Shown here: piece after piece, positions 1 through 64,000 of the stretch
Numbering within the stretch: position 1 is the first letter of the stretch
Layout: each line of letters begins with the position of its first letter
Notes under the pieces: generated by a model
Told to the model about the DNA's origin: nothing
The model's database searches: none
The model's input: only the letters and a program-made list of their open reading frames with translations
Assembly: GCA_014860225.1 (NCBI GenBank)
Contig: JACZKE010000001.1
Span: forward strand, 1 to 64,000
Length of the DNA: 64,000 nt
From: Desulfuromonadales bacterium
GTDB lineage: Bacteria; Desulfobacterota; Desulfuromonadia; Desulfuromonadales; BM103
Direction of reading: 5' to 3'
Translations under genes and position numbers: made by a program

Positions 1-133
1 GCGAGAAGTTGGTATTGAAACACTGCGGGTTGCCTTCGGCCAGCTGAATGGTTCGAATCAGATCCTCTTTTTTCATCTTCCCCGGCATAACACCCAGATC
101 CTTGGCAACAGCTTTCACTTCCGTCATATTCAT
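1..133 (-). CDS. SAP-domain protein (partial, N-terminus only)
   Basis: The first 44 codons of a gene that runs off the left edge. Translation begins MNMTEVKAVAKDLGVMPG and continues with a KMKKEDLIRTIQLAEGNPQCF stretch split across the helix-turn-helix of a SAP or Rho-N-like nucleic-acid-binding fold. An AGGAG ribosome-binding site lies seven bases before the ATG, which fixes the start. Small SAP-domain proteins of this kind are common in Geobacter relatives; their role is not established. The C-terminal part, usually cysteine-bearing, is not visible here. Confidence 0.7.
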   Translation of the reverse strand, partial: MNMTEVKAVAKDLGVMPGKMKKEDLIRTIQLAEGNPQCFNTNFS

Positions 134-165
134 TTTTTGGGCTCCTTTTCTTTTTGTTTGATTAT

Positions 166-315
166 TTAATCGGCCATCAGTTTGAGCCAAACGTGATTCA
201 CTATACCGCCACTTTTGAGGTATGCAACGTCCTCATCGGTATCTAGTCTACAGGTAACTTCTAGCGTCATAGGAAATAAGGGGCAAACCTCACATTCTCC
301 AAATGCACGACATAT
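166..315 (-). pseudogene. possible aconitase C-terminal remnant
   Basis: An open frame of about 49 codons ends at a TAA (166-168). Its last 34 residues include TCRLDTDEDVAYLKSGGI, which resembles the CRLDTxxEVxYYxxGGI segment near the C-terminus of aconitase A. The part before it (CRAFGECEVCP) does not fit aconitase, and a stop codon closes the frame upstream. No ribosome-binding site precedes the internal ATG at 270. It may be a gene remnant or a small unrelated protein. The similarity is judged by eye. Confidence 0.3.
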
Positions 316-695
316 TGAACATCAAAAGCCTGCCTGGCGATCTGGGCTGGCTTTTCTCGTAATGCAGGGCTTAAAGGAATGCTGAATTTTGGCAAATCTG
401 AACACTGACAAACAATGTAGAGGCAATTCTGAGAAATATTTGAGATGCGTCTGCTATGATGACGCCAGTGAGGGTTTGAGTCTTAAGTGTCTGGATATGT
501 TGGAGGTCACTAGGGAAACAAGGGGTTTTACCAACCTTTCAGGACCTTATTAGCTCGTTCATTCAGGATGACCACAATCGGCAGCTTATCGCTAAGGCAA
601 ACTTGGAGCATTCCATTGCCGATTTTAAAGAGAATGCTAACACATAGCGTAGACCATATATCGTCTTGAGCACGTAAACTGATATTGCCATTTTG
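316..695. other. intergenic stretch, nothing recognised
   Basis: About 380 bases between the remnant above and the kinase gene. Short overlapping frames exist on the minus strand but none has a ribosome-binding site or family resemblance. No clear promoter, hairpin or repeat was seen. Confidence 0.4.
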
Positions 696-710
696 ATGAG
701 GGCGAGCATC

Positions 711-2612
711 GTGAAAAACCAGTCGACTGGGCCGGACACAACGGAGCACCGAAAAGCGCAGGAAACCTTGCAAAGGCTAGCGGAAATCCACCGGCTGGCC
801 CTTGATGCGGCAGACATGGGAACATGGGATTACGATCTGCTCTCGGGCCGCTTCTTCGGAGACGACCGCTGCCGGGAGATTTTCCGGGTCCCGCATGTCG
901 AATCGCTCAGGGTGGATCAGTTGCGCGAGATTATCCACCCGGAGGACCGTGACAGGGTCGAGCGATCGGTGCAGGAAGCCCTATCCCCCCTTTTGGACGG
1001 CCGGTACTCTGCTGAATACCGGATTTTGTGGCCGGACGGTTCGATGCACTGGGTCCATGCGCGGGGTCAAGTTTCTTTCGAGGGAGAGGGCGAGGCTCGC
1101 AAGCCAGTGCGTTTTACCGGCCTCGTTATGGATTTCACTGACCGAAAAACGGTCGAGGGAAGGCTGGTCAATAACGAAAAACGGCTTCAGCAGTTCATCG
1201 GCGCGATGGACGAGATCGTCTTTGAGTTCGATTGCGAAGGCCGTTACCTGAACGTATGGTCCGAGAATGAAGATCTTCTTAAGCTGCCCCGCCAGGAGCT
1301 TCTCGGACGACGTGTTGAAGAGATCGTTCCTCAAGAGATGGCGGAAAGGCTTTTCGAAGTCTTTAAGCAGGTACGGATTACCGGCCGCCCCATAACGTTC
1401 GAGTACCCCTTGGAGGTCATCGGAGGCAGGCGGTGGTTTCTTGCCAGGGTCGCCCTGGTTTCGCCGGTTGACGGGGAAGAGCCGACCTTTTCTTTTCTGG
1501 CCCGAGACATCACCAACATGAAAGAGTTGGAGGAACGACTTCAAGAGGCTGAGAGGAAGTTTCACGGCATTTTCGATGACTCTTTACAGTTTTTCGGTCT
1601 GTTAAGCACCAGCGGAAAGCTGATGGCGGTGAATAGGACAGCCTGCGATTTTTTTGAAATCGAGGAATGGGAGGTAGTGGGCAAGCCCTTTTGGGAAACT
1701 CCTTGGTGGACCTATTCACCGGACCTGCAAAAGAAACTGCGTCACGCGATTAAGGATGCGGCGCAGGGAGAGTGTATTCGCTTTGAAACCACCCATGTCG
1801 GGTTGAACTGTAATGAACTTGTCGTTGATTTCTCTCTCAAACCTTTCTTGGATGATAGTGGCAAAGTTGAGCTGTTAATTGCCGAAGGCCATGACATCAC
1901 CGAGCGCAAACAAGCAGAAGAAGACCTCCAAGAGGCCAATCGAGAACTTGACGCATTTGTTCACACCATCTCCCATGACCTCCGCACCCCTCTCACCGCC
2001 ATTTTCGGCTATGCCCAATTAGTCAAAGGAATGTATGAAGATAGGCTGGATGAGCAAGGTTTGAATATGCTGGCGGAAATCGAAAAAAGCAGCGGCCGGA
2101 TGAATAATATGCTGGTGGATCTGCTCGCCCTGGCCACGGTGGGAAAGATCCAGAGACCAGCCGAACCTTTAGATACCAACTTGGTTGTTCAGGATGCCCT
2201 CGCCACCTTGGCAGAACGCATCTCCGGCACGGGAGTAGAAGTAAATATAGTAGAAACACTGCCGGCTTTGCAGTTACCCCATACGCATTTGGTCCAGATC
2301 TTCGATAACCTGATTGACAACGCCGTACGATATGCGGGCAGAAGCGGTGGTCCGATTGAAATCGGTGGAGATCGCAAGGGTGAGAGGGTTTGTTTGTATG
2401 TCCGAGATCACGGCCCCTGTATCCCCCCGAAGGAGAGAAAGCGGATTTTCGATTTATTCTATCGTGGATCGACCGGCAAAAAGACAGATGGAACAGGAAT
2501 TGGCCTCGCTACAGTTCAGAAAATAGCCCGCCATTATGGAGGTGAAGCCTGGGTGGAGGAGACGCTTGGAGGAGGATCTACATTTTGGGTAGAGATAACG
2601 GATAAACCGTAA
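711..2612 (+). CDS. multi-PAS sensor histidine kinase
   Basis: A soluble-looking sensor kinase of about 633 residues with no membrane segment. The N-terminal third has a PAS_3-type fold (WPDGSMHWVHARGQ), followed by two more PAS/PAC units ending in the DITERKQAEEDL linker. Then comes a HisKA domain with the phospho-acceptor histidine in VHTISHDLRTPL, and a HATPase_c domain with the N box DNLIDNAVRYAG and the G box GTGIGLATVQKIA. No receiver domain is fused and no response regulator is adjacent, so the partner is unknown. The GTG at 711 is preferred because GAGGG stands eight bases before it. An in-frame ATG at 696 and TTG at 693 lack such a site. The gene lies in the accessory segment left of the tRNA-Ala remnant. 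Confidence 0.85.
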   Translation: MKNQSTGPDTTEHRKAQETLQRLAEIHRLALDAADMGTWDYDLLSGRFFGDDRCREIFRVPHVESLRVDQLREIIHPEDRDRVERSVQEALSPLLDGRYSAEYRILWPDGSMHWVHARGQVSFEGEGEARKPVRFTGLVMDFTDRKTVEGRLVNNEKRLQQFIGAMDEIVFEFDCEGRYLNVWSENEDLLKLPRQELLGRRVEEIVPQEMAERLFEVFKQVRITGRPITFEYPLEVIGGRRWFLARVALVSPVDGEEPTFSFLARDITNMKELEERLQEAERKFHGIFDDSLQFFGLLSTSGKLMAVNRTACDFFEIEEWEVVGKPFWETPWWTYSPDLQKKLRHAIKDAAQGECIRFETTHVGLNCNELVVDFSLKPFLDDSGKVELLIAEGHDITERKQAEEDLQEANRELDAFVHTISHDLRTPLTAIFGYAQLVKGMYEDRLDEQGLNMLAEIEKSSGRMNNMLVDLLALATVGKIQRPAEPLDTNLVVQDALATLAERISGTGVEVNIVETLPALQLPHTHLVQIFDNLIDNAVRYAGRSGGPIEIGGDRKGERVCLYVRDHGPCIPPKERKRIFDLFYRGSTGKKTDGTGIGLATVQKIARHYGGEAWVEETLGGGSTFWVEITDKP

Positions 2613-2737
2613 CGAAAATATAATGGGCGATCACGTTTCACGGTGTCCAATAAATCACGCCCTTGGGACGTGAAATTGGATGTGTTATGCACCAACGTGT
2701 TGAGACGTCGGTTGTGACAAGAAGGTGAGGATTTAAT

Positions 2738-3058
2738 ATGGCGGTAAAGAGAATCTGGCATGGATGGACAACACTTGAAAACGCTGACAAATACCAGCAA
2801 GTTCTTCTGAATGAAGTCATCCCTGGCATTGAGGAGAAAAACATCCCTGGCTATAGGAGTATTGAAGTCCTGAGGCAGAAACACAACGACGAAGTCGAGT
2901 TCATTACCATAATGACCTTTGAGTCATTGCAAAATGTAATTGATTTTCAAGGCGAGAACTATGCAATGTGCTACGTTCCAGACGCCGCCCAAAAAGTCCT
3001 GAAGCACTGGGATCAATATTCCTCTCACTATAATTTTGTAGATATCAGGAATTATTGA
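2738..3058 (+). CDS. ABM-fold (antibiotic biosynthesis monooxygenase-like) small protein
   Basis: A 106-residue protein preceded by GGTGAGGA at a good distance from the ATG. The pattern of a short alpha/beta ferredoxin-like unit (HGWTTLENADKYQQVL, then IPGYRSIEVLRQ, then VEFITIMTFESL, then YVPDAAQKVLKHWDQ) matches ABM-superfamily proteins, which act as dimers on small aromatic molecules or as haem-degrading or uncharacterised enzymes. No catalytic residue can be assigned from sequence alone. It stands alone on the plus strand 125 bases after the kinase and may share its transcript. Function unknown. Confidence 0.65.
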   Translation: MAVKRIWHGWTTLENADKYQQVLLNEVIPGIEEKNIPGYRSIEVLRQKHNDEVEFITIMTFESLQNVIDFQGENYAMCYVPDAAQKVLKHWDQYSSHYNFVDIRNY

Positions 3059-3408
3059 TCTCACCCATTGTGTTTAATTGACATAATAGGTGAGTGTGTC
3101 AGAAGCACGCCGCTGGAAAATGATTTTCGCAAGTGTCTCGGAAGTTGTTCCAGCAGCAATTTTCAGATCATCTTAGGATATTCAAGACACCCTTTTTCAA
3201 CATTGGCGTCTGTTTCTACAGTTTATAATTTTTTCGACAGTAGGTTCCTCAGACCCTAATTTGGTAGTTCCATTAGTAGTACATTTGATTCAGAATATGT
3301 CGTGTTAGTCGGAAAAATCACTACTGATTCAGAACCGCAAAATTATGAACACCTGCAAACTCAATAATTTAGATTGTTTAGAGATTTCGTCTATTTGAGT
3401 CTGCTTAT
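3059..3408. other. gene-free stretch ending at a tRNA-Ala attachment remnant
   Basis: About 350 AT-rich bases with no supported gene. A 63-codon plus-strand frame at 3068-3259 has no ribosome-binding site and no family resemblance. The stretch runs straight into the tRNA-Ala 3' half at 3409, as expected at an island edge. Confidence 0.4.
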
Positions 3409-3453
3409 ATGGCATTCAAGAGGTCGACGGTTCGATGCTGTCTAGCTCCACCA
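3409..3453 (+). pseudogene. 3' half of tRNA-Ala(GGC), attachment-site remnant
   Basis: From the anticodon loop onward this is a perfect tRNA 3' half: loop ATGGCAT with anticodon GGC, 3' anticodon strand TCAAG, variable AGGTC, T stem GACGG/CTGTC around loop TTCGATG, acceptor strand TAGCTCC, discriminator A and CCA. The 5' half (acceptor GGAGCTA, D arm, 5' anticodon strand) is absent; the upstream bases CTTAT do not pair. A break inside the anticodon loop is typical of tyrosine-recombinase integration. The intact tRNA-Ala should lie to the left, outside the window. Confidence 0.8.
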
Positions 3454-3462
3454 TAAAAACAA

Positions 3463-3494
3463 GGGGTTACGGTTATTTCCGTAGCCCCTTTTTT
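3463..3494 (+). terminator. Rho-independent terminator behind the tRNA-Ala remnant
   Basis: Ten-base-pair stem GGGGTTACGG/CCGTAGCCCC (one G-U pair) with a six-base loop and six T residues. It is probably the original terminator of the tRNA-Ala gene, displaced together with its 3' half. Confidence 0.85.
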
Positions 3495-3729
3495 ATGCCC
3501 ATCTTACTACATCTGACTACTCTTCTAATCAGCGACATACCGGATCTTCGCTTCGTCCTTACCGAACCGGTCACTGACTCTTCTCGATGAGCCCTCACTT
3601 GACGACCGACTTGAACATCCTCCTGATCAGCGCCAGGAAGGGATTGGCTATGCAGGCTGTGGTCCTGTCCTGTTCCTGACTGTGAACTTCCTGTGTAAAC
3701 GAGACATGTCTGGCCGTAATATTAGACCA
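3495..3729. other. intergenic region, no gene recognised
   Basis: No supported gene. On the minus strand two short frames (ending RMFKSVVK and FGKDEAKIRYVAD) look like coding debris but match no family I can name. Confidence 0.3.
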
Positions 3730-6363
3730 TCAATCCTGCGCGCTTGTCCCGGGCGGCCTCAAAACCGCATGTGCGGCATGTCGCATACTGCCGGTTTCGC
3801 CGATCGAGCCGGCCGGCAGGCGGGGCAAGGCGCTGAGGATGGAAACTGTCAGGGCGGCCGCATAGGGAATGCCCTGAATCAACAGCATAATGCACCAGAC
3901 GAGCAGATCCAGCGATTCTACGCCAATCCGGACAATGATGGCGCCAGAGGCCAGACAAAGGCCGGCAAGGATCAGGGTTTCTTCCCGGGCCGCCTGCAGG
4001 GCTTTGATAAGTGCCTGGGTGCTGACCTGTTTGGGGGTGCGGAAGAACGGCAGGCTAGTTTTGAAAAACCCGGTCAGTATGGCGATGCCGATGGTATGGG
4101 AGAGCGCCAGGCCGGCTAAGCCTGCGGCCAGGATCTGAAGAGTTCTGGCACCCACGCGTGTCTCGTAGAGGTAGATGAGTTTAACTATCTTGAAGACAAA
4201 TAAAACCAACGGCAAAACAGCGAATATCAACAGGGGTGGCGCCACCTTCGTGGGTGCCAGCACCATGGCCGTTGACCAGATCAAAGCCGCCAGGTTAAAC
4301 ATCAAATTGATGCCATCGGCTAGCCATGGCAGCCACCCGGCCAAAAAGTGGTAGCGCTGGCCAATCGTCAGCTTCCCGCGGCCGAACAGCAGCGTGCGGC
4401 TATGCCGACGCATGATCTGCACCGAGCCGTAGGCCCAGCGAAAACGCTGCTTCTTGTAGTCGATAAAGGTGTCGGGCATGAGACCGCGGCCATAGCTTTG
4501 GGGAATATAGGTTGCCTTCAGGCCCGCCTCGAAAATCCGCAGGCCCAATTCCGCATCCTCGGTAATGCACCACTCTGCCCAGCCGTTCACTTGCTCCAAC
4601 ACCTGGTGACGCACCATGGTCATGGTGCCATGCTGGATAATGGCGTTGCGTTCATTGCGGACAATCATGCCGATGTAGAAAAACCCGCGATATTCTGCAT
4701 AGGCCATTGCTTTGAAGATATTTTCCTGGCTATCGCGATAATCCTGCGGCGCTTGCACGATAGCTATTTCGGGGTCCGAAAATTGCGGGCTCAAATCGCG
4801 CAGCCAACGGGGATGAACCTTGTAGTCGCTGTCAATGACCGCGACGATCTCGGCATTGGCCGCCGTCTGCTGCAGAGCAAAATTTAGGGCACCCGCCTTG
4901 TATCCGGCCAGGGGTGACTTGTGGAAAAACCGGAACCGGGAGCCGAGCGCAGCGCAATGGGCTTCGACTGGTTGCCAGACCGCTGGGTCCTGCGTGTTGT
5001 TGTCAATCACCAGGACCTCGAAGTGAGGATAATCGAGCGCCGCCAAGGCATCCAGGGTTTCAATCATCATGTCAGGCGGTTCGTTATAAGCCGGCACATG
5101 GATGGAAACCATGGGAAGTCGTTCGTTAGGCACCTTTTCCGGCACGAACAGGCGGCGGTGTTCACGCAGCCAGAGCGCTTCAGCCCATTCATGGGCTTCA
5201 GCCAGCAAAACGACGAGGATGCCGATCATGCCGAAAATCAACAGTACGCCGACCACGATATTGACCAGGTTCAGGTACTGGTTGGTGTAGTCATAGACGA
5301 TCCAAACCACAGCGGTTGCCGCCACATAGGCGATCACGGCGAGAAAGCTGCGTCCGCGTTTGCGCAGGTGCCGGCTGTCGATGAGAAGCAGCGTAAAGGT
5401 AATCAATGCGACGACGACGGAGATGGCTGCCAGCATTGGCCACTCGGGGACCTTGACAATGGGCTCATCAAAGGCGAATTTGGGCTGCCGATGGGAATCG
5501 TAGACACCCCAGTAGGCCCCGACCGAACCTTCCGTTTCCTGCTTCCATGGCTGGTCAAAGGCCTCGATCACATAATAGACGTAACCCTCCTGGGCGGCAC
5601 GCGCCAGAAACCGGCGCAGAAAGGTCGCCTGATTGGATTCCGAAGCCACGGCGTCCTTGATGGTCCGCCCGTTGCTCGGCCAGCCAACCTCGGTGATCAC
5701 AATGTGTTTGTCGGGGAACTGGGCCTTGAGTTCGTTCATGCGCTCGACAACATAATCGACCGCTTCATCAACGGAGACGCCCTCCCAGTAAGGCAGCATG
5801 TGGACCGCGATATAGTCCACATGATCGGCAAGTTGCGGGTGGTCGATCCAGACATGCCAGGGCTCCGCCGTACTCACGGGGATATCCGTCGCCGAGCGGA
5901 CCTGCTTCAGATGAGCGGCCAGTTCTTGCACGGAGAGATTGCCGCGCAGGAGGACCTCGTTACCAACAATGATACGCACCACATTGCGCGCTCGTGAGAC
6001 GACCTCCAACAAGCTGGAGATTTCCTGCGCGTTCCTCTGCAGATCCTCGTCAAGCCAAGCGCCCAGGGCTACATTGATCCGATGTTTTTTGGCCAACTCC
6101 GGGATCTCCGCCAAAATGCCGTCGACACTGTAGGTACGCACCGCGTGGGTGAGGCCGGAGAGCAGCGCTAAATCCCCCTCGAGCTGTTCCCGTTGTGGAT
6201 AGAGGCGTAAGATGGCCGATTGGCCTTCGTGATAGGGGGCAAAGGAAAAGCCCTGAATCGTCGATGGCCAGGGGGGTTCCGGTTCGGGGCGATTGACCAG
6301 CGCCCAGAACATAATGGTCATCACGGCAACCGTGATCGCGATGATAAAACTGTCTTTGCGCAT
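3730..6363 (-). CDS. GH17-GT2 fusion, membrane beta-glucan synthase/transferase
   Basis: An 877-residue inner-membrane protein combining two enzymes. After an N-terminal membrane anchor (residues 5-23), a GH17 domain (about 35-320) keeps both catalytic glutamates, in VGNEVL (E136) and ITEVGWPS (E225). Membrane segments follow at about 325-410. A family-2 glycosyltransferase domain comes next, with DSDYK as the metal/UDP-sugar aspartates, TEDAELG as the base region and QRFRW as the QxxRW acceptor site. A C-terminal group of helices completes it. The architecture resembles Pseudomonas NdvB, which makes beta-1,3-linked (cyclic) glucans, the GH17 part remodelling the polymer. AAGGGAAG before the ATG at 6363 supports this start. 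The gene is monocistronic, reading away from the tRNA-Leu. Confidence 0.85.
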   Translation of the reverse strand: MRKDSFIIAITVAVMTIMFWALVNRPEPEPPWPSTIQGFSFAPYHEGQSAILRLYPQREQLEGDLALLSGLTHAVRTYSVDGILAEIPELAKKHRINVALGAWLDEDLQRNAQEISSLLEVVSRARNVVRIIVGNEVLLRGNLSVQELAAHLKQVRSATDIPVSTAEPWHVWIDHPQLADHVDYIAVHMLPYWEGVSVDEAVDYVVERMNELKAQFPDKHIVITEVGWPSNGRTIKDAVASESNQATFLRRFLARAAQEGYVYYVIEAFDQPWKQETEGSVGAYWGVYDSHRQPKFAFDEPIVKVPEWPMLAAISVVVALITFTLLLIDSRHLRKRGRSFLAVIAYVAATAVVWIVYDYTNQYLNLVNIVVGVLLIFGMIGILVVLLAEAHEWAEALWLREHRRLFVPEKVPNERLPMVSIHVPAYNEPPDMMIETLDALAALDYPHFEVLVIDNNTQDPAVWQPVEAHCAALGSRFRFFHKSPLAGYKAGALNFALQQTAANAEIVAVIDSDYKVHPRWLRDLSPQFSDPEIAIVQAPQDYRDSQENIFKAMAYAEYRGFFYIGMIVRNERNAIIQHGTMTMVRHQVLEQVNGWAEWCITEDAELGLRIFEAGLKATYIPQSYGRGLMPDTFIDYKKQRFRWAYGSVQIMRRHSRTLLFGRGKLTIGQRYHFLAGWLPWLADGINLMFNLAALIWSTAMVLAPTKVAPPLLIFAVLPLVLFVFKIVKLIYLYETRVGARTLQILAAGLAGLALSHTIGIAILTGFFKTSLPFFRTPKQVSTQALIKALQAAREETLILAGLCLASGAIIVRIGVESLDLLVWCIMLLIQGIPYAAALTVSILSALPRLPAGSIGETGSMRHAAHAVLRPPGTSAQD

Positions 6364-6542
6364 GGCGCTTCCCTTGCGTGTTGTCCATATACTAAGTGTT
6401 GAGTGCCAGAGTCGCGACATTCTGTCGCTGTCCCAACGCGCGCCCGCTTGTCGCAGGGCTGACATTTTGCGACTAAAACAACTAATAATTATAGTCTGCT
6501 TTTTGGAAACTTAGCAAGGTGGAGTCTAGAGGAGACTAACGC

Positions 6543-6571
6543 TTGACCATATCGAAACTAAACCCTATAAT
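6543..6571 (+). promoter_or_regulatory. sigma-70 promoter of tRNA-Leu
   Basis: TTGACC at 6543-6548 and a perfect TATAAT at 6566-6571 with exactly 17 bases between them. The tRNA begins 12 bases later. Confidence 0.85.
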
Positions 6572-6583
6572 GCAGTCCGCTTT

Positions 6584-6669
6584 GCCGAAGTGGTGGAATT
6601 GGTAGACACGTCGGTCTCAAAAACCGATGGCTTCTAGCCGTGCCGGTTCGATTCCGGCCTTCGGTACCA
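6584..6669 (+). tRNA. tRNA-Leu (anticodon CAA)
   Basis: An 86-base class II tRNA. Acceptor GCCGAAG pairs with CTTCGGT; the anticodon arm TCGGT/ACCGA encloses CTCAAAA, giving anticodon CAA for TTG codons. There is a long variable arm, T stem GCCGG/CCGGC around TTCGATT, discriminator A and encoded CCA. It is complete although its 3' end is the target of the neighbouring island. Confidence 0.97.
6647..6663 (+). repeat. left attachment repeat (attL) inside tRNA-Leu
   Basis: TTCGATTCCGGCCTTCG, running from the T loop into the 3' acceptor strand. It is repeated exactly at 25103-25119. Confidence 0.75.
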
Positions 6670-6676
6670 TCAAGAA

Positions 6677-6710
6677 GAAATAGCCCTCGATTCGTCGGGG
6701 GCTATTTCTT
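6677..6710 (+). terminator. terminator after tRNA-Leu
   Basis: Fourteen-base stem GAAATAGCCCTCGA/TCGGGGGCTATTTC with a TTCG loop followed by a T-rich tail. Confidence 0.8.
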
Positions 6711-7158
6711 TGTCTAAAGAGATTTAGAACTGTCGCATACCCTCCATTCCGGTCGCGCCTTGGTGCGGAAAACCGACAACTCTATTGACTCTGGAAAAAC
6801 TGGCCAGTGATTCGGCTGGATTTTCTCGGGGAAACGAGGACGGCGGGCCATGGCTAACAGGTCTTTTTCCTTCATGAATTCAGTTATGTCTGGTAGAGTG
6901 GCGCGAATCAGAAAGCATTTTTTGCTGGCTGTTCTGGCACGAAGCGAGGGGGCTTCTTCCCGCCTTTTGTGTTTCTTCGACCGGGTTGTGCGTTTGTTAT
7001 TTCCCGTGCGATTACCCTGGCTGACATTGGGAACTTGATGAAACTGGTCAGTTGACCCAGGTGATCATCGAGAAACACCGCCGGGCCGACTTCATCAAGC
7101 CGATTTTCAAGCCGAAGAAATGAAAGCCCGGTTCAAATGACAAGGTAATGGAGGTTGA
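6711..7158 (+). pseudogene. gene debris at the island's left end
   Basis: No intact gene. Near the right side two frames join across a one-base shift: one reads VISRAITLADIGNL, the other continues DETGQLTQVIIEKHRR and ends FIKPIFKPKK before TGA at about 7129. This suggests a decayed gene, but I do not recognise the family. A 62-codon frame at 6850-7038 has no ribosome-binding site and is not called. Confidence 0.3.
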
Positions 7159-7221
7159 ATGATGGACCGACAACGCGCTCCTGAACTGCCAGAGATAAAG
7201 AGACAGGATCGAGCTGAATGA
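7159..7221 (+). CDS. 20-residue leader ORF coupled to hsdM1
   Basis: Encodes MMDRQRAPELPEIKRQDRAE. A strong GGAGGTTGA ribosome-binding site precedes the double ATG at 7159/7162. Its TGA overlaps the hsdM1 ATG (ATGA at 7218-7221), while hsdM1 has no good site of its own. The small frame therefore probably drives hsdM1 by translational coupling. It could also be a remnant of a longer gene. Confidence 0.5.
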   Translation: MMDRQRAPELPEIKRQDRAE

Positions 7222-8735
7222 GCAGGAAAAACGGAAATAACAATTCAATCGATCTGGATACCGGTACTCTCTCCGGGCATCTCTGGGAGGCGGCCAATAT
7301 CCTGCGAGGTCCTGTCGATGCGGCCGACTTTAAGACCTACATCTTTCCGCTGTTGTTCTTCAAACGGCTCTCCGACGCCTATGACGAAGAGTATGCCGTG
7401 GCCCTGGAAGAGTCCGCCGGCGATGTGGAATTCGCCCAGTTTCCCGAGAACCACCGGTTTCAGGTTCCGGAAGGCTGTCACTGGCAGGATGTCCGGATCA
7501 AGAGCGAGAATATCGGCCATGCGCTCCAGAAGGCCATGCGCTCCATCGAGCAGGCCAACCCGGACACCCTGCACGGCATCTTCGGCGACGCCCAGTGGAC
7601 CAACAAGGACCGCCTGTCAGACGCGCTGCTCAAGGACCTGATCGAACACTTTTCGTCGCTCAACCTGGGCAATGAGCACTGCAAGGCCGACATTCTCGGC
7701 CAGGCCTATGAATACCTGATCAAGAAATTCGCCGACCTGACCAACAAGAAGGCCGGTGAATTCTATACCCCGCGCTCCGTGGTCGCGCTGATGGTCCGTA
7801 TCCTTGCGCCCAAGGCCGGTGAAACCATCTACGATCCGGCCTGCGGGACCGGCGGCATGCTCCTTGAGGCACTGCATCATGTCAAGGAGCATGGCGGCGA
7901 CGAGAACCTCATGCTGGGCAAGCTCTATGGCCAGGAGAAGAACCTGACCACATCCTCCATCGCCCGGATGAACCTCTTTCTCCACGGCGCGGAAGATTTC
8001 CACATCGAACGCGGCGACACCTTGCGCTTGCCAGCCTTTTACTCGGGCGACAGCCTCGCCACCTTTGACTGCGTCATCGCCAATCCTCCCTTCTCCCTGG
8101 AAAAGTGGGGGGACGACGTCTGGATCAATGATCCTTACGGTCGCAACTTTGCTGGATTGCCGCCAGGCAAATCCGGTGACTTCGCCTGGGTTCAGCACAT
8201 GGTCAAGTCCATGGCTCGCAAGACCGGCCGCATGGCCGTGGTGCTTCCCCATGGCGTGCTGTTCCGCATGTCCAAGGAAGGCGAGATCCGGCGCAAACTG
8301 CTGGAGATGGACATCCTCGAAGCGGTGATCGGTCTCGGCCAGAACATTTTCTACGGCACCGGTCTCGCGCCCTGTGTGCTGGTCTTCCGCGACAGCAAGC
8401 CCAAGGCGCACCGCCAGAAGGTGCTGTTCATCGCCGCCTCGAAGGAGTTCAAGATCGGCCGCGCCCAGAACGAGCTGCTGCCCGAGCACGTGGACAACAT
8501 CCATCGCTGGTACGAAGGCTATCAGGATGTGGAAGGGACCTGTCGGGTAGTCACGCTCGACGAGATCCGCGAGAACGATTTCAACCTGAACATCCCCCGC
8601 TACGTGGAGCCGGTGATCGAGGAAGAATCCATGACCATCGATCAGGCCATCGCCAATCTCAAGGAATCGTTGCAGGCGGCGTACACGGCCGAGGATCGCC
8701 TGAAGGGGCTGCTGCTCCGGGAGGGTCTGTTGTGA
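7218..8735 (+). CDS. hsdM: type I restriction-modification methyltransferase subunit (copy 1)
   Basis: 505 residues, normal HsdM length. The N-terminal helical HsdM_N domain (about 15-150) begins LSGHLWEAANILRG. The N6-adenine methyltransferase domain carries the SAM-binding DPACGTGGMLLE motif and the catalytic NPPF motif (IANPPFSLEKWG). It modifies adenine at the site chosen by HsdS. Start is the ATG overlapping the leader stop. The stop overlaps the next gene (GTGA), so the locus is a tightly coupled operon. A second, clearly paralogous hsdM follows at 8956, which is unusual. No disruption is visible. Confidence 0.95.
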   Translation: MSRKNGNNNSIDLDTGTLSGHLWEAANILRGPVDAADFKTYIFPLLFFKRLSDAYDEEYAVALEESAGDVEFAQFPENHRFQVPEGCHWQDVRIKSENIGHALQKAMRSIEQANPDTLHGIFGDAQWTNKDRLSDALLKDLIEHFSSLNLGNEHCKADILGQAYEYLIKKFADLTNKKAGEFYTPRSVVALMVRILAPKAGETIYDPACGTGGMLLEALHHVKEHGGDENLMLGKLYGQEKNLTTSSIARMNLFLHGAEDFHIERGDTLRLPAFYSGDSLATFDCVIANPPFSLEKWGDDVWINDPYGRNFAGLPPGKSGDFAWVQHMVKSMARKTGRMAVVLPHGVLFRMSKEGEIRRKLLEMDILEAVIGLGQNIFYGTGLAPCVLVFRDSKPKAHRQKVLFIAASKEFKIGRAQNELLPEHVDNIHRWYEGYQDVEGTCRVVTLDEIRENDFNLNIPRYVEPVIEEESMTIDQAIANLKESLQAAYTAEDRLKGLLLREGLL

Positions 8736-8959
8736 AAATCTACCAGTACAGATCACCCATCGGCCGCTTCCTCATCAAACCGCAAGCGAACGGTCGCTGG
8801 GGGCTTTGGTTCAAAGACGACCTGCTCGGCTCCTATCACTCTGCCATGGCTGCCGCCGATGACGTCTACACGCAGGCGACCGGCGATTACGACTGGGACT
8901 CCCTGGATGGCGTCGATATTCCAACGGACATTTCTGAATGGGAAGTGGTAGCGCGATGA
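8732..8959 (+). CDS. 75-residue protein between the two hsdM genes
   Basis: Starts with GTG overlapping the hsdM1 stop and ends with TGA overlapping the next ATG (ATGA at 8956-8959), so it is translationally coupled on both sides. The sequence starts MKIYQYRSPIGRFLIKPQ, with GRWGLWFKDDLLGSYHSA in the middle and an acidic C-terminus (DYDWDSLDGVDIPTDISEW). The middle resembles small proteins that recur beside hsd genes and display an aromatic-rich beta-sheet surface. I do not recognise a named family. The coupling implies production in fixed ratio to HsdM, so a structural or regulatory role in the complex is possible. Confidence 0.7.
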   Translation: MKIYQYRSPIGRFLIKPQANGRWGLWFKDDLLGSYHSAMAAADDVYTQATGDYDWDSLDGVDIPTDISEWEVVAR

Positions 8960-10482
8960 AGAAGAACAAACACATTTCCCAATCCCAACTGGAATTCTAC
9001 CTCTGGGGCGCGGCTACTTTGCTGCGCGGCACCATTGACGCCGGGGACTACAAGCAGTTCATCTTTCCGCTGCTGTTCTACAAGCGCCTGTGCGACGTGT
9101 ACGACGAGGAGCTGGCCGATGCGCTGGAGGAATCCGGCGGCGATCAGGAATACGCCGCGCTGCCCGAGCAGCACCGCTTCCAGATCCCGGAGGATGCCCA
9201 CTGGAAGGTCACGCGCACCGTGGTCAAGAATGTGGGCAAGGCCATCCAGGAGGCCCTGCGGGCGATTGAAACCGCCAATCCCGACACCCTGTACGGTGTC
9301 TTCGGCGATGCCCAGTGGACCAACAAGGACCGCCTGCCGGATCACATGCTGCGCGAGCTGATCGAGCACTTCAGCTCGCAGACGCTTTCGCTTTCCAACT
9401 GCCCGGAAGATGAGCTGGGCGTGGGCTACGAGTTCTTGATCAAGAAGTTCGCCGACGATTCCGGCCACACCGCTGCGGAGTTCTATACCAACCGCACCGT
9501 GGTCCATCTGATGACCGAGATGCTCGAACCCAAACCGGGAGAGTCGATCTATGATCCCACCTGCGGGTCAGCGGGCATGCTGCTTTCCGCCGTCGCCCAT
9601 CTGAAACGGCAGAACAAGGAGTGGCGAAACCTTCGGCTGTTCGGCCAGGAGCGCAACCTGCTGACCTCGGCCATCGGCCGCATGAACCTGTTCCTGCACG
9701 GCATTGAGGACTTCCGCATCGTTCGTGACGATACCCTGGCGGGTCCCGCCTTTGTCGAAGGCGACCGGCTCATGCAGTTCGATGTGGTGCTCGCCAATCC
9801 GCCATACTCCATCAAGCAGTGGGACCGTAACGCCTGGTCCGCCGATCCGTGGGGCCGGAACATATATGGCACCCCGCCCCAGGGCCGCGCCGACTATGCC
9901 TTCTGGCAGCACATCATCAAGAGCATGAAAGCCAAAAGCGGCCGCTGCGCCATCCTGTTCCCGCATGGCGTTCTCTTTCGCAATGAAGAATCTGCTATGC
10001 GCGAGAAGCTGGTCGCTCACGACGTGGTGGAGTGTGTGCTGGGCCTTGGCCCCAACCTCTTTTACAACTCACCCATGGAAGCCTGCGTGGTGATCTGCCG
10101 CATGAACAAGCCCAAGGAACGCAGAAACAAGGTGCTCTTCATCAACGCGGTGAATGAGGTGACCCGAGAGCGGGCACAGAGCTTCCTCACCGATAACCAC
10201 CTCCAGCGCATTGTTGATACCTATCAGACTTTTACCGACGAGGAAGGCTTTGCCCGGGTGGTCAGCAATGATCAGATCCGCGAGAAGGGCGGTAACCTCA
10301 GCATTCCGCTCTATGTGCGGGTGCAAACGGCTGCGGCGGGGAGAGTTGCGGAGGAACAAGCGCTTTATGGGAAGACGAGCCTCAAGCAGGCCATTGCCAA
10401 CTGGCAGGAAAGCTCACAGGGGTTGCGTTCGTCGATGGATGGACTGCTGAAAATGCTGGAAGGAATCGACAACGGGCAGTAA
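8956..10482 (+). CDS. hsdM: type I restriction-modification methyltransferase subunit (copy 2)
   Basis: 508 residues from the ATG at 8956, chosen because it overlaps the upstream stop; an in-frame ATG at 8938 would add six residues. HsdM_N domain starts LEFYLWGAATLLRG, followed by the SAM motif DPTCGSAGMLLS and catalytic motif LANPPYSIKQW. Both subunits share long blocks (for example NPDTL-GFGDAQWTNKDRL with small changes), so they arose by duplication, but motif I differs (CGTGG against CGSAG) and motif IV differs (NPPF against NPPY). Both could act in one heteromeric enzyme, or copy 2 could serve a separate lost specificity subunit. It is intact. Confidence 0.93.
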   Translation: MKKNKHISQSQLEFYLWGAATLLRGTIDAGDYKQFIFPLLFYKRLCDVYDEELADALEESGGDQEYAALPEQHRFQIPEDAHWKVTRTVVKNVGKAIQEALRAIETANPDTLYGVFGDAQWTNKDRLPDHMLRELIEHFSSQTLSLSNCPEDELGVGYEFLIKKFADDSGHTAAEFYTNRTVVHLMTEMLEPKPGESIYDPTCGSAGMLLSAVAHLKRQNKEWRNLRLFGQERNLLTSAIGRMNLFLHGIEDFRIVRDDTLAGPAFVEGDRLMQFDVVLANPPYSIKQWDRNAWSADPWGRNIYGTPPQGRADYAFWQHIIKSMKAKSGRCAILFPHGVLFRNEESAMREKLVAHDVVECVLGLGPNLFYNSPMEACVVICRMNKPKERRNKVLFINAVNEVTRERAQSFLTDNHLQRIVDTYQTFTDEEGFARVVSNDQIREKGGNLSIPLYVRVQTAAAGRVAEEQALYGKTSLKQAIANWQESSQGLRSSMDGLLKMLEGIDNGQ

Positions 10483-10495
10483 ACAGGTTATTGTT

Positions 10496-10525
10496 TGACA
10501 CAAAAATACATATATTTTTGTGTCA
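10496..10525. promoter_or_regulatory. 30-bp operator-like palindrome before the AbiEi-like gene
   Basis: Perfect 13-bp arms TGACACAAAAATA/TATTTTTGTGTCA around CATA, eight bases before the next ATG. A TTGACA at 10495-10500 overlaps the left arm and may be a -35 box. This suits autorepression by the antitoxin-like protein that follows. Confidence 0.7.
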
Positions 10526-10533
10526 GGTGAGTT

Positions 10534-11151
10534 ATGGATAAAATTTCAAAAAATACTGATAGTCAGATACTTAGCCGGATATACGGGCATAGGAGGGGTT
10601 GGGTCTTTACTCCAAACCATTTCAAGGACCTCGGCAGCCGCGATGCCATTGCTTCGGCCTTGAAGCGCCACAAGCAATCCGGGCTGATTCGCCAGTTGGC
10701 TCGAGGCCTCTATGACTACCCGAAGACTGACCCTGAACTGGGACCCTTGCAGCCCTCTACAGATGACATCGCCAAGGCTTTGGCTGGCCGGGACGCCTCC
10801 CGTCTGCAGCCGACGGGGGCCTACGCCGCCAATCTGCTCGGGCTTTCCACCCAGGTGCCGATGAAAGTCACCTACCTGACGGACGGCCTTTCCCGTACCC
10901 TGCAAATCGGCAAGCGGCAGATCACCTTGAAACGGACAACACCGCGCAACATGGCAACCGCCGGCAAGGTCAGCGGCCTGGTCATCCAGGCGTTGCGGCA
11001 CCTGGGGCAGGCGCATATTGATAAACAGGTCATCGCACAACTGGATCGGGTTCTCGATGCGCAGGCCAAGTCCCAATTGATGAAAGATATTCGTTATGCG
11101 CCGGCCTGGATTGCCGACATCATCCGCGACCTGGCAGGCAGGGAGAATTAA
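10534..11151 (+). CDS. AbiEi-like antitoxin / DUF6088-family protein
   Basis: 205 residues. N-terminal winged-helix (about 10-65; RRGWVFTPNHFKDLGSRDAI with LARGLYDYP) followed by the conserved middle of DUF6088/AbiEi proteins (PTGAYAANLLGLSTQVP and YLTDGLSRTLQIGKRQI). These are normally DNA-binding antitoxins that repress their own operon and are followed by an AbiEii nucleotidyltransferase toxin. Here no toxin follows. The next 280 bases have only an inverted repeat and no gene, so it appears to be an orphan. The palindrome immediately upstream is its likely operator. GTGAG before the ATG is a modest ribosome-binding site. Confidence 0.75.
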   Translation: MDKISKNTDSQILSRIYGHRRGWVFTPNHFKDLGSRDAIASALKRHKQSGLIRQLARGLYDYPKTDPELGPLQPSTDDIAKALAGRDASRLQPTGAYAANLLGLSTQVPMKVTYLTDGLSRTLQIGKRQITLKRTTPRNMATAGKVSGLVIQALRHLGQAHIDKQVIAQLDRVLDAQAKSQLMKDIRYAPAWIADIIRDLAGREN

Positions 11152-11183
11152 TGATCAATTTCCTGACGCCACGAAATTGATCA
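11152..11183. repeat. perfect 11-bp inverted repeat at the end of the AbiEi-like gene
   Basis: TGATCAATTTC and GAAATTGATCA separated by 10 bases, overlapping the stop codon. No T run follows, so it is not a classical terminator. It may be an operator or a scar where the partner toxin gene was lost. Confidence 0.55.
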
Positions 11184-11396
11184 AAGCATCGGGCGAATGA
11201 ACGTTGAGCTGCAGATAGAAGAGACCCGAGGAACGACGACTTGTCCAACCATTGGTAGGAGATTTACAGTGATCGCTTCCTGGTCGGCCGGGACAAGTCA
11301 ACAGCACACAATCGGAAAAATAAGCTGACTTCGAGCAGGACATTGCAAACTGTCTCGGAGTTTCGAGTCGTTGCAAATAGACCTATCGCAGGATTT

Positions 11397-11421
11397 TTTA
11401 TTAACCAATTGCGTTAATAAA
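11397..11421. promoter_or_regulatory. operator-like palindrome before the HigBA-type module
   Basis: Nine-base arms TTTATTAAC/GTTAATAAA around CAATTGC, 20 bases before the toxin start. Such sites are usual targets of the XRE antitoxin in these modules. Confidence 0.65.
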
Positions 11422-11441
11422 AATATTGACGGAGGGCGGGT

Positions 11442-11789
11442 TTGGATATATCCTTTAAAAACAAAAAACTCGAAAAAGAGTTCAATGAGGGGGCACATCT
11501 CAGCAAGATACATGGGGCCAAGCGAGCGAAAAAGATCCGTATACGAATGGCGGAATTTCGAGCAGCGACAAGTCTGATGGACTTTTGGCCCCCCAAAAGC
11601 GGCCCCAGCCGGTGCCACGAGTTGACCCAGGGAAAACGCAAGGGGCAGCTTTCCGTCGATTTAGACCATCCCTATCGCTTGATTTTCATTCCCGATCATG
11701 ACCCTGCCCCCGAACGTGAGGATGGTGGTCTGGATTGGTTGCAGGTGACGGCTATCAAGGTTTTGGGAGTGGAGGATACCCATGAGTAG
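11442..11789 (+). CDS. RelE/ParE-family (HigB-like) toxin
   Basis: 115 residues with the compact RelE/ParE pattern: MDISFKNKKLEKEFNE, then AKRAKKIRIRMAEFRAA, LTQGKRKGQLSVDL and HPYRLIFIP. HigB-type members are ribosome-dependent mRNA interferases; the basic residues here are compatible, but activity cannot be judged. The start is TTG at 11442, chosen because a strong GGAGGG site sits five bases upstream and no ATG is suitably placed. The stop overlaps the following antitoxin ATG (ATGAGTAG), so both are co-translated. Toxin-first order is typical of higBA. Confidence 0.8.
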   Translation: MDISFKNKKLEKEFNEGAHLSKIHGAKRAKKIRIRMAEFRAATSLMDFWPPKSGPSRCHELTQGKRKGQLSVDLDHPYRLIFIPDHDPAPEREDGGLDWLQVTAIKVLGVEDTHE

Positions 11790-12885
11790 AGCGCAAGCAA
11801 ACCATTTTGTCCCCGATTATCTGGTGACCCCCGGCGAGGTTCTTGAAGATTATCTGGATGATTTTGGCATGACTCAGGCCGAGCTTGCCGACCGGATGGG
11901 TTTGGCTAAAAAAACCATCAACGAAATCATCAAGGGCAAAGCTCCAATCACGACCGAGACAGCATTGAAGCTGGAGCGTACCCTGGGGCGGCCTGCACAT
12001 TTCTGGTGTAATCTGGAAAGACAATACCAGGAGGATCGGTTACGAATCGCAGAGCAGCAGCGCATGGAATCCGACCTGGACTGGCTGGAAAAAGTTCCCG
12101 TTGCGGCAATGGCCAAGCTCGGTTGGATTCCCAGACTGAAAACCCAGTTTGAGAGACTGGAAGCCGTTCTTTGCTTTTTCGGCATTGCCTCTCCCGCACA
12201 ATGGGAGACGGTATGGCGCGAGCATCAAGTTGCTTACCGGCAGACAGAAAATTTTGCAAACTGTGCGGAATCGGTTTCAGCCTGGCTGCGGCAAGGAGAA
12301 ATCCAGGCACAACAGATTGACTGTGCCCCCTTCGACAAAAAAACTTTTCAGAATGTTCTTGGTGAAGTGCGTGATTTGACCCGAGAGGAAGCTCCAGATG
12401 TTTTTGTTCCCAAGTTGGTTGAGCTTTGTGCTTCTGCTGGTGTTGCCGTTGTTTTTGTTCCTGAGCTCCCCAAGACGGGGACTTACGGCGCAACACGCTG
12501 GCTTGGTGAGCGAGCGGTAATTCAGCTCAGTTTGCGTTACAAGAGCAACGATCATCTGTGGTTTACCTTTTTCCACGAGGCCGGTCATATTCTCAAGCAC
12601 GGTCGAAAGGATGTCTTTATCGAGGGGAAGAATGGTTTAGATAATGAGAAGGAAGAAGAAGCAAATGTATTCTCCCGCGACAAGTTGATCCCGCCTCAAG
12701 AATATCGCCGGTTCCTCGCGAGTTGGGATGGACGCTCTCTCGCTCCTGTCGAAGCTTTCGCTGAAGAAATCCAGATTGCTCCGGGGATTGTTGTTGGCCG
12801 GTTGCAGCATGACAGTCGCCTCCCCAAAGGAATTGGTAATAAATTGAAAGTCTTTTATCGCTGGTCGACTGGTAAGGGTGAGTAA
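11782..12885 (+). CDS. XRE antitoxin fused to ImmA/IrrE-type metallopeptidase
   Basis: 367 residues. An XRE/HigA helix-turn-helix occupies about residues 15-75 (MTQAELADRMGLAKKTINEI). The C-terminal half has an ImmA/IrrE zinc peptidase with the HExxH site in FFHEAGHILKHG and a downstream glutamate-rich helix (EEEANVFSRDKLIP). The HTH part likely neutralises the upstream toxin and represses the operon. The peptidase part is typical of regulators that cleave repressors in response to stress. Long HigA-ImmA fusions next to a HigB-like toxin are known. It is intact, directly upstream of the TIR cassette. Confidence 0.85.
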   Translation: MSRAQANHFVPDYLVTPGEVLEDYLDDFGMTQAELADRMGLAKKTINEIIKGKAPITTETALKLERTLGRPAHFWCNLERQYQEDRLRIAEQQRMESDLDWLEKVPVAAMAKLGWIPRLKTQFERLEAVLCFFGIASPAQWETVWREHQVAYRQTENFANCAESVSAWLRQGEIQAQQIDCAPFDKKTFQNVLGEVRDLTREEAPDVFVPKLVELCASAGVAVVFVPELPKTGTYGATRWLGERAVIQLSLRYKSNDHLWFTFFHEAGHILKHGRKDVFIEGKNGLDNEKEEEANVFSRDKLIPPQEYRRFLASWDGRSLAPVEAFAEEIQIAPGIVVGRLQHDSRLPKGIGNKLKVFYRWSTGKGE

Positions 12886-13006
12886 TGGCTTTTTAAACCC
12901 TGGAATCTGGATGGAAGATGGTCAAGTTTGACGGCACTCGCAGAACGTTGCTGTGCGGGTGGCCAATAATTGAAATATTCAGTGCCCTACTGCCAAGGAG
13001 GATATT

Positions 13007-13528
13007 ATGCCAATTTTCATTTCCCACACCACCCAGGATGATTCATTAGCACAGAAGGTTTTTATTCGGCTAAAACACACTCATGGCATCGATTGCTATA
13101 TCGACGACATGGACAAAGAGCTTTCAAGCAAACGTGGAAGTGCTCAATTAACACCTATTCTTGTGGATCGTCTACGACGTTGCGATACAATACTGGCCGT
13201 CGTTTCAAGCAATACGAAAAATTCGTGGTGGGTTCCTTTTGAGATTGGAACCGCCCGTGAGATGCCCAGAGTCATAACAAGTTACACTTCTCTTCGCGAC
13301 CAACCGCTGTACTCGGGCCAAGATGCTTTACCTGAATATCTATTGGAGTGGCCGCGATTAAGAACAGACAGCGAAATCGATGTTTTTGCTCGTGAGTACA
13401 AGCGAAAGCTATTTCTGGTTGAGTCATCAACGGGACGAGTGAAAACTGCTGGCACATATGCCCGAGCTCAGGATGTTAGGAATTTTGAGTCAAGCGTTAT
13501 GGCGTCGCTTGGACAAAAGGCTTATTGA
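13007..13528 (+). CDS. short TIR-domain protein
   Basis: 173 residues, essentially one TIR domain. It begins with the strand-A signature MPIFISHTTQDDSLAQ; the helix after strand C carries the expected NADase glutamate in WWVPFEIGTA (E79). AGGAGG stands seven bases before the ATG. Bacterial TIR domains cleave NAD+ or make cyclic ADP-ribose isomers. This one has no other domain, so it may be a signal producer or a sensor adaptor. It is first of three TIR genes, 57 bases before the next. It is AT-richer than the flanking hsd genes, suggesting separate origin. Confidence 0.85.
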   Translation: MPIFISHTTQDDSLAQKVFIRLKHTHGIDCYIDDMDKELSSKRGSAQLTPILVDRLRRCDTILAVVSSNTKNSWWVPFEIGTAREMPRVITSYTSLRDQPLYSGQDALPEYLLEWPRLRTDSEIDVFAREYKRKLFLVESSTGRVKTAGTYARAQDVRNFESSVMASLGQKAY

Positions 13529-13585
13529 TTAGCATGCTCAGAGACCCCTGTTGTGTAGGGGATAAGGGAATAGGAGGGGCTGATT

Positions 13586-14143
13586 ATGCCGCTATTTACT
13601 CGACGAAAAGTCTTTATTACGCATTACAAAGGTGACCGAAATGAAATCGACAACTTTATTAATTATTTTGCAAATATACACGGAATTTTCATCCCTAAGG
13701 TCTTAGGGGCAAATGACAACGATGATTTCATCAATAGCTCGAACACGGATTATGTCATGGGACAAATCCGCCAGAGGTATTTACAGGATAGCACCGTAAC
13801 AATAGTTCTTCTCGGCAGTTGCACCCATAGCCGGCGGTATGTTGACTGGGAGATCAAAAGTTCTCTTCGTCAAGGCCAGTATGCCCCCAATGGGCTTATG
13901 GGGATTGTGCTTCCAAGTCAAAACAATACAGCCCATTTGCCACCAAGGCTTAAGGCAAACTGGAATGAAAATCATCAAAATTGCTATGCAAGATATTGGT
14001 CATACCCAAGCTCGCCAGATCAGCTAGCCGGCTGGATCGAGGAGGCCTATAGTGCTCGTACTGCACGTGCACACCTGATTCAGAATGCCCAAGATATGAT
14101 GAAATACAACGCATGCTGCAATATTTGCGGAGTGACTCACTGA
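13586..14143 (+). CDS. ThsB-like TIR protein (DUF1863 family)
   Basis: 185 residues. Starts RKVFITHYKGDRNEIDNF and contains STVTIVLLGSCTHSRRYVDWEI, the signature of the TIR-like DUF1863 family to which Thoeris ThsB belongs. The candidate catalytic glutamate is E89 in DWEI. In Thoeris, ThsB senses phage and synthesises a cyclic ADP-ribose isomer. The C-terminus has a short cysteine-rich tail (CCNICGVTH) not typical of ThsB that might bind metal. AGGAGG precedes the ATG. Its TGA overlaps the next ATG (TGATG), so the following TIR-SLOG protein is coupled to it. This is the best candidate for the signal-making component. Confidence 0.8.
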   Translation: MPLFTRRKVFITHYKGDRNEIDNFINYFANIHGIFIPKVLGANDNDDFINSSNTDYVMGQIRQRYLQDSTVTIVLLGSCTHSRRYVDWEIKSSLRQGQYAPNGLMGIVLPSQNNTAHLPPRLKANWNENHQNCYARYWSYPSSPDQLAGWIEEAYSARTARAHLIQNAQDMMKYNACCNICGVTH

Positions 14144-16185
14144 TGGGCGCGATCTTTCAGCCGCCACTTGCCGTGCATTTTGTTTGGCACCCATCGGACC
14201 AGGGTTCTGTCGATCCCATTCTTGAGATTATTTCCACGCACCTTGCGAGAAACGTCGATCGACCGTTTTCGAGGGCCTTGAATTTCCCCCTTTTTCTTTA
14301 TAGCTCCAATAGTCCGACACTTGCTCCAGAGAACTTCCCGCAGGAACTTGCATCTCGTAACGTGGTCTTTGTGTTGACGAGTGTCAATACGCGGGGGCAT
14401 GACAAGTGGAATGAATATATTCGGGACATGTCTAATGCGGACTCAATGCGAGTTGTTCCAGTGGCATTAGACCATGATGGTCTTGGGCACAGTGGGGAAG
14501 GCAGTCTCAAAGGGCGTAATTTTATCCGTGCATATGACTGGCCAAAGAAATCAGCACCGCAACATGCAATTCTTGCGATGACCCATGAAATATTCCGTTA
14601 TGGATTTGCAGAAATAGATTCCGTCAAAAAAGGAAATTCTTCTTCAATAAAACTCTTTCTGAGCCATTCAAAAAGTGGAGACACAGGAAAACTTCATGCT
14701 GAATCTCTCAAGCATTTCATTGAAAACACGAATATGTCCCATTTCTTTGATGAGACGGAGATTTCACCCGGGTTTAAATTTAATGATGAAATAATTAACC
14801 ACATAAAAGGATCGACCGTAATTGCGATCAGTAGTGATGCATATTCTTCTCGTTACTGGTGTCAACGAGAAATTTTATGTGCAAAAGAACATTTTAGACC
14901 AATGATTGCAGTTGATTGTTTGGAAGAGTACGAGGATAGAATTTTTCCTGCGGGCTCCAATGTCCCCTGTGTCCATGTCTCGCCAGAACCACCTCTATCT
15001 GAAGAAGATATTCTGAGAATTCTTGTCACAGCGATCTTGGAAACAGTTCGACATCGTTATGCTGTAAAACTTCTTGAGTATTACCGAGAAAGAGGTTGGA
15101 TAAGTGCCGATTGCGCACTCTTGCCACGCCCCCCAGAAGTTCGACAGCTACTTTCACTAAAAGCAGATGGTAAGATTAACAAAATTTGCTACCCTGAGCC
15201 TCCAATCTACTCGGAGGAAGCCGATTGGCACCGGCAGCTTGGGATTGAGACTTTTACTCCACTCTGGAGGAGAGATGAAAGCAACTCTCTCCATGAGTTA
15301 AGAATTGGTATTTCAATATCGAATATTGCAAATAATGGATACGGGGCAAACCATCTTCCAGCGAGTCAAACGACAAGATTAGCCCAAGATTTGGCTCGAC
15401 ATCTTCTTGCTAGGTCGGCAACTCTTATTTATGGGGGAGATTTGCGAGAAGATGGGTTCACTGAGTTCATTTTGAACGAAGCTGTTGCACTCAAATCACG
15501 TCTTAATTCAGATGGTATTTATGTAGAAAACCACTTGGCTTGGCCCCTGCATGTCGCGGATCCAAAGTTAACCGCCTGGCGTGCGAAATACAGAGATGTC
15601 ATGGATACGGTTAACCACAATATCCCTGATGATATTGCTGGTGAGATCGACAAAGATCACTCCCTTCCCCCGTCCTCTCCTGAAAATAAGTACTACTTGT
15701 CTCGATGCCTCACTGAAATGCGACAGAAATCGATTGCATCCACAAACGCACGCGTTTGCGTCGGGGGAAAGCTCTCTGGTTATAGCGGCAAGATGCCTGG
15801 CGTTTTAGAAGAAATTCTTATTGCTATCAATAATGGCCAGCCTATTTATTTATTGGGCGCGTTTGGAGGCGTAGTTGGCGAAGTCTGCAAGTTGCTTCGG
15901 GACAAATCATATCCCAAAACTTTGACAGAGGCATGGCAAGCCACTCACAACGCCGGTTATGTGGACTTACAGGAAATTGCTACAAAGCATGGGATGCAAG
16001 CAGACTATGGAAATGTGAAATCTGTACTCGAACGTGTTGATATTTCTGACATTGTCATAAATGCTGGTTTAGATAAGGAGACATATTTGCGGTTGATGGA
16101 GTCACCTTTCGTAGATGAATGCATCCATATCGTCCTGCAGGGACTAAAAAAAGTTGCAGCTCAAGATATGGAACATGCCAAATGA
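14143..16185 (+). CDS. TIR-SLOG fusion protein, candidate effector
   Basis: 680 residues from the ATG that overlaps the ThsB-like stop; an in-frame ATG at 14113 lies inside that gene. Residues 1-160 look like a divergent TIR-like fold (VHFVWHPSDQ, VVFVLTSVNTRGHDKW, VVPVALD) without an obvious catalytic glutamate. Residues 168-300 are a canonical TIR (IKLFLSHSKSGDTGKLHAES) with the glutamate in WCQREIL (E243). Residues 385-590 form a SLOG-type Rossmann domain with IYGGDLREDGFTE, GGKLSGYSGKMPGVLEEI and YLLGAFGGVVGEV. SLOG domains bind nucleotides; in Thoeris ThsA one binds the TIR-made signal. Here it is fused to a TIR rather than to Sir2. The stop overlaps the hsdS ATG. Confidence 0.82.
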   Translation: MGAIFQPPLAVHFVWHPSDQGSVDPILEIISTHLARNVDRPFSRALNFPLFLYSSNSPTLAPENFPQELASRNVVFVLTSVNTRGHDKWNEYIRDMSNADSMRVVPVALDHDGLGHSGEGSLKGRNFIRAYDWPKKSAPQHAILAMTHEIFRYGFAEIDSVKKGNSSSIKLFLSHSKSGDTGKLHAESLKHFIENTNMSHFFDETEISPGFKFNDEIINHIKGSTVIAISSDAYSSRYWCQREILCAKEHFRPMIAVDCLEEYEDRIFPAGSNVPCVHVSPEPPLSEEDILRILVTAILETVRHRYAVKLLEYYRERGWISADCALLPRPPEVRQLLSLKADGKINKICYPEPPIYSEEADWHRQLGIETFTPLWRRDESNSLHELRIGISISNIANNGYGANHLPASQTTRLAQDLARHLLARSATLIYGGDLREDGFTEFILNEAVALKSRLNSDGIYVENHLAWPLHVADPKLTAWRAKYRDVMDTVNHNIPDDIAGEIDKDHSLPPSSPENKYYLSRCLTEMRQKSIASTNARVCVGGKLSGYSGKMPGVLEEILIAINNGQPIYLLGAFGGVVGEVCKLLRDKSYPKTLTEAWQATHNAGYVDLQEIATKHGMQADYGNVKSVLERVDISDIVINAGLDKETYLRLMESPFVDECIHIVLQGLKKVAAQDMEHAK

Positions 16186-17359
16186 GCACACAATACCTGA
16201 AGCCCGGCTGGAAGATGGTAAAGTTCGGCGAGGTGGTGAAGAATGCCAACCTCGTGGAGCGTGATCCCGGGGCCAATGGCGTTGAAAGAATCGTCGGCTT
16301 GAACACATCGACCCTGAGAATCTGCATATCCGTCGCTGGAACTCTGTTGCGGATGGCACTTCGTTTACCCGCAAGTTCGTGCCGGGGCAGACGCTTTTCG
16401 GCAAGCGTCGCGCCTATCAACGCAAGGTTGCCTATGCCGAGTTTGAAGGCATTTGCTCCGGGGACATCCTGACGTTCGAGCCGAAAAACAGAAAGGTTCT
16501 GCTGCCGGAACTTCTGCCATTTATCTGCCAGAGCGATGCCTTCTTTGATCATGCGCTCGATACCTCGGCCGGATCGCTGTCACCCCGGACCAGTTGGACG
16601 GCGTTGAAGGACTTCGAATTCCCGCTGCCGCCACGTGATGAGCAGAAGCGCATTGCCGAGATCCTGTGGGCAGCGGATGAAGCGGCATCTGCTTATCAAG
16701 AGGCCCTAAATCATATTCACATCGTTTCTCAAATTAGTCTTGAGCACACGCTCGACACCCTGAATTGTCCTGAATTGTAGCTACCCGATGTTCTTTTCGG
16801 CAGTCCGGAAAGCGGTTGCTCAGCCCCACCATCATCCGACGAGACAGGCCGCTGGGTATTGTCCTTAGCTGCTCTTTCCTCCAACGGATATGTCCGAGGA
16901 AATCTTAAACCGGTCGCGAAAACCAACAGAATGATTGGAGCCACCCTGTCCAAAGGTGATTTGCTCCTTTCACGTTCGAATACGGTCGATTTGGTTGGGT
17001 TCGCAGGGATTTTTGACGAAGATCGCACGGATGTTTCTTTCCCTGACACCATGATGCGGTTGCCAGTAAATACGCAGAAAGCGCTTCCTGATTATCTTGA
17101 ACTGGTGCTTCTTTCCAGTCGGGGTAGACGCCACATGATGAAGACGGCTTCAGGCACCAGTAGCAGCATGAAAAAGATCAATAGGAAGACCCTCGCTGAA
17201 TTCAGATTCCCTGTCCCAGACCTTGATACCCAGAAACGGATTGTGTCGGAATTCAATGAACAGAAGAGCCATAGAGAAACTATAGCAAATCACATTTCTA
17301 AGACCCAAAGGATGCTCTCGCTGTTCAGTAATGAAACGATAGGAGGCGTCCATGTTTAA
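16182..17359 (+). pseudogene. hsdS: type I specificity subunit, broken
   Basis: Starts MSTQYLKPGWKMVKFGEVV at an ATG overlapping the TIR-SLOG stop. After VERIVGL the frame is lost near 16300: one base is missing and the protein continues one frame over as EHIDPENLHIRRWNSVADG, through the first target-recognition domain and the conserved helix (PRDEQKRIAEILWAADEA). A TAG at 16778-16780 then stops it beside a tandem TGAATTGTCC/TGAATTGTAG duplication. The same frame resumes with the second recognition domain (SPESGCSAPPSSDETGRW) and ends TLAEFRFPVPDLDTQKRI. The usual start of the second domain is missing, so a deletion is also likely. No functional full-length HsdS should be made unless sequencing errors explain this. 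Confidence 0.8.
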
Positions 17360-20306
17360 CGAAGAAAACACGGTCGAACAGATGGTTCTCGACACGCTCT
17401 GCGGCAGCGTGACTTCGAACATGGTTGCCGAAGAGCTCGCCAGTTATGGCGGCGAGATCAAAGGCTGGCGCTTCGTGTCCGCCGAGGAACTGCCCCGCCA
17501 GCACTCCGACGTGCTGGTGGAGTCGATGGTGCGTGACGCCCTCATCCGCCTGAACCCGGAAATCAAGGCCCAGCCCGACCGTGCCGATGAGGTGCTCTAT
17601 CGCCTGCGAACCATTCCGCTGTCAGTGCAGAGCGAAGGCCTGGTGCGGGCCAACGAACTGTTCGCCGAATAGTTGCGCGGCGAGAAGTCCATGCCATTCG
17701 GCGAGCGCGGCGAACATACACAGGTAACGCTGATCGACTTCGAGAACCTGAGCAACAACGATTACGTGGTCACCAACCAGTGGGTTTACCCGGTCAAGGA
17801 AGGCGGCCGCCGCTTCGACATTATTATGCTGGTCAACGGCATCCCGCTGGTGATCGGTGAAGTCAAAGCCCCGTCGCGCCCGGCGGTGACCTGGGTGGAC
17901 GGGGCCAGCGACATCCACAACGGCTACGAACTGAGCGTGCCGCAGATGTTCGTGCCCAACGTCCTCTCCTTTGCCACCGAGGGCAAGTGCTATCGCTATG
18001 GCTCGGTGCGCATGCCCATCGATATCTGGGGGCCGTGGCACGAAGGCGAGAACAAGGCGGAGGGGACCCTTGAGGACGTGCAGCGCTCCATCCGTTCCAT
18101 GCTGCGCCCCCATGTGGTGCTGGACATCCTGCAGAACTTCACCCTGTTCGCCACCGACAAGAAACACCGGCGCATCAAGATCATCTGCCGCTATCAGCAG
18201 TACGAAGGCGCTAACCTGATGGTGGCCCGCGTGGTCAAGGGTTATCCCAAAAAGGGCCTGATCTGGCACTTCCAGGGCTCGGGCAAGTCGCTGCTGATGG
18301 TGTTCGCGGCGCAGAAGCTGCGGATGCATCGCAAGCTCGGCAATCCCACGGTGATGATCGTGGTGGACCGCATCGACCTGGACACCCAGATCACCGCCAC
18401 CTTCAACGCCGCCGATACTCCGAACATGATCGGGGCCGCCACCCGGCAGGAGCTGCAAAGCCTGCTGGCGGCCGATACCCGTAAGATCATCATCACCACC
18501 ATTCACAAGTTCGGCGAGGCGGATGGCCGCCTGAACGAGCGCTCGAACATCATCGTCATGGTGGACGAGGCGCACCGCACCCAGGAAGGCGACTTGGGGC
18601 GCAAGATGCGCGACGCACTGCCTAACGCCTTTCTCTTTGGCCTGACCGGCACGCCGATCAACAAGCGGGACCGCAACACCTTCTGGGCCTTCGGCGCGGA
18701 CGAGGATGAGCAGGGCTATATGAGCCGTTACTCGTTCCAGGACTCGATCCGTGACAAGGCCACGCTGCCGCTGCATTTTGAGGCAGTGGACGTGAAGCTG
18801 CACATCAACAAGGACGCCATCGACGAAGCCTACTCGCAGATGACCGATGAGTTGAGCGAGCTGGATCGTGACGACCTGGCCAAGCGGGCCGCCAAGATGG
18901 CGGTGCTGATCAAGGCCCCGGTGCGGGTGAACGCCATCTGTCAGCATATCGTCAGGCACTTCGAGGAGAAAGTGGAACCGAACGGCTTCAAGGCTCAGGT
19001 GGTGACCTTTGACCGGGAATGCTGCGTGCTCTACAAGAGAGCCATAGACGAGCTGGTCGGCCCGGAGGCAAGCGCCATCGTCATGCACACCCAGGGTGGC
19101 AAGTCCGATCAGTACGCGGAATGGAAGCTGGCCAAGGACGAGGAGGAAAGGCTCCTCGACCGTTTCCGCGATCCGATTGATCCGCTCAAGTTCCTGATCG
19201 TCACCTCCAAGCTACTGACCGGCTTCGATGCGCCCATTTTGCAGGTGATGTACCTCGACAAGCCGATGAAGGACCATAATCTCCTGCAGGCCATCTGCCG
19301 CACCAACCGCGTCTACCCCGACAAGACCCACGGTCTGATCGTCGATTACCTGGGTATCTTCGATGACGTGGCCAAGGCCCTTGATTTCGATGAAAAGGCG
19401 GTGCAGAAGGCCATCACCAATCTGGACGAGCTCAAGAAAGAGCTGCCCGGCGTGGTGGAGAGATGCCTTTCGTTCTTCCCCGGGGTGGACCGCACCGTCG
19501 GCGGCTACGAAGGGCTGATTGCGGCGCAGGATTGCCTGCCGGATAACGAGACCCGTGACAAATTCGCGGCGGGATACTCGGTGCACTCCCGTCTGTGGGA
19601 GGCGCTGTCCCCCGATGCATGTCTCGGTCCTTATGAAAAGGACTACAAATGGCTGACTCAGGTTTATGAATCAGTGAAGCCGCCGAGCGGCAACGGTAAG
19701 CTGCTCTGGCACGCCCTGGGGGCCAAGACCATCGAGCTGGTGCATGAGAACGTGCATCTGGAGACGGTGCGCGATGATCTGGATACCCTGGTGATGGACG
19801 CCGAGGTCCTCGAAGGGCTGCTCGATGCCAAGGACCCGGACAAGAAATCCAGGGAAATCGAGATCAAGCTCATCGCCCGCCTGCGCAAGCACAAGGACAA
19901 TCCGAAGTTTGTCGCCCTGGGCGAGCGCCTCGAAAAGCTCAAAGAGCGGCACGAACAGGGCCTACTCCACAGCCTCGACTTCCTCAAGGAGCTGCTGACC
20001 CTGGCCAGAGAGGTCGTCCAGGCCGAGAAGCAGGTGGACCCAGTCGATGAGCAGGCCAAGGCCAAAGCGGCCCTGACCGAGCTGTTCGCCGAGGTGAAGA
20101 ACGGCAAGACGCCGATGGTGGTCGAGCGGATCGTGACCGATATCGACGAGATCGTGCGGCTGGTCCGGTTCCCCGGCTGGCAAAACACCAAAGCCGGAGA
20201 GCGCGAGGTCCAGAAGGCCCTGCGCAAAGTGATTTACGTGAAGTATCAGGTCAAGGACCAGGATCTGTTCGACAAGGCGTTCGGATATATCCGGCAGTAC
20301 TACTGA
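17352..20306 (+). pseudogene. hsdR: type I restriction subunit with an internal amber stop
   Basis: Overlaps the hsdS end (ATGTTTAA). The first 106 codons are the HsdR N-terminus and stop at TAG 17670-17672. The same frame continues LRGEKSMPFGERGEH. Related HsdR proteins have tryptophan at this point, so TGG has become TAG. The rest is complete: PD-(D/E)xK nuclease (FDIIMLVNGIPLVIGEVKAP), helicase motor with Walker A FQGSGKS, DEAH box VMVDEAHRTQEG, motif III GLTGTPI and motif VI QAICRTNRVYP, then the C-terminal helical part. Re-initiation at ATG 17691 would give an 871-residue protein with nuclease and motor but without the first 113 residues. Either a pseudogene or a restriction-reduced allele. 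Confidence 0.85.
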
Positions 20307-20478
20307 GAAGGGCTACGGACGGATTTCAGGCTACATTCACCATCACCATCCGACAGCCATCCGTGTTTACACGAGTGGATCTAGTGGCAGCTGGCTTTTT
20401 ACCAGCACCTCAGCCAACTCCTCGTCTGGCTCCTACACATACTGATGAACGGTCAGGTCACTGTGGCGTAAGGGAGGC
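20307..20478. other. intergenic region after hsdR
   Basis: About 170 bases without a gene or convincing terminator. Confidence 0.35.
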
Positions 20479-20617
20479 ATGATGAAATTCGAAGAATTTG
20501 TTTCCGGCAGCTATAAACAGCAATACCAATATCAGAGTTTCCAGCCCCCCCCCTATCAACCAGGTCTGGTCGTGGGACGACCCGCGCATACTTATTTGTC
20601 GAGGGTTGTGCTTTTGA
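20479..20617 (+). pseudogene. N-terminal remnant of a Fic-family protein
   Basis: Starts with GGGAGG then ATGATG and reads MMKFEEFVSGSYKQQYQYQ, the opening of Fic adenylyltransferase-type proteins. At a run of nine C residues (20545-20553) the frame shifts; the other frame continues INQVWSWDDPRIL, as in intact Fic proteins, then stops at a TGA. No Fic core (HPFxxGNG) follows. The remainder was lost and the sequence joins a different gene remnant. Confidence 0.55.
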
Positions 20618-20623
20618 GGCGAT

Positions 20624-20815
20624 TTGGGGAAAGAGAGAGATGTGCAGCGCGATTTCATGACCAATACCACTCTGCGAGAGCGGTTCGGGATTGAGGGGAG
20701 AAACAGCGCAACGGCCTCAAGGATTATCAAAGAGACTTTGGAGAGCGGGCTGGTTCGCCCTTATGACGAATCTGCAAGCCGAAAATTCATGCGTTACGTG
20801 CCATTCTGGGCATGA
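20624..20815 (+). pseudogene. C-terminal remnant of an AlbA_2-type ATP-binding protein
   Basis: Encodes MTNTTLRERFGIEGRNSATA and ends RKFMRYVPFWA, the typical C-terminal winged-helix of AlbA_2/Schlafen-like ATP-binding regulators (often annotated RecG-like). The large N-terminal part is missing, so this is a fragment joined to the Fic remnant. Confidence 0.55.
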
Positions 20816-21099
20816 TTTTTCATTTGATGGCTATTTGATGAATGACAGTTGGCAAACTAGATTTGTTGACATCTCACAAGGAGTCATCCCATGAGCGGTA
20901 AATTGCTTGACTGGCGTTGGAAACAAGGCTCAAAAAGCTGAAGCCGCCCCAAGGGACGACTTCGTAACTCCTTCTACGCATGGCAGACGAACTGTATTCA
21001 AACTGACACATCCGGCTAAAAAGTCAAGTGTTGATATGTGTAAGGATAACCCGAAGCTGGCCATGTTGAATGACCATAACCCATTTAAAAAACAAACAA
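20816..21099. other. short stretch without a recognised gene
   Basis: Only small frames without family resemblance. A GGAG before ATG 20891 starts a frame that ends after a few codons. Probably debris of the same kind as the two remnants to the left. Confidence 0.3.
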
Positions 21100-22311
21100 A
21101 TGACTGTCGAACGTGATCTCAAATCCCGCCTTTCAGCCCTGAAACGCAGCAAACGCTTCATCCGCTGGGGCGAGTCAGCCGGGCTGGCCCGAGAGCTGCG
21201 CGAGTTGCTGCAGAAGATCGAAGACCTGGTGGTCGATCCGCAGGTTGGTTGCAAGCTGGTGGCCGACTTCTACACCACCGACCGCAGCGTCTTCGACCGT
21301 TGCGATGATTCAAGCGGTCATGTCGGGGATGTTTACCGCTATGACGCCTGCGAACTGTTCGTCAGCTACGCAAAACGTTGCGCCGACAAATCCTGGCTCG
21401 CCAAGCTGATCCTCAAGACCACCCTGAAAGATGATTACGGTGTGCGCGATGCCCTGGTGAACAGCGCCGTGGAATTTCTACCGCCAGAGCAACTGCGCTG
21501 GCTGATCAACCAGTACCAGCAGCTGGCGGAGGAGGAACCGGAGGAGTTTCCGCGCCGCCACTGGCTGTACCAGGTCAAATCCCTGGCCCGGCAGCTGAAG
21601 GATGCGCCGCTGTTTGAGCAGACCCGCCGTGCCGTCTGGGGGGATGAACCCGGCACCGCCGGCTGCGTCGATATCGCCCGAGTTTATCTGGAATGCGGAG
21701 ATGAACAGACCGCCCTCGCCTGGCTGGAACGGATTCCGGCCGGTGAAAGTTTTCAGCAGCAGGAGCGCGACGAACTGCTGCTCGCCATCTATGACCGTCA
21801 GGGAGACAAACAGCGGCAGGCCGAAGTTGCCCGGCGCAGTTTCCGCCGGCAGCGCAGCCGTTCAGGCTTTGAGCGCTGGATCGCGATCGTCGGCGACGAA
21901 TTGCTCGACCAGGAGGTGCAGATCGTCCTCGACGCCCCGCTCCTCTCCCTGACCGATGCCGCTTTTCTGGTCGAAATGGAACAGTGGGACGCCGCCGAAT
22001 GCTACCTGCAGGTCCGCGCCGAGCAACTGGATGGCGATCATTATCAGTTTCTTCTGCCGCTGGCGGAAACCTTTGAATCGCTGGCCCGGCCGTTGACCGC
22101 CAGCCTGCTCTACCGCGCCCTGCTCGATTCGATACTGCACCGCGCCCGGACCACAACCTACGGTCATGGCGCGCGCTACCTGCGCAAACTCGACCTGCTG
22201 GCAAAAACCGTCAGCGACTGGGACGACATTGAGCCGCACACTGTCTATGTCGAACAGCTGCAGCAAAAGCACGGCCGCAAAACCAGCTTTTGGAGCCGCT
22301 ATGAACGCTGA
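21100..22311 (+). CDS. DUF6880-family protein
   Basis: 403 residues from the ATG at 21100; another in-frame ATG lies at 21070 and neither has a clear ribosome-binding site. Helical, repeat-like and soluble: repeated segments such as TAGCVDIARVYLECGDEQTALAWL and DAAECYLQVRAEQLDGDHY resemble TPR-type hairpins, matching the DUF6880 family often found beside SWIM zinc-finger or Rhs/defence genes. Function unknown. The gene is followed 17 bases later by another small gene on the same strand, suggesting an operon. Codon use is GC-rich like hsd genes, unlike the TIR cassette. Confidence 0.65.
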   Translation: MTVERDLKSRLSALKRSKRFIRWGESAGLARELRELLQKIEDLVVDPQVGCKLVADFYTTDRSVFDRCDDSSGHVGDVYRYDACELFVSYAKRCADKSWLAKLILKTTLKDDYGVRDALVNSAVEFLPPEQLRWLINQYQQLAEEEPEEFPRRHWLYQVKSLARQLKDAPLFEQTRRAVWGDEPGTAGCVDIARVYLECGDEQTALAWLERIPAGESFQQQERDELLLAIYDRQGDKQRQAEVARRSFRRQRSRSGFERWIAIVGDELLDQEVQIVLDAPLLSLTDAAFLVEMEQWDAAECYLQVRAEQLDGDHYQFLLPLAETFESLARPLTASLLYRALLDSILHRARTTTYGHGARYLRKLDLLAKTVSDWDDIEPHTVYVEQLQQKHGRKTSFWSRYER

Positions 22312-22328
22312 AGCACACATGGTGAACC

Positions 22329-22640
22329 ATGGACACCGATGACTTCTCCGACAGGGCCTATGCCATCATCGTCCAAACTGCCCGGGTGTCAGACACCCTG
22401 AAGGCGGATCTCGGCGCGATGAGTAGCCGATACAGCAACGAAGAGGACTGGCTGCGCGGCGCGGAGAAACATCTGCGCGGCATTCAGGCCCATCCGCAGG
22501 ACTATGTGGATCTCTGGAGCCTTGATGAATTCGAAGGCGTCACCCCGGCGCAGATTCGGGAACTGGCGGCCCACCTGCTCAACCAGATTCCAAAGATCCT
22601 GGCAATGACGCTGGAGCAGAGGGGGCATCGGGAGTGGTAA
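22329..22640 (+). CDS. small hypothetical protein downstream of DUF6880 gene
   Basis: 103 residues, acidic and largely helical (MDTDDFSDRAYAIIVQTARV, ending ILAMTLEQRGHREW). A GTGAACC stretch precedes the ATG. It contains no recognised motif. It lies 17 bases after the DUF6880 gene and may be its co-transcribed partner. Confidence 0.55.
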   Translation: MDTDDFSDRAYAIIVQTARVSDTLKADLGAMSSRYSNEEDWLRGAEKHLRGIQAHPQDYVDLWSLDEFEGVTPAQIRELAAHLLNQIPKILAMTLEQRGHREW

Positions 22641-22722
22641 CGGGTCAGGATCAATTCTCTGACCGGAACTATGACGAGCAGTCGGAGATACAGACACATC
22701 AAACCATGAAGGAGTTCGTTGC

Positions 22723-23364
22723 ATGACACTCAAGGCCACCAAGGGGGCCTGCACCCTCTGCGAAAAAGAGTACACCCGTTCGGGCATGGGCAAACACCTG
22801 GCCAGCTGTCTGACGAAACAACCAGCAGAATCCATTATGGATGATGAGCGTGTCAGTCTGCACCTGCAGGTTACGACTCGTTATCCCTCGGACTATTGGC
22901 TGCATCTGCACGTGGATGAGCGGGCCACCTTCAAAACGCTGGATATGTTTTTGCGCAAGCTCTGGCTGGAATGCTGCGGCCATATGAGCCAGTTTTTCGT
23001 TGGCCGGCAAATCATCGGTATGCACGGACGGCTGGTCACGTTGCTGAGGACGGGATACGAAATTGATTATGACTACGACATGGGCGACACCACGCAGCTG
23101 CGGATCAAGGTTCTCGGTAGATATCAGGGGCTGGCACCCGGCGGGAAAGCGATAACTATCCTGGCGCGCAATCATCCGCCGGAGATTCCCTGCGATGCCT
23201 GCGACCGGCATCCCGCTGTGAGTATCTGCCCCGAATGCAATTGGGAGGGTGAAGGCTGGCTTTGCCGGAAGTGCGCAACCCAGCACAGTTGCGGCGATGA
23301 AGTCGATTATCTAACGATCCCCAACTCGCCACGCGCTGGAGTCTGTGGGTACACCGGCGTGTAA
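22723..23364 (+). CDS. zinc-finger protein with a pRiA4b ORF-3-like domain
   Basis: 213 residues. The N-terminus has a C2HC-like knuckle (CTLCEKEYTRSGMGKHLASC). The middle (YWLHLHVDERATFKTLDMFL, CGHMSQF, DYDYDMGDTTQLRIKVL) matches the pRiA4b ORF-3-like fold. The C-terminus has two CxxC pairs (CDACDRHPAVSICPEC, CRKC). The family occurs on plasmids and in defence islands; activity unknown. GGAG lies just before the ATG. Separate from the DUF6880 pair by about 80 bases, same strand. Confidence 0.65.
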   Translation: MTLKATKGACTLCEKEYTRSGMGKHLASCLTKQPAESIMDDERVSLHLQVTTRYPSDYWLHLHVDERATFKTLDMFLRKLWLECCGHMSQFFVGRQIIGMHGRLVTLLRTGYEIDYDYDMGDTTQLRIKVLGRYQGLAPGGKAITILARNHPPEIPCDACDRHPAVSICPECNWEGEGWLCRKCATQHSCGDEVDYLTIPNSPRAGVCGYTGV

Positions 23365-23464
23365 GCCGAACACCGTCCAGCCCCACCAGCAGCTAGTTCC
23401 TGCGCGGTTATCGGGCCATGGGGTATCTGATCGGATCACAAGACGACCTCCCGGTCATTTGAAA

Positions 23465-24166
23465 TCAGTCCAATGCGGCAATAGCAACCAGTCGCTGCCA
23501 AAGCAAAGGTAAGCGCTCCTGGCTTGCGCGGTCTGGAGGCAGATGACCCGAAAGAGCCTCTCGAAAACCTTCTGCAGTTATAAGTCCTGAAATTGTCCTG
23601 GCAATATATTCTTTCAGCTCAGCATCAATCACCGAAAGCTCAGCCAAAATCCCAGCGCGCCCGTCAATAACCGTCACAATATCTTCCAAGTCGTGACTCC
23701 CCCAATAATCATCATTCCCGCGCCCGAAAAAAGCCTCCAATTTCGTCGCAATAAAATGAGCGGGGGTAACAAGCCGAATAGCAAGGTCTTCGTTTAGCGA
23801 AACGGTTTCTGCATAATTGATGGCATCGGTATACCAACGATTGCTGAAACCCAGAATGCTTTCGTCCGTCGGCATAACATCGAGAGTGATCCCATCGAGT
23901 TTCCAGCGACAGGTCACCTCTTCGTCAATCTCTTGGGTGCAGCCAAGTTCCCGCAACCGCTCTTCCAGCTGCCAATATTCGTTCCGCGATAGCACCTCGA
24001 CGATCACATCGACATCATGCGTAACCCGCACATCAGGTGCCGCCTCATCGGTGATGAACAATGCCGTCGTGCAGCCACCAAGGAAAATCAGCCGATCAAG
24101 CAAAGGCTCCAACCGCTTGGCAACCAGACAGAGCATCTGGAGATTGATTTCTTTAACCGCTACCAT
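23465..24166 (-). CDS. nucleotidyltransferase, putative toxin of an HTH-NTase pair
   Basis: 233 residues. Signature of the DNA polymerase beta-type nucleotidyltransferases: LGGCTTALFI then THDVDVIVEV with the two metal-binding aspartates, a later ITLDVMP carboxylate strand, and ATKLEAFFGRG, typical of AbiEii/MenT-like toxins. Such enzymes add nucleotides to tRNA ends or modify proteins; the target is unknown. Its start overlaps the end of the HTH gene by seven bases, so they are co-translated, HTH first. Intact. This kind of pair acts in abortive infection or as a type IV-like toxin-antitoxin module. Confidence 0.7.
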   Translation of the reverse strand: MVAVKEINLQMLCLVAKRLEPLLDRLIFLGGCTTALFITDEAAPDVRVTHDVDVIVEVLSRNEYWQLEERLRELGCTQEIDEEVTCRWKLDGITLDVMPTDESILGFSNRWYTDAINYAETVSLNEDLAIRLVTPAHFIATKLEAFFGRGNDDYWGSHDLEDIVTVIDGRAGILAELSVIDAELKEYIARTISGLITAEGFREALSGHLPPDRASQERLPLLWQRLVAIAALD

Positions 24167-24696
24167 TGGCCAGCCAAACGCTTATGCAGCTCAGAAACAG
24201 CGATGTCCCTTTCACGAGCTTTGCCACCACGAATGGCATCAACCAGGACAAGCAACTCGTAGAGCCGCCGATCTGCAAGGGCGGCCTGAGGAGCAGACCG
24301 ATAAAGGGGGGAAAAAGAATATCCACGCACATCCCCTGCCGAATACGGCCAGACGGGAGGAGGCTCATCACTCGCTAAAATCATCCCTTTCAGCGGTTTA
24401 GCTGCATAACCGGTCGGCACTCCACGCGTCAACTCCCCTCTCTCGGGAACAAACGCATACTTCAGACCATGGACAAGGAATTCCTCGACGGCCTTCAAAG
24501 CGGGTTTTGGATTTTTCCCTCCAACAAAGTCCGCCACCAAAAGGTTAGCCGCCAAACAACGCTTCACCCCTGCATTGATTTCAGATGCGCTCATCGACAA
24601 CTCATTGGCCAGCTGCACATAGCTCCAGGAGCGATCCTCCATTGCAACAAGCTTGAGCACAACCAATATGTCTTGTGGTTTTAAATTCATACCCAT
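24160..24696 (-). CDS. HTH protein, putative antitoxin/repressor of the NTase
   Basis: 178 residues. Residues about 5-75 form a winged helix (ILVVLKLVAMEDRSWSYVQL, SMSASEINAGVKRCLAANLL). The C-terminal half has a conserved VPTGYAAKPL and PPVWPYSAGDVRGYSFSPLY, as in HTH proteins that travel with nucleotidyltransferases. It is upstream of and overlaps the NTase gene, so it is the likely antitoxin and autorepressor. A near-perfect palindrome begins only three bases before the ATG, leaving no room for a ribosome-binding site at that start. Translation may be leaderless or may begin at the second ATG (24690), which follows AATATGGG. Confidence 0.65.
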   Translation of the reverse strand: MGMNLKPQDILVVLKLVAMEDRSWSYVQLANELSMSASEINAGVKRCLAANLLVADFVGGKNPKPALKAVEEFLVHGLKYAFVPERGELTRGVPTGYAAKPLKGMILASDEPPPVWPYSAGDVRGYSFSPLYRSAPQAALADRRLYELLVLVDAIRGGKARERDIAVSELHKRLAGQW

Positions 24697-24699
24697 ATT

Positions 24700-24720
24700 C
24701 TATTCGCGAATCGCGAATAG
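24700..24720. promoter_or_regulatory. 21-bp operator palindrome before the HTH-NTase pair
   Basis: Perfect 10-bp arms CTATTCGCGA/TCGCGAATAG around a single A. It abuts the start codon, as expected for autorepression. Confidence 0.7.
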
Positions 24721-25102
24721 CGCAAGAAGAATTTCATAGAAAGCATCTGTCTTTTCAACCGGGCTGAATATTCTGGAAAAATCCAAACATCTGTTTGATA
24801 CCGGACTCTGGACTGCCTGATTTTCTGTTTTTTTTGCATGCTATGTCGACAATCTGTCGACAATCTGTCGACTTACTGTGCTCAAAAAGGCGATTCATGG
24901 ACATTTTTTTAAAACCATCCGGATGGAAACTAAATAACAATCCCATTGAAACACCCGATCTCACATGCAGAAGCGGCATTCTGATTATGAGAAAATTCAG
25001 TCTTTTGCAGCTGTAAACATCTCCTACTGGGGGTAGATTTCGGGGTCAAGTTACTTTTAAGACATTAATAAACCTATGCAGATCAAATCCTTAAACAATT
25101 TA
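24721..25102. other. AT-rich right end of the island, no gene
   Basis: Holds three 11-bp tandem repeats (24844-24876) and otherwise no supported gene. A 73-codon frame at 24795-25016 has no ribosome-binding site. Integrase genes often sit here, but none is visible. Confidence 0.4.
24844..24876. repeat. 11-bp tandem repeats, iteron-like
   Basis: TGTCGACAATC at 24844-24854 and 24855-24865, then TGTCGACTTAC. The period is about one DNA turn, placing GTCGAC on the same face each time. Confidence 0.7.
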
Positions 25103-25119
25103 TTCGATTCCGGCCTTCG
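25103..25119 (+). repeat. right attachment repeat (attR) of the island
   Basis: Exact copy of TTCGATTCCGGCCTTCG from tRNA-Leu, followed by ACCA where the tRNA has GTACCA. No other tRNA part is present. Confidence 0.75.
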
Positions 25120-25130
25120 ACCATTTACGA

Positions 25131-25162
25131 GAAAAGCCCCCGCTTTACCGGGGGCTTTTTCT
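25131..25162 (+). terminator. terminator beyond attR
   Basis: Stem AAAAGCCCCCG/CGGGGGCTTTT with a six-base loop and T tail. Probably the original terminator of tRNA-Leu before the island inserted. Confidence 0.8.
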
Positions 25163-25205
25163 TTTGTCGTATTGTCTGGACATCTACATTTACTGCCATT
25201 CATAC

Positions 25206-25547
25206 TTAAGAAAAAGGCCACTTGCTACGGTGCCACCAGATCCTGACGCGAGAGATGATATACCAGGCGAGGCCAGCGAATATAAGTAATCCATGAATTG
25301 GGCTTGGCGCGACTCCTTCTTGACCCGAATTTGCCTGGCTGATCAGCCAAACTATGCCGAAAAGAATTGCTGCAATAGCACCGGACGTGTGCAATCTTAA
25401 CCTTTTGCTCGTCTCCTGGACCGTCGTAACTCCTATGCTAACAGGCCTTGCTTCTTTGGCTGAAGCAACCGGCACCCCACAACTTGGGCATGTTGGTGCA
25501 AAATCTGATATTTCGTGATTACATTCTGGGCAGTTGATTAAGGACAT
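25206..25547 (-). CDS. zinc-ribbon membrane protein
   Basis: 113 residues from ATG 25547. The N-terminus is a zinc ribbon, MSLINCPECNHEISDFAPTC, completed by CPSCGVPV (two CxxC pairs). A linker precedes two membrane helices (about 55-75 and 85-105) and a basic end. Such zinc-ribbon plus membrane-tail proteins are widespread and uncharacterised. GGGGAAA before the ATG is a weak ribosome-binding site. It lies just outside the island. Confidence 0.7.
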   Translation of the reverse strand: MSLINCPECNHEISDFAPTCPSCGVPVASAKEARPVSIGVTTVQETSKRLRLHTSGAIAAILFGIVWLISQANSGQEGVAPSPIHGLLIFAGLAWYIISRVRIWWHRSKWPFS

Positions 25548-25801
25548 AGTTTCCCCAGGATCCCGATTAAGCGAATTATGACCTTGTAGATGCATGGTCG
25601 AAATAACATGGTTGTGATTTCAGTAACAAAAAAACGCCTGCACACCGAAGGGTTGGTTACGGCGCAAAACGCGGCTTTTCCAAGAGGGTTGCAACAGAGT
25701 GTCAGGCATTTTGTGTCGGCACTATACACGCTGGTCCTCAAAAATATCTCACAAGCTTTTTCCAACGATTTGGCCTATGGCGAAGTACTCAATGACCAAT
25801 C

Positions 25802-25835
25802 GAAAAACCCCAGGCATTGCCAGGGGTTTTTCTTT
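25802..25835 (-). terminator. terminator of the octaheme cytochrome gene
   Basis: AAAAACCCC and GGGGTTTTT arms with an inner GGC/GCC pairing; works on either strand. Confidence 0.75.
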
Positions 25836-25937
25836 GTCCAGAGGTTCCCGTTATCATCTAAAGCCATTTTTCAATCTATAGCACCCCCGTTGCAAGATAC
25901 TGGCATATCAAAAGGTTCCGAGTTATGAAATGGCAGG

Positions 25938-27449
25938 TCATGGCTTCTCTGACTTGCTGACACGCAGGAATTTGAGGTAATCGAACATTTCCTGAAGGTT
26001 TTTTTGCTGTACCCATCGACCATTTGCAAAGACGCCATAATCTGCGCCTCCCATAGCTGTAGCAAAGCGGATTGAATTGCCGTAAAAGAGCCATTGTTCG
26101 ACCCATTTTAACTCGATCGCCTCATCAAACGGGCTTTTTCCTTGTGGGATCCCTTCGGCAAGAGCCTCTTCCCAGGCCTTGCTGAGAATTTTTGTGGCCT
26201 GCAAAGTCATATGATTGGAGGTTTCGATCGACTTGTCGAGCCTTGCAAAATGTCCCTCGACCCATTGTCCACTGTGGCACCCCAGACACACGCTCTGCAT
26301 AGCCTTTAGTCTTTTTGCCATCTCCTGGTCATCAATCAGGAACTTGCTGACCGGCTCTCCGCTCAGCTCGGTAGGCAGGTTTAGTCCCGCCTTGTTTAGA
26401 ATCTGGGTCGTATCTGCTGAAATCGGATGTGGGTGTGCATAGGGTATCCCGAAAAGACGCCAAGGCAGTCGGTCATTCATCCGGTGGGAACGCTTTGCCA
26501 GTACCTCACCATTCTGATCGATAACCAGACTGGCATGGCAAGTTGCACAGGTAGGCGCAGTGAAATGCTTGCCGATGACCCAGGGAACGGCATTGTAATC
26601 CCATTCTTTATCCACTGATTTCTGAATATTCCCGTGGACGCTGACGGAATAGACCTTGTAGGCAGGGACGTCAGGACCCTTGTGACACTGCGCGCAGGTA
26701 TAAGGCTTGCGTGCCACTTCGATCGAGAATTGATGACGCATGTGGCATGAGGAACAGGCTCCGGTTGAGCCGTCCGGGTTCAAACGGCCGACCCCGTTAT
26801 TCGGCCAGTTTGACAGGGTGGGAAACTCCATTTCTCCCATATCTGTGTCGCGGGTTTCCTTGCCGGTTATCTTCACATCGGTCCCATGGCAGGCCAGACA
26901 AGAATCAGCATTCGAAATATCATCAGAGGCGTGCATATGCATGACGGCTCCATCAAATTCGTGGCTGCCGTTGACGCTGTCTATCATCATCGCATAAACC
27001 GGATTCGCCATCAGGTTGGCATACGCCTGGCTCATCAGGTTGTCAGCATATTCCTTTACCTCAACCGGATGACAGGCCGCACAATCATCCGGTGAAACGA
27101 CAGTGTGGATTGTGTAACCGTTATGCTCAAAGCTGTCTGAATGCTTATCTCGATTCATCATGTGACACTCGGCGCAACCTACCGCAGCTCCTGCCAGCTT
27201 TTCGGCTACTTCGGAAACGGAAATGCGCCGTTCCTGTTTATCCTTGGCCAAACCCTCGGCCGGACTGACATGCGAGTGGCGGCTTTTCTGCCAGTCTTCG
27301 ACAATGCCGGGCGTCACAATCTCATGACAGGCAATACAGGTTTCAGTGTCTTCGCTCATATCAGCTGCAAACGCGGTAGATGGAGTCAACGACAAGCAAA
27401 GGAAAGCAAGGCTCAAGACCGACATAGCCAATCGACTGTAAAGCTTCAT
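25938..27449 (-). CDS. octaheme cytochrome c, hydroxylamine-oxidoreductase family
   Basis: 503 residues from ATG 27449, supported by AAGGAG. A Sec signal peptide (about 1-28, cut near AFA-AD) sends it to the periplasm. Eight CxxCH haem sites are seen: CIACH, CAECH, CAACH, CLACH, CSSCH, CAQCH, CATCH and CLGCH. Their number, spacing and the C-terminal helical part match HAO-like octaheme cytochromes. In metal and nitrate reducers these are thought to reduce nitrite or hydroxylamine or to carry electrons. Whether the cross-linking tyrosine of true HAO is present cannot be decided by eye. Single gene with its own terminator. Confidence 0.88.
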   Translation of the reverse strand: MKLYSRLAMSVLSLAFLCLSLTPSTAFAADMSEDTETCIACHEIVTPGIVEDWQKSRHSHVSPAEGLAKDKQERRISVSEVAEKLAGAAVGCAECHMMNRDKHSDSFEHNGYTIHTVVSPDDCAACHPVEVKEYADNLMSQAYANLMANPVYAMMIDSVNGSHEFDGAVMHMHASDDISNADSCLACHGTDVKITGKETRDTDMGEMEFPTLSNWPNNGVGRLNPDGSTGACSSCHMRHQFSIEVARKPYTCAQCHKGPDVPAYKVYSVSVHGNIQKSVDKEWDYNAVPWVIGKHFTAPTCATCHASLVIDQNGEVLAKRSHRMNDRLPWRLFGIPYAHPHPISADTTQILNKAGLNLPTELSGEPVSKFLIDDQEMAKRLKAMQSVCLGCHSGQWVEGHFARLDKSIETSNHMTLQATKILSKAWEEALAEGIPQGKSPFDEAIELKWVEQWLFYGNSIRFATAMGGADYGVFANGRWVQQKNLQEMFDYLKFLRVSKSEKP

Positions 27450-27757
27450 ATTGTCTCTCCTTACTCCCCTGTCAGCAAAAGTATTACGGCTTTCACGTCC
27501 AGGGTGTTCGTTAGTTAGGTAGCATGAATACTCATGTCTGTTGTCACTTCTTGTCATCACCAAAAACTTGTCGGACATTATCTGTTTTTAATTTTTACAA
27601 TATCCCGGCATGATGTCAAACCGATCAGGATCAGGAGCATGTGTAAACGGATATTTACAAGGTAGCCATCCCGTGCAATCTCATTTATTTTGTGACATAA
27701 TCTCGACGGGATATCGACATCTGAAAAATTCGGACCTCTTCGTCAGCAGGCAAAGCC
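27450..27757. other. divergent intergenic region
   Basis: Separates the minus-strand cytochrome from the plus-strand permease and must hold both promoters; no consensus boxes or operators stood out. Confidence 0.4.
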
Positions 27758-28858
27758 ATGAATAACTCGTCCCAAAGAGATCTGGTCAGAAGCACGTTGG
27801 CCATTGCCCTCATCGGTGCCCTGCTGGCTGCCTGCTTCTGGATCGTACGACCATTTCTGCCCGCACTGATCTGGGCCAGCATGATCGTCATAGCGACATG
27901 GCCGTTGCTGCACATTGTACAGAACAAGGTCGGTGGGCGACGCCCCGCTACCATAGTGATGATGGTGCTTCTGATCCTGGTCTTCGTCATCCCCTTTACT
28001 CTGGCTGTAGGTACTATCGTAGAGAACGCCCCCCAGATAACCAATCTGGGTAAACAGCTGACCAGCTTCAAGATCCCGGCGCCTCCCGCTTGGATCGAAC
28101 AGATACCACTGGTCGGCGATTCGGCGGTCGGACTCTGGCAAAAAGCGGCAGCCACCGAAGCTGAAGAATTCGCCATGCGCCTCTCGCCATACTTACGCAA
28201 TATGGCAGGATGGCTGGTGGATCAAGCCGGAAGCTTCGGTTTGATGCTGGTTCACTTCATCTTGACGCTGGTCCTGACCGCCCTGCTCTATATGAACGGT
28301 GAAGATACAGCAGGCATGGTGCGGCGGCTGGCCCACAGAATTGCCGATGAGCGCGGCGAGAATGCAGCGGTTCTTGCTGCCATGTCGATTCGGGCGGTGG
28401 CCCAGGGCGTTGTAATAACAGCCTTGGCCCAGTCAATCCTGGCCGGCATAGGACTGGCTGCGGTCGGTATTCCTTATGTGACCTTGCTGACAGCACTCAT
28501 CTTTATGCTGACGATCGCTCAAATTGGTGCCGGCCCGGTACTGATCCCTGCCATTATCTGGCTTTTCTGGAAAGGCAGCATCGGTTGGGGAATCGCCATG
28601 CTGATCTGGTCGATTATCGTCATGGGCATGGACGGCTTCCTGCGTCCGATCCTGATCCGACGGAATGCCAACCTGCCCTTGCTCCTGATATTCGCCGGCG
28701 TCATCGGCGGATTAATTGCTTTCGGCGTTATCGGGCTTTTCATCGGCCCGGTCCTGCTTGCGGTCTGTTATACCTTGATAACGGCCTGGGTCGAAGAAGG
28801 CCATCCTGGAGAAGGTTCCAAATCGATCGGAACCTCACCGAGACCAACAGAGGACTGA
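27758..28858 (+). CDS. AI-2E-family permease
   Basis: 366 residues with about eight membrane helices. The beginning, LVRSTLAIALIGALLAACFW then RPFLPALIWASMIVIATWP, and the late GPVLLAVCYTLITAWVEE are characteristic of the AI-2E (PerM/TqsA) transporter family. Members export or permit diffusion of small molecules, ions or autoinducer-2; the substrate here is unknown. A helical periplasmic section lies around 70-150. Start ATG 27758 follows a poor AAAGCC site. Monocistronic. Confidence 0.88.
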   Translation: MNNSSQRDLVRSTLAIALIGALLAACFWIVRPFLPALIWASMIVIATWPLLHIVQNKVGGRRPATIVMMVLLILVFVIPFTLAVGTIVENAPQITNLGKQLTSFKIPAPPAWIEQIPLVGDSAVGLWQKAAATEAEEFAMRLSPYLRNMAGWLVDQAGSFGLMLVHFILTLVLTALLYMNGEDTAGMVRRLAHRIADERGENAAVLAAMSIRAVAQGVVITALAQSILAGIGLAAVGIPYVTLLTALIFMLTIAQIGAGPVLIPAIIWLFWKGSIGWGIAMLIWSIIVMGMDGFLRPILIRRNANLPLLLIFAGVIGGLIAFGVIGLFIGPVLLAVCYTLITAWVEEGHPGEGSKSIGTSPRPTED

Positions 28859-28952
28859 GCTGCATCATTTTAACCCCCCTGCTTGCCCACCACATTCGAC
28901 TCATGTTATACCTGCGCCAAACCTGACTTCAACTATTTAAAGGAGACTCAAT

Positions 28953-29471
28953 ATGTCTGAAAGTACCAACCCCGTCGCCCGTATCGAAACCAGCATGGGA
29001 GACATTGTTCTTGAGCTCGATGCTGTCAACGCACCGATTACCGTAGCCAACTTTATCGATTACGCCAACGCCGGTTTCTACGAAGGGACCATCTTCCACC
29101 GGGTCATCGATGGCTTCATGATTCAGGGTGGCGGGCTTACCGCAGATATGCGTGACAAGGACAACAAAAAAGCCCCGATCAAGAATGAAGCCGACAACGG
29201 TCTGAAAAACAGCCTCGGCACAGTTGCCATGGCCCGAACCGGGGTTGTTGACAGTGCAACCAGCCAGTTTTTCATCAACGTTGGCGACAATACTTTTCTT
29301 AACCACACAGCACCGACTCCGCAAGGCTTCGGCTACGCGGTCTTCGGCAAAGTGACCGACGGCATAGCCACCGTTGACGCTATCCGTCAGGTCAAGACCG
29401 GCAACAAAGGCATGCATCAGGATGTCCCTGCGGAATCAGTCAGCATCCTGAAGGTTACAATCGAAAGTTAG
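28953..29471 (+). CDS. ppiB: cyclophilin-type peptidyl-prolyl isomerase
   Basis: 172 residues without signal peptide, so cytoplasmic. Typical cyclophilin sequence: VARIETSMGDIVLELD, FYEGTIFHRVIDGFMIQGGG with the catalytic arginine, TVAMART and SATSQFFINVGDN. It catalyses cis-trans isomerisation of proline bonds during folding. AAAGGAGA stands before the ATG. It is followed by an inverted-repeat element. Confidence 0.95.
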   Translation: MSESTNPVARIETSMGDIVLELDAVNAPITVANFIDYANAGFYEGTIFHRVIDGFMIQGGGLTADMRDKDNKKAPIKNEADNGLKNSLGTVAMARTGVVDSATSQFFINVGDNTFLNHTAPTPQGFGYAVFGKVTDGIATVDAIRQVKTGNKGMHQDVPAESVSILKVTIES

Positions 29472-29486
29472 TCTCCATCAGGAGAC

Positions 29487-29637
29487 TGTCGGACTATCCA
29501 TAAACGGCTGCAAATTCGGCTGTTTGGCCCATATTTCAGCTCGTTTGCAGCTCTATAGCTACGGCTATGGAGCTGCAAACGAGCTAAAATCTGCTCTCAA
29601 ACATCCAAATTTTCGCTTCGGTCCGTATAGTCCGACA
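29487..29637. repeat. dispersed inverted-repeat element, copy A
   Basis: 151 bp bounded by TGTCGGACTAT and its inverted counterpart ATAGTCCGACA. The centre is an almost perfect long hairpin: AGCTCGTTTGCAGCTC pairs with GAGCTGCAAACGAGCT around a TATAGC/GCTATG tip. It shares sequence and layout with elements at 42166 and 59863. No gene inside. Confidence 0.85.
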
Positions 29638-29654
29638 TCCTCTTGGGAACAGCT

Positions 29655-29687
29655 CTTGCGCCATCCGGGGATACCGGGTGGCGCAAG
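29655..29687. terminator. strong hairpin, possible terminator
   Basis: Fourteen-base arms CTTGCGCCATCCGG/CCGGGTGGCGCAAG with a five-base loop, then TTATTG. The T run is weak, so termination is uncertain. Confidence 0.45.
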
Positions 29688-29721
29688 TTATTGATTTCTC
29701 AACCGCGTGGTGTCTGCTATA

Positions 29722-31512
29722 ATGGCCCCCATGCCACACTCCGCACTGATCAGATGGCTGTCCGGTTGCTATTACGGCCTCAAGCTCTTCCCCTTCCGCA
29801 AGGAACGCCGGGAACGTTTGATTGATGGTCGGCAAAAAGGCTTTGTCGGCATCCAGATCGACGGCCTTGCTTTTCCTCACCTGCAGCAAGCCCTCGACCG
29901 GGGCTATCTCCCTCACCTGGAACGCTACCTTCGCCGTGGCCACAAGCTGATCGAGTACCGTGCCGGCCTGCCGAGCACAACACCAGCAGCCCAATCAACC
30001 TTTTTCTATGGCAGCGACCATACGATTCCGGCTTTTCGCTGGTTCGAGAAGGAAACCGGACAAGTGATCTCCTGCAATGATCTGGACCAGGTCCAGTTCT
30101 TCCGGGAAAAACTTTTTGCCGGAGAGAGAGGCCTTCTGGCAGGCGGCGCCTCGTATTCAAACATCCTGGATGGCGACGCCGAACGCAGTATCTTTACGGT
30201 CTCCTCACCCCATCCACAGACTCTTTTCGACCGTAGCGGCGGTTCGCGTATTATTCTGCTGCTCCTGGTCAACCCCATACGTACCTGCCGCATGTTTTTC
30301 GCCTCGTTTGTTGAGTACTGGGCCAATCGCAAAGACGAATGGCATCACCGACGCAAGAAGGGCTGGCAGACTCAGGAGGGGCTGTTCCCGTTCATACGTA
30401 TCTTCTGCAATGTGATTCTGCGTGAGATGCAGACCTTCGGCGTCATCGCCGAAGTCTACGCCGGTACTCCACGTATCTATACCACTTACAGCGGCTACGA
30501 TGAGATCGCCCACCACTTCGGACCGAGCTCCTGGCCGGCACTTAAGAACCTGCAGTACATCGATCGACGTATCGGTGAAATCATTCGCGCGATAGATCAT
30601 GTGCCTGGAGCCGATTACCTGCTGGTCATCCTCTCAGACCATGGCCAGACTCCCGGCTACCCTTTCCAGAACCGTTTCGGAGTCACTATCGGAGACGCTG
30701 TCAGCGCTTTTTTACACGACAACCAGAAGGCCACGGTTTTGTCCGGCTCCCTGGATGCCACCATGGCACAGTTCAGTTATCTGCGTAACGAGCTGGAGGC
30801 ACGGCAGAAAAGCTGGCGGCATCGCCTCTATCGACACACCAAGGATTATCTGCAAAAGAAGATTCATTCCCTGGTAGCAGAAACCCTAAAATTCGATCCG
30901 CAAGGCGGGGTTGTCATCACCTACTCCAGCAGCCTGGCGCATCTCTACATTACCGGTTCAACAGTCCCGCTCAACTGGAAAGAGGTGGAACTGGCGCAGC
31001 CGCTACTGTTGCGCTTTTTACAAAAGCACAAGGGCATTGGTTTTGTACTGGCTCGGGGGGAAAAAGCAGATGAGCTGATGATTTTCCATCGGGGTGGGAA
31101 GATCTGCGTGACTGGTAATCCATGCTTTGCTCAGCCTGAGCTGGCTTTTCTCAGGCCATATGGCGCGCCCTACGTGCTGCTCGAAGAATTGCACAAATAC
31201 GGATTGGGGCCACGCTGTGGCGACCTGGTCCTGTTTGGAGCTCTCGACGAAGAAGGCATTGCCTGTTTTGACGATCAGGTTGGCGGTCATGGCTCAGTGG
31301 GAGGCGAGCAATCCCGACCATTCATCATCCTTCCTCTCGGTCATCCGGTTCTCGACAGGGAACAGCTCAGCGGCTATGAATTTATCTATCGTGACATCTT
31401 CCGTGCCCAGGTCGGCGAAGATCGCACGGAAAATACAGGGCCCACTGTTCTAGACGCCGCGCGCAGCTTGAACCGGAAACTGTTCGATTCAGATTTTATC
31501 CTGCACGACTGA
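29722..31512 (+). CDS. alkaline-phosphatase-superfamily (phosphodiesterase-like) protein
   Basis: About 596 residues. The N-terminal GIQIDGLAFPHLQQALDRGY and GLPSTTPAAQ resemble the metal site and nucleophile threonine of type I phosphodiesterase/nucleotide pyrophosphatase enzymes. Later DEIAHHFGP and LSDHGQTPGYPF supply the expected aspartate/histidine metal ligands, and GGHGSVGGEQSRPF a second conserved histidine. No signal peptide or membrane helix is clear. Substrate unknown. Several starts are possible (GTG 29707, ATG 29722, ATG 29731), none with a good ribosome-binding site. Its 3' end overlaps the convergent methyltransferase-like gene by 24 bases. Confidence 0.75.
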   Translation: MAPMPHSALIRWLSGCYYGLKLFPFRKERRERLIDGRQKGFVGIQIDGLAFPHLQQALDRGYLPHLERYLRRGHKLIEYRAGLPSTTPAAQSTFFYGSDHTIPAFRWFEKETGQVISCNDLDQVQFFREKLFAGERGLLAGGASYSNILDGDAERSIFTVSSPHPQTLFDRSGGSRIILLLLVNPIRTCRMFFASFVEYWANRKDEWHHRRKKGWQTQEGLFPFIRIFCNVILREMQTFGVIAEVYAGTPRIYTTYSGYDEIAHHFGPSSWPALKNLQYIDRRIGEIIRAIDHVPGADYLLVILSDHGQTPGYPFQNRFGVTIGDAVSAFLHDNQKATVLSGSLDATMAQFSYLRNELEARQKSWRHRLYRHTKDYLQKKIHSLVAETLKFDPQGGVVITYSSSLAHLYITGSTVPLNWKEVELAQPLLLRFLQKHKGIGFVLARGEKADELMIFHRGGKICVTGNPCFAQPELAFLRPYGAPYVLLEELHKYGLGPRCGDLVLFGALDEEGIACFDDQVGGHGSVGGEQSRPFIILPLGHPVLDREQLSGYEFIYRDIFRAQVGEDRTENTGPTVLDAARSLNRKLFDSDFILHD

Positions 31513-32709
31513 CACCACGTACTTGAGATAATTACCTTCCGGAAAACTGGCTGTAAAAGGAAAGTCATCGGCCTGGCCCGTCACCTTGACGACTTGCAGA
31601 TGTCGTCCGACCGCCAGGCTGCCTTTACGCAGTTCTTTCAGATAGTCTGGCAGTGCCATTTTCTGCAGGTTCGATGAAGTCACCAACAGTCCGCCGGAAG
31701 TGAGCAACTTAAGCGCTTTCTGTACCAGCTCTGCAGTACCGCCACTCGTCGTAAAACGGCTCTTGCTGGTCGTTGAGAAGCTGGGGGGGTCCATAAAAAC
31801 AATATCAAAAGTATGTCCCGCCCTGGCCAGACGATCGAGCTCGACAAAACAATCTCCGGTGACAAATTCGTGATCTTCAAATGAAATTCCGTTGAGGCGG
31901 AAATTCTCACGAGCCCAGTCGAGGTAGCGTCCTGCGGCATCGATGCTGGTCACCTGCACGGCACCGCCGGCAGCAGCAGCCACGGAAAAAGCTCCCGTAT
32001 AAGCAAACAGGTTAAGCACATGGCAGCCGGCCGACAAACGCCGGAATTCCAGGCGATTTTGCCGCTGGTCATGGAACAGCCCGGTGTGCAGATCCTTGAC
32101 CAGGTCGACGTGATAGAGCAGGCCATTTTCGCGAACGGTCAGGTCAACCGGCGCCGCTTTGCCGGCCAACAGACGTCCCTGGAGCGGCCTGCTCTTTTTT
32201 CCGGCAGCGAGCTTGCGTGTCTCCTGCGGACGATACTTGCAATAAATCCCTTGCGCTGCATAAACGTCCTGCAAAGCCGTTGCAAACACAGGCAGATGTC
32301 TCTCCCAGGCAGCAGTGTAGTACTGTATCATCAGAAACTGGCCGTAACGATCTACGGTCAGACCAGGCAATCCATCACCTTCTGCATTCACCAGCCGGGC
32401 AACAGTCGTATCACCGAAATCGACCCAGTTGCGGCTCTTGCGGGCTTGCTCCAGGCGGGTCACGATCCAGTTATGACCCAGGTCGATAACCATCGACGAC
32501 AAGCGTCGGGCAATAATGCGGGAACCAGGGTCATAAAGAGCTGTCCCCAGGGATTCCCCGCCTTCTGAAATCAACTCGATCAGGCTGCCGCATGCCGCTT
32601 GCGGCCAGCGAGAGGTATAACGATCAGCGATCACCCAGGGATGGCCGAGGTTGAGCATACGGACCGTTTCAGAACCGACAATGCAGCGTAAAGGCTTGCT
32701 ACTGGACAC
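31489..32709 (-). CDS. RlmI-family class I methyltransferase
   Basis: 406 residues. A PUA-type RNA-binding beginning (about 1-75; RMLNLGHPWVIADRY), then an extended linker domain and a Rossmann methyltransferase with VKDLHTGLFHDQRQNR, LFAYTGAFSVAAAAGG and DIVFMDPPSFS. This is the layout of RlmI, the 23S rRNA m5C1962 enzyme. However the motif where RlmI has its catalytic cysteine (FSCSG-like) reads VTSSNLQKM here, with no cysteine. The protein may modify RNA by a different chemistry. The gene converges on the phosphodiesterase gene. Confidence 0.75.
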   Translation of the reverse strand: MSSSKPLRCIVGSETVRMLNLGHPWVIADRYTSRWPQAACGSLIELISEGGESLGTALYDPGSRIIARRLSSMVIDLGHNWIVTRLEQARKSRNWVDFGDTTVARLVNAEGDGLPGLTVDRYGQFLMIQYYTAAWERHLPVFATALQDVYAAQGIYCKYRPQETRKLAAGKKSRPLQGRLLAGKAAPVDLTVRENGLLYHVDLVKDLHTGLFHDQRQNRLEFRRLSAGCHVLNLFAYTGAFSVAAAAGGAVQVTSIDAAGRYLDWARENFRLNGISFEDHEFVTGDCFVELDRLARAGHTFDIVFMDPPSFSTTSKSRFTTSGGTAELVQKALKLLTSGGLLVTSSNLQKMALPDYLKELRKGSLAVGRHLQVVKVTGQADDFPFTASFPEGNYLKYVVSVVQDKI

Positions 32710-32952
32710 GTGATAAACCTTTCAGAACCGACTTACGCAAAGACGTCAGGAAAACCAGAGAAGACGCAAAGAGATGATTATTCAATAGAGTATGTGTTCC
32801 TTTACGTCTGGCTTACCCTCTCCGCATCGAGTGGCTCAAGCGAACGGACGTTTAAAAGGATATACACCGTACTTGAGGATACCAAAAGCAAAATTATTCA
32901 GTACAGATATCGACTATGCTACTATTCTTCTCCCATCCTACAGGAGACCGAC

Positions 32953-33639
32953 ATGGACCAGGAGAACAAAACCAAAGGCTCACAACATATCGAACAACTC
33001 ATGCAGCAACTGTCACCTGAGTCGGAGCGCTACCAGGTACTCGCCACGGCAAAGCAGTTCAAATCATCATGGGTTGAACTCGGCGAATGGCTGGCCAAAA
33101 TCAGCAGCAACAAGCGGTTTTCCGAATGGGGGTTTACCTCGTTTGAAGACTATTGCGCCAGAGAGGTCCGCATCCGTCGACAGACGGCGGAGAAGCTGCT
33201 GCTCGCTTTCCGGTTTCTCGAACGTAAAGAACCCGGGCTTCTGGAACGCAAACAAGGCCGCCCCCTGCCCGATTATCGTTCCGTGGACCTGCTCCGTCAG
33301 GCTGACGAGGAAAAACACTTCAGCATGGCGGAATACGGCGAGCTGCGCCAGGCCGTCCTCGAAGAAGAACGCGGTCATCCAGCGGTTGCCAAACAGTTCC
33401 GTGACCTGACACACAGTCATCAACCGGAGCAAAAGACCGTTCACCAACACCGTAATGCGCTGATGGCAGCCAAACGCTTGGCAACCGGTTTACAGGAGAT
33501 TCCCGATATACCTTGCGAACTTTCTCAGGCGATTGAGCTGCTGATTGATTTTCTGCAGGAGCGACAGGAGACCTGGAAAGCGCCCCCCGAAACGGGGAAC
33601 AAGCGGGATTCGCAACAAGCCCTGGAAAACTCCCGATAG
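32953..33639 (+). CDS. conserved hypothetical protein, possible DNA-binding
   Basis: 228 residues from ATG 32953, fixed by an AGGAG seven bases upstream. Charged and helical: SSWVELGEWLAKISSNKRFS, then FEDYCAREVRIRRQTAEKLL, which looks like a helix-turn-helix, then LPDYRSVDLLRQADEEKHFS. The middle resembles the helical DUF of bacterial proteins that bind DNA or regulate plasmids, but I cannot name the family. It converges with slyD and shares a bidirectional terminator. Confidence 0.6.
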   Translation: MDQENKTKGSQHIEQLMQQLSPESERYQVLATAKQFKSSWVELGEWLAKISSNKRFSEWGFTSFEDYCAREVRIRRQTAEKLLLAFRFLERKEPGLLERKQGRPLPDYRSVDLLRQADEEKHFSMAEYGELRQAVLEEERGHPAVAKQFRDLTHSHQPEQKTVHQHRNALMAAKRLATGLQEIPDIPCELSQAIELLIDFLQERQETWKAPPETGNKRDSQQALENSR

Positions 33640-33660
33640 CGACAGACAGAAACAGAAAAA

Positions 33661-33692
33661 AACAGGAGCACCAGCAGTAGGTGCCCCTGTTT
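33661..33692. terminator. bidirectional terminator
   Basis: AACAGGAGCACC/GGTGCCCCTGTT arms (one mismatch) around AGCAGTA, between convergent genes. Confidence 0.7.
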
Positions 33693-33714
33693 GTGTCAGT
33701 CTCTGCTATCAGAC

Positions 33715-34197
33715 TTAAAGGACTTCGACCAGTTCCACTTCGAAGGTCAGATCTTCACCGGCCAGAGGATGGTTGGCGTCAAGTGTGACCTCGACGTCAT
33801 CCATTTCTATCACCGTGACCACCATTCCTTCACCATCATCGTTGACCAGTTCAAGATCATCGCCGATCATCGGGTTGAGATCGTCGGGAAACTGGCTGCG
33901 AGGAACTGTGGAGATCATTTCCTCATCATACTCTCCGAAGGCGTCTGCGGCCAGGATGGTGAGGATCTTCTTGTCGCCTGGCGACATGCCTATCAGAGCC
34001 TCCTCAATCTGCGGGAAAAACTCCTCGGCACCGACCTCCAACTCCATCGGACCGCCCTCTCTCCCGCAACCGCAGTCATCGTCCTCACACTCATCTTTTT
34101 CGTAAGTCGTATCGAAGAGGGTACCGTCTTCCAGTGTCCCGTTAAAATTGATTTTGACCCGGTCGCCCGGTTTCACTTGCTTAATCGCCTGTGCCAT
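33715..34197 (-). CDS. slyD: FKBP-type peptidyl-prolyl isomerase, SlyD-like
   Basis: 160 residues from ATG 34197 (AAAGGA upstream). Starts MAQAIKQVKPGDRVKINFNG with GTLEDGTLFDTTYE; the FKBP fold is interrupted by the chaperone flap, as in SlyD. A short CEDDDCGCGR segment beginning near residue 35 is inserted in the first FKBP part and may bind metal. The histidine-rich tail of E. coli SlyD is absent. It should act in the cytoplasm in protein folding and perhaps nickel handling. Confidence 0.88.
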   Translation of the reverse strand: MAQAIKQVKPGDRVKINFNGTLEDGTLFDTTYEKDECEDDDCGCGREGGPMELEVGAEEFFPQIEEALIGMSPGDKKILTILAADAFGEYDEEMISTVPRSQFPDDLNPMIGDDLELVNDDGEGMVVTVIEMDDVEVTLDANHPLAGEDLTFEVELVEVL

Positions 34198-34473
34198 GAT
34201 GAGTCCTTTCCTGACAGGATATGTTGATATTTTCGCACTGTTAACACATGAAAGGCTTGATGACAAGAAAACAAAGCCCACGGATCCCCCGTCAGTTTCA
34301 GGGGAAAAAGTCCCGAGAAACTCGGACGGTCTCCAGATTCACCTTGCCAAGTTGGATTCGATACTTTAAAAACCTCCAGAGCAATCGAGATTTATTATCA
34401 GAGACATGATTTCCTGACAAGCTTTTTCCAAAACTGATGTTATAATCGATTGCCTATTAAGGAGGAGCATGAA

Positions 34474-35262
34474 ATGACGCGCGAATTTAAGAATAAGGTC
34501 AGGGAACAGTTCGGCCGGGCCGCTGATGGATACATACACGATAAGGGTTTTGCCACTGGTGACGATTTGGAAATCATGGTACGCCTGCTGCAACCGATGC
34601 CTGATGACAATATGCTGGACGTGGCCTGCGGCGGCGGGCACACCGCTCTGCGTTTTTCGCCTCTGGTCCGCAGTGTCGTCGCCTCGGACCTGACGATGGT
34701 CATGCTAAAAAAAGCCCAGGAACATATCAGTGAAGAAGAAGGTGTGGATAACATTACGTTTCGCGAGGCAGACGCCGAAGATCTGCCTTTCCCGGCGGGT
34801 GCTTTCACACTGTTGACCTGTCGTGTTGCTCCCCACCATTTCCCTGACATTGCACGGGCCTTGAGCGAGTTTCACCGTGTACTGCGCCGCGGCGGCCGAA
34901 TTGCAATCGTCGACACGGCCCTGCCCGAGGATCCGGAAATCGCCGAATGGTATCAGACCATGGAAAAGATGCGTGATCCGACGCATATCCAGGCATTTAC
35001 CGAAGAAGCCTGGCGCGAAATGATACAGGAGGCTGGCTTCATTCTACATGAAACGGCAATCATCCCGAAAACTCACGATTTCCCGACCTGGGCAAAGCGA
35101 GCCGGCCTGAAGCGCGATGAGATTGCCCGGCTCAACAAGTTTTTTGTGGACGCTCCGGATAAAGTTCAGGACTATTTCCAGATTGAAACCTTTGCCGGGG
35201 AAGTCGAGGCCTACACGGACCGCAAGGTCCTGGTCTATGCAAGCCGGCCACCGAAGAAGTAG
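34474..35262 (+). CDS. UbiE-type SAM-dependent methyltransferase
   Basis: 262 residues. The ATG at 34474 is chosen because GGAGGAG stands six bases upstream. Class I methyltransferase with the SAM motif LDVACGGGHTALRF, acidic VASDLT, and FREADAEDLPFPAGAF; LRRGGRIAIVDTALPEDPE follows. Similar to UbiE/COQ5 and small-molecule methyltransferases; substrate unknown. A TATAAT at 34441 is a possible -10 box. A terminator follows the gene. Confidence 0.85.
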   Translation: MTREFKNKVREQFGRAADGYIHDKGFATGDDLEIMVRLLQPMPDDNMLDVACGGGHTALRFSPLVRSVVASDLTMVMLKKAQEHISEEEGVDNITFREADAEDLPFPAGAFTLLTCRVAPHHFPDIARALSEFHRVLRRGGRIAIVDTALPEDPEIAEWYQTMEKMRDPTHIQAFTEEAWREMIQEAGFILHETAIIPKTHDFPTWAKRAGLKRDEIARLNKFFVDAPDKVQDYFQIETFAGEVEAYTDRKVLVYASRPPKK

Positions 35263-35286
35263 CGCATCCCGATATATTGCTGCACG

Positions 35287-35316
35287 GAAAGGCGCCCAGG
35301 TAATGGGGCGCCTTTT
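35287..35316 (+). terminator. terminator after the methyltransferase gene
   Basis: AAAGGCGCCC/GGGCGCCTTT arms around AGGTAATG, followed by TCATTATT. Confidence 0.75.
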
Positions 35317-35371
35317 CATTATTATGCTATTCTGTAAACACTCTGGAACATTGATGAAGAGAGGCAAAAAT

Positions 35372-36127
35372 ATGATCTTGCGCGTCACCAAGAGAATTCA
35401 TAAAGTCCTGTTCCTGTCGACCCTCTTACTGACGTTAGCAAGTCCGGCGCTGGCACTGGATGTCCAGTTACTGATCCGCGAAATCGAGCAGCAATACATG
35501 GGCACATCCTCCCGTGCCCGTACCACCATGCAGGTCAAGACTGCTCACTGGGAAAGAACCATGGAGATGCAAGCCTGGTCGTTGGGACGCGATTATTTTC
35601 TCGTCCGCATCATCGAACCTGCCAAAGAACGTGATGTCGCCACGCTCAAACGGAATCGGGAAGTATGGAATTATCTGCCAAAAGTTGATCGGATCATCAA
35701 AGTCCCGCCATCAATGATGGGTGGTAGCTGGATGGGAAGCCATATTACCAATGATGATCTGGTCAAGGCCAATCATGTTGACGAGGACTATAATCTTCGT
35801 CTGCTGGATGAAACTGCCGTGCATTATGTCATCGAATGCCTGCCGAAGGCGGAAGCCGCTGTCGTCTGGGGAAAGATTGTCTACCGGATCCGCAAAGATC
35901 CCCGTGTACCCGAACAGGTTGACTATTACGACGAAGAGATGGTCCGTGTGCGAGAGACGCATTTTGATGATATTCAGCAGATCGGCGAACGCATTATTCC
36001 TTTGCGGCTTACAGTGCTTCCTCTGGAAAAGCCGGACGAGATGACCATCCTCCGATATCATGAGTTGGTTTACGATCTGCCTCTGGATGAGAATTTCTTT
36101 TCACTACGCAACCTCAAACAACGCTGA
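35372..36127 (+). CDS. LolA-like outer-membrane lipoprotein-sorting protein
   Basis: 251 residues with a signal peptide (about 1-30, ending SPALA-LDVQ), so periplasmic. It reads LLIREIEQQYMGTSSRARTT, then LVRIIEPAKERDVATLKR and EVWNYLPKVDRIIKVPPSMM, the signature of the LolA-like family (PF17131) that travels with FtsX-type permeases. Expected to carry a lipid or lipoprotein between membranes. ATG 35372 has AGAGAGG upstream. The next gene begins two bases after its stop, so it is the first gene of a five-gene export operon. Confidence 0.85.
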   Translation: MILRVTKRIHKVLFLSTLLLTLASPALALDVQLLIREIEQQYMGTSSRARTTMQVKTAHWERTMEMQAWSLGRDYFLVRIIEPAKERDVATLKRNREVWNYLPKVDRIIKVPPSMMGGSWMGSHITNDDLVKANHVDEDYNLRLLDETAVHYVIECLPKAEAAVVWGKIVYRIRKDPRVPEQVDYYDEEMVRVRETHFDDIQQIGERIIPLRLTVLPLEKPDEMTILRYHELVYDLPLDENFFSLRNLKQR

Positions 36128-36129
36128 CC

Positions 36130-37353
36130 ATGCTTCTGACTCTGGCTTTCCGCAATCTCTGGCGCAACCGACGGCGCACCCTGCTGACACTTTCAGCGAT
36201 GGTGGTTTCAGCAGCCCTTCTGATTCTGGCCCTCGGCGTATTTTCCGGAATGTTCAAAGACATGCTGGCTTCGGCAACCGAGCAATATTACGGTCATCTG
36301 GTCATTGCCCGCCCGGAATACCACCTGCGTCGCGACCTCTTTGCCCACCTGCCCGCCGACATTGCTGACCAGTTACCCCTGGAGAATGAGGCTGAAATCA
36401 CCGGAAAATCTCCGCGTCTGCGTAGTTTCGGCCTGCTCTCACGTCCGGAGACCAGTCAACCGGTTGAGTTGCTCGGCATCATACCGCGCATGGAGCAACA
36501 GGTCACCTCGCTCCAGCATCAACTTACGGCAGGACATTACCCTACGGAAGAAGAACACAACGGTGCCCTGATCGGCCAGGGCCTTGCACGCAAGATGAAG
36601 GTGAAGCCGGGCGATGAAATGGTTTTCGTGACCCAGGCAGCCGATGGATCGATCGGTAATGACCTGCTGATTGTCAGTGGCATCTTCGCCACCGGTGACA
36701 GCCGGCATGACAATAACCTGGTATTGGCTCCACTTCCGTGGCTGCAACAGGTCCTGGTCTTGCCCGGACGTATCCACGAAGTTGCGATGGTCGTTGCCGA
36801 TCCCATGACCGCAGCACAGATTGCCGATCGACTGACTGCAGCCCTGCCTGAGAACATCGAGGTTCTCGACTGGGGCGACCTGCTGCCAGAAATGCGTGAG
36901 GTCATAGCAGCGTACGATGTCAGTCGCATGATCGTTGTTACGATACTTTACCTAGCCACCGGATTGGGCATCCTCAACACCTTCTTCATGTCGGTCATGG
37001 AAAGGACCCGCGAGTTCGGCATTCTTATGGCGCAGGGCATGCGGCCCTGGACAATCCGCGGACTGGTGTTGCTGGAGACTCTACTGCTCGGCGGCCTGGC
37101 TCTGGTCATTGGACTGCTATGCGGGGCGATCTTGACCCTCTACATGCAACAGATCGGTATCGACCTGTCCGGATATATCACATCGGTCACATATGCCGGC
37201 GGCACTATCCTGCCGAGGCTTCATGCAGTTTTTGAAGCTGGCAATTTCCTAGTTCCGGCCGGGATGCTGCTGCTCGTCAGCCTGTTCGCCGGTTTTCTGC
37301 CGGCAAATCGGGCGGCCAGGCTTGATCCGGTGGTGGCGGTGAGGGACATTTGA
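36130..37353 (+). CDS. ABC transporter permease, FtsX/LolE-like (first)
   Basis: 407 residues. N-terminal helix after FRNLWRNRRRTLLTLSAMVV, a large periplasmic domain, then three helices near the C-terminus with the MSVMERTREFGILMAQGMRP coupling segment of MacB/FtsX permeases and the final LPANRAARLDPVVAVRDI. Such permeases do not form channels; they extract lipoproteins or lipids from the inner membrane by mechanotransmission. It follows the LolA-like gene by two bases and is separated from the second permease by an inverted-repeat element. Confidence 0.88.
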   Translation: MLLTLAFRNLWRNRRRTLLTLSAMVVSAALLILALGVFSGMFKDMLASATEQYYGHLVIARPEYHLRRDLFAHLPADIADQLPLENEAEITGKSPRLRSFGLLSRPETSQPVELLGIIPRMEQQVTSLQHQLTAGHYPTEEEHNGALIGQGLARKMKVKPGDEMVFVTQAADGSIGNDLLIVSGIFATGDSRHDNNLVLAPLPWLQQVLVLPGRIHEVAMVVADPMTAAQIADRLTAALPENIEVLDWGDLLPEMREVIAAYDVSRMIVVTILYLATGLGILNTFFMSVMERTREFGILMAQGMRPWTIRGLVLLETLLLGGLALVIGLLCGAILTLYMQQIGIDLSGYITSVTYAGGTILPRLHAVFEAGNFLVPAGMLLLVSLFAGFLPANRAARLDPVVAVRDI

Positions 37354-37392
37354 AAGGTCAAAAGCGTAAGCCCATTCGCTGCGTTCACACAA

Positions 37393-37554
37393 GGAGCCTG
37401 TCGGACTTGGAATCAATCCGCTGCAAATCCGTCTGAACGGTTCATATTTCGCCGCTTTCTTGGTCAATAGAACAACTATTGACCTTCAAAATCGACAAAA
37501 TCTGCCCTCGTTCAGTCAAATTATCGCTTGGATTTCCCAAGCCCGACAGGCTCC
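37393..37554. repeat. dispersed inverted-repeat element, divergent copy D
   Basis: 162 bp with terminal repeats GGAGCCTGTCGGACTTGG and its near-perfect inverse. Internal layout mirrors the other copies (TGCAAATCCG early, a CATATTTC segment, a TCAATAG/CTATTGA hairpin tip, AAAATC, CAAATTATCGCTTGGA), but the sequence has drifted with the arms changing together. It sits inside an operon between two permease genes. Confidence 0.75.
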
Positions 37555-37582
37555 AAGGAGCAAGAGAAAACTCGACACAACT

Positions 37583-38815
37583 ATGGACTACCTGCATCTG
37601 GCCTGGAAAAACCTCTGGCGCAATCGCCGCCGCACCATCATCACGCTGACTGCGATCGCGTTCAGCATCATGTTGGTGCAGGCATTACACAACCTCTCTG
37701 CCGGTGTCTACGCCGGCATGGTTGATAGCGGCGTGAGGGCCGGTTCCGGACATATCGCGATCTATCAACAGCACTACCTTGAGAGTCGCGATGAAGCCCT
37801 GTATTTCAAGGGTCACAACCTGGTCACCGAGATTGAAACCATTGATGGTGTCAAACAGGTACTGCCGCGCCTCTACATTCCAGCCCTGGCCCAGTCGAGC
37901 CGGGAAAGCCGCGGCGTTGTGCTGATTGGTGTCGATCCGCAACGGGAACGTCAGATCAATCCTTTTCTTAAAACACTGTCCGAAGAGTCCATGATCCGTT
38001 CTGCCGATTCGCGTGATGCCGTGATCGGCTCACGACTGCTTGATGAGCTGCAGATCAAGCAAGGTCAGAAATTCGTCATCACTGCCCAGTATCACGATGG
38101 CACCTTACATAGCGAACTGTTGTACGTACGAGGGGTGGTCAGTTCTGGTATGAAGAATATCGATGGCTCACTGATCATGGTTGGCCATGAGCGGGCAGCG
38201 CTGCTCATCGGAAGTTCCGGATCCGTCCATGAGCTGGCCGTCATGTTATCTGATCCCGGCCGGGAAGAGTCGATACATCGAAGAATTACAACTCTGCTAG
38301 GCACACATCCAGATATCGAAGCCGTCAGCTGGGAACGTGCCATGCCAAATCTGGCTAATGCAATCAAACTCGACTACGCCAGCCAGAAATTCATTTTCCT
38401 GATAATCCTGCTGATCGTCACGATTGGTGTGATCAATACTCTGCTCATGTCGGTCATGGAGCGCATGCGTGAGTTCGGCGTCATTCTTGCCCTGGGAAGC
38501 AAGCCGATGACCCTGCGTGGCATGATCATGCTAGAAGCCTTAACGCTCGGGCTGCTCGCCGCCACCGTCGGTTCGTTGCTCGGCAGCCTGGCAACCTGGT
38601 ACCTGGTTTCGGTGGGCATCGATCTGGCAGCTTTAGTCCCGGAAACGCTCGAATTCGGCGGTGTCGTCTTCGACCCTGTAATGCGCGCAAGCTGGAACCC
38701 TGGCTGGATGCTCCAGATTGCTCTCTACGTGGTCGGGTTGACGCTGCTGGCCGCCCTTTATCCGGCAATCAAAGCAGGGAGAATCACCCCGGTGGAGGGC
38801 ATGCGCCATCATTAG
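37583..38815 (+). CDS. ABC transporter permease, FtsX/LolC-like (second)
   Basis: 410 residues from ATG 37583. Same architecture as the first permease: N-terminal HLAWKNLWRNRRRTIITLTA, a periplasmic domain, and three C-terminal helices with MSVMERMREFGVILALGSKP. Two different permeases plus one ATPase is the LolC/LolE/LolD arrangement. The frame is also open upstream through part of the repeat, but no start there is better. The ribosome-binding site is not obvious. Confidence 0.87.
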   Translation: MDYLHLAWKNLWRNRRRTIITLTAIAFSIMLVQALHNLSAGVYAGMVDSGVRAGSGHIAIYQQHYLESRDEALYFKGHNLVTEIETIDGVKQVLPRLYIPALAQSSRESRGVVLIGVDPQRERQINPFLKTLSEESMIRSADSRDAVIGSRLLDELQIKQGQKFVITAQYHDGTLHSELLYVRGVVSSGMKNIDGSLIMVGHERAALLIGSSGSVHELAVMLSDPGREESIHRRITTLLGTHPDIEAVSWERAMPNLANAIKLDYASQKFIFLIILLIVTIGVINTLLMSVMERMREFGVILALGSKPMTLRGMIMLEALTLGLLAATVGSLLGSLATWYLVSVGIDLAALVPETLEFGGVVFDPVMRASWNPGWMLQIALYVVGLTLLAALYPAIKAGRITPVEGMRHH

Positions 38816-38888
38816 CAGGGAACTGTCCCCGACTCAGGTGCTGGACGCTAGAACAATTCAACAATTCAATCATACAACGATTTTAAAC

Positions 38889-39578
38889 ATGTCTCTGATC
38901 AAGTTGAAAAATGTTTCCAAGATCTACCGTCTCGGCAGCCAGAAAATACCGGCACTGACTGACCTGTCACTCGTCTTCGATGTGGGTGAATTTGTGGTGT
39001 TGGCAGGGCCGTCGGGCAGTGGCAAGACAACGGCTTTGAACCTGATCGGCTGTCTGGACCGTCCAACTGCGGGTCAGGTGATTATCGGCGATCTCGACCT
39101 TCAATCGGCAAGTTCCCGGCAACTTGCCGACTTCCGCCTGCAGCATATCGGTTTTATTTTCCAATCTTACAACCTGATTCCGGTCTTAACCGCAGCGGAG
39201 AACGCAGAGTTCACCCTGATGCTGCAAAAAGTTCCCAAACAAATTCGTCGGCAAAGAGTCAGCAAGCTTTTTGCCGAACTCGGCATCGACGGACTGGAGG
39301 GTCGCCGTCCTGCCGATCTCTCCGGAGGACAACAGCAACGGGTCGCTATCGCCAGGGCCATGGCGGCAGAACCCCATGTCATTCTGGCGGATGAGCCAAC
39401 GGCCAACCTTGACTCCCACACAGCAGAAGAGCTTCTGGAATTGATGCGCCGGCTCAACCGGGAGAAGGGTACAACCTTTATCTTCAGTTCCCATGACGAC
39501 AGGGTTATTTCCCAGGCAAGGCGGGTGATACGTCTCGAAGACGGGCATCTCGCGGCTGACATCACTATCACTGCATGA
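38889..39578 (+). CDS. ABC transporter ATPase, LolD/MacB type
   Basis: 229 residues. Walker A GPSGSGKTTALNL, Q loop IFQSYNLIP, signature LSGGQQQRVAIARA, Walker B VILADEPTANLD and switch histidine SSHD. This is the standard LolD/MacB-class ATPase that powers FtsX-type permeases. The start is ATG 38889. Its stop overlaps the next gene (ATGA), so the outer-membrane protein is co-translated. Confidence 0.93.
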   Translation: MSLIKLKNVSKIYRLGSQKIPALTDLSLVFDVGEFVVLAGPSGSGKTTALNLIGCLDRPTAGQVIIGDLDLQSASSRQLADFRLQHIGFIFQSYNLIPVLTAAENAEFTLMLQKVPKQIRRQRVSKLFAELGIDGLEGRRPADLSGGQQQRVAIARAMAAEPHVILADEPTANLDSHTAEELLELMRRLNREKGTTFIFSSHDDRVISQARRVIRLEDGHLAADITITA

Positions 39579-40804
39579 AGAAGTCACTCCTGAAAACATT
39601 TTTTGCCCTTTCCGCATCACTATGGCTTTGTGGATATCTGTTCACTTCGGTTTCTGTCGCGAGCACGTCACTACCCGCATGGAGCGGCTCCATCAAGTCT
39701 CTCAACCTTTACGGCGAAGAGGCACCTGCCGACCTTTTCTCCGCATATCATCTTTCCAGCAATCGGGCACGCCTGAATATGGACTGGCAGCCTGCCCAAA
39801 GCTGGCATCTTGAAACCTCTCTCGATCATCAGTACCTCTGGAGTGACCCATCGAGGGCTTTTCCTTTAGCATCCAGCGGTTACAACCGCCATCTGGATAT
39901 GGACAAAGTCTGGCAGCACGGCGAGCATGGCGCCAGTCGTCTGCAGGTCGACCGGTTGAACCTGCAATGGCGTACCGGAAAAGTGGACACCACCTTGGGA
40001 CGTCAGGCCGTTGGTTTTGGTCGAATCCTTATCTATTCTCCGCTTGATGTCATCGCTCCGTTTGCCCCGGATGCAATTGACACGGAAATCCGTATCGGCA
40101 TAGATGCCCTGCATACCATCTTCAACTATGGACTCGACGGGCAACTTGGTGCCATTGCCGTCTGGGGAGCAGAAGCGCGATACGACTCCTTCCTGGCAAC
40201 CTGGACGGACAACCGCGCCGGACTGGATATACTGATGATCGGCGGCAGATTACGCGGACACACCATGTTCGGTGCCGGCATGGCCGGCAGCCTCGGCACA
40301 CTCGGGCTGAAAGCTGAATTCAGCATCCATAAAAGTAGAGAGGGTGAAGATACAACTGGCGTTCTGCATGATGTTTATACGCTAGCCGCCATTGAAACCT
40401 GGTACCGTTTTGACAACGGCATCTCCTTGATCGCTCAGTACCTCTATAATGGTCCGGGTGCTGATGATCCCGAAGACTACCCCAAAGTCCTCGTCTCGGC
40501 TCCCCTGCAGGAAGGGCTCACCCATCTGCTTGGACAACACTACCTGATCGCAGCGCCATCCTACGAACTCCATTCTCTGGCAACAGCGCAAAGTCTGATA
40601 CTTTACAATCTTGGGGACCACTCGGCATTGATTAGGCCCACCCTCGATCTCAGCCTCGCTGACAACCTGTCCTTACAGCTCTTCTGGACCTGGAACATCG
40701 GTCAGAAGCCACGGGCGGCCTCCCCACTTCTGCCGGTTGAACCTCGCAGTGAGTTCGGCTTGCGAGGTGACAGTGGCGGGTTGTTTCTCACATGGTTTTT
40801 CTGA
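39575..40804 (+). CDS. outer-membrane beta-barrel protein of the export operon
   Basis: 409 residues, overlapping the ATPase stop. A signal peptide (about 1-30) is followed by alternating short strands with aromatic ends (RLNMDWQPAQSWHLETSLDH, LQWRTGKVDTTLGRQAVGFG) and a C-terminal phenylalanine (LFLTWFF), as for outer-membrane porins. The GRQ...GRILIY segment resembles alginate-export/DUF1302-type barrels. Coupling to a LolCDE-like machine suggests it is either the cargo receiver or a dedicated outer-membrane component. Confidence 0.78.
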   Translation: MKKSLLKTFFALSASLWLCGYLFTSVSVASTSLPAWSGSIKSLNLYGEEAPADLFSAYHLSSNRARLNMDWQPAQSWHLETSLDHQYLWSDPSRAFPLASSGYNRHLDMDKVWQHGEHGASRLQVDRLNLQWRTGKVDTTLGRQAVGFGRILIYSPLDVIAPFAPDAIDTEIRIGIDALHTIFNYGLDGQLGAIAVWGAEARYDSFLATWTDNRAGLDILMIGGRLRGHTMFGAGMAGSLGTLGLKAEFSIHKSREGEDTTGVLHDVYTLAAIETWYRFDNGISLIAQYLYNGPGADDPEDYPKVLVSAPLQEGLTHLLGQHYLIAAPSYELHSLATAQSLILYNLGDHSALIRPTLDLSLADNLSLQLFWTWNIGQKPRAASPLLPVEPRSEFGLRGDSGGLFLTWFF

Positions 40805-40841
40805 CAACTCCCTCTTTCGTTGCATAAATTTAAAATGGGCT

Positions 40842-40869
40842 TTGCAGACCTTCAAACACCTGTTATGAT
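40842..40869 (+). promoter_or_regulatory. putative sigma-70 promoter of the OmpA-like gene
   Basis: TTGCAG and TATGAT with 16 bases between, about 60 bases before the ATG. Confidence 0.5.
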
Positions 40870-40930
40870 TCTCTTTCAGACCGTTATTACATACTAGAGA
40901 TGGTACTATTCAATTGGAGGAGGTCAGCAA

Positions 40931-42094
40931 ATGAAGTACTTAAAGGTTGGCTTACTGGCAACCCTGGTCGCGGTTTTGTTCACGACAACGACTCAGGCGG
41001 GACAGCGTGAAGGAGCTTTCAGTCTCTCGCCGATGATCGGCTATCACGTGTTTGAAGGAAGCCAGAATACGGAGGATGCCATAATCGGAGGTTTATCTCT
41101 CGGCTATAATGTGAGTAAGCGCTGGGCCGCTGAGCTTGAAGTTCGATACACTCCGACAGAAACAGACCTGCCCGCACAGGAGGACATCAACGCCTGGTCA
41201 GCTGGTGTGAATGCCCTCTACCACTTTAATCCTGACGGTCCTTTCGTGCCTTATGCCTCAGCCGGTTTCGGTGTCATGTACTTCAATAGTGACGACTATG
41301 AAGACGATGGAGACTACATGATGAACTGGGGCGTCGGTGCCAAGTATTTTATAAACGACGACTTTGCCCTGCGCATGGATCTACGCCATCTCGTTGACTT
41401 ACATTCCGACCGTGAGTGGGATCACAACGGCGATGACCAGCTAGACAATAACTTCCTTGCAACAGCCGGTCTTTACTGGCAGTTCGGTGGTCCGGCGATC
41501 CTCCCGCCGCCGCCACTCGACAGTGACCGCGATGGTATCCCCGACTTGCGTGACAAATGCCCTGACACGCCACTGGGCGTCATGGTCGATGCAGTCGGCT
41601 GTCCACCGGTCGAAAAAACCCCACCGCCCCCACCTGCGAAGTTTATCGATGGTGATGACGATGGCGATGGCGTACTTAACAGCCGTGACAAGTGTCCCGG
41701 GACATTAAAGGGTGTGATTGTCGACGAGGATGGCTGCCCGGTGTCATTAACCATTCAGATTGAGTTTGATTTCGACAAATCGCAAGTCCGTCCCGAGTAC
41801 CATGAAAAGCTGCGTGAAGCGGCTGCATTCATCAAGCAGTATCCCGAAACCAAGTTCCTGATCGCCGGTCATACCGACAGCATCGGTTCCGTTACATATA
41901 ACAAGGAGCTCTCCATGCGTCGCGCCGCCGCAGTCAAAAAATACCTGGTTGAGGAGTTCGGCATTGCTGCACACCTGATGACGCCGCGTGGCTACGGCGA
42001 AAACCAGCCCATTGCCGACAATGACACCGAAGCAGGACGTCAGCGTAATCGTCGCGTTGAAGTGATCTGCTGCCTGGTGATCCCTCCGGAATAA
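40931..42094 (+). CDS. OmpA-family outer-membrane protein with TSP3 repeats
   Basis: 387 residues. Signal peptide (1-23), N-terminal eight-stranded barrel (about 25-185; FSLSPMIGYHVFEGSQNTED), a proline-rich linker with two calcium-binding thrombospondin type 3 repeats (DSDRDGIPDLRDKCPDT and DGDDDGDGVLNSRDKCPGT), and a peptidoglycan-binding OmpA domain (FDFDKSQVRPEYHEKLREAA, GHTDSIGS, NRRVEVIC). It ties the outer membrane to the cell wall. GGAGGA precedes the ATG. Own promoter and a strong terminator. Confidence 0.93.
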   Translation: MKYLKVGLLATLVAVLFTTTTQAGQREGAFSLSPMIGYHVFEGSQNTEDAIIGGLSLGYNVSKRWAAELEVRYTPTETDLPAQEDINAWSAGVNALYHFNPDGPFVPYASAGFGVMYFNSDDYEDDGDYMMNWGVGAKYFINDDFALRMDLRHLVDLHSDREWDHNGDDQLDNNFLATAGLYWQFGGPAILPPPPLDSDRDGIPDLRDKCPDTPLGVMVDAVGCPPVEKTPPPPPAKFIDGDDDGDGVLNSRDKCPGTLKGVIVDEDGCPVSLTIQIEFDFDKSQVRPEYHEKLREAAAFIKQYPETKFLIAGHTDSIGSVTYNKELSMRRAAAVKKYLVEEFGIAAHLMTPRGYGENQPIADNDTEAGRQRNRRVEVICCLVIPPE

Positions 42095-42119
42095 TCTTTC
42101 ATTGCAGTCAACAAAGCCG

Positions 42120-42152
42120 GAAAGGGCCGACACATTTGTGTCGGCCCTTTCT
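42120..42152 (+). terminator. terminator of the OmpA-like gene
   Basis: GAAAGGGCCGACACA/TGTGTCGGCCCTTTC-type long stem with a short loop and T-rich tail. Confidence 0.8.
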
Positions 42153-42165
42153 GTTTGCGCGGCGT

Positions 42166-42335
42166 CTAGCAGCTTGTCGGACTATCCATGAGCCGGCTGC
42201 AAATCCGGCTGTTTGGCCCATATTTCAGCTCCTTTTTGGTCCATAGCTACGGCTATAAACCTGCAAATGAGCTAAAATCTGTTCTCAAACATCCAAATTT
42301 TCGCTTCGGCCCGTATAGTCCGACAGGCTGCTAGG
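42166..42335. repeat. dispersed inverted-repeat element, copy B
   Basis: 170 bp with terminal inverted repeats CTAGCAGCTTGTCGGACTAT and its inverse (one mismatch at the T/C). It is nearly identical to the reverse complement of the copy at 59863-60032. Confidence 0.88.
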
Positions 42336-42338
42336 TTT

Positions 42339-42986
42339 TTACACGATACGCTCTGCTACCAACAAGTAGGGAGCATCGCTGTAATTGACTACCCGCAGGG
42401 ATAGAACATGCCAGTGATCACGGGTCAAATGACAAAAGAACGCATTAACTGCGGCCCCCTCTTCTGCTCCACCGGGATGGCCGGGATAGACGGTTACCAC
42501 AAGGCGTCCCCGGGGAGCAAGCAGGTGCAGGGACTGCTGTAGTGCCGCCAGGGTAGAATCCGGGCGTGTGATCAGCGCCGGATCCCCTCCCGGCAGGTAT
42601 CCGAGATTGGCCATGATTGCTTTGGCAGGATGCTGCAACACCTTACCGATGGTACTGTGGCAGGCTTGAACCAGGAAAACTCCGGACTGTTTCGGGAGGG
42701 CTCGATCTCCGGGCCAGCAGTTTACAACAAGGCCATGATTCCGCAAAAGCGCCGCAGCCTGCTCAAGGGCCGAGGCTTGCAAATCAAATGCGACCACCTG
42801 CCCTGCCGGGCCAATCGCTCTCGCCAACCGGCAAGTATCTCTCCCCTTGCCTGCGGTCAAGTCAACAGCCAGGTCACCTGGGAGCAGGACTTCGCAGGCA
42901 AGCAGCTGACTCCAGGACACAATGCTTATCAGGGGTGGCGATCCGGGGCAGGGAGCTGATCGTTGCGGGCTGCTTATTAGACTCAT
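42339..42986 (-). CDS. MnmM/YtqB-like class I methyltransferase
   Basis: 215 residues. SAM motif AVDLTAGKGRDTCRLAR, then VVAFDLQ and MANLGYLPGGDPALITRP; the NLGYLPG segment and VVTVYPGHPGGAEE are typical of the rRNA_methylase/YtqB family, some members of which (MnmM) methylate the wobble uridine of tRNA. The exact substrate is inferred. The stop lies four bases from the repeat element. No partner genes. Confidence 0.8.
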   Translation of the reverse strand: MSLISSPQRSAPCPGSPPLISIVSWSQLLACEVLLPGDLAVDLTAGKGRDTCRLARAIGPAGQVVAFDLQASALEQAAALLRNHGLVVNCWPGDRALPKQSGVFLVQACHSTIGKVLQHPAKAIMANLGYLPGGDPALITRPDSTLAALQQSLHLLAPRGRLVVTVYPGHPGGAEEGAAVNAFFCHLTRDHWHVLSLRVVNYSDAPYLLVAERIV

Positions 42987-43052
42987 TGCCGGTTATTTGA
43001 TTCTCTCTGTTCTCTTGAAACAGGCAAAAAGCACACTTCACACCTCAAATCT

Positions 43053-43520
43053 CTAGCTCCCGGCCCCGGAAACCCTCGTTTCGTCCAGAACCTTCACCTT
43101 GCGATCGATGACATCTTTATGGTCGAGACGCAGCAGGGTGGCAAGCTGCCGGGCCAGGGCGTCTTCGTATTTATCGAGCACTCCGTCGGCATAGATAACC
43201 CGCCAGACACCTTCCATGACGTTGAGTTTTTCCTCGCGGCTGAAATGAGCGTTGATGACTTGTGCAAACTGAAAAAGGTCGAGGCTTTGCTCGCGATGCT
43301 GGTGGGAGTAATCAACTAATTCAGCAATCGCAACTTGCGAAAGACTGAACTTTTTGGCCAGCAGATCGTTTACGATTTTCGCTTCGATCGCATGATAGTT
43401 GCCATCGCTATGCGCAACCTCAAGGAGCAGGGCGCAGGTCGCGATCTGGATCCGCTCGAAGCGGCTTTCCTCGACGGCATCATCTTCTCCCTGCAACATC
43501 TTCATGATACGATTTAACAT
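43053..43520 (-). CDS. TerB-like (tellurite resistance TerB family) protein
   Basis: 155 residues, all helical: ESRFERIQIATCALLLEVAH, SDGNYHAIEAKIV, and VWRVIYADGVLDKYEDALAR, with the two metal-site acidic patterns (AHSDGNYHxxE and YADGVLDxYE) of TerB domains. TerB proteins sense metals or link to membrane stress complexes; tellurite resistance itself is not implied. AAGGA precedes the ATG. It follows the DUF190 gene by five bases in the same direction, so it is probably part of the crcB operon. Confidence 0.82.
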   Translation of the reverse strand: MLNRIMKMLQGEDDAVEESRFERIQIATCALLLEVAHSDGNYHAIEAKIVNDLLAKKFSLSQVAIAELVDYSHQHREQSLDLFQFAQVINAHFSREEKLNVMEGVWRVIYADGVLDKYEDALARQLATLLRLDHKDVIDRKVKVLDETRVSGAGS

Positions 43521-43525
43521 ATGCT

Positions 43526-43858
43526 TTAATTGTCCTTGTGAAAGTTAATGACACGGGCTTTTTCCAGAGTAATCAAACCACCCCTGAACATCCCCTCGAT
43601 CAGCGGCAGAACAGCATTGATCTTCTCTTCGCAATCGACCACTTCGACAACCACAGGAAGATCACTGCTCAAACGCAGGAAACGATCGGAGTGGACTTCA
43701 TTCTTGCGACCGTAACCCATCGCCCCTTTGATGACTGTGGTACCGGCGATACCTTCGACACGGAAAAGCTCGACCAGAGCCTCGTAGAGCGGTTGATTTT
43801 GATAACGGTCACTCTCACCAACAAAGATCCGCATCAACACCATCTCTTCCTGTTTCAA
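43526..43858 (-). CDS. DUF190-family protein
   Basis: 110 residues (PII-like fold): RIFVGESDRYQNQPLYEALV, VEGIAGTTVIKGAMGYGRKN and DLPVVVEVVDCEEKINAVLP. DUF190 proteins accompany CrcB fluoride channels and are presumed regulators. Two starts are possible: TTG 43858 with GGAGAA eight bases upstream (used here) or ATG 43843. Confidence 0.85.
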   Translation of the reverse strand: MKQEEMVLMRIFVGESDRYQNQPLYEALVELFRVEGIAGTTVIKGAMGYGRKNEVHSDRFLRLSSDLPVVVEVVDCEEKINAVLPLIEGMFRGGLITLEKARVINFHKDN

Positions 43859-43877
43859 AATGTTCTCCTCTCAGTTT

Positions 43878-44249
43878 TCACATCTGCCGAGCAAGGTAAA
43901 TTCCAACAAGCGCGGCAACGATACAGACGCTTACATTTAAAAGGATATTCGCTCCGGCCGCAACCACACTGCCTTCTTCCAGCAACCTGACTGTTTCATA
44001 AGAGAAGGTGGAAAAGGTTGTGAAACCACCTAAAAATCCGACTGTCAGGCCAAACCGCAGCTCAGGACTCAACAAGGTGCTGCGCAGGCTTCCCTCCATC
44101 ACCAATCCGAGCAGAAGAGAGCCGGTCACGTTGACAGCCAACGTTCCGTATGGCAGATTCTTGCCGGCAAGGGTATAGATCCAACCTGAAACCAAATAGC
44201 GCGCAACGCACCCCATGCCGCCGAAGACACCCAAATAGAGAATTTTCAT
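43878..44249 (-). CDS. crcB: fluoride ion channel
   Basis: 123 residues, four membrane helices. GGMGCVARYLVSGWIY, NLPYGTLAVNVTGSLLLGLV and GFLGGFTTFSTFSYET are diagnostic for CrcB/Fluc, which exports fluoride as an antiparallel dimer. Start ATG 44249. Followed by DUF190 and TerB-like genes; preceded 12 bases upstream by a small lipoprotein gene. No fluoride-riboswitch signature was recognised upstream. Confidence 0.93.
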   Translation of the reverse strand: MKILYLGVFGGMGCVARYLVSGWIYTLAGKNLPYGTLAVNVTGSLLLGLVMEGSLRSTLLSPELRFGLTVGFLGGFTTFSTFSYETVRLLEEGSVVAAGANILLNVSVCIVAALVGIYLARQM

Positions 44250-44261
44250 TTGAGCAGGCAC

Positions 44262-44408
44262 CTAGAAACGTTTCTGCAAAAGGGCGTCGAACTCAGTGCC
44301 ACACGCAGGGCAATGGACCTTAGCTCTTTCCTTATCTGAAGCTGGAATACAAGCAGCCAACAGCATGGATAGGACAAGTCCAACAAAAAGAACACGAATG
44401 ATATGCAT
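44262..44408 (-). CDS. 48-residue zinc-ribbon-like lipoprotein
   Basis: Begins MHIIRVLFVGLVLSMLLAAC, a lipoprotein signal with cysteine 20 as the lipid anchor, then a short tail with HCPACGTEF (one CxxC) and ends LLQKRF. AGGAG stands seven to eleven bases before ATG 44408. It lies directly upstream of crcB in the same direction. Function unknown; the single CxxC pair could bind metal only as a dimer. Confidence 0.7.
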   Translation of the reverse strand: MHIIRVLFVGLVLSMLLAACIPASDKERAKVHCPACGTEFDALLQKRF

Positions 44409-44520
44409 AACAGTTTACTCCTGATAGAGTTCAAAGAATAAAGGGTAAAATTCAAGTAAAACATTATGCGGTTGGTACGACAAACTGTCAACTTTTCATG
44501 GCGCTCCGCCAAGACCCCTC

Positions 44521-44549
44521 TTGCATAACGACATTCAGTTTGGTATATA
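44521..44549 (+). promoter_or_regulatory. putative sigma-70 promoter of rpoH
   Basis: TTGCAT and TATATA separated by 17 bases; the predicted start falls within the CIRCE element. Confidence 0.6.
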
Positions 44550-44552
44550 TAC

Positions 44553-44579
44553 CTAGCACTCTACCCGGGTGAGTGCCAA
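44553..44579. promoter_or_regulatory. CIRCE operator (HrcA site) before rpoH
   Basis: CTAGCACTC, nine bases, GAGTGCCAA. The consensus is TTAGCACTC-N9-GAGTGCTAA, so each half matches eight of nine. Position just after the promoter suits repression by HrcA. Confidence 0.85.
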
Positions 44580-44605
44580 ACCTCCACATTTACAGGACTT
44601 AGGAT

Positions 44606-45451
44606 ATGAGCACTTTGAATTTACCAGTCACAACCGACACCCTTGAACATTACATGGTCCAGGTCAATCGCTTTGATCTGCTAAGCGCAGCCGAAGAGCG
44701 AGAGCTTGCAATCAGACATCTGCGTGATGGCGATACAGAGGCTGCCCACCGTTTGATCTGTGCCAATCTTCGCTTTGTCGTCAAGGTCGCCAATGAATAC
44801 CGTGGCTATGGTCTACGTCTACTCGACCTTGTCCAGGAAGGGAATATTGGCCTGATGATGGCTGTTAAAAAGTTCGATCCGGAACGCGGAACGCGTCTAA
44901 TCACTTATGCCGTCTGGTGGATTCGCGCCTATATCCAGAGTTACATCATGCGCAGTTGGTCACTGGTGAAAATCGGAACCACGCAGATGCAGAAAAAACT
45001 CTTTTTCAAACTGGCCCAGACGCGAAGCGCCCTGCTCAACCTGACCGGCTCTGAGCAAATCGGTGACATCGCCCAGGAACTCGACGTCAATGAGGATATT
45101 GTCGCCGAGATGAGTCAGCGTATGGGAAGCCGCGACACCTCTCTGGATGTCGAGTTGACCGAGGGCGAAGGTTATACCCTGCTCAGCACCCTGGCAGACA
45201 AAAGCGACAACCAGGAAGAACTCCTGCTTGCGCATGAGGAACAACAACTGAACACCGAGCGCACCTCGGCAGCGCTGGAAGTACTCACCCCCCGCGAACG
45301 TCATATCATTGAACAGAGAATTCTGTCCGACACACCCAGAACCTTGCAGGATCTCGCAGATGAATTCGATATCAGCCGTGAACGTGTCCGCCAGATTGAA
45401 CAAAACTCTCTGCACAAACTGCGTGCAGTGATGACAGAACAGCCGTCCTGA
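44606..45451 (+). CDS. rpoH: heat-shock sigma factor
   Basis: 281 residues. Region 2 is typical (AHRLICANLRFVVKVANEYR, LVQEGNIGLMMAVKKFDPE, TYAVWWIRAYIQSYIMRSWS), and the RpoH box QKKLFFKLAQ is present, which separates RpoH from RpoD and RpoS. Region 4 ends DISRERVRQIEQNSLHKLR. It directs RNA polymerase to heat-shock promoters. Its own expression should be repressed by HrcA through the CIRCE element immediately upstream. TAGGAT precedes the ATG. Confidence 0.95.
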   Translation: MSTLNLPVTTDTLEHYMVQVNRFDLLSAAEERELAIRHLRDGDTEAAHRLICANLRFVVKVANEYRGYGLRLLDLVQEGNIGLMMAVKKFDPERGTRLITYAVWWIRAYIQSYIMRSWSLVKIGTTQMQKKLFFKLAQTRSALLNLTGSEQIGDIAQELDVNEDIVAEMSQRMGSRDTSLDVELTEGEGYTLLSTLADKSDNQEELLLAHEEQQLNTERTSAALEVLTPRERHIIEQRILSDTPRTLQDLADEFDISRERVRQIEQNSLHKLRAVMTEQPS

Positions 45452-45510
45452 GAACTTGCCGATTGAAGAAACAATTGACAAACAGGCTGAGTTATCGTTA
45501 TCTAGGTATC

Positions 45511-45653
45511 TGTCTGACCATACGGGCCGAAGTGAAAATTTGCATGCAGATTCAGACTCGTTGAACGTTTAGAACCGTAACCACAATCTGAAAAGATTTT
45601 GAAAGCTGTGCGGCTAAGCGTGCTTACAGCAGATTAACGTAGAACCCGACAGG
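45511..45653. repeat. degenerate copy of the dispersed repeat (copy E)
   Basis: Starts TGTCTGACCATACGGGCCG followed by AAGTGAAAATTTG, close to the end of other copies, and finishes with CCCGACAGG. The centre has decayed. Confidence 0.5.
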
Positions 45654-45718
45654 TTCATGGTACCTTCCAGCTATCGACAGAATCAACTCAATAAACTTCA
45701 CTATCAGAGGCGTTCAGG

Positions 45719-46462
45719 ATGCATAAATCATTAATTTGTCTTTTTCTCATAAGCCTTATCTTCCTTGCTGCTTGCGGATCCAAAACTGTCGCTCCTGCAA
45801 AGAATACCGGATTTTATTTCCAGGAAGGTGAAGAATTCTTTGAAAAGGGGCTCTACCGAGACGCAATTGCTTCTTGGGAAAAGGTCAGAGACAGTTACTT
45901 CTCGCCTGAACTGAACACCCTCGCCGAACTAAAGATTGCCGAAGCTCATTTTCTTGGTGAAGAATACATCGAAGCGGCGGTTGCCTACGAGGCGTTTCTA
46001 ACAAATCATCCCGGACATCCACGTGTTGCTGACGTTCTTTATCAGCTAGGTCTCTCCTATATGTACCAGATACTGTCCGTTGACCAGGACCAGACGTCAA
46101 CGAACTTCGCACTCAACACCTTCAAAACTCTGCAGGAACGATTCCCGCAAGACCGTCGCCATGAAGAGGTGCAGATTTACATTGATCGCTGTAACAATCA
46201 GTTAGCAGCAAGCGAGCTCAATATTGGTGTATTCTACCTGCGCACCAAGTCTTACTCGGCATCCGTCAATCGGATTGAAGGGTTGCTGAAGAAGTACCCG
46301 AATTATTATGAGCGTGACAAGGCCTACTACTACCTCGGTCAGGCCTACCTTCTGGGCGGTGAAAAAGAAAAGGCGGTCGTGGCATTCAATACGCTTTTCA
46401 ACGATTATACCGGCAGTGAATTTATCCACGATGCTCAGCGATTCATCGAAAAAAACAACTGA
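45719..46462 (+). CDS. bamD: BamD-like TPR outer-membrane lipoprotein
   Basis: 247 residues. Lipoprotein signal ending LAAC (cysteine 19), then TPR repeats (GEEFFEKGLYRDAIASWEKV, FLTNHPGHPRVADVLYQLGL, GVFYLRTKSYSASVNRIEGL, KAYYYLGQAYLLGGEKEKAV). This is the structure of BamD/ComL, the essential lipoprotein of the outer-membrane protein assembly complex. It stands alone with a terminator. Other TPR lipoproteins look similar, so the name is probable rather than certain. Confidence 0.82.
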   Translation: MHKSLICLFLISLIFLAACGSKTVAPAKNTGFYFQEGEEFFEKGLYRDAIASWEKVRDSYFSPELNTLAELKIAEAHFLGEEYIEAAVAYEAFLTNHPGHPRVADVLYQLGLSYMYQILSVDQDQTSTNFALNTFKTLQERFPQDRRHEEVQIYIDRCNNQLAASELNIGVFYLRTKSYSASVNRIEGLLKKYPNYYERDKAYYYLGQAYLLGGEKEKAVVAFNTLFNDYTGSEFIHDAQRFIEKNN

Positions 46463-46484
46463 TTTCCAAAGAGCCTGCAAGATT

Positions 46485-46514
46485 AAAAAGCCCAACCGCG
46501 AGGATGGGCTTTTT
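46485..46514 (+). terminator. terminator after bamD
   Basis: AAAAAGCCCA/TGGGCTTTTT arms around ACCGCGAGGA. Confidence 0.8.
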
Positions 46515-46574
46515 ACGTTTCAGGACGCACAGTTGAGGACGGCGAAATGCATACAGGATACAGTATATTTTCCC

Positions 46575-46603
46575 TTGACTTGCCGGAGACCGCATACTAT
46601 AAA
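46575..46603 (+). promoter_or_regulatory. sigma-70 promoter of the CoA-transferase gene
   Basis: TTGACT and TATAAA with 17 bases between. It lies 250 bases before the ATG, leaving a long leader. Confidence 0.6.
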
Positions 46604-46810
46604 AATGTTCTATTCTGTATACATTGCCTTGATACAGCATATGGACATTCGTTATAAAGTCAGCCCGAAGCAACCAGTTTTTTACTCGCCTGCTTCGGGC
46701 TTGATGAAATTGCACCTGAAGACCCTATACATAAAGCATTACAGAAATCATCATCGCCGTGATAAAGGACAGCGTTTCAACAAGACTTTTTCCCGGCAAC
46801 CCATTCTAAA

Positions 46811-46828
46811 TTCGGGATATATCCCGAA
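46811..46828. promoter_or_regulatory. 18-bp perfect palindrome before the CoA-transferase gene
   Basis: TTCGGGATATATCCCGAA, 24 bases before the ATG and just upstream of GGAGGAG. No T run. Probably a repressor operator or a leader hairpin. Confidence 0.65.
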
Positions 46829-46852
46829 TAAATTCCATCATGGAGGAGAGAA

Positions 46853-48439
46853 ATGTCCGATTACGGAACCCTGGAAAGTCGCGTTCGTCGCAAGTCCTTG
46901 CTAAGCAAGGTCATGAAGCCTGAGGATACCATTCAGTTCTTCAAGGCCGGGCAGAATCTGGTATGGTCCGGATTCACTCCGGCCGGCTACCCGAAAGCCG
47001 TGCCTATCGCTCTGGCCAATCACGTTGAAGCCAACAATTTGCAAGGCAAGCTGAAGTTCAATCTCTTCATCGGCGCATCCGTTGGTGCTGAGACTGAGGA
47101 TCGTTGGGCGACCCTCGACATGATCGACCGTCGCTGGCCTTACCAGACCGGCAAGAATATCGCTGCCGGCATCAACGCCGGTCGCATCCGCATGGGCGAC
47201 AAGCACCTCGGTCACTTTGCCCAGGATATCAGCTACGGTTTCTACACCGATAACGGCCGCTACGATATCGGCATCTTCGAAGTCTCGGCCATCACCGAAG
47301 ACGGTGGCCTGGCCCTGACGTCCTCATGCGGCATCGTCGCAGAAGCTATTGGCCTGTGCGACAAGATCATCCTCGAAGTCAACACCGGACAGCCGTCTTT
47401 CGAGGGCATCCACGACATTCACATGCAGCAAAAGCCGCCGAATCGAGCACCTTTCCTGATTACCGAGTCACATACACGCATCGGCAGCCCCTATGTGCCG
47501 TGCGATACCGACAAGGTTATCGCCGTGGTCGAGTCCAAGCATCGTGACAAAGGCCGTGCTTTTGCCGATATGGATGATACCTCTGAAGCAATCGCCGGAC
47601 ACATCATGGAATTCTTTGCCCATGAAGTGAAGCGTGGCCGTCTGCCTGAGAATCTTCTGCCGCTGCAATCGGGCGTCGGCTCTATTGCCAACGCTGTAGT
47701 CGGCGGTCTGGCCAAGGGGCCCTTCCATAATCTGTCGGTTTACACCGAGGTTCTGCAGGACACCATGCTCGACTTCTTCGATGGTGGCAACCTGAACTTC
47801 GCATCGGCCTGTTCACTGTCGCTCTCGGAAAATCCCGGTTTCCCTCGCTTCTTCGACAACTGGGACAAATATTTCGGCAAGTGCGTGCTGCGTCCCCTGT
47901 CGATCTCCAATGCACCTGAGCCGATCCGCCGGCTTGGCGTTATCGCCATGAACACTCCGGTCGAATTCGACATCTACGCCCACGCCAACTCCACGTTGGT
48001 CGGCGGCACGCGCATGATCAACGGCCTCGGCGGTTCCGGCGATTACCTGCGCAATGGCTTCCTGAAGATCATGCACTCACCATCAACGCGGCCGAGCAAG
48101 ACTGATCCACTCGGCATCACCTGCGTTGTACCTAAAGCACCGCACATCGACCATACCGAGCATGACCTCGACGTGCTGGTCACCGAACAGGGCCTGGCCG
48201 ATCTTCGCGGTGTAGCACCAAAAGAGCGCGCCAAACTGATTATTGAGAAATGTGCTCACCCAGAATACAAGCCTATTCTGAGCGACTACCTGGGGATGGC
48301 ATCCAAGGAATGTTTGGCCAAGGGCATCGGTCATGAACCGCAACTCTTTGATCGTGCCTTCAAGATGCAGCTGAACATGGCACAGAACGGCACCATGCGC
48401 ATCAACAACTGGGACATCAAAATCGATCTCTGCGAGTAG
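46853..48439 (+). CDS. succinyl-CoA:acetate CoA-transferase family protein
   Basis: 528 residues of the acetyl-CoA hydrolase/transferase family. AGQNLVWSGFTPAGYPKAVP opens the first Rossmann-like half. YTEVLQDTMLDFFDGG holds the expected catalytic glutamate, and TEQGLADLRGVAPKERA lies near the end. In Desulfuromonas/Geobacter relatives such an enzyme activates acetate with succinyl-CoA and closes the TCA cycle, a core step of acetate respiration. GGAGGAG precedes the ATG. It has a long leader with a palindrome and its own terminator. Exact CoA acceptor is inferred. Confidence 0.9.
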   Translation: MSDYGTLESRVRRKSLLSKVMKPEDTIQFFKAGQNLVWSGFTPAGYPKAVPIALANHVEANNLQGKLKFNLFIGASVGAETEDRWATLDMIDRRWPYQTGKNIAAGINAGRIRMGDKHLGHFAQDISYGFYTDNGRYDIGIFEVSAITEDGGLALTSSCGIVAEAIGLCDKIILEVNTGQPSFEGIHDIHMQQKPPNRAPFLITESHTRIGSPYVPCDTDKVIAVVESKHRDKGRAFADMDDTSEAIAGHIMEFFAHEVKRGRLPENLLPLQSGVGSIANAVVGGLAKGPFHNLSVYTEVLQDTMLDFFDGGNLNFASACSLSLSENPGFPRFFDNWDKYFGKCVLRPLSISNAPEPIRRLGVIAMNTPVEFDIYAHANSTLVGGTRMINGLGGSGDYLRNGFLKIMHSPSTRPSKTDPLGITCVVPKAPHIDHTEHDLDVLVTEQGLADLRGVAPKERAKLIIEKCAHPEYKPILSDYLGMASKECLAKGIGHEPQLFDRAFKMQLNMAQNGTMRINNWDIKIDLCE

Positions 48440-48462
48440 TCATCGACGGTCTCAACTCTAAA

Positions 48463-48497
48463 GAAAAGCCCCGTCAGGTCACTGGCGGGGCTTTTCT
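48463..48497 (+). terminator. terminator of the CoA-transferase gene
   Basis: GAAAAGCCCCG/CGGGGCTTTTC-type stem followed by a short T-rich tail; also serves the convergent peroxiredoxin gene. Confidence 0.8.
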
Positions 48498-48527
48498 CGT
48501 ATTATTTTTTCCCACGCCTCAGCGGTT

Positions 48528-49130
48528 CTAAAGCTTGTCCGCCTTGTCTCTCAGGTAAGAAGCAACTCCTGCCGCATTCGGCTTCATGCCGTCCTCGCCC
48601 TTGTTCCATCCGGCGGGACAAACCTCGCCATACTTCTCATGGAACTGCAGGGCATCGATCATGCGCAGCATCTCGTCAACGTTACGGCCAAGCGGCAGGT
48701 CATTGACCACCTGATGGTGAACCTTGCCAGCTTTGTCGATCAGGAAAGAGCCTCGGAAGGCAACTCCAGCTTCCTGAAACTCGACATCATAAGCCTGACA
48801 GATCTGGTGTTTGACATCTGCGACCAGGGGATAAGCAATGGCGCCGATTCCTCCCTCGTCAACCGGTGTGTTCCGCCAGGCGACATGGGAAAACTGCGAA
48901 TCGATCGAGCACCCGATCACCTGCACGTCACGTTCCTCAAAATCCTTGATACGTTTGGAAAAAGCAATCAATTCCGTAGGGCAGACAAAGGTGAAATCGA
49001 GCGGATAGAAGAAGAGTACAACATACTTCCCTCTGTAGTCAGCAAGACAGAAATCTGCTTTTATGGAGCCGTCAGCCAAAACAGCTGCAGCAGTAAAATC
49101 AGGGGCTTGTTTTCCAACCAGAACACTCAT
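48528..49130 (-). CDS. 2-Cys peroxiredoxin (AhpC/Prx1 type)
   Basis: 200 residues from ATG 49130 (AAAGGAG upstream). Peroxidatic cysteine in FYPLDFTFVCPTELIAF and resolving cysteine in the C-terminal GEVCPAGWNKG. It reduces hydrogen peroxide and organic peroxides in the cytoplasm with thioredoxin or AhpF-like partners. The GGIG and C-terminal helix (eukaryote-like YL motif: SYLRDKADKL) suggest a sensitive type. Single gene, convergent with the CoA-transferase. Confidence 0.93.
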   Translation of the reverse strand: MSVLVGKQAPDFTAAAVLADGSIKADFCLADYRGKYVVLFFYPLDFTFVCPTELIAFSKRIKDFEERDVQVIGCSIDSQFSHVAWRNTPVDEGGIGAIAYPLVADVKHQICQAYDVEFQEAGVAFRGSFLIDKAGKVHHQVVNDLPLGRNVDEMLRMIDALQFHEKYGEVCPAGWNKGEDGMKPNAAGVASYLRDKADKL

Positions 49131-49394
49131 GTGTAAAACTCCTTTCAAGACTGACAATAGTTCATTAGAATTATGCGGCTCAGTTTACCGACTCCTCTCC
49201 AGGTGTCAAGGTAAATATGACCAGTTTAGTCTTTTAGTCTAAGGTAAGGCAGGCAGTTCTTGATATTTTCGCATCGGGTTGATAGTATCTGAGCGCTTAA
49301 ACTCAATCAAAAATCACGACAAAGACAACGTTATTTTTTAATATGAACTCAACCATCAATCTCAATCATCGGTAACATAGAACGGAAAACATAA

Positions 49395-50837
49395 ATGCTA
49401 GTCAAACTGTTGATTATTGATGACGATCAGGTCATCCGTGACGTCCTTAAAGGTATCTTCGAGGACCAGAGCTTCGAGATCTTCCTGGCGGCAGACGGTG
49501 AATCCGGCCTCAGAATTATCAGAGAGCATCGTCCTAATCTTGCCATCATCGACATCAATCTACCGGGAAAATCGGGGCTGGAAATTCTGAAAGACGCCAA
49601 ACAGATTGACAGCAAGATCTCCGTCATCATCGCGACAGGCTATAACACCACTCAGAATGCCATCGAAGCGATGAAATTTGGTGCTTTTGACTACCTGGCA
49701 AAACCATTCAACATTCTGGAAGTACAAGAGGTGGTTGCCAAAGGGTTGGCCTCAAACCTGCTGAGCCGTAAGGTTAAATTCTCCCTAGAGTCGTCGGAAA
49801 TTATTGGCGACTCGCCCGATGAAGACATAATGATCGGTTCATCACCACAGATGATGGAGATCTGGAAAAAAATCGGCAGGGTTGCCACTTCAGACGAGAC
49901 TGTCCTGATTGAAGGCGAAAGCGGTACAGGAAAAGAACTCCTGGCGCGCGCCATTTATACAAATTCAGCCAGGAATCATAGACCGTTTCTTGCTGTCAAT
50001 TGTGCAGCAATGCCGGAGAACCTGCTTGAAAGCGACCTGTTCGGACACGAGAAAGGAGCATTTACGGATGCGCAAACTCGTCGCATTGGCAAATTCGAGC
50101 AATGCAACGGCGGCACCCTGTTTCTCGATGAGATTTCCGAGATGAGTCTGCTCAACCAGAGCAAATTGTTGCGTGTCCTGGAAAACAAGTCGTTCCAGCG
50201 TGTTGGCGGTAATGAAGAGATTCACACGGATATCCGGATCGTTGCCGCGGCCAACCGTAACCTGCAGGAGGAAGTCAACCGGGGCAGGTTCAGGCTTGAC
50301 TTGTTCTATCGGCTTCAGGTCGTCAGTTTCCATATCCCGCCTTTGCGAGAGAGACAGGAGGATATCCCCCTGCTGATCGATCTCTTCGTCAGACAGAACG
50401 CGATCAAGTACGGCAAGAAGAACCTCCGCGTCACGCCGGAAACCGTAAACTTCTTGTCGTCTTTGCATTGGAAAGGGAATATCAGGGAGTTAAAAAACGC
50501 TATCAGTGCAGCCGTCGTCTTTACGACTGGGGAGGTTCTACAACCTGACGACTTTACCCAACTCAAACAAGACAACTATCGGCAGGCATTTGGCGACCGC
50601 AACAAATTAGATCATTTTAGAGAGTGTGTGAAAACAGCTTTTCACGAACTGTGCTGCAACCGACCAGGAGCTATTTTTCAATTGCTCAGTTCAAAGCTGG
50701 AAACACATCTCGTCGATTTGGCAATGGAGCACTGCAACAACAACCAGGTTGCGGCGGCAAAGTTGCTGGGTATAAGCCGGAACACTCTGCGTAAGAGATT
50801 GGACTGCTCAGGTGACACCGTTCAAGATGCAACTTAA
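49395..50837 (+). CDS. sigma-54-dependent response regulator, NtrC family
   Basis: 480 residues. Receiver domain (1-120) with LLIIDDDQ and phospho-acceptor aspartate in AIIDINLPG. AAA+ domain with Walker A GESGTGKELLARA, the sigma-54 contact loop as GAFTDA rather than GAFTGA, and Walker B GGTLFLDEIS. C-terminal Fis helix-turn-helix NNQVAAAKLLGISRNTLRKR. A kinase partner is not adjacent; the hybrid kinases nearby are candidates. A weak ribosome-binding site precedes ATG 49395. It could act on the sigma-54 promoter found at 62819, but nothing in the sequence proves it. Confidence 0.93.
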   Translation: MLVKLLIIDDDQVIRDVLKGIFEDQSFEIFLAADGESGLRIIREHRPNLAIIDINLPGKSGLEILKDAKQIDSKISVIIATGYNTTQNAIEAMKFGAFDYLAKPFNILEVQEVVAKGLASNLLSRKVKFSLESSEIIGDSPDEDIMIGSSPQMMEIWKKIGRVATSDETVLIEGESGTGKELLARAIYTNSARNHRPFLAVNCAAMPENLLESDLFGHEKGAFTDAQTRRIGKFEQCNGGTLFLDEISEMSLLNQSKLLRVLENKSFQRVGGNEEIHTDIRIVAAANRNLQEEVNRGRFRLDLFYRLQVVSFHIPPLRERQEDIPLLIDLFVRQNAIKYGKKNLRVTPETVNFLSSLHWKGNIRELKNAISAAVVFTTGEVLQPDDFTQLKQDNYRQAFGDRNKLDHFRECVKTAFHELCCNRPGAIFQLLSSKLETHLVDLAMEHCNNNQVAAAKLLGISRNTLRKRLDCSGDTVQDAT

Positions 50838-50938
50838 CGACCAGCCATCTGTCACCGGAGGAGCACCCGTTCGGAACGACGAGAGATTTCACTGTTCATC
50901 ATTGAAATCTGCGGTCTACCCTTGCAGGCCTTTACCGC

Positions 50939-51949
50939 TCAACCTTCGAAGCCAACTCCCCCAACCGTACTAACGACTGCCCGGGGATAAGGCCTTATGC
51001 CCATCTCTTCGCCGACAGACGGTCGCTCAAGCCTCTCTGCAGTATTCCGGGTTTCACTTTCGTCCGGATAATCATTAATGACAACATCGAAAGCAGGCTT
51101 TTGATGGACCTTCACCAGGGCTGCGACCACCGCCGGATCGAACTGGTTTCCAACCTTCTTCTGTATTTCGTGGATCGCCTCTTCCTTACTCATGTGCGTT
51201 TTGTATGGCCGCCGGGAAGTGATCGCGTCATAAGCATCTGCAACGCACAGAATCTTGGCCAAAAAAGGGATATACCTCCCTGTGAGGCCATCCGGATAGC
51301 CGCAGCCGTCCATCCGTTCGTGGTGATATTTTATGACATTCAGGAGAGGGTGGAACTTCTTGATCGGCATTAATATCTCTACGGCATGGCCTGGATGTTT
51401 TTTGATCTGGGCAAACTCCTCGGCCGTCAACTCCTCGGTTTTATTGAGGATGTCATCATATGTCCCAATCTTGCCGATATCATGCAACAGCGCTGCAATT
51501 TCGAGAGATTCCCGGCTCTCTTCATCCAATCCTAGTTCTTCGGCCATCATCAGGCAGTAGTGCTTGACCCTGAGGGAGTGGCCCTTGGTCCAGTGACTTT
51601 TGGCGTCGAGCGCATTGACGAACCCTACGATCAGGCTGTTGATGATCTCCACCAATTCGCCTTCTGCCATGTCCTTGAACTGGTTGGCCTTTAGATATTT
51701 CTCCTGATATTGCAGAATCCTGCGGTTCACCACATAGCCGAGAACACTACTGATCAAAGGGGCAAAAAGGATCAGCAGGGTGTACTGCGCCCGAGTGGAC
51801 TCTCCGGAGGCAAGAATCAAGGAGACTAAATCTCCGCTCGATTCAAGGTAGAGGTAGAAAAGATACCCCAGCAGTACCAGCCAGCCAGAGAATGAAATCA
51901 ACAGGGAGATATTGTGGTCATAATCACTTCGGCCACATTCGATCTTCAT
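50939..51949 (-). CDS. membrane HD-GYP phosphodiesterase
   Basis: 336 residues from ATG 51949, chosen because GGGAG stands seven bases upstream; earlier in-frame ATGs have none. Two membrane helices (about 15-35 and 45-70) anchor it. The HD-GYP domain (about 100-290) has LLHDIGKIG and the full HHERMDGCGYPDG signature with the YP pair, so c-di-GMP hydrolysis is expected. Between plus-strand and further minus-strand signalling genes. Confidence 0.9.
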   Translation of the reverse strand: MKIECGRSDYDHNISLLISFSGWLVLLGYLFYLYLESSGDLVSLILASGESTRAQYTLLILFAPLISSVLGYVVNRRILQYQEKYLKANQFKDMAEGELVEIINSLIVGFVNALDAKSHWTKGHSLRVKHYCLMMAEELGLDEESRESLEIAALLHDIGKIGTYDDILNKTEELTAEEFAQIKKHPGHAVEILMPIKKFHPLLNVIKYHHERMDGCGYPDGLTGRYIPFLAKILCVADAYDAITSRRPYKTHMSKEEAIHEIQKKVGNQFDPAVVAALVKVHQKPAFDVVINDYPDESETRNTAERLERPSVGEEMGIRPYPRAVVSTVGGVGFEG

Positions 51950-52045
51950 TTTTGACTCCCAAACCATAGACGCAACGATCATGTTATGCATCGGAAGAAA
52001 AGACTCGGTGCCACACCTTGGCGAGCTCCCGTCCATCCTTGCGAC

Positions 52046-52843
52046 CTACCAGGAGGCAACCAATCTCCCACCGCTAAGATATTCCCTGATGGCATCGACA
52101 TCACTGAGGGAAATATCAAGAAACTGCAATCCCATCCCGGGCGGCATATCCTGTTTGGTGATCTTTTGCGGGTGGTTGACCCACGCAACCCGAGCCTTGC
52201 AGCTGATCGGCATGGGTCGCACAGGAACGGTGAATTCGATCAAGAACTTAGTGTCAGCAGGCAGAACATCGGCAGTTGCCAGAAACAAGCCGCCAGTACT
52301 CAAGTTAATAGAGTAATCAGTGAGGGTCTCCTGTAAACCGCCTTCGTACTTGACTTTCACACGTGCCGAATGCCGGGTATCGCTGCGGTCGCTGTCCTTC
52401 AACTGCGTGCTCAGGTATTTTTTTGTTGTGGCAACGAGCAGGTGGGGGTTAATCGGCTTGACGATGATCTCATCGCAACCCGCTTCCCAGCAACAGTCGA
52501 AATCGTCCACTGAACCACCATGGGTCAACATGATAACCGTAATGCTTGATCCGTAATTCTTCTTGATCCCCCTGCAATATTCCCCGCCATCCATATTGTC
52601 AATGTAAAGATCCAGGAATACAAGATCGGGACGCTCCTGCTCAATGACCCGGAGAGCTTCAGCACCTGTGCTGGCGGTCAGGATCTTATAATTTTCCAGC
52701 CAATTTACTGCGGCTTTTTCGAATTCTATGAAGAAGTTGGCGTCATCAACCAGGAGAATTTTTTTCGCGGCGGCGGATTCTCCCTGAGAATTATCTGTAC
52801 TGTCTGTACTGTGTTTATCTGCGACCTTCAATCGTAAGTTCAT
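52046..52843 (-). CDS. response regulator with PilZ domain
   Basis: 265 residues. An N-terminal receiver domain (about 25-145: ILLVDDANF, LVFLDLYIDNMDGG, IIVKPINPH) is followed by a PilZ domain with RHSAR and NLSTGG, the two c-di-GMP-binding motifs. It may couple phosphorylation to c-di-GMP sensing. AGGAGG precedes the ATG. It lies between two HD-GYP genes on the same strand (97 and 26 bases away), suggesting an operon. Confidence 0.9.
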   Translation of the reverse strand: MNLRLKVADKHSTDSTDNSQGESAAAKKILLVDDANFFIEFEKAAVNWLENYKILTASTGAEALRVIEQERPDLVFLDLYIDNMDGGEYCRGIKKNYGSSITVIMLTHGGSVDDFDCCWEAGCDEIIVKPINPHLLVATTKKYLSTQLKDSDRSDTRHSARVKVKYEGGLQETLTDYSINLSTGGLFLATADVLPADTKFLIEFTVPVRPMPISCKARVAWVNHPQKITKQDMPPGMGLQFLDISLSDVDAIREYLSGGRLVASW

Positions 52844-52868
52844 GATTCCTCCTGCACTATTTTAAGGA

Positions 52869-54050
52869 TCAAATCGACCGCAAACGAATTTGTGCGACCT
52901 GAGTAGCCAATGAGTGCGGCTTGTCAAATTCTTCCAATCCGACAACCGACAGCAGAAGGTTGTGGTTGGCATACGATTCCAGGCAATCTGCATGAATCTG
53001 CTCGAAGAGGGGTGCAACCCGGATAAATGCTGCCATAATCTCCGGATCAAAATGCTCGGGCATTGTGCGACCATCTCCCTTGGTAATGATCTCGCAAGCA
53101 CGATCATGGCTGAAGGCCTTCTTATACGGGCGTTCATTGCGGAGAGCATCATACTGATCAGCCAGCATCACAATCCTGCCATCCATGGGGGTTTGCTCCC
53201 CTCGCAGACCACGAGGATAGCCAGTTCCGTCCCACCGCTCATGGTGGTTCTGGGCGATAGAAGCCGCCCGACTCAGTAAATGAAAAGACGAACCTTCCAG
53301 GATACGCTTGCCGACCGTAGTATGGCTTTTGATGATATCAAACTCTTCCGGATTGAGGGGCCCTGCCTTGAAAAGGATCGAGTCGCTGATCCCTATTTTG
53401 CCGATATCATGCATAGTACTGGCAAGTGCCAGTGTCTGCGCTTCATTCTCCGGCAGACCGAGTTGCCGCGCGAGACACTGGACATAATGGGCGATGCGTG
53501 AGATATGCGCTCCGGTGTCGTCGTCGCGCTCCTCGGCCGCCACGCAGAGACGTTTGATCATCTCTCGGTTCATGGAGTCCATCTTGGCCAGAGACGAAGA
53601 GAGTTCGGCGGTCCGCAAGCGGACGGCCCTCTCAAGTTCATCGACGAATTTCTTCTTCTCGCGGGAAACTTTGCGCGCTTCCAGTCCGCGCCGGACAGCG
53701 TTCATAAAAGGCTCCGCCTGGAAAGGTTTCAGGATCAGTTCAAAGGCACGTTGTTCCACGGCCTTCACTGCGACGTTCATGTCAGCATGCCCGGTCATGA
53801 TAATTACCGGGAGATCAGCGTCGTACTCGTGGATGGCGCAGAGCAGTTGAAGACCGCTGATCTTCGGCATCTGGAAGTCTGTGATCACCAGGTCATAAAC
53901 TTTGCTCTTGAAGCACTCGAGCGCCTTGAGACTGTCGTTGAACACATGTACCTTGAGCCCATGCTCTTCAAGCAGTCCACTTAGGAACTGGAGAATATTC
54001 TGATCGTCGTCGACAATGGCTACGACAGTCTTGGAATGGTTGCTTTTCAT
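52869..54050 (-). CDS. response regulator with HD-GYP domain (RpfG-like)
   Basis: 393 residues from ATG 54050. Receiver (1-120: [23 protein letters not shown]), a coiled-coil linker ([20 protein letters not shown]) and an HD-GYP domain with TMHDIGKIG and [14 protein letters not shown], matching active c-di-GMP phosphodiesterases. First gene of a probable three-gene operon with the PilZ and membrane HD-GYP genes. The partner kinase may be the hybrid kinase upstream (54408-58349). Confidence 0.93.
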
Positions 54051-54407
54051 GGTGCGTCTCCAGGTTTCCAGCCGCTGGTCACTCAAGACCGTATGCATCT
54101 GGCATTAACCTATGATTAACGCAAGACGCATGCCATCCGAACTATGCCTGTAAATAGCTGTAATCAAATGATTTTTTAATAAAAGCTGGACTGACCACTG
54201 TTCAACGCCTGCACAGACGAACAGACAATACGGTGGTCGCGGCCGCAACTACCTATAATTACGTGATTACTCCCTGTTCAGAACTTGCACAAGGCCCGAC
54301 CGAAGGCGGAGAGAGGTGACAGGACGGCAGGGGAATTTTGTGCCCTCAGCCAAAAATCTTCTTTATTTATGCAACTTTCCTGAAGATAAGTGTCAAGGAT
54401 TTCATGC

Positions 54408-57400
54408 CTAAGCGGTGGCCAGAGCTTTTCGAAGTGCAGAGAAGCTGTAAGGTTTCTGAATGAAACCGGACAGTCCTTTGCCGGCAAAAAGGGGTGTGAT
54501 CTCCTGTTCGTTGTAACCGCTGGCAATGATCACCTTGACCCCGGGGTCGATTTGACGCATTTCACGAAAAGCATCCTCACCACCCATGTGCGGCATTGTC
54601 AGGTCCATTACGACCTGGCCAAGGGTACCGAAGTGTTTCTTGAAAAGCGCTACGGCGGCGCAACCGTTGCTCGCGGTCAAAACCTCGAAACCTAGTTCTT
54701 CCAGCATGGCCTTGCCGACCGCGAGGACCATGGCTTCATCATCGACCAGCAAGACCTGCCCGCTGCCCTGCCAGGAGGAATCGTCTTCGGTTTCATTGAA
54801 CAGGGCGGCCGTACTTGATGCCTTTGGTAACAGCACTTTGAAGGTAGTTCCTTGACCGACCTCACTGTCGACCTGGATCATACCCTTGTGTCCCCTGACA
54901 ATGCCCTGTGCCGCGGCCATACCCAAACCCCTGCCGGTGAACTTGGTGCTGAAGAACGGATCATAGATACGATTGAGCGTTTCCTTGTTCATGCCGCAAC
55001 CGGTGTCCGTGACTTCGAAGTAGACATAAAGACCTTCGCTCAAGCTGTCATCGAGCCAGGACTCATACAGGCTGTCACGACTGCAGTTCACCACACCAGT
55101 AGAAATGGTAATAACTCCGCACTGCCCACCCAGGGCTTCGGAAGCGTTAATAATCAGGTTCATAATGACCTGACGAAGTTGGGTGGCATCGGCTTCGACG
55201 GCAGGAAGGTTCGGGCTGAAATTGAAGCGCATTTGGGCGTTTCTGGAAATCGGCACCTCCAGCATGTGCGCCATGTCTTCAATGACCTCGTTAACATCCA
55301 GGCTTTCGATGACAAACTTACCTTTCCCAGAGTAGGCGAGCATTTGTCCGGCGAGATCCGCTGCCTTTTTGGTTGCGGACTGGATCTGCTGCAGGTGATG
55401 AGTGGCTGGAGAATCTGGGGAGAAGCGCAGCAACGCCAGATCCGCATGACCTGCCACCGCCATGAGAATATTATTGAAGTCGTGGGCGATACCGCCCGCT
55501 AAAAGCCCCAGGCTTTCGAGCTTCTGGGTATGCAGCATCTTCTTTTCCATCTGCTGTTTTGCTTCGGTCAGGCACCGTTCCTCGGAAATATCCTGGCCGA
55601 TCGTCAACAGATGCGGATGTTTTTCCGCAAAGAATCGGGCGAAGAAGTAACGGGTCGACAAGGTCTTGCCGAAAGAGGTAACCATGTCCGTTTCCACCTG
55701 CCTGGCTTGACCGTCAGATAAAACCGTTTCGGCGACGCTGTTCAAGCCTGAGTCCTGCCAGGACTTAAGCTCCCGGAAGTTCTGTTTCAGGAGAATCTCG
55801 GCAGGACCACCTGCGATAGACGCTGCCGCCTGGTTGATCTTGAGACAAATGCCGGTATCGCCATCAAAGACCCGGATGCCCATTGGCGATTGCTCGAGCA
55901 GAACTTCAGTAAAGTTTAATGCTTTGCGCAGGTCATCTTCGGCATGCTTGCGCTTGGTGATGTCAATAAAAGTAACGACGGCTCCAACGATTTCATCATT
56001 GTCCTGAATAACATGGGACCAGTATTCTGCCGGAAAACAAGTTCCATCAGCCCGCCACAGAACTTCATTGTCAACATGGATTTTCTCCCCGGTCTTGAAC
56101 GCCGCGTAAATCCGACAATTTTCAACCGGCCTTGGGGTACCATCTATGACTGAGTGATGGATTATCTCATGCATGTTGCGGCCGAGGAGGTCGAGCTCCG
56201 AATGATATCCAAGAATGTCCAGACAACTTTGATTACAGAAGGTGCAATTGCCGGCACGATCAACACCATAAATTGCCTCGGCTGCTGAGTTGAGAATCAA
56301 ACGCGTCTTGTTTTCACTCTCCCGCAGCACTTTGTCTGAATTTTTCTCCTTGGTAACGTCCTTAAAAAATCCCTGGAGACATTGCTTGTCGCCAAGGTCA
56401 ATCAGAGTTGATTTGATCTCCACGTCGATGATGTCACCGGACGCTTTAATCATCTTTGAAATCAGGCTTTGTCCTGACTTCTCTGAAAGCTGCTGTTGAA
56501 CATTACCGATCAATCCCCACGAAGCTTCCTCCGGGGGATGAAATTGTCGTTGCTGCCGGCCGACAATGTCTTGTTTGTCTCTTCCCAGCATTAAGGCAAA
56601 GGCTTCATTGCAATCGAGAAGTATGCCTGAGTGCGGGTCGGCCAGAGCGATCCCGTAGGTTGCGCCATCAAACAATTGGCGCAGTTTTGCCGTAGCGATA
56701 GTCACTTTGTGCTTCAGGCTCCAGGACCACAGCACAGAACCAAGCAGTGTGATGATTAACGGCACAATAATATAACTCGCGTATTTCAAGACATCCCACA
56801 GAGCGAGCGCTGGTTTTTCATACACACCAAGCCAGCGCGTGTAGATTTCCCGGTATTCGCCGGTTGCCGCAATCGCAGAGAGTCCCGATGACAAACGGGT
56901 CAGAAGCGCACGGTTGCTGTGGGGTGCGGCAAAGCAGTATTCGGCAGATATAACAGGTTGCTCGCTGAGACGCAGATTCTTCCATCCATGCAGGTTGATC
57001 CAATACAGCGCAGGAACTTTTGCCACCAGGGCACAGTCGTATTGACCGCTTGCAAGCTGTTTCAGAGCCTCTTCCTGGGATGTGACGAGAACCAGTTGCT
57101 TGGCGTAACCCTGCTTGACGGCAGCATCGTGCATGATGTCGCCAGCCATGACCAGAATCGATTTGCCGGCCAAATCTGCCATACTGGCGGGGAGTTCCGT
57201 ACCCTCCCGGACAGCAATCACATGACTGAGCAAGGTATGCGCCGGCGTAAAGTCAAAGAAGCGGTCGCGTTCCGCAGAATAAAACATCCCTTGGACTGCA
57301 TCGATCTCTTCACTTGCCAATCCGTCGCGAATCTCAGCCCAGGGACGCAGTTGAATATCGACTTCAATCCCCAACTGCCTGGCAATGGCGTGGGTCAGGT

Positions 57401-58349
57401 CGACGTTATAGCCGGCCGGCTGGCCGTTCTCATCAAGGAACTCATACGGCGGGTAATCATCATCGCCGCCAATGACAATGCGACTTTTGTCGTTCTCAAG
57501 CGCCTCAATCGGGCCGAACCATTTGTTGCGCAATTCACCGAAGGTGCCGTCGGCGATGACGATCGCCAAACCTTCGTTGAGCAGGGCGAGGAGCTTTTGA
57601 TCACCTTTTTTTACGGCAAAACAGAAAGATTGCACGAAATCTTCAAGCGGCGTTCCGACAGTTTTTAAATTGGTCAACTGCAACCTGTTGATCAATTGCA
57701 GGGCAACCAGTTTCTGTACAACGACAGCGTCATGCTGGCCAGAGGCCAGTTGTTGCAGTGCTTCGTCGTACGTGCTGGTCGTCACGATGGTCGCGTCGAG
57801 ATTGCTCCGGTGCAGGAATTCCTCGGCATTGTCGCCACGCAACACGGCAAGCTGTTTGCCCTTGAGGTCGGCCAGACTGCGGATGCCGGTTTCGGTGTCA
57901 CGAACGACGATAGTACCGTGCATCGTCAGATAGGGAAAGGTGAAGTCAAAATCCTGTTCGCGTTCCGGCGTTCGCCCGACCAGAGGAAGTGTCTCCACTT
58001 TACCGTCGACCAGCATCTGTTTGACGTCTCTCCATGAACCGATTTCAAAGGAGACGTCACGCCCCATAGCCTTGAGTGCTGCCCGCAACAGCTCGACGGA
58101 GAAACCGTCGGCTTGGATGTCAGACGTGACAATCGCGTAAGGCGGGTAGTCATATTCGCTTGCCGAGCTGACCTGCAGCGGAACCGGTGCCAGTGAGCCG
58201 GAGTTCAGTGGGTCGCCGGCCAGGGAAACTCCGCTGCCGGACAACAACAGCAGAAGGTTGAGCATCAGGCAGACGATCCCTGAGCGTATCGACTGCAAGC
58301 TGACAGACCCTGAGCGGTAGCTCGTGACTAGTTGTTGTGCTTCTCTCAT
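54408..58349 (-). CDS. BvgS-like hybrid histidine kinase with two periplasmic binding domains
   Basis: 1313 residues. Signal/membrane segment (about 23-45), two type 3 solute-binding (Venus flytrap) domains (about 60-280 and 290-515; DYPPYAIVTSDIQADGFSVE and DDDYPPYEFLDENGQPAGYN), a membrane helix (about 525-545), three PAS domains, HisKA with GGIAHDFNNILMAVAGH, HATPase with GCGMNKETLNRIYDPFFSTK, and a C-terminal receiver with LLVDDEAM and VMDLTMPHMGG. The layout is that of BvgS/EvgS: periplasmic amino-acid-type ligand sensing drives a phosphorelay. Start ATG 58349 has GCGAGAA upstream. The final phosphotransfer protein is not nearby. Confidence 0.93.
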   Translation of the reverse strand: MREAQQLVTSYRSGSVSLQSIRSGIVCLMLNLLLLLSGSGVSLAGDPLNSGSLAPVPLQVSSASEYDYPPYAIVTSDIQADGFSVELLRAALKAMGRDVSFEIGSWRDVKQMLVDGKVETLPLVGRTPEREQDFDFTFPYLTMHGTIVVRDTETGIRSLADLKGKQLAVLRGDNAEEFLHRSNLDATIVTTSTYDEALQQLASGQHDAVVVQKLVALQLINRLQLTNLKTVGTPLEDFVQSFCFAVKKGDQKLLALLNEGLAIVIADGTFGELRNKWFGPIEALENDKSRIVIGGDDDYPPYEFLDENGQPAGYNVDLTHAIARQLGIEVDIQLRPWAEIRDGLASEEIDAVQGMFYSAERDRFFDFTPAHTLLSHVIAVREGTELPASMADLAGKSILVMAGDIMHDAAVKQGYAKQLVLVTSQEEALKQLASGQYDCALVAKVPALYWINLHGWKNLRLSEQPVISAEYCFAAPHSNRALLTRLSSGLSAIAATGEYREIYTRWLGVYEKPALALWDVLKYASYIIVPLIITLLGSVLWSWSLKHKVTIATAKLRQLFDGATYGIALADPHSGILLDCNEAFALMLGRDKQDIVGRQQRQFHPPEEASWGLIGNVQQQLSEKSGQSLISKMIKASGDIIDVEIKSTLIDLGDKQCLQGFFKDVTKEKNSDKVLRESENKTRLILNSAAEAIYGVDRAGNCTFCNQSCLDILGYHSELDLLGRNMHEIIHHSVIDGTPRPVENCRIYAAFKTGEKIHVDNEVLWRADGTCFPAEYWSHVIQDNDEIVGAVVTFIDITKRKHAEDDLRKALNFTEVLLEQSPMGIRVFDGDTGICLKINQAAASIAGGPAEILLKQNFRELKSWQDSGLNSVAETVLSDGQARQVETDMVTSFGKTLSTRYFFARFFAEKHPHLLTIGQDISEERCLTEAKQQMEKKMLHTQKLESLGLLAGGIAHDFNNILMAVAGHADLALLRFSPDSPATHHLQQIQSATKKAADLAGQMLAYSGKGKFVIESLDVNEVIEDMAHMLEVPISRNAQMRFNFSPNLPAVEADATQLRQVIMNLIINASEALGGQCGVITISTGVVNCSRDSLYESWLDDSLSEGLYVYFEVTDTGCGMNKETLNRIYDPFFSTKFTGRGLGMAAAQGIVRGHKGMIQVDSEVGQGTTFKVLLPKASSTAALFNETEDDSSWQGSGQVLLVDDEAMVLAVGKAMLEELGFEVLTASNGCAAVALFKKHFGTLGQVVMDLTMPHMGGEDAFREMRQIDPGVKVIIASGYNEQEITPLFAGKGLSGFIQKPYSFSALRKALATA

Positions 58350-58450
58350 GGATTCTCGCTCTGAAGACCAGACTATGCAGTCGCTGACACGAGGTACAGT
58401 GGCACAGGCTTGCCCAACGTTATCGACTGAATCGAATTCCCCTGCACAAC

Positions 58451-59347
58451 TTATCCTGCCGTTACGCAGTTTCTTCCGGCGGCCTTGCTTTGATACAAAA
58501 GATTATCGGCTCTTTTAATCAGGCTTGCAGGAGTATCGTGTTCCCGGGCGAGGGTCGCGCCAACCGAAATTGTGACAGAAAGCTTTTGCTGTGCGTGTTT
58601 CAGATAGGAGTTTTCCACCAGTAAACGCATTCTGTTGCCGAGGTCTTCGAGGCCACCTGCGGAGACATTCCTGATAATGGCAACGAATTCTTCGCCACCC
58701 CACCGGCCATAAAGGTCAAAGGGCCTGGCATTGGCGATCATGGTCTTTGAGACAAACTTAAGGACCATGTCACCGACATCATGACCATAGGTATCATTGA
58801 ATGGCTTGAAATGGTCGATATCCATGAACAGAATCCCGAACATCACGTTATTGCGCCTTTTCTCCTGGCATCGACCCTCGAGTTCACTTTCAAGATAGTG
58901 TCTGTTGGCCATTTGCGTAAGATTGTCGAGAAGTGCCAGTTTTTCAAGCTCCTTCACCCTCAGTTCATTCGCTTCAATATTGCTCAGATCGGTAAACAGC
59001 TCGACCCCGCCAAGAATCCTTCCTTCTTCATCGGACAATCGGCTGGCGCGAATTGCAACAGGGATTCTTTGACCATTCTTGTGGTGAAGGTACACTCTCG
59101 ATTCCCGCGACTCACCGTCCGTAATGGTTTCAGCGAGAGGACAGAACCCACAGCAGAGATTTGTACCTTCGTCGTCGACATGCTTCAGGATGTCATCAGC
59201 ACATGACCTTCCAACAACTTCATCCGCAGCAAACCCTGAAATCCTTTCAGCAGCTTTGTTCCAGTAGGTGACAACCCGGTCTTTGTTGATGATGTAAAGA
59301 CCTTCATTGATGATTTCAACAATTTTTTTGTACGGAATATTGTCCAT
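58451..59347 (-). CDS. PAS-GGDEF diguanylate cyclase
   Basis: 298 residues, soluble. A PAS domain (1-125; EGLYIINKDRVVTYWNKAAE), with CCGFCP inside it that might bind metal or sense redox, is followed by GGDEF (about 130-298). The active site is GRWGGEEF, and an RxxD inhibitory site (RPFD) lies five residues before it, so feedback inhibition by c-di-GMP is expected. FGILFMDIDHFKPFNDTYGH supports activity. Gene upstream of the BvgS-like kinase in the same direction. Confidence 0.93.
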   Translation of the reverse strand: MDNIPYKKIVEIINEGLYIINKDRVVTYWNKAAERISGFAADEVVGRSCADDILKHVDDEGTNLCCGFCPLAETITDGESRESRVYLHHKNGQRIPVAIRASRLSDEEGRILGGVELFTDLSNIEANELRVKELEKLALLDNLTQMANRHYLESELEGRCQEKRRNNVMFGILFMDIDHFKPFNDTYGHDVGDMVLKFVSKTMIANARPFDLYGRWGGEEFVAIIRNVSAGGLEDLGNRMRLLVENSYLKHAQQKLSVTISVGATLAREHDTPASLIKRADNLLYQSKAAGRNCVTAG

Positions 59348-59700
59348 AAATCAGTCTTTCTGAATGAAGGAAGATTTAGTGCGAAAGGAAGCCCTCAATC
59401 TTTTACTGGGAACCCTGGAAGTTTGACAATCCCAGGGATATGGACTGCCCCGGCATTAGAGCTTTTGACTTTGATTTTTCTATTGCATCAAAACCCCTCT
59501 GAGTGGCCAGCCCCCAGCTTGATCAGGGATCAAGCTTCTGAAAATTAAGACAGTCCACTTCAATTCCAATAATGCAACACGATAGAATGTCTCACATTTT
59601 TCTCACAATTTCATCTTGATTATTTTGTTTGTTCGTTTTTATCCGGAAACTCCGGATAAAACATGCACAGTTTTTGATCCAGAAACGAGCATTTTTTGCT
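59348..59700. other. intergenic region before the repeat pair
   Basis: About 350 AT-rich bases with no gene. A short ATCCGG/CCGGAT hairpin at 59641-59657 is the only structure. Confidence 0.4.
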
Positions 59701-59863
59701 AGTACCCTGTAACCTATAGGATTTCGATGGATTGCGTAGGGATTTGCCGTGTCAGCAAGGCGTGATTTCTGGTGCCTAGCCGTTGCTAAGCAGCTGAAAT
59801 CGGAACGTAGCTGACGCGGCAAAGAACAAGCAAGGTGTGTAAGATTATGGGTTACAGGGTACT
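59701..59863. repeat. second type of inverted-repeat element (MITE-like)
   Basis: 163 bp bounded by AGTACCCTGTAACCTATA and its near-perfect inverse TATGGGTTACAGGGTACT. Internal arms TTTGCCGTGTCAGC and GCTGACGCGGCAAA also pair. No open reading frame. Only one copy seen in the window. Confidence 0.75.
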
Positions 59864-60032
59864 AAGCAGTCTGTCGGACTATACGGGCCGAAGCGAAAAT
59901 TTGGATGTTTGAGAACAGATTTTAGCTCATTTGCAGGGTCATAGCCGTAGCTATGGACCAAAAAGGAGCTGAAATATGGTCCAAACAGCCGGATTTGCAG
60001 CCGGCTCATGGATAGTCCGACAAGCTGCTAGG
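59863..60032. repeat. dispersed inverted-repeat element, copy C (reverse orientation)
   Basis: 170 bp, almost the exact reverse complement of copy B. Begins TGTCGGACTATACGGGCC after a diverged AAGCAGTC and ends AGTCCGACAAGCTGCTAGG. It abuts the previous element without a gap. Confidence 0.88.
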
Positions 60033-60234
60033 TCAAGGAAATCAAGGATTAGAGCAGAGGCGTAGCCTTTTACGCCGCACAATCAAATTCGCCGATTGAC
60101 GCAGAGATTACGGAAAAGAGCCGTTTCCGGACGAAAAGCAGTCCCCGGTCAGAAAACAATTGACATTCCGGGATACGCTGTCGTACCCCTTTTCCACACA
60201 TGACAACACCGGAATTACCGGTCATCTTGTCGAT

Positions 60235-62541
60235 ATGAGAGCACATGTGATGCGAACAACGTCTTACCAGAAGAACCCGTCACTGCAACTGAAGCGCATC
60301 ACTTTTGTCCTCGCGATCGCATGGACGGCTGTTATCGTCCTGATCTGCGCCTGGCACCTGAGGGAACAACACACTAATGCCCGGACGATTGCGTACAACC
60401 AAGCAGTATACGCGCTTGAGAAAGACATGGTCTACCGTCTCTGGGCATCAAAGTACGGAGGCGTCTACGTCCCCGTGAGCGAAGAGACCCCGCCCAACCC
60501 CTACCTGAAAGATATGCCGCGTCGTGACGTGACCACCACGGACGGCCAGCAGCTGACCCTGATCAACCCGGCCTACATGACCCGCCAGGTGCATGAGTTG
60601 GAACGCGAGAGGTATGCCCTCCGCGGGCATCTCACCAGCCTCGACCCGATCCGCCCGGAGAATGCCCCAGACACGTGGGAGGCCGAGGCGCTGCAGGCGT
60701 TGGCGCTTGGTGTCCCCGAGGTCTCCGCAGTCACCCGGATAGGAGATGCGGAATACCTGCGTCTGATCAGGCCCATGCTCATCGAGGAATCATGCCTGAA
60801 GTGCCACGCAACCCAAGGATACAATCTCGGCGATCTGCGCGGCGGCATCAGCATGGCGGTACCTCTTGAGCCACTCTATGCGATGACCTACAAGCAAATG
60901 GTCCACACGATCCTGGGCTACGTTCTGATCTGGTTGGTTGGCGTGGTCGGCGCCGGTCGGACTGTCTGGCATCTCACGCAGCGCGTCCGCAAACGCGAAC
61001 AGGTAGCAGAGTTGCTGCGGGAGAACGAAAAGAGCCTGCGCCTGACGCTCAGTTCCATCGGCGACGGCATCATCACGACCGACCTGACGGGGAGGATTAC
61101 GCAAGTGAACCCGGTTGCCGAAAAGCTTACCGGCTGGCGCTCGAAAGATGCGAACGACAGGCATCTCACCGAGATTTTCAACATCATCCACCCCCAATCA
61201 CGCCAGACGCTGGCTGACCCGACCGGGCAGTTCCTTGCGACCGACGAGAAATCCGGAATGGCCAGAGATGCCATACTGACGGCAACCTGCGGTACCGAAT
61301 ATCGGATTGCCTACAACGCCTCGCCCATCATGGATATCGACGGCCATATCTCCGGGATGGTCCTGGTTTTCGAGGACATGACCGAACAAATCCGCTTGCA
61401 GGAGGAACTTCTGAAAGCCCGCAAGCTGGAGTCCATCGCCATCCTGGCTGGAGGGCTTGCCCATGACTTCAATAATCTGTTTACGGGCTTGTTCGGCAAC
61501 ATCCAGCTGGCAATGATGAAGCTTGGCAAGGACCACCCGGCTTACCCCAGACTGATTGCTGCATCACAAAGTTTTGTCGTAGGTACCAATTTGACTCAGC
61601 AGCTTCTAACCTTCGCCAAAGGTGGACAGCCCTTACTGGAAGAGACCAACCTCGGGCAGGTTATTCAGGATTCACTACAGCTCAACATCAAGGAAGAGAA
61701 CATTAAAGTCGTGCAGTCTTTGCCGCATAATCTATGGCGCGTCAACGGCGATCATGGCCAGCTGTGTCAGGTTTTCGGCAACCTGTTTTTAAACTCCGCA
61801 CAGGCCATGCCTGAAGGAGGCACCCTGCATATTGACGTGAACAATATTAACGACATCAAAATGGACAGTGCTCCCGGTTTGTCAGGAGACTTTGTTGAGA
61901 TCTGCATCAGGGACGAAGGCTCGGGTATCCCGGCGGAGGAAGTGCCCAAGGTTTTTGATATTTTTTATACCAGCAGGGCTGAAGGCAGAGGCCTGGGATT
62001 GGCCGTCGTTCACAGGATTGTAGCCAAGCATAACGGCCACATCTGCTTCAAATCCATTCTGGACGTCGGCACAACCGTGACCATCTACCTGCCTGCGGAA
62101 TCTTCATCGCTCCCGACATCCGCAGCGATTCCTGTCGACAGGCCCGTGAAACCAGTTGCAGCCTCGGGACACATTCTGGTCATGGATGATGAAGAGATAA
62201 TCAGAGATTTAACCAGGGAGATGCTGGAGACCTGCGGTTATCAAGTCGACACCGCTACCGGTGGGGAAGAAGCATTAGAAAAATATGCCGCAGCGGACAA
62301 CAGCGGCAAGCCCTTTAATGTTGTCATCATGGACCTGAATATACCCGGAGGTATGGGCGGTAAAATTGCGATCAAAAAACTTCTTGCCCTTGATCCCGGA
62401 GCAAAGGTCATTGTCACCAGCGGCTATTTCTCCGACGCCGTCCTCGCCGACTTTTTAGTTTACGGTTTCAAAGGCAGGCTGGCCAAACCGTTTAAGACAG
62501 AGGCTTTGCAAAATGAATTGTCCAGGGTCATCAACCTGTAA
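60235..62541 (+). CDS. hybrid histidine kinase with haem-binding Tll0287-like sensor
   Basis: About 768 residues. Membrane helix (near residue 25-45), a periplasmic DUF3365/Tll0287-like domain with a CxxCH haem site (SCLKCHATQGYNLGDLRGGI), a second helix, PAS, HisKA with ILAGGLAHDFNNLFTGLFGN, HATPase with GRGLGLAVVHRI, and a receiver with LVMDDEEI and VIMDLNIPGG. It probably senses redox or a gas through covalent haem c. Start is uncertain: ATG 60235 is used; ATG 60250 and TTG 60160 are alternatives. Preceded by repeats. Confidence 0.88.
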   Translation: MRAHVMRTTSYQKNPSLQLKRITFVLAIAWTAVIVLICAWHLREQHTNARTIAYNQAVYALEKDMVYRLWASKYGGVYVPVSEETPPNPYLKDMPRRDVTTTDGQQLTLINPAYMTRQVHELERERYALRGHLTSLDPIRPENAPDTWEAEALQALALGVPEVSAVTRIGDAEYLRLIRPMLIEESCLKCHATQGYNLGDLRGGISMAVPLEPLYAMTYKQMVHTILGYVLIWLVGVVGAGRTVWHLTQRVRKREQVAELLRENEKSLRLTLSSIGDGIITTDLTGRITQVNPVAEKLTGWRSKDANDRHLTEIFNIIHPQSRQTLADPTGQFLATDEKSGMARDAILTATCGTEYRIAYNASPIMDIDGHISGMVLVFEDMTEQIRLQEELLKARKLESIAILAGGLAHDFNNLFTGLFGNIQLAMMKLGKDHPAYPRLIAASQSFVVGTNLTQQLLTFAKGGQPLLEETNLGQVIQDSLQLNIKEENIKVVQSLPHNLWRVNGDHGQLCQVFGNLFLNSAQAMPEGGTLHIDVNNINDIKMDSAPGLSGDFVEICIRDEGSGIPAEEVPKVFDIFYTSRAEGRGLGLAVVHRIVAKHNGHICFKSILDVGTTVTIYLPAESSSLPTSAAIPVDRPVKPVAASGHILVMDDEEIIRDLTREMLETCGYQVDTATGGEEALEKYAAADNSGKPFNVVIMDLNIPGGMGGKIAIKKLLALDPGAKVIVTSGYFSDAVLADFLVYGFKGRLAKPFKTEALQNELSRVINL

Positions 62542-62658
62542 TTAATTTCAGAATTGACGGCCGTAGACTGCACTCTTCTCATCGACAGAACTAATCATTT
62601 CCACCTGCCTGCCCGCCTTCAAAGCACCCGAAAACTCTGTGCACTCTCCGTCATCACT

Positions 62659-62677
62659 GTTCAAGCATTGAACAGCA
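62659..62677. promoter_or_regulatory. upstream activator palindrome 1 of a sigma-54 promoter
   Basis: CTGTTCAAGCATTGAACAG, perfect 8-bp arms around GCA, about 175 bases before the predicted transcription start. Confidence 0.7.
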
Positions 62678-62737
62678 AAGATAACCAAACAAATTCAACC
62701 CTTTACATTTTTCTCTTCTGATTGACCTCAATTCTGC

Positions 62738-62754
62738 TGTTCAAGCACTGCACA
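62738..62754. promoter_or_regulatory. upstream activator site 2
   Basis: TGTTCAAGCACTGCACA, 15 of 17 bases identical to the first site, 78 bases closer to the promoter. Confidence 0.6.
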
Positions 62755-62818
62755 TTCCCGCTCCTCGATGAATTCCTTTTTATCAATGATTACAGATACT
62801 TATTTGCTATTTCACAAC

Positions 62819-62833
62819 TGGCACACTGCTTGC
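62819..62833 (+). promoter_or_regulatory. sigma-54 promoter
   Basis: TGGCACACTGCTTGC, an almost perfect -24/-12 promoter with ten bases between the GG and GC dinucleotides. Confidence 0.85.
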
Positions 62834-62938
62834 GATAGAGACATTACATGGTAAGCTCATAAAAAGAACCATAACAATCAAACCATCAGTCGTTAGCAGA
62901 ATCTTCAGACCACGATGGTAGCGCACAAGGCACAGACA

Positions 62939-63439
62939 ATGACGACAACAACGAACGACAACTTGGGCAATAACAGCAAACGGGTTCACACCACCCCGTT
63001 CTGGATTGCCGCGTTGTTTGCCGTTCTGTTGCTGGCTGCGCCGATGCTCACCCCTTCCCTGGCGAATGCCGCAAGTACGTCTGTCCGTGTCAGCGCACGG
63101 ATCCTTCCATGGTTGAATGTAACTGCAACGCCCCTCATCTCATCCTACCGAGTCGATGCCGAAGCGATCCAGAGAGGCTTCATCGACCTGCCCAACTCAT
63201 TGAGCATCCAGCTGTCAACCAACCTGCGCAGCGATATCGATCTGAGCCTCGAAAGCTTCGGTCCGGAACGCATTGTCGTAGGCAATGGAACCCATTCAGG
63301 GAGCGACATGATTCGCTTCGCCGCTCTCGCCAGCAATATGCCAACAACCCGCGCCGTTGATCTGCGCGTGATTCTCCCTCAGGGGATTGCACAAGGAGAC
63401 TATCCGTTACAGTTGAACGTATCGGCAATGAATATTTAA
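62939..63439 (+). CDS. exported hypothetical protein under sigma-54 control
   Basis: 166 residues from ATG 62939 (AAGG nine bases upstream); ATG 62915 in frame is less likely. A long signal peptide (about 20-43, ending LANAA) is followed by a beta-rich domain: STSVRVSARILPWLNVTATP, SLSIQLSTNLRSDIDLSLES, and DYPLQLNVSAMN. It resembles a small fimbrial-like or coat-like beta-sandwich, but I recognise no family. It follows a sigma-54 promoter with two upstream activator sites, so an NtrC-type regulator should control it. Confidence 0.75.
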   Translation: MTTTTNDNLGNNSKRVHTTPFWIAALFAVLLLAAPMLTPSLANAASTSVRVSARILPWLNVTATPLISSYRVDAEAIQRGFIDLPNSLSIQLSTNLRSDIDLSLESFGPERIVVGNGTHSGSDMIRFAALASNMPTTRAVDLRVILPQGIAQGDYPLQLNVSAMNI

Positions 63440-63725
63440 GCAAGCCTTATACTAGAACATTATGATGCCAACTCATGGCGAGTGACGTTTTTTGACCACA
63501 TAAGTGTGCAATTTTGTCCACTTCTGCGCCTGCAGTGCGTGTAACTAATGAATTTTCCGGCAAAAGATCGAGTACTATTTTTTTATAATGGAATCTCTAC
63601 CTATGCGTGATTATTGCGTTATTGCGTCCGCACAAACCCTTCTCCGCCCATTTCTACATCACCTCCTCCAAAAGTGGCACATTCCTAGCTACAAGAAGTA
63701 GCACAACCAAGCGCTACAAAAGTAC
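63440..63725. other. intergenic region, no gene
   Basis: AT-rich. A TGGCAC at 63675 with GC at the right distance (TAGCT instead of TTGCW) is a weak sigma-54-like match. Confidence 0.35.
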
Positions 63726-63754
63726 TTGACTGAAAAAGAAAACTGATTTAGTTT
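63726..63754 (+). promoter_or_regulatory. possible sigma-70 promoter of the riboswitch transcript
   Basis: TTGACT, 17 bases, TAGTTT, placing the start about ten bases before the riboswitch. Confidence 0.45.
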
Positions 63755-63769
63755 GCTTTAAAATTAAAA

Positions 63770-63872
63770 TTCAAGTCTCCGAACAGGCAAACCTGGAGTA
63801 ATCCAGCGACGCAAAGCTACGGGTCCTCATTTATTCAGCGAGGATAGCCGGGCTGTCGAAGAGGCAGGTGCT
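63770..63872 (+). ncRNA. GEMM-I cyclic dinucleotide riboswitch
   Basis: The conserved core is present in order: ACAGGCAAACC, first hairpin CTGGA/TCCAG closed by a GTAA (GNRA) tetraloop, the invariant GACGCAAAGC, and a second hairpin (TCCTC/GAGGA) with TAGCCGGG. This is class I c-di-GMP (GEMM) architecture. An ungapped alignment puts G at the position that separates c-di-GMP (G) from cGAMP (A) binders, but this is by eye. Confidence 0.9.
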
Positions 63873-63886
63873 CTATACCAATAAAG

Positions 63887-63923
63887 CGCCCGTCTTCGAC
63901 AACAAAGAAGGCGGGCGTTTTTT
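63887..63923 (+). terminator. riboswitch-controlled terminator
   Basis: Stem CGCCCGTCTTC/GAAGGCGGGCG with six T residues. Its left arm (TCTTCGAC, 63893-63900) can instead pair with GTCGAAGA at 63855-63862 in the riboswitch 3' part, giving an antiterminator. Confidence 0.85.
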
Positions 63924-63988
63924 CGTTTTAAATGGGGTCGAACAATTAACCTGTAACTTGAGCAACACAAACAATGGAGGTAGTAGAC

Positions 63989-64000
63989 ATGAAAAGCTTG
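63989..64000 (+). CDS. riboswitch-controlled gene (partial, first four codons)
   Basis: GGAGGTAG then ATG; reads MKSL before the window ends. The leader carries the GEMM riboswitch. Product unknown from this window. Confidence 0.6.

Follow-up and report, generated by a model that had tools for sequence, protein, structure and literature searches.

A three-gene TIR cassette with a TIR-SLOG fusion, a probable Thoeris-like system, in a Desulfuromonadales bacterium

In this study, a DNA stretch of 64,000 nucleotides from a Desulfuromonadales bacterium (GCA_014860225.1, contig JACZKE010000001.1), referred to below as the window, was found to carry three intact, co-directional genes at 13007-16185 that probably constitute a Thoeris-like abortive-infection relay, judging from their domains. 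In this relay, sensor TIR proteins would make an ADP-ribose-type messenger, a SLOG domain would read it and the TIR fused to that SLOG would destroy NAD+. The gene order, the domains, the conserved residues, the linkage across phyla and the swapping of reader and effector modules are properties of the loci themselves; the biochemical steps and the anti-phage role of the cassette are what we infer from them.

Results

Organization of the cassette

A preliminary description had reported a stand-alone TIR with E79, a ThsB-type TIR with E89 and a TIR-SLOG protein with E243, encoded in one direction with a TGATG overlap of the last two genes, and all of these were located at the places given (Table 1). 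Strong ribosome-binding sites (AAGGAGG and AGGAGGGG) precede genes 1 and 2. The longest open frame of gene 3 extends over 14113-16185 (+), and the ATG at 14143, from which its residues are numbered, is most likely the start, because it overlaps the gene 2 stop in TGATG and has a GGAG ahead of it at 14129-14132. The G+C content of the cassette is 44.7%, against 52.4% for the window. Moreover, within the 3.94 Mb genome ThsB_TIR matches were found for genes 1 and 2 only, and the linkage is kept in relatives, which argues that the grouping is not due to chance.

Table 1. Features of the cassette and its insertion site (positions in the window)
Feature	Position	Strand	Basis
Gene 1, stand-alone TIR protein	13007..13528	+	Open frame, 173 aa, E79
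Gene 2, ThsB-type TIR	13586..14143	+	Open frame, 185 aa, E89
Gene 3, effector candidate (N-terminal domain, TIR, SLOG cluster2)	14143..16185	+	680 aa
TGATG stop/start overlap of genes 2 and 3	14141..14145	+	Sequence
Gene 3 N-terminal domain, about residues 1-162	14143..14628	+	Conserved across effectors
Gene 3 catalytic-type TIR domain, E243	14656..14925	+	TIR_2 match
Gene 3 SLOG cluster2 domain	15289..16083	+	PF18163
5.9 kb stretch between aligned parts of hsdM and hsdS	10311..16197	+	blastn against L049

Candidate sensor TIR proteins

Gene 1 matched TIR_2 (5.7e-9) and ThsB_TIR (5.4e-7) in Pfam, both above the curated cut-off, as well as ThsB in PADLOC (2.4e-14), and its family profile matched the PDB entry 8btn (8.6e-20). 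Gene 2 matched ThsB_TIR (2.8e-16), the Pfam family earlier named DUF1863, and the PADLOC ThsB (1.9e-9); its family profile matched 8wcf (1.1e-13), BcThsB 6lhy (2e-13) and ThsB1 9b7d (2.1e-13). The glutamates singled out earlier lie at conserved TIR positions and are invariant among the relatives, as are the accompanying phenylalanines: F4 and E79 in 7/7 gene 1 sequences, F10 and E89 in 19/19 gene 2 sequences, and F172 and E243 in 21/21 for gene 3. The cassette thus contains a ThsB-type TIR with the conserved catalytic Glu and Phe, one of the features expected of Thoeris in the broad sense of a TIR sensor with a messenger-activated effector. Gene 1, for which the role of a further sensor had been suggested, could also be an obligate partner, by analogy with ThsB1/ThsB2 of staphylococcal Thoeris.

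The TIR-SLOG protein

When aligned with ten collinear relatives, gene 3 shared 60-70% identity with seven and 26-30% with three. Pfam recognized both the TIR (TIR_2, 4.8e-9) and the SLOG domain of the preliminary description, which had missed a further conserved N-terminal domain. This N-terminal domain is possibly a TIR devoid of the catalytic Glu, the position of which is occupied by I, V or L in all 20 sequences having it. Its hhalign match to the TIR domain was long, spanning 123 columns, but weak (E 0.007), and because the probability was 5% despite this E value, the assignment is offered as a suggestion only. In the PDB, the profile of the catalytic-type TIR domain matched SARM1 and TIRs of plants. 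At E <= 1 in Pfam, no Sir2 domain was detected in gene 3, where the matches were TIR_2 and TIR, and no macro domain in genes 1-3.

The SLOG domain had been likened to the reader of ThsA, a comparison that the Pfam matches support as to SLOG but not as to its class. SLOG cluster2 (PF18163) matched at 2.7e-57 with 194.8 bits against a gathering cut-off of 25.3 (3.3e-58 in a second profile search), whereas STALD, the ThsA-type SLOG, scored 0.047 and 13.6 bits, under its cut-off of 24. By these profile scores the domain belongs to cluster2 and not to the ThsA class; therefore, 3'cADPR should not be assumed as its ligand, and a literature search turned up no assigned ligand for cluster2. Residues S393, R527, E556 and E557 were kept in 21/21. 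R527 and E557 aligned with ThsA R371 and E403, described as pocket residues in excerpts of PMC7272460, in a sub-threshold match (E 0.024-0.21; E 0.024-1.1, below significance, for the ThsA-SLOG alignments overall), and S393 was placed opposite ThsA S288 by motif only. As to whether the C-terminal part folds as SLOG, the Pfam match speaks for it; the structure predictions were uninformative, both for full-length gene 3 with L001 (mean pLDDT 30, pTM 0.19) and for the isolated SLOG (36 and 0.23).

Relatives and genomic setting

Several bacterial phyla contain relatives of the gene set in which the key residues are conserved. Twenty-one loci were counted, among them that of the window. Left out of the count were L028/L017/L020 (G276), whose broken effector lies at the end of a contig and whose neighbours L026 also has, the weak TIR-only matches L018 and L019, and the partial SLOG matches L033-L037 (two of these genomes viewed as L039 and L040). 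L023 and L024 are near copies, and for L044 the residue tallies cover the TIR and SLOG frames only. A ThsB-type gene adjoins the effector in 16/21 loci, with one additional remnant. Twelve of these loci went into the ThsB profile A3, which among the nine others matched five (the L001 remnant, L008, L038, L041 and L042) and not L003, L026, L043 or L044. Of these four, L003 carries a different TIR gene, L026 stops 33 bases beyond the effector and L044 is IS-interrupted; L043 offers no such explanation. Within the class, 7/8 genomes having a full-length effector carry a ThsB-type gene. ThsB_TIR gave 68 matches in 271 genomes overall, which corresponds to a rough chance of 7e-4 per locus, relatedness ignored.

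The expectation that the three genes co-occur elsewhere was borne out. Gene-1-type neighbours, and with them both sensor types plus a fused or split effector, were present in only 7/21 loci (profile A4 was built from six of the seven it marks, L038 alone being independent), while the pair of ThsB-type gene and effector was commoner and is the common core. In 8/21 loci, SLOG is a separate gene adjacent to that of the TIR. On a tree of 20 effectors the fused or split state takes three changes and the deep forks are weak; thus, no claim is made as to which state is older. In L040, ThsB_TIR genes accompany a SLOG-patatin fusion and a TIR_2, so that sensors of the same Pfam kinds stand beside an effector without TIR. 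Nucleotide-processing genes were seen in L022, and relatives carry thymidylate-type genes and annotated uracil-DNA glycosylase genes.

One scan of genome contigs with gene 3 found one relative. On viral contigs none of 68 pattern matches was confirmed as a relative, and neither tblastn of phage records nor blastn of the cassette DNA against E. coli genomes gave a relative. A search for STALD in 198 genomes had no match anywhere, the 14 controls included, and so carries no weight against a ThsA elsewhere in the genome.

The cassette is surrounded by defence-type genes. The 5.9 kb stretch in Table 1 holds the end of hsdM, an AbiEi-like gene, a HigB-like/HTH-M78 pair and the TIR cassette; the relative G024 has 0.8 kb in its place, and the type I restriction locus is present without the cassette in two relatives. 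By this comparison the cassette is extra cargo inside a type I restriction locus. Its distribution is patchy, with 1/58 genomes searched, namely its own, containing it.

Discussion

The Thoeris-like logic suggested earlier is upheld at the level of domains: candidate TIR sensors, a SLOG reader and an NADase-type effector domain. In the relay that we consider probable, the TIR enzymes encoded by genes 1 and 2 would detect infection, jointly or each on its own, and convert NAD+ into a messenger of the ADP-ribose type. This messenger would bind the SLOG cluster2 domain in a pocket with an Arg/Glu pair as in ThsA; binding would lead to assembly of gene 3, whose TIR (E243) would then destroy NAD+ and stop the infected cell. 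The N-terminal domain may be a non-catalytic, possibly TIR-derived module that aids assembly or autoinhibition.

Gene 3 is a Pfam member of SLOG cluster2, which is a domain class and not a tested system, and TIR/SLOG associations were reportedly described by Burroughs et al. in 2015. Like type I Thoeris (ThsA Sir2-SLOG with ThsB TIR), the cassette places a ThsB-type TIR beside an effector with an NADase-type domain and a C-terminal SLOG, whose Arg/Glu pair aligns with the ThsA pocket (sub-threshold match); unlike it, the cassette has TIR in place of Sir2, cluster2 in place of STALD, an extra N-terminal domain and two different sensor TIRs. Staphylococcal Thoeris, as far as excerpts of PMC12578639 describe it, likewise has two TIR proteins (ThsB1/ThsB2) beside one effector and a Phe/Glu active-site pair; however, its ThsB1 is a capsid-binding protein of 41.8 kDa (tagged), whereas the cassette has two small sensors (173 and 185 aa) and a TIR-SLOG effector. 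According to parts of PMC11204291, Thoeris with a TM-macro ThsA also has a ThsB TIR pair and an effector that reads nucleotides, but there a membrane effector carries a macro domain as the reader, and the cassette gave no macro match. Fusion of a messenger-binding domain to a TIR NADase is shared with CBASS SAVED-TIR and STING-TIR (same source) and CRISPR Cat1, CARF-TIR (excerpts of PMC12162218), which differ in using reader domains other than SLOG and non-TIR messenger makers.

Several other explanations were weighed. The SLOG could be an enzyme that, in the manner of LOG phosphoribohydrolases, splits the messenger or some other nucleotide. It would then serve as an off-switch or make the final toxic or signalling product, and the gene 3 TIR would be a further messenger maker. 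The GG...PGVxEE motif of the gene 3 family, with its invariant Glu pair, resembles the LOG motif. In addition, excerpts of PMC9503650 mention N-glycosidases among SLOG domains, SLOG has its own gene in 8/21 loci, and L022 carries nucleotide-processing genes. The ThsA-like insertion that separates GG from PG..E in the motif, the sub-threshold alignment with R371/E403 and the fusions to domains of the effector type (TIR in this cassette, patatin in L040), which amount to a reader/effector architecture, make this enzymatic role unlikely. Slightly less likely still is a scheme in which genes 1 and 2 make no messenger and the three TIR proteins co-assemble as one direct NADase complex, the SLOG being the sensor of a nucleotide from phage or host. 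Such a complex would be in keeping with self-association as the working mode of TIR NADases (parts of PMC11204291), with the ThsB1/ThsB2 complex with a phage capsid protein (excerpts of PMC12578639) and with the thymidylate-type and annotated uracil-DNA glycosylase genes of relatives; it accords poorly with the relatedness of the gene 2 family to BcThsB 6lhy, a messenger-making ThsB in the excerpts of PMC13232231, and with L040, where same-kind sensors accompany a TIR-free effector.

It is very improbable that the cassette is a decayed remnant that perhaps no longer works. Its host locus is indeed broken, with hsdS split between frames and bearing an in-frame stop, and with an in-frame TAG in hsdR at 17670-17672, and the ThsB-type gene of L001 and the effector of L044 are broken as well, but each of genes 1-3 has its full length, a ribosome-binding site and every residue that was tallied. 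A separate matter, concerning novelty and not mechanism, is whether this Thoeris type is already contained in the survey that Yirmiya et al. made of TIR-based systems in a 2025 preprint (doi 10.64898/2025.12.03.692087), for which we see a chance only a little short of even. Excerpts of PMC13232231 cite that survey and use type VI Thoeris, so Thoeris types exist beyond those defined in the literature examined, and NCBIfam has a Thoeris type III family. Nevertheless, the Thoeris-named matches of gene 3 are weak and run through its TIR: ThcB4 (3.2e-4; 19.7 bits, cut-off 220), its sole Thoeris match in NCBIfam (June 2026), and ThsB (0.0031) in PADLOC 2.0.0. Furthermore, a literature search, with Yirmiya et al. 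2025 outside its reach, gave no description of gene 3.

Beyond the Thoeris-like relay itself, we tentatively propose that TIR domains here might both write the message and kill, via a cluster2 SLOG reader and with a dead TIR-like domain as platform, and that cluster2, exchangeable between TIR in this cassette and patatin in L040, may read a messenger other than 3'cADPR. If so, which ADP-ribose derivative SLOG cluster2 reads becomes a testable ligand question. These features would suggest that reader and killer modules recombine freely in TIR immunity (Sir2-SLOG, TIR-SLOG and patatin-SLOG) and that a TIR can itself carry out the killing step. One mechanism would then account for plasmid-borne gene sets in Cyanobacteriota, Bacillota, Bacteroidota, Actinomycetota and Pseudomonadota.

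Genes and TIR domains of the cassette

The genes of the cassette and the other regions discussed are listed in the table. In PADLOC, genes 1 and 2 gave mostly ThsB matches (best 2.4e-14 and 1.9e-9, respectively), and gene 3, the effector candidate, gave three weak matches only, at 1.2e-4 or worse and all through its TIR. The glutamates named in the preliminary description (E79, E89 and E243 of genes 1, 2 and 3) were located at those residues in a sequence check. All effector (21 of 21), ThsB-type (19 of 19) and gene-1-type (7 of 7) TIRs had this Glu and the preceding Phe. Against the PDB, the gene-2 family profile matched 8wcf (1.1e-13), 6lhy (2e-13; BcThsB in PMC11204291) and ThsB1 9b7d, the gene-1 family profile matched 8btn (8.6e-20), and the effector profile over its TIR matched Roq1 (2.3e-5) and SARM1 (4e-4). 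The N-terminal domain of gene 3 was conserved and weakly related to TIR by profile comparison; the position expected for the Glu was occupied by I, V or L in 20 of the 20 sequences having it.

Coordinates of the cassette and of regions in the window and at related loci (L, locus; G, genome)
Feature	Position	Strand	Content
Gene 1	13007-13528	+	TIR_2/ThsB_TIR (Pfam)
Gene 2	13586-14143	+	ThsB_TIR (Pfam)
Gene 3	14143-16185 (longest frame from 14113)	+	TIR_2 plus SLOG cluster2 (Pfam)
Pair beside cassette	11442-12885		HigB-like; HTH plus M78 peptidase
Methyltransferase pair	7218-10482		tandem type I methyltransferase genes
Interrupted hsdS and hsdR	16182-17672		hsdS split between frames, in-frame stop
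hsdR stop	17670-17672		in-frame TAG
SLOG-patatin set	L040:3973-7275		candidate phospholipase system
TIR-SLOG cluster3 row	L049:3-3129	-	candidate parallel system
Effector and nucleotide-related genes	L022:2224-6807; L025:10022-14554; L027:2641-7249		effector, ThsB-type TIR, nucleotide-related genes
Uracil-DNA glycosylase genes	L009:137-820; L041:2882-3550; L044:1551-2222		annotated
Aureispira plasmid effector	L005:4942-9447		effector among TIR genes

The SLOG domain and its putative pocket

The SLOG domain of gene 3 scored 194.8 bits with PF18163 (SLOG cluster2) versus 13.6 bits with PF18185 (STALD); PMC7272460 places ThsA in the STALD class. When the PDB was searched with a profile of the SLOG motif region from 16 relatives, BcThsA was matched at E 0.024 (7uxs) and 0.21 (6lhx, 8bto), ranks 3-5 of 23. 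Rank 1 was a molybdenum cofactor carrier (E 0.013), which PMC7272460 mentions in relation to the SLOG superfamily; rank 2 was ribosomal protein L24, an unrelated protein scoring at the level of BcThsA. Because L24 scored alike and the whole-domain profile placed ThsA last (8th of 8, E 1.1), the match to ThsA was not significant by itself. In this sub-threshold alignment (6lhx numbering), the family's invariant Arg fell on R371 and its second invariant Glu on E403, both of which PMC7272460 gives as ligand-pocket residues of ThsA. The gene 3 counterparts, R527 and E557, were kept in 21 of 21 SLOG domains, as were S393 and E556.

Distribution and linkage

A plasmid tblastn matched 11 of 72,556 records, five with a query coverage of 80% or more, all below 60% identity; the plasmid relatives belonged to Cyanobacteriota, Bacillota, Bacteroidota, Pseudomonadota and Actinomycetota. 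In the class, 11 of 277 genomes matched, eight at full length with the own genome included. The search of relatives matched 1 of 58 genomes, the own genome being counted, and none of 10 same-genus genomes (several incomplete) had a match. Of 395 genomes from the phylum, six had SLOG cluster2 in a family search, five above the cut-off, as against 0 of 14 controls.

Among the 21 loci, the effector was a single fused gene in 12, a two-domain TIR gene followed directly by a SLOG gene in eight, and broken in one (L044), where an IS3-family transposase lay between the TIR and SLOG pieces. The ThsB-type neighbour recurred at most loci (16 intact, one remnant, four none), and a gene-1-type neighbour was found at 7 of 21; both sensor types were kept in L038, a split-form locus. 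In the class, ThsB_TIR adjoined the effector in seven of the eight genomes with a full-length effector, and in the eighth (G192), which had no listed match, the sequence stops 33 bases beyond the effector. The background of 68 ThsB_TIR matches in 45 of 271 genomes corresponds, with relatedness ignored, to a chance expectation of roughly 7e-4 for each locus.

Several neighbourhoods showed further features. In L022, the one locus of this kind analysed with Pfam, the effector and ThsB-type TIR were followed by Nmad2, dCTP-deaminase-like, thymidylate-kinase-like, HMUDK_hel (helical domain of 5-hmdU DNA kinase) and thymidylate-synthase genes; L025 and L027 were equated with it by similar start and order, and a link to nucleotide hypermodification is possible. 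The uracil-DNA glycosylase genes lay near the split or broken effector form on three alphaproteobacterial plasmids. In the Aureispira plasmid, several TIR genes lay on one side of the effector and a nucleoside-deoxyribosyltransferase-like gene on the other; cmr6 and cas6, annotated as CRISPR genes, were nearby. L026 (G192) and L028 (G276) agreed in gene starts and lengths over a long stretch preceding the effector, which was broken in one of them; this stretch may reflect recent transfer or contamination.

Swapped candidate readers and effectors

If SLOG reads a TIR-made messenger, swapped neighbourhoods would be expected, and two were noted outside any systematic search. In L040 (G477), a 531 aa protein combined a cluster2-like SLOG stretch (4.5e-9, 70 positions) with a patatin phospholipase (6.3e-24). 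Its flanking genes encode two ThsB_TIR proteins and one TIR_2 protein, and the set is a candidate phospholipase system with TIRs as the trigger. In G024, TIR_2, ThsB_TIR and a 386 aa TIR gene were followed by a SLOG cluster3 gene (5e-78), about 6 kb past its copy of the type I restriction locus; this row is a candidate parallel TIR-SLOG system.

Genomic setting and possible insertion

Within a type I restriction locus, the cassette occupies the interval from hsdM to hsdS together with AbiEi-like and HigB-like/HTH-M78 genes. In the HigB-like/HTH-M78 pair, the HigB-like match was under the Pfam cut-off and the second protein matched PADLOC PD-Lambda-2_B (1.4e-34), making the pair another candidate defence module. 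The methyltransferase pair recurs in G024 (L049) and L050.

An hsdR search of 58 genomes gave two near matches, G024 (95% protein identity) and G035 (57%), both with hsdM-hsdM-hsdS-hsdR lacking the cassette; the G024 locus was on a single contig with the gene order of the window. The main segments shared by the window and G024 were 89-92% identical in DNA, with 5.9 kb in the former versus 0.8 kb in the latter, and G+C was 44.7% in the cassette versus 52.4% in the window. Together, these observations suggest that the cassette arrived as cargo once the two loci had diverged. Since the hsdM frame is longer in G024 (724 aa versus 514 aa), one end of hsdM may have been replaced by cargo. In G024, hsdS and hsdR are each one open frame; their interruptions in the window may be real decay or assembly error.

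Relation to Thoeris and proposed mechanism

The preliminary description had proposed a Thoeris-like system. The likeness to Thoeris logic stands, whereas the SLOG is not of the STALD class of ThsA. Type I Thoeris has Sir2 and STALD, both absent from gene 3, and by these two features the cassette would work like Thoeris yet is not type I. In the literature searched, which did not cover a 2025 preprint on TIR systems or Burroughs et al. 2015, no tested TIR-SLOG effector was recognised; among the papers searched, the term "TIR-SLOG" occurred in PMC9503650 alone, as a passing phrase.

In staphylococcal Thoeris, two TIRs serve one effector, ThsB1 binding the capsid protein and ThsB2 being the cyclase, as described in PMC12578639. 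Given this precedent for genes 1 and 2 with gene 3, gene 1, previously suggested as a possible second sensor, may instead be a partner. In the best-supported reading, genes 1 and 2, as sensor TIRs, would make an ADP-ribose-type messenger, the SLOG of gene 3 would read it, and the TIR of gene 3 would destroy NAD+. The parts, residues, linkage and swapping provide the sequence basis for this putative relay.
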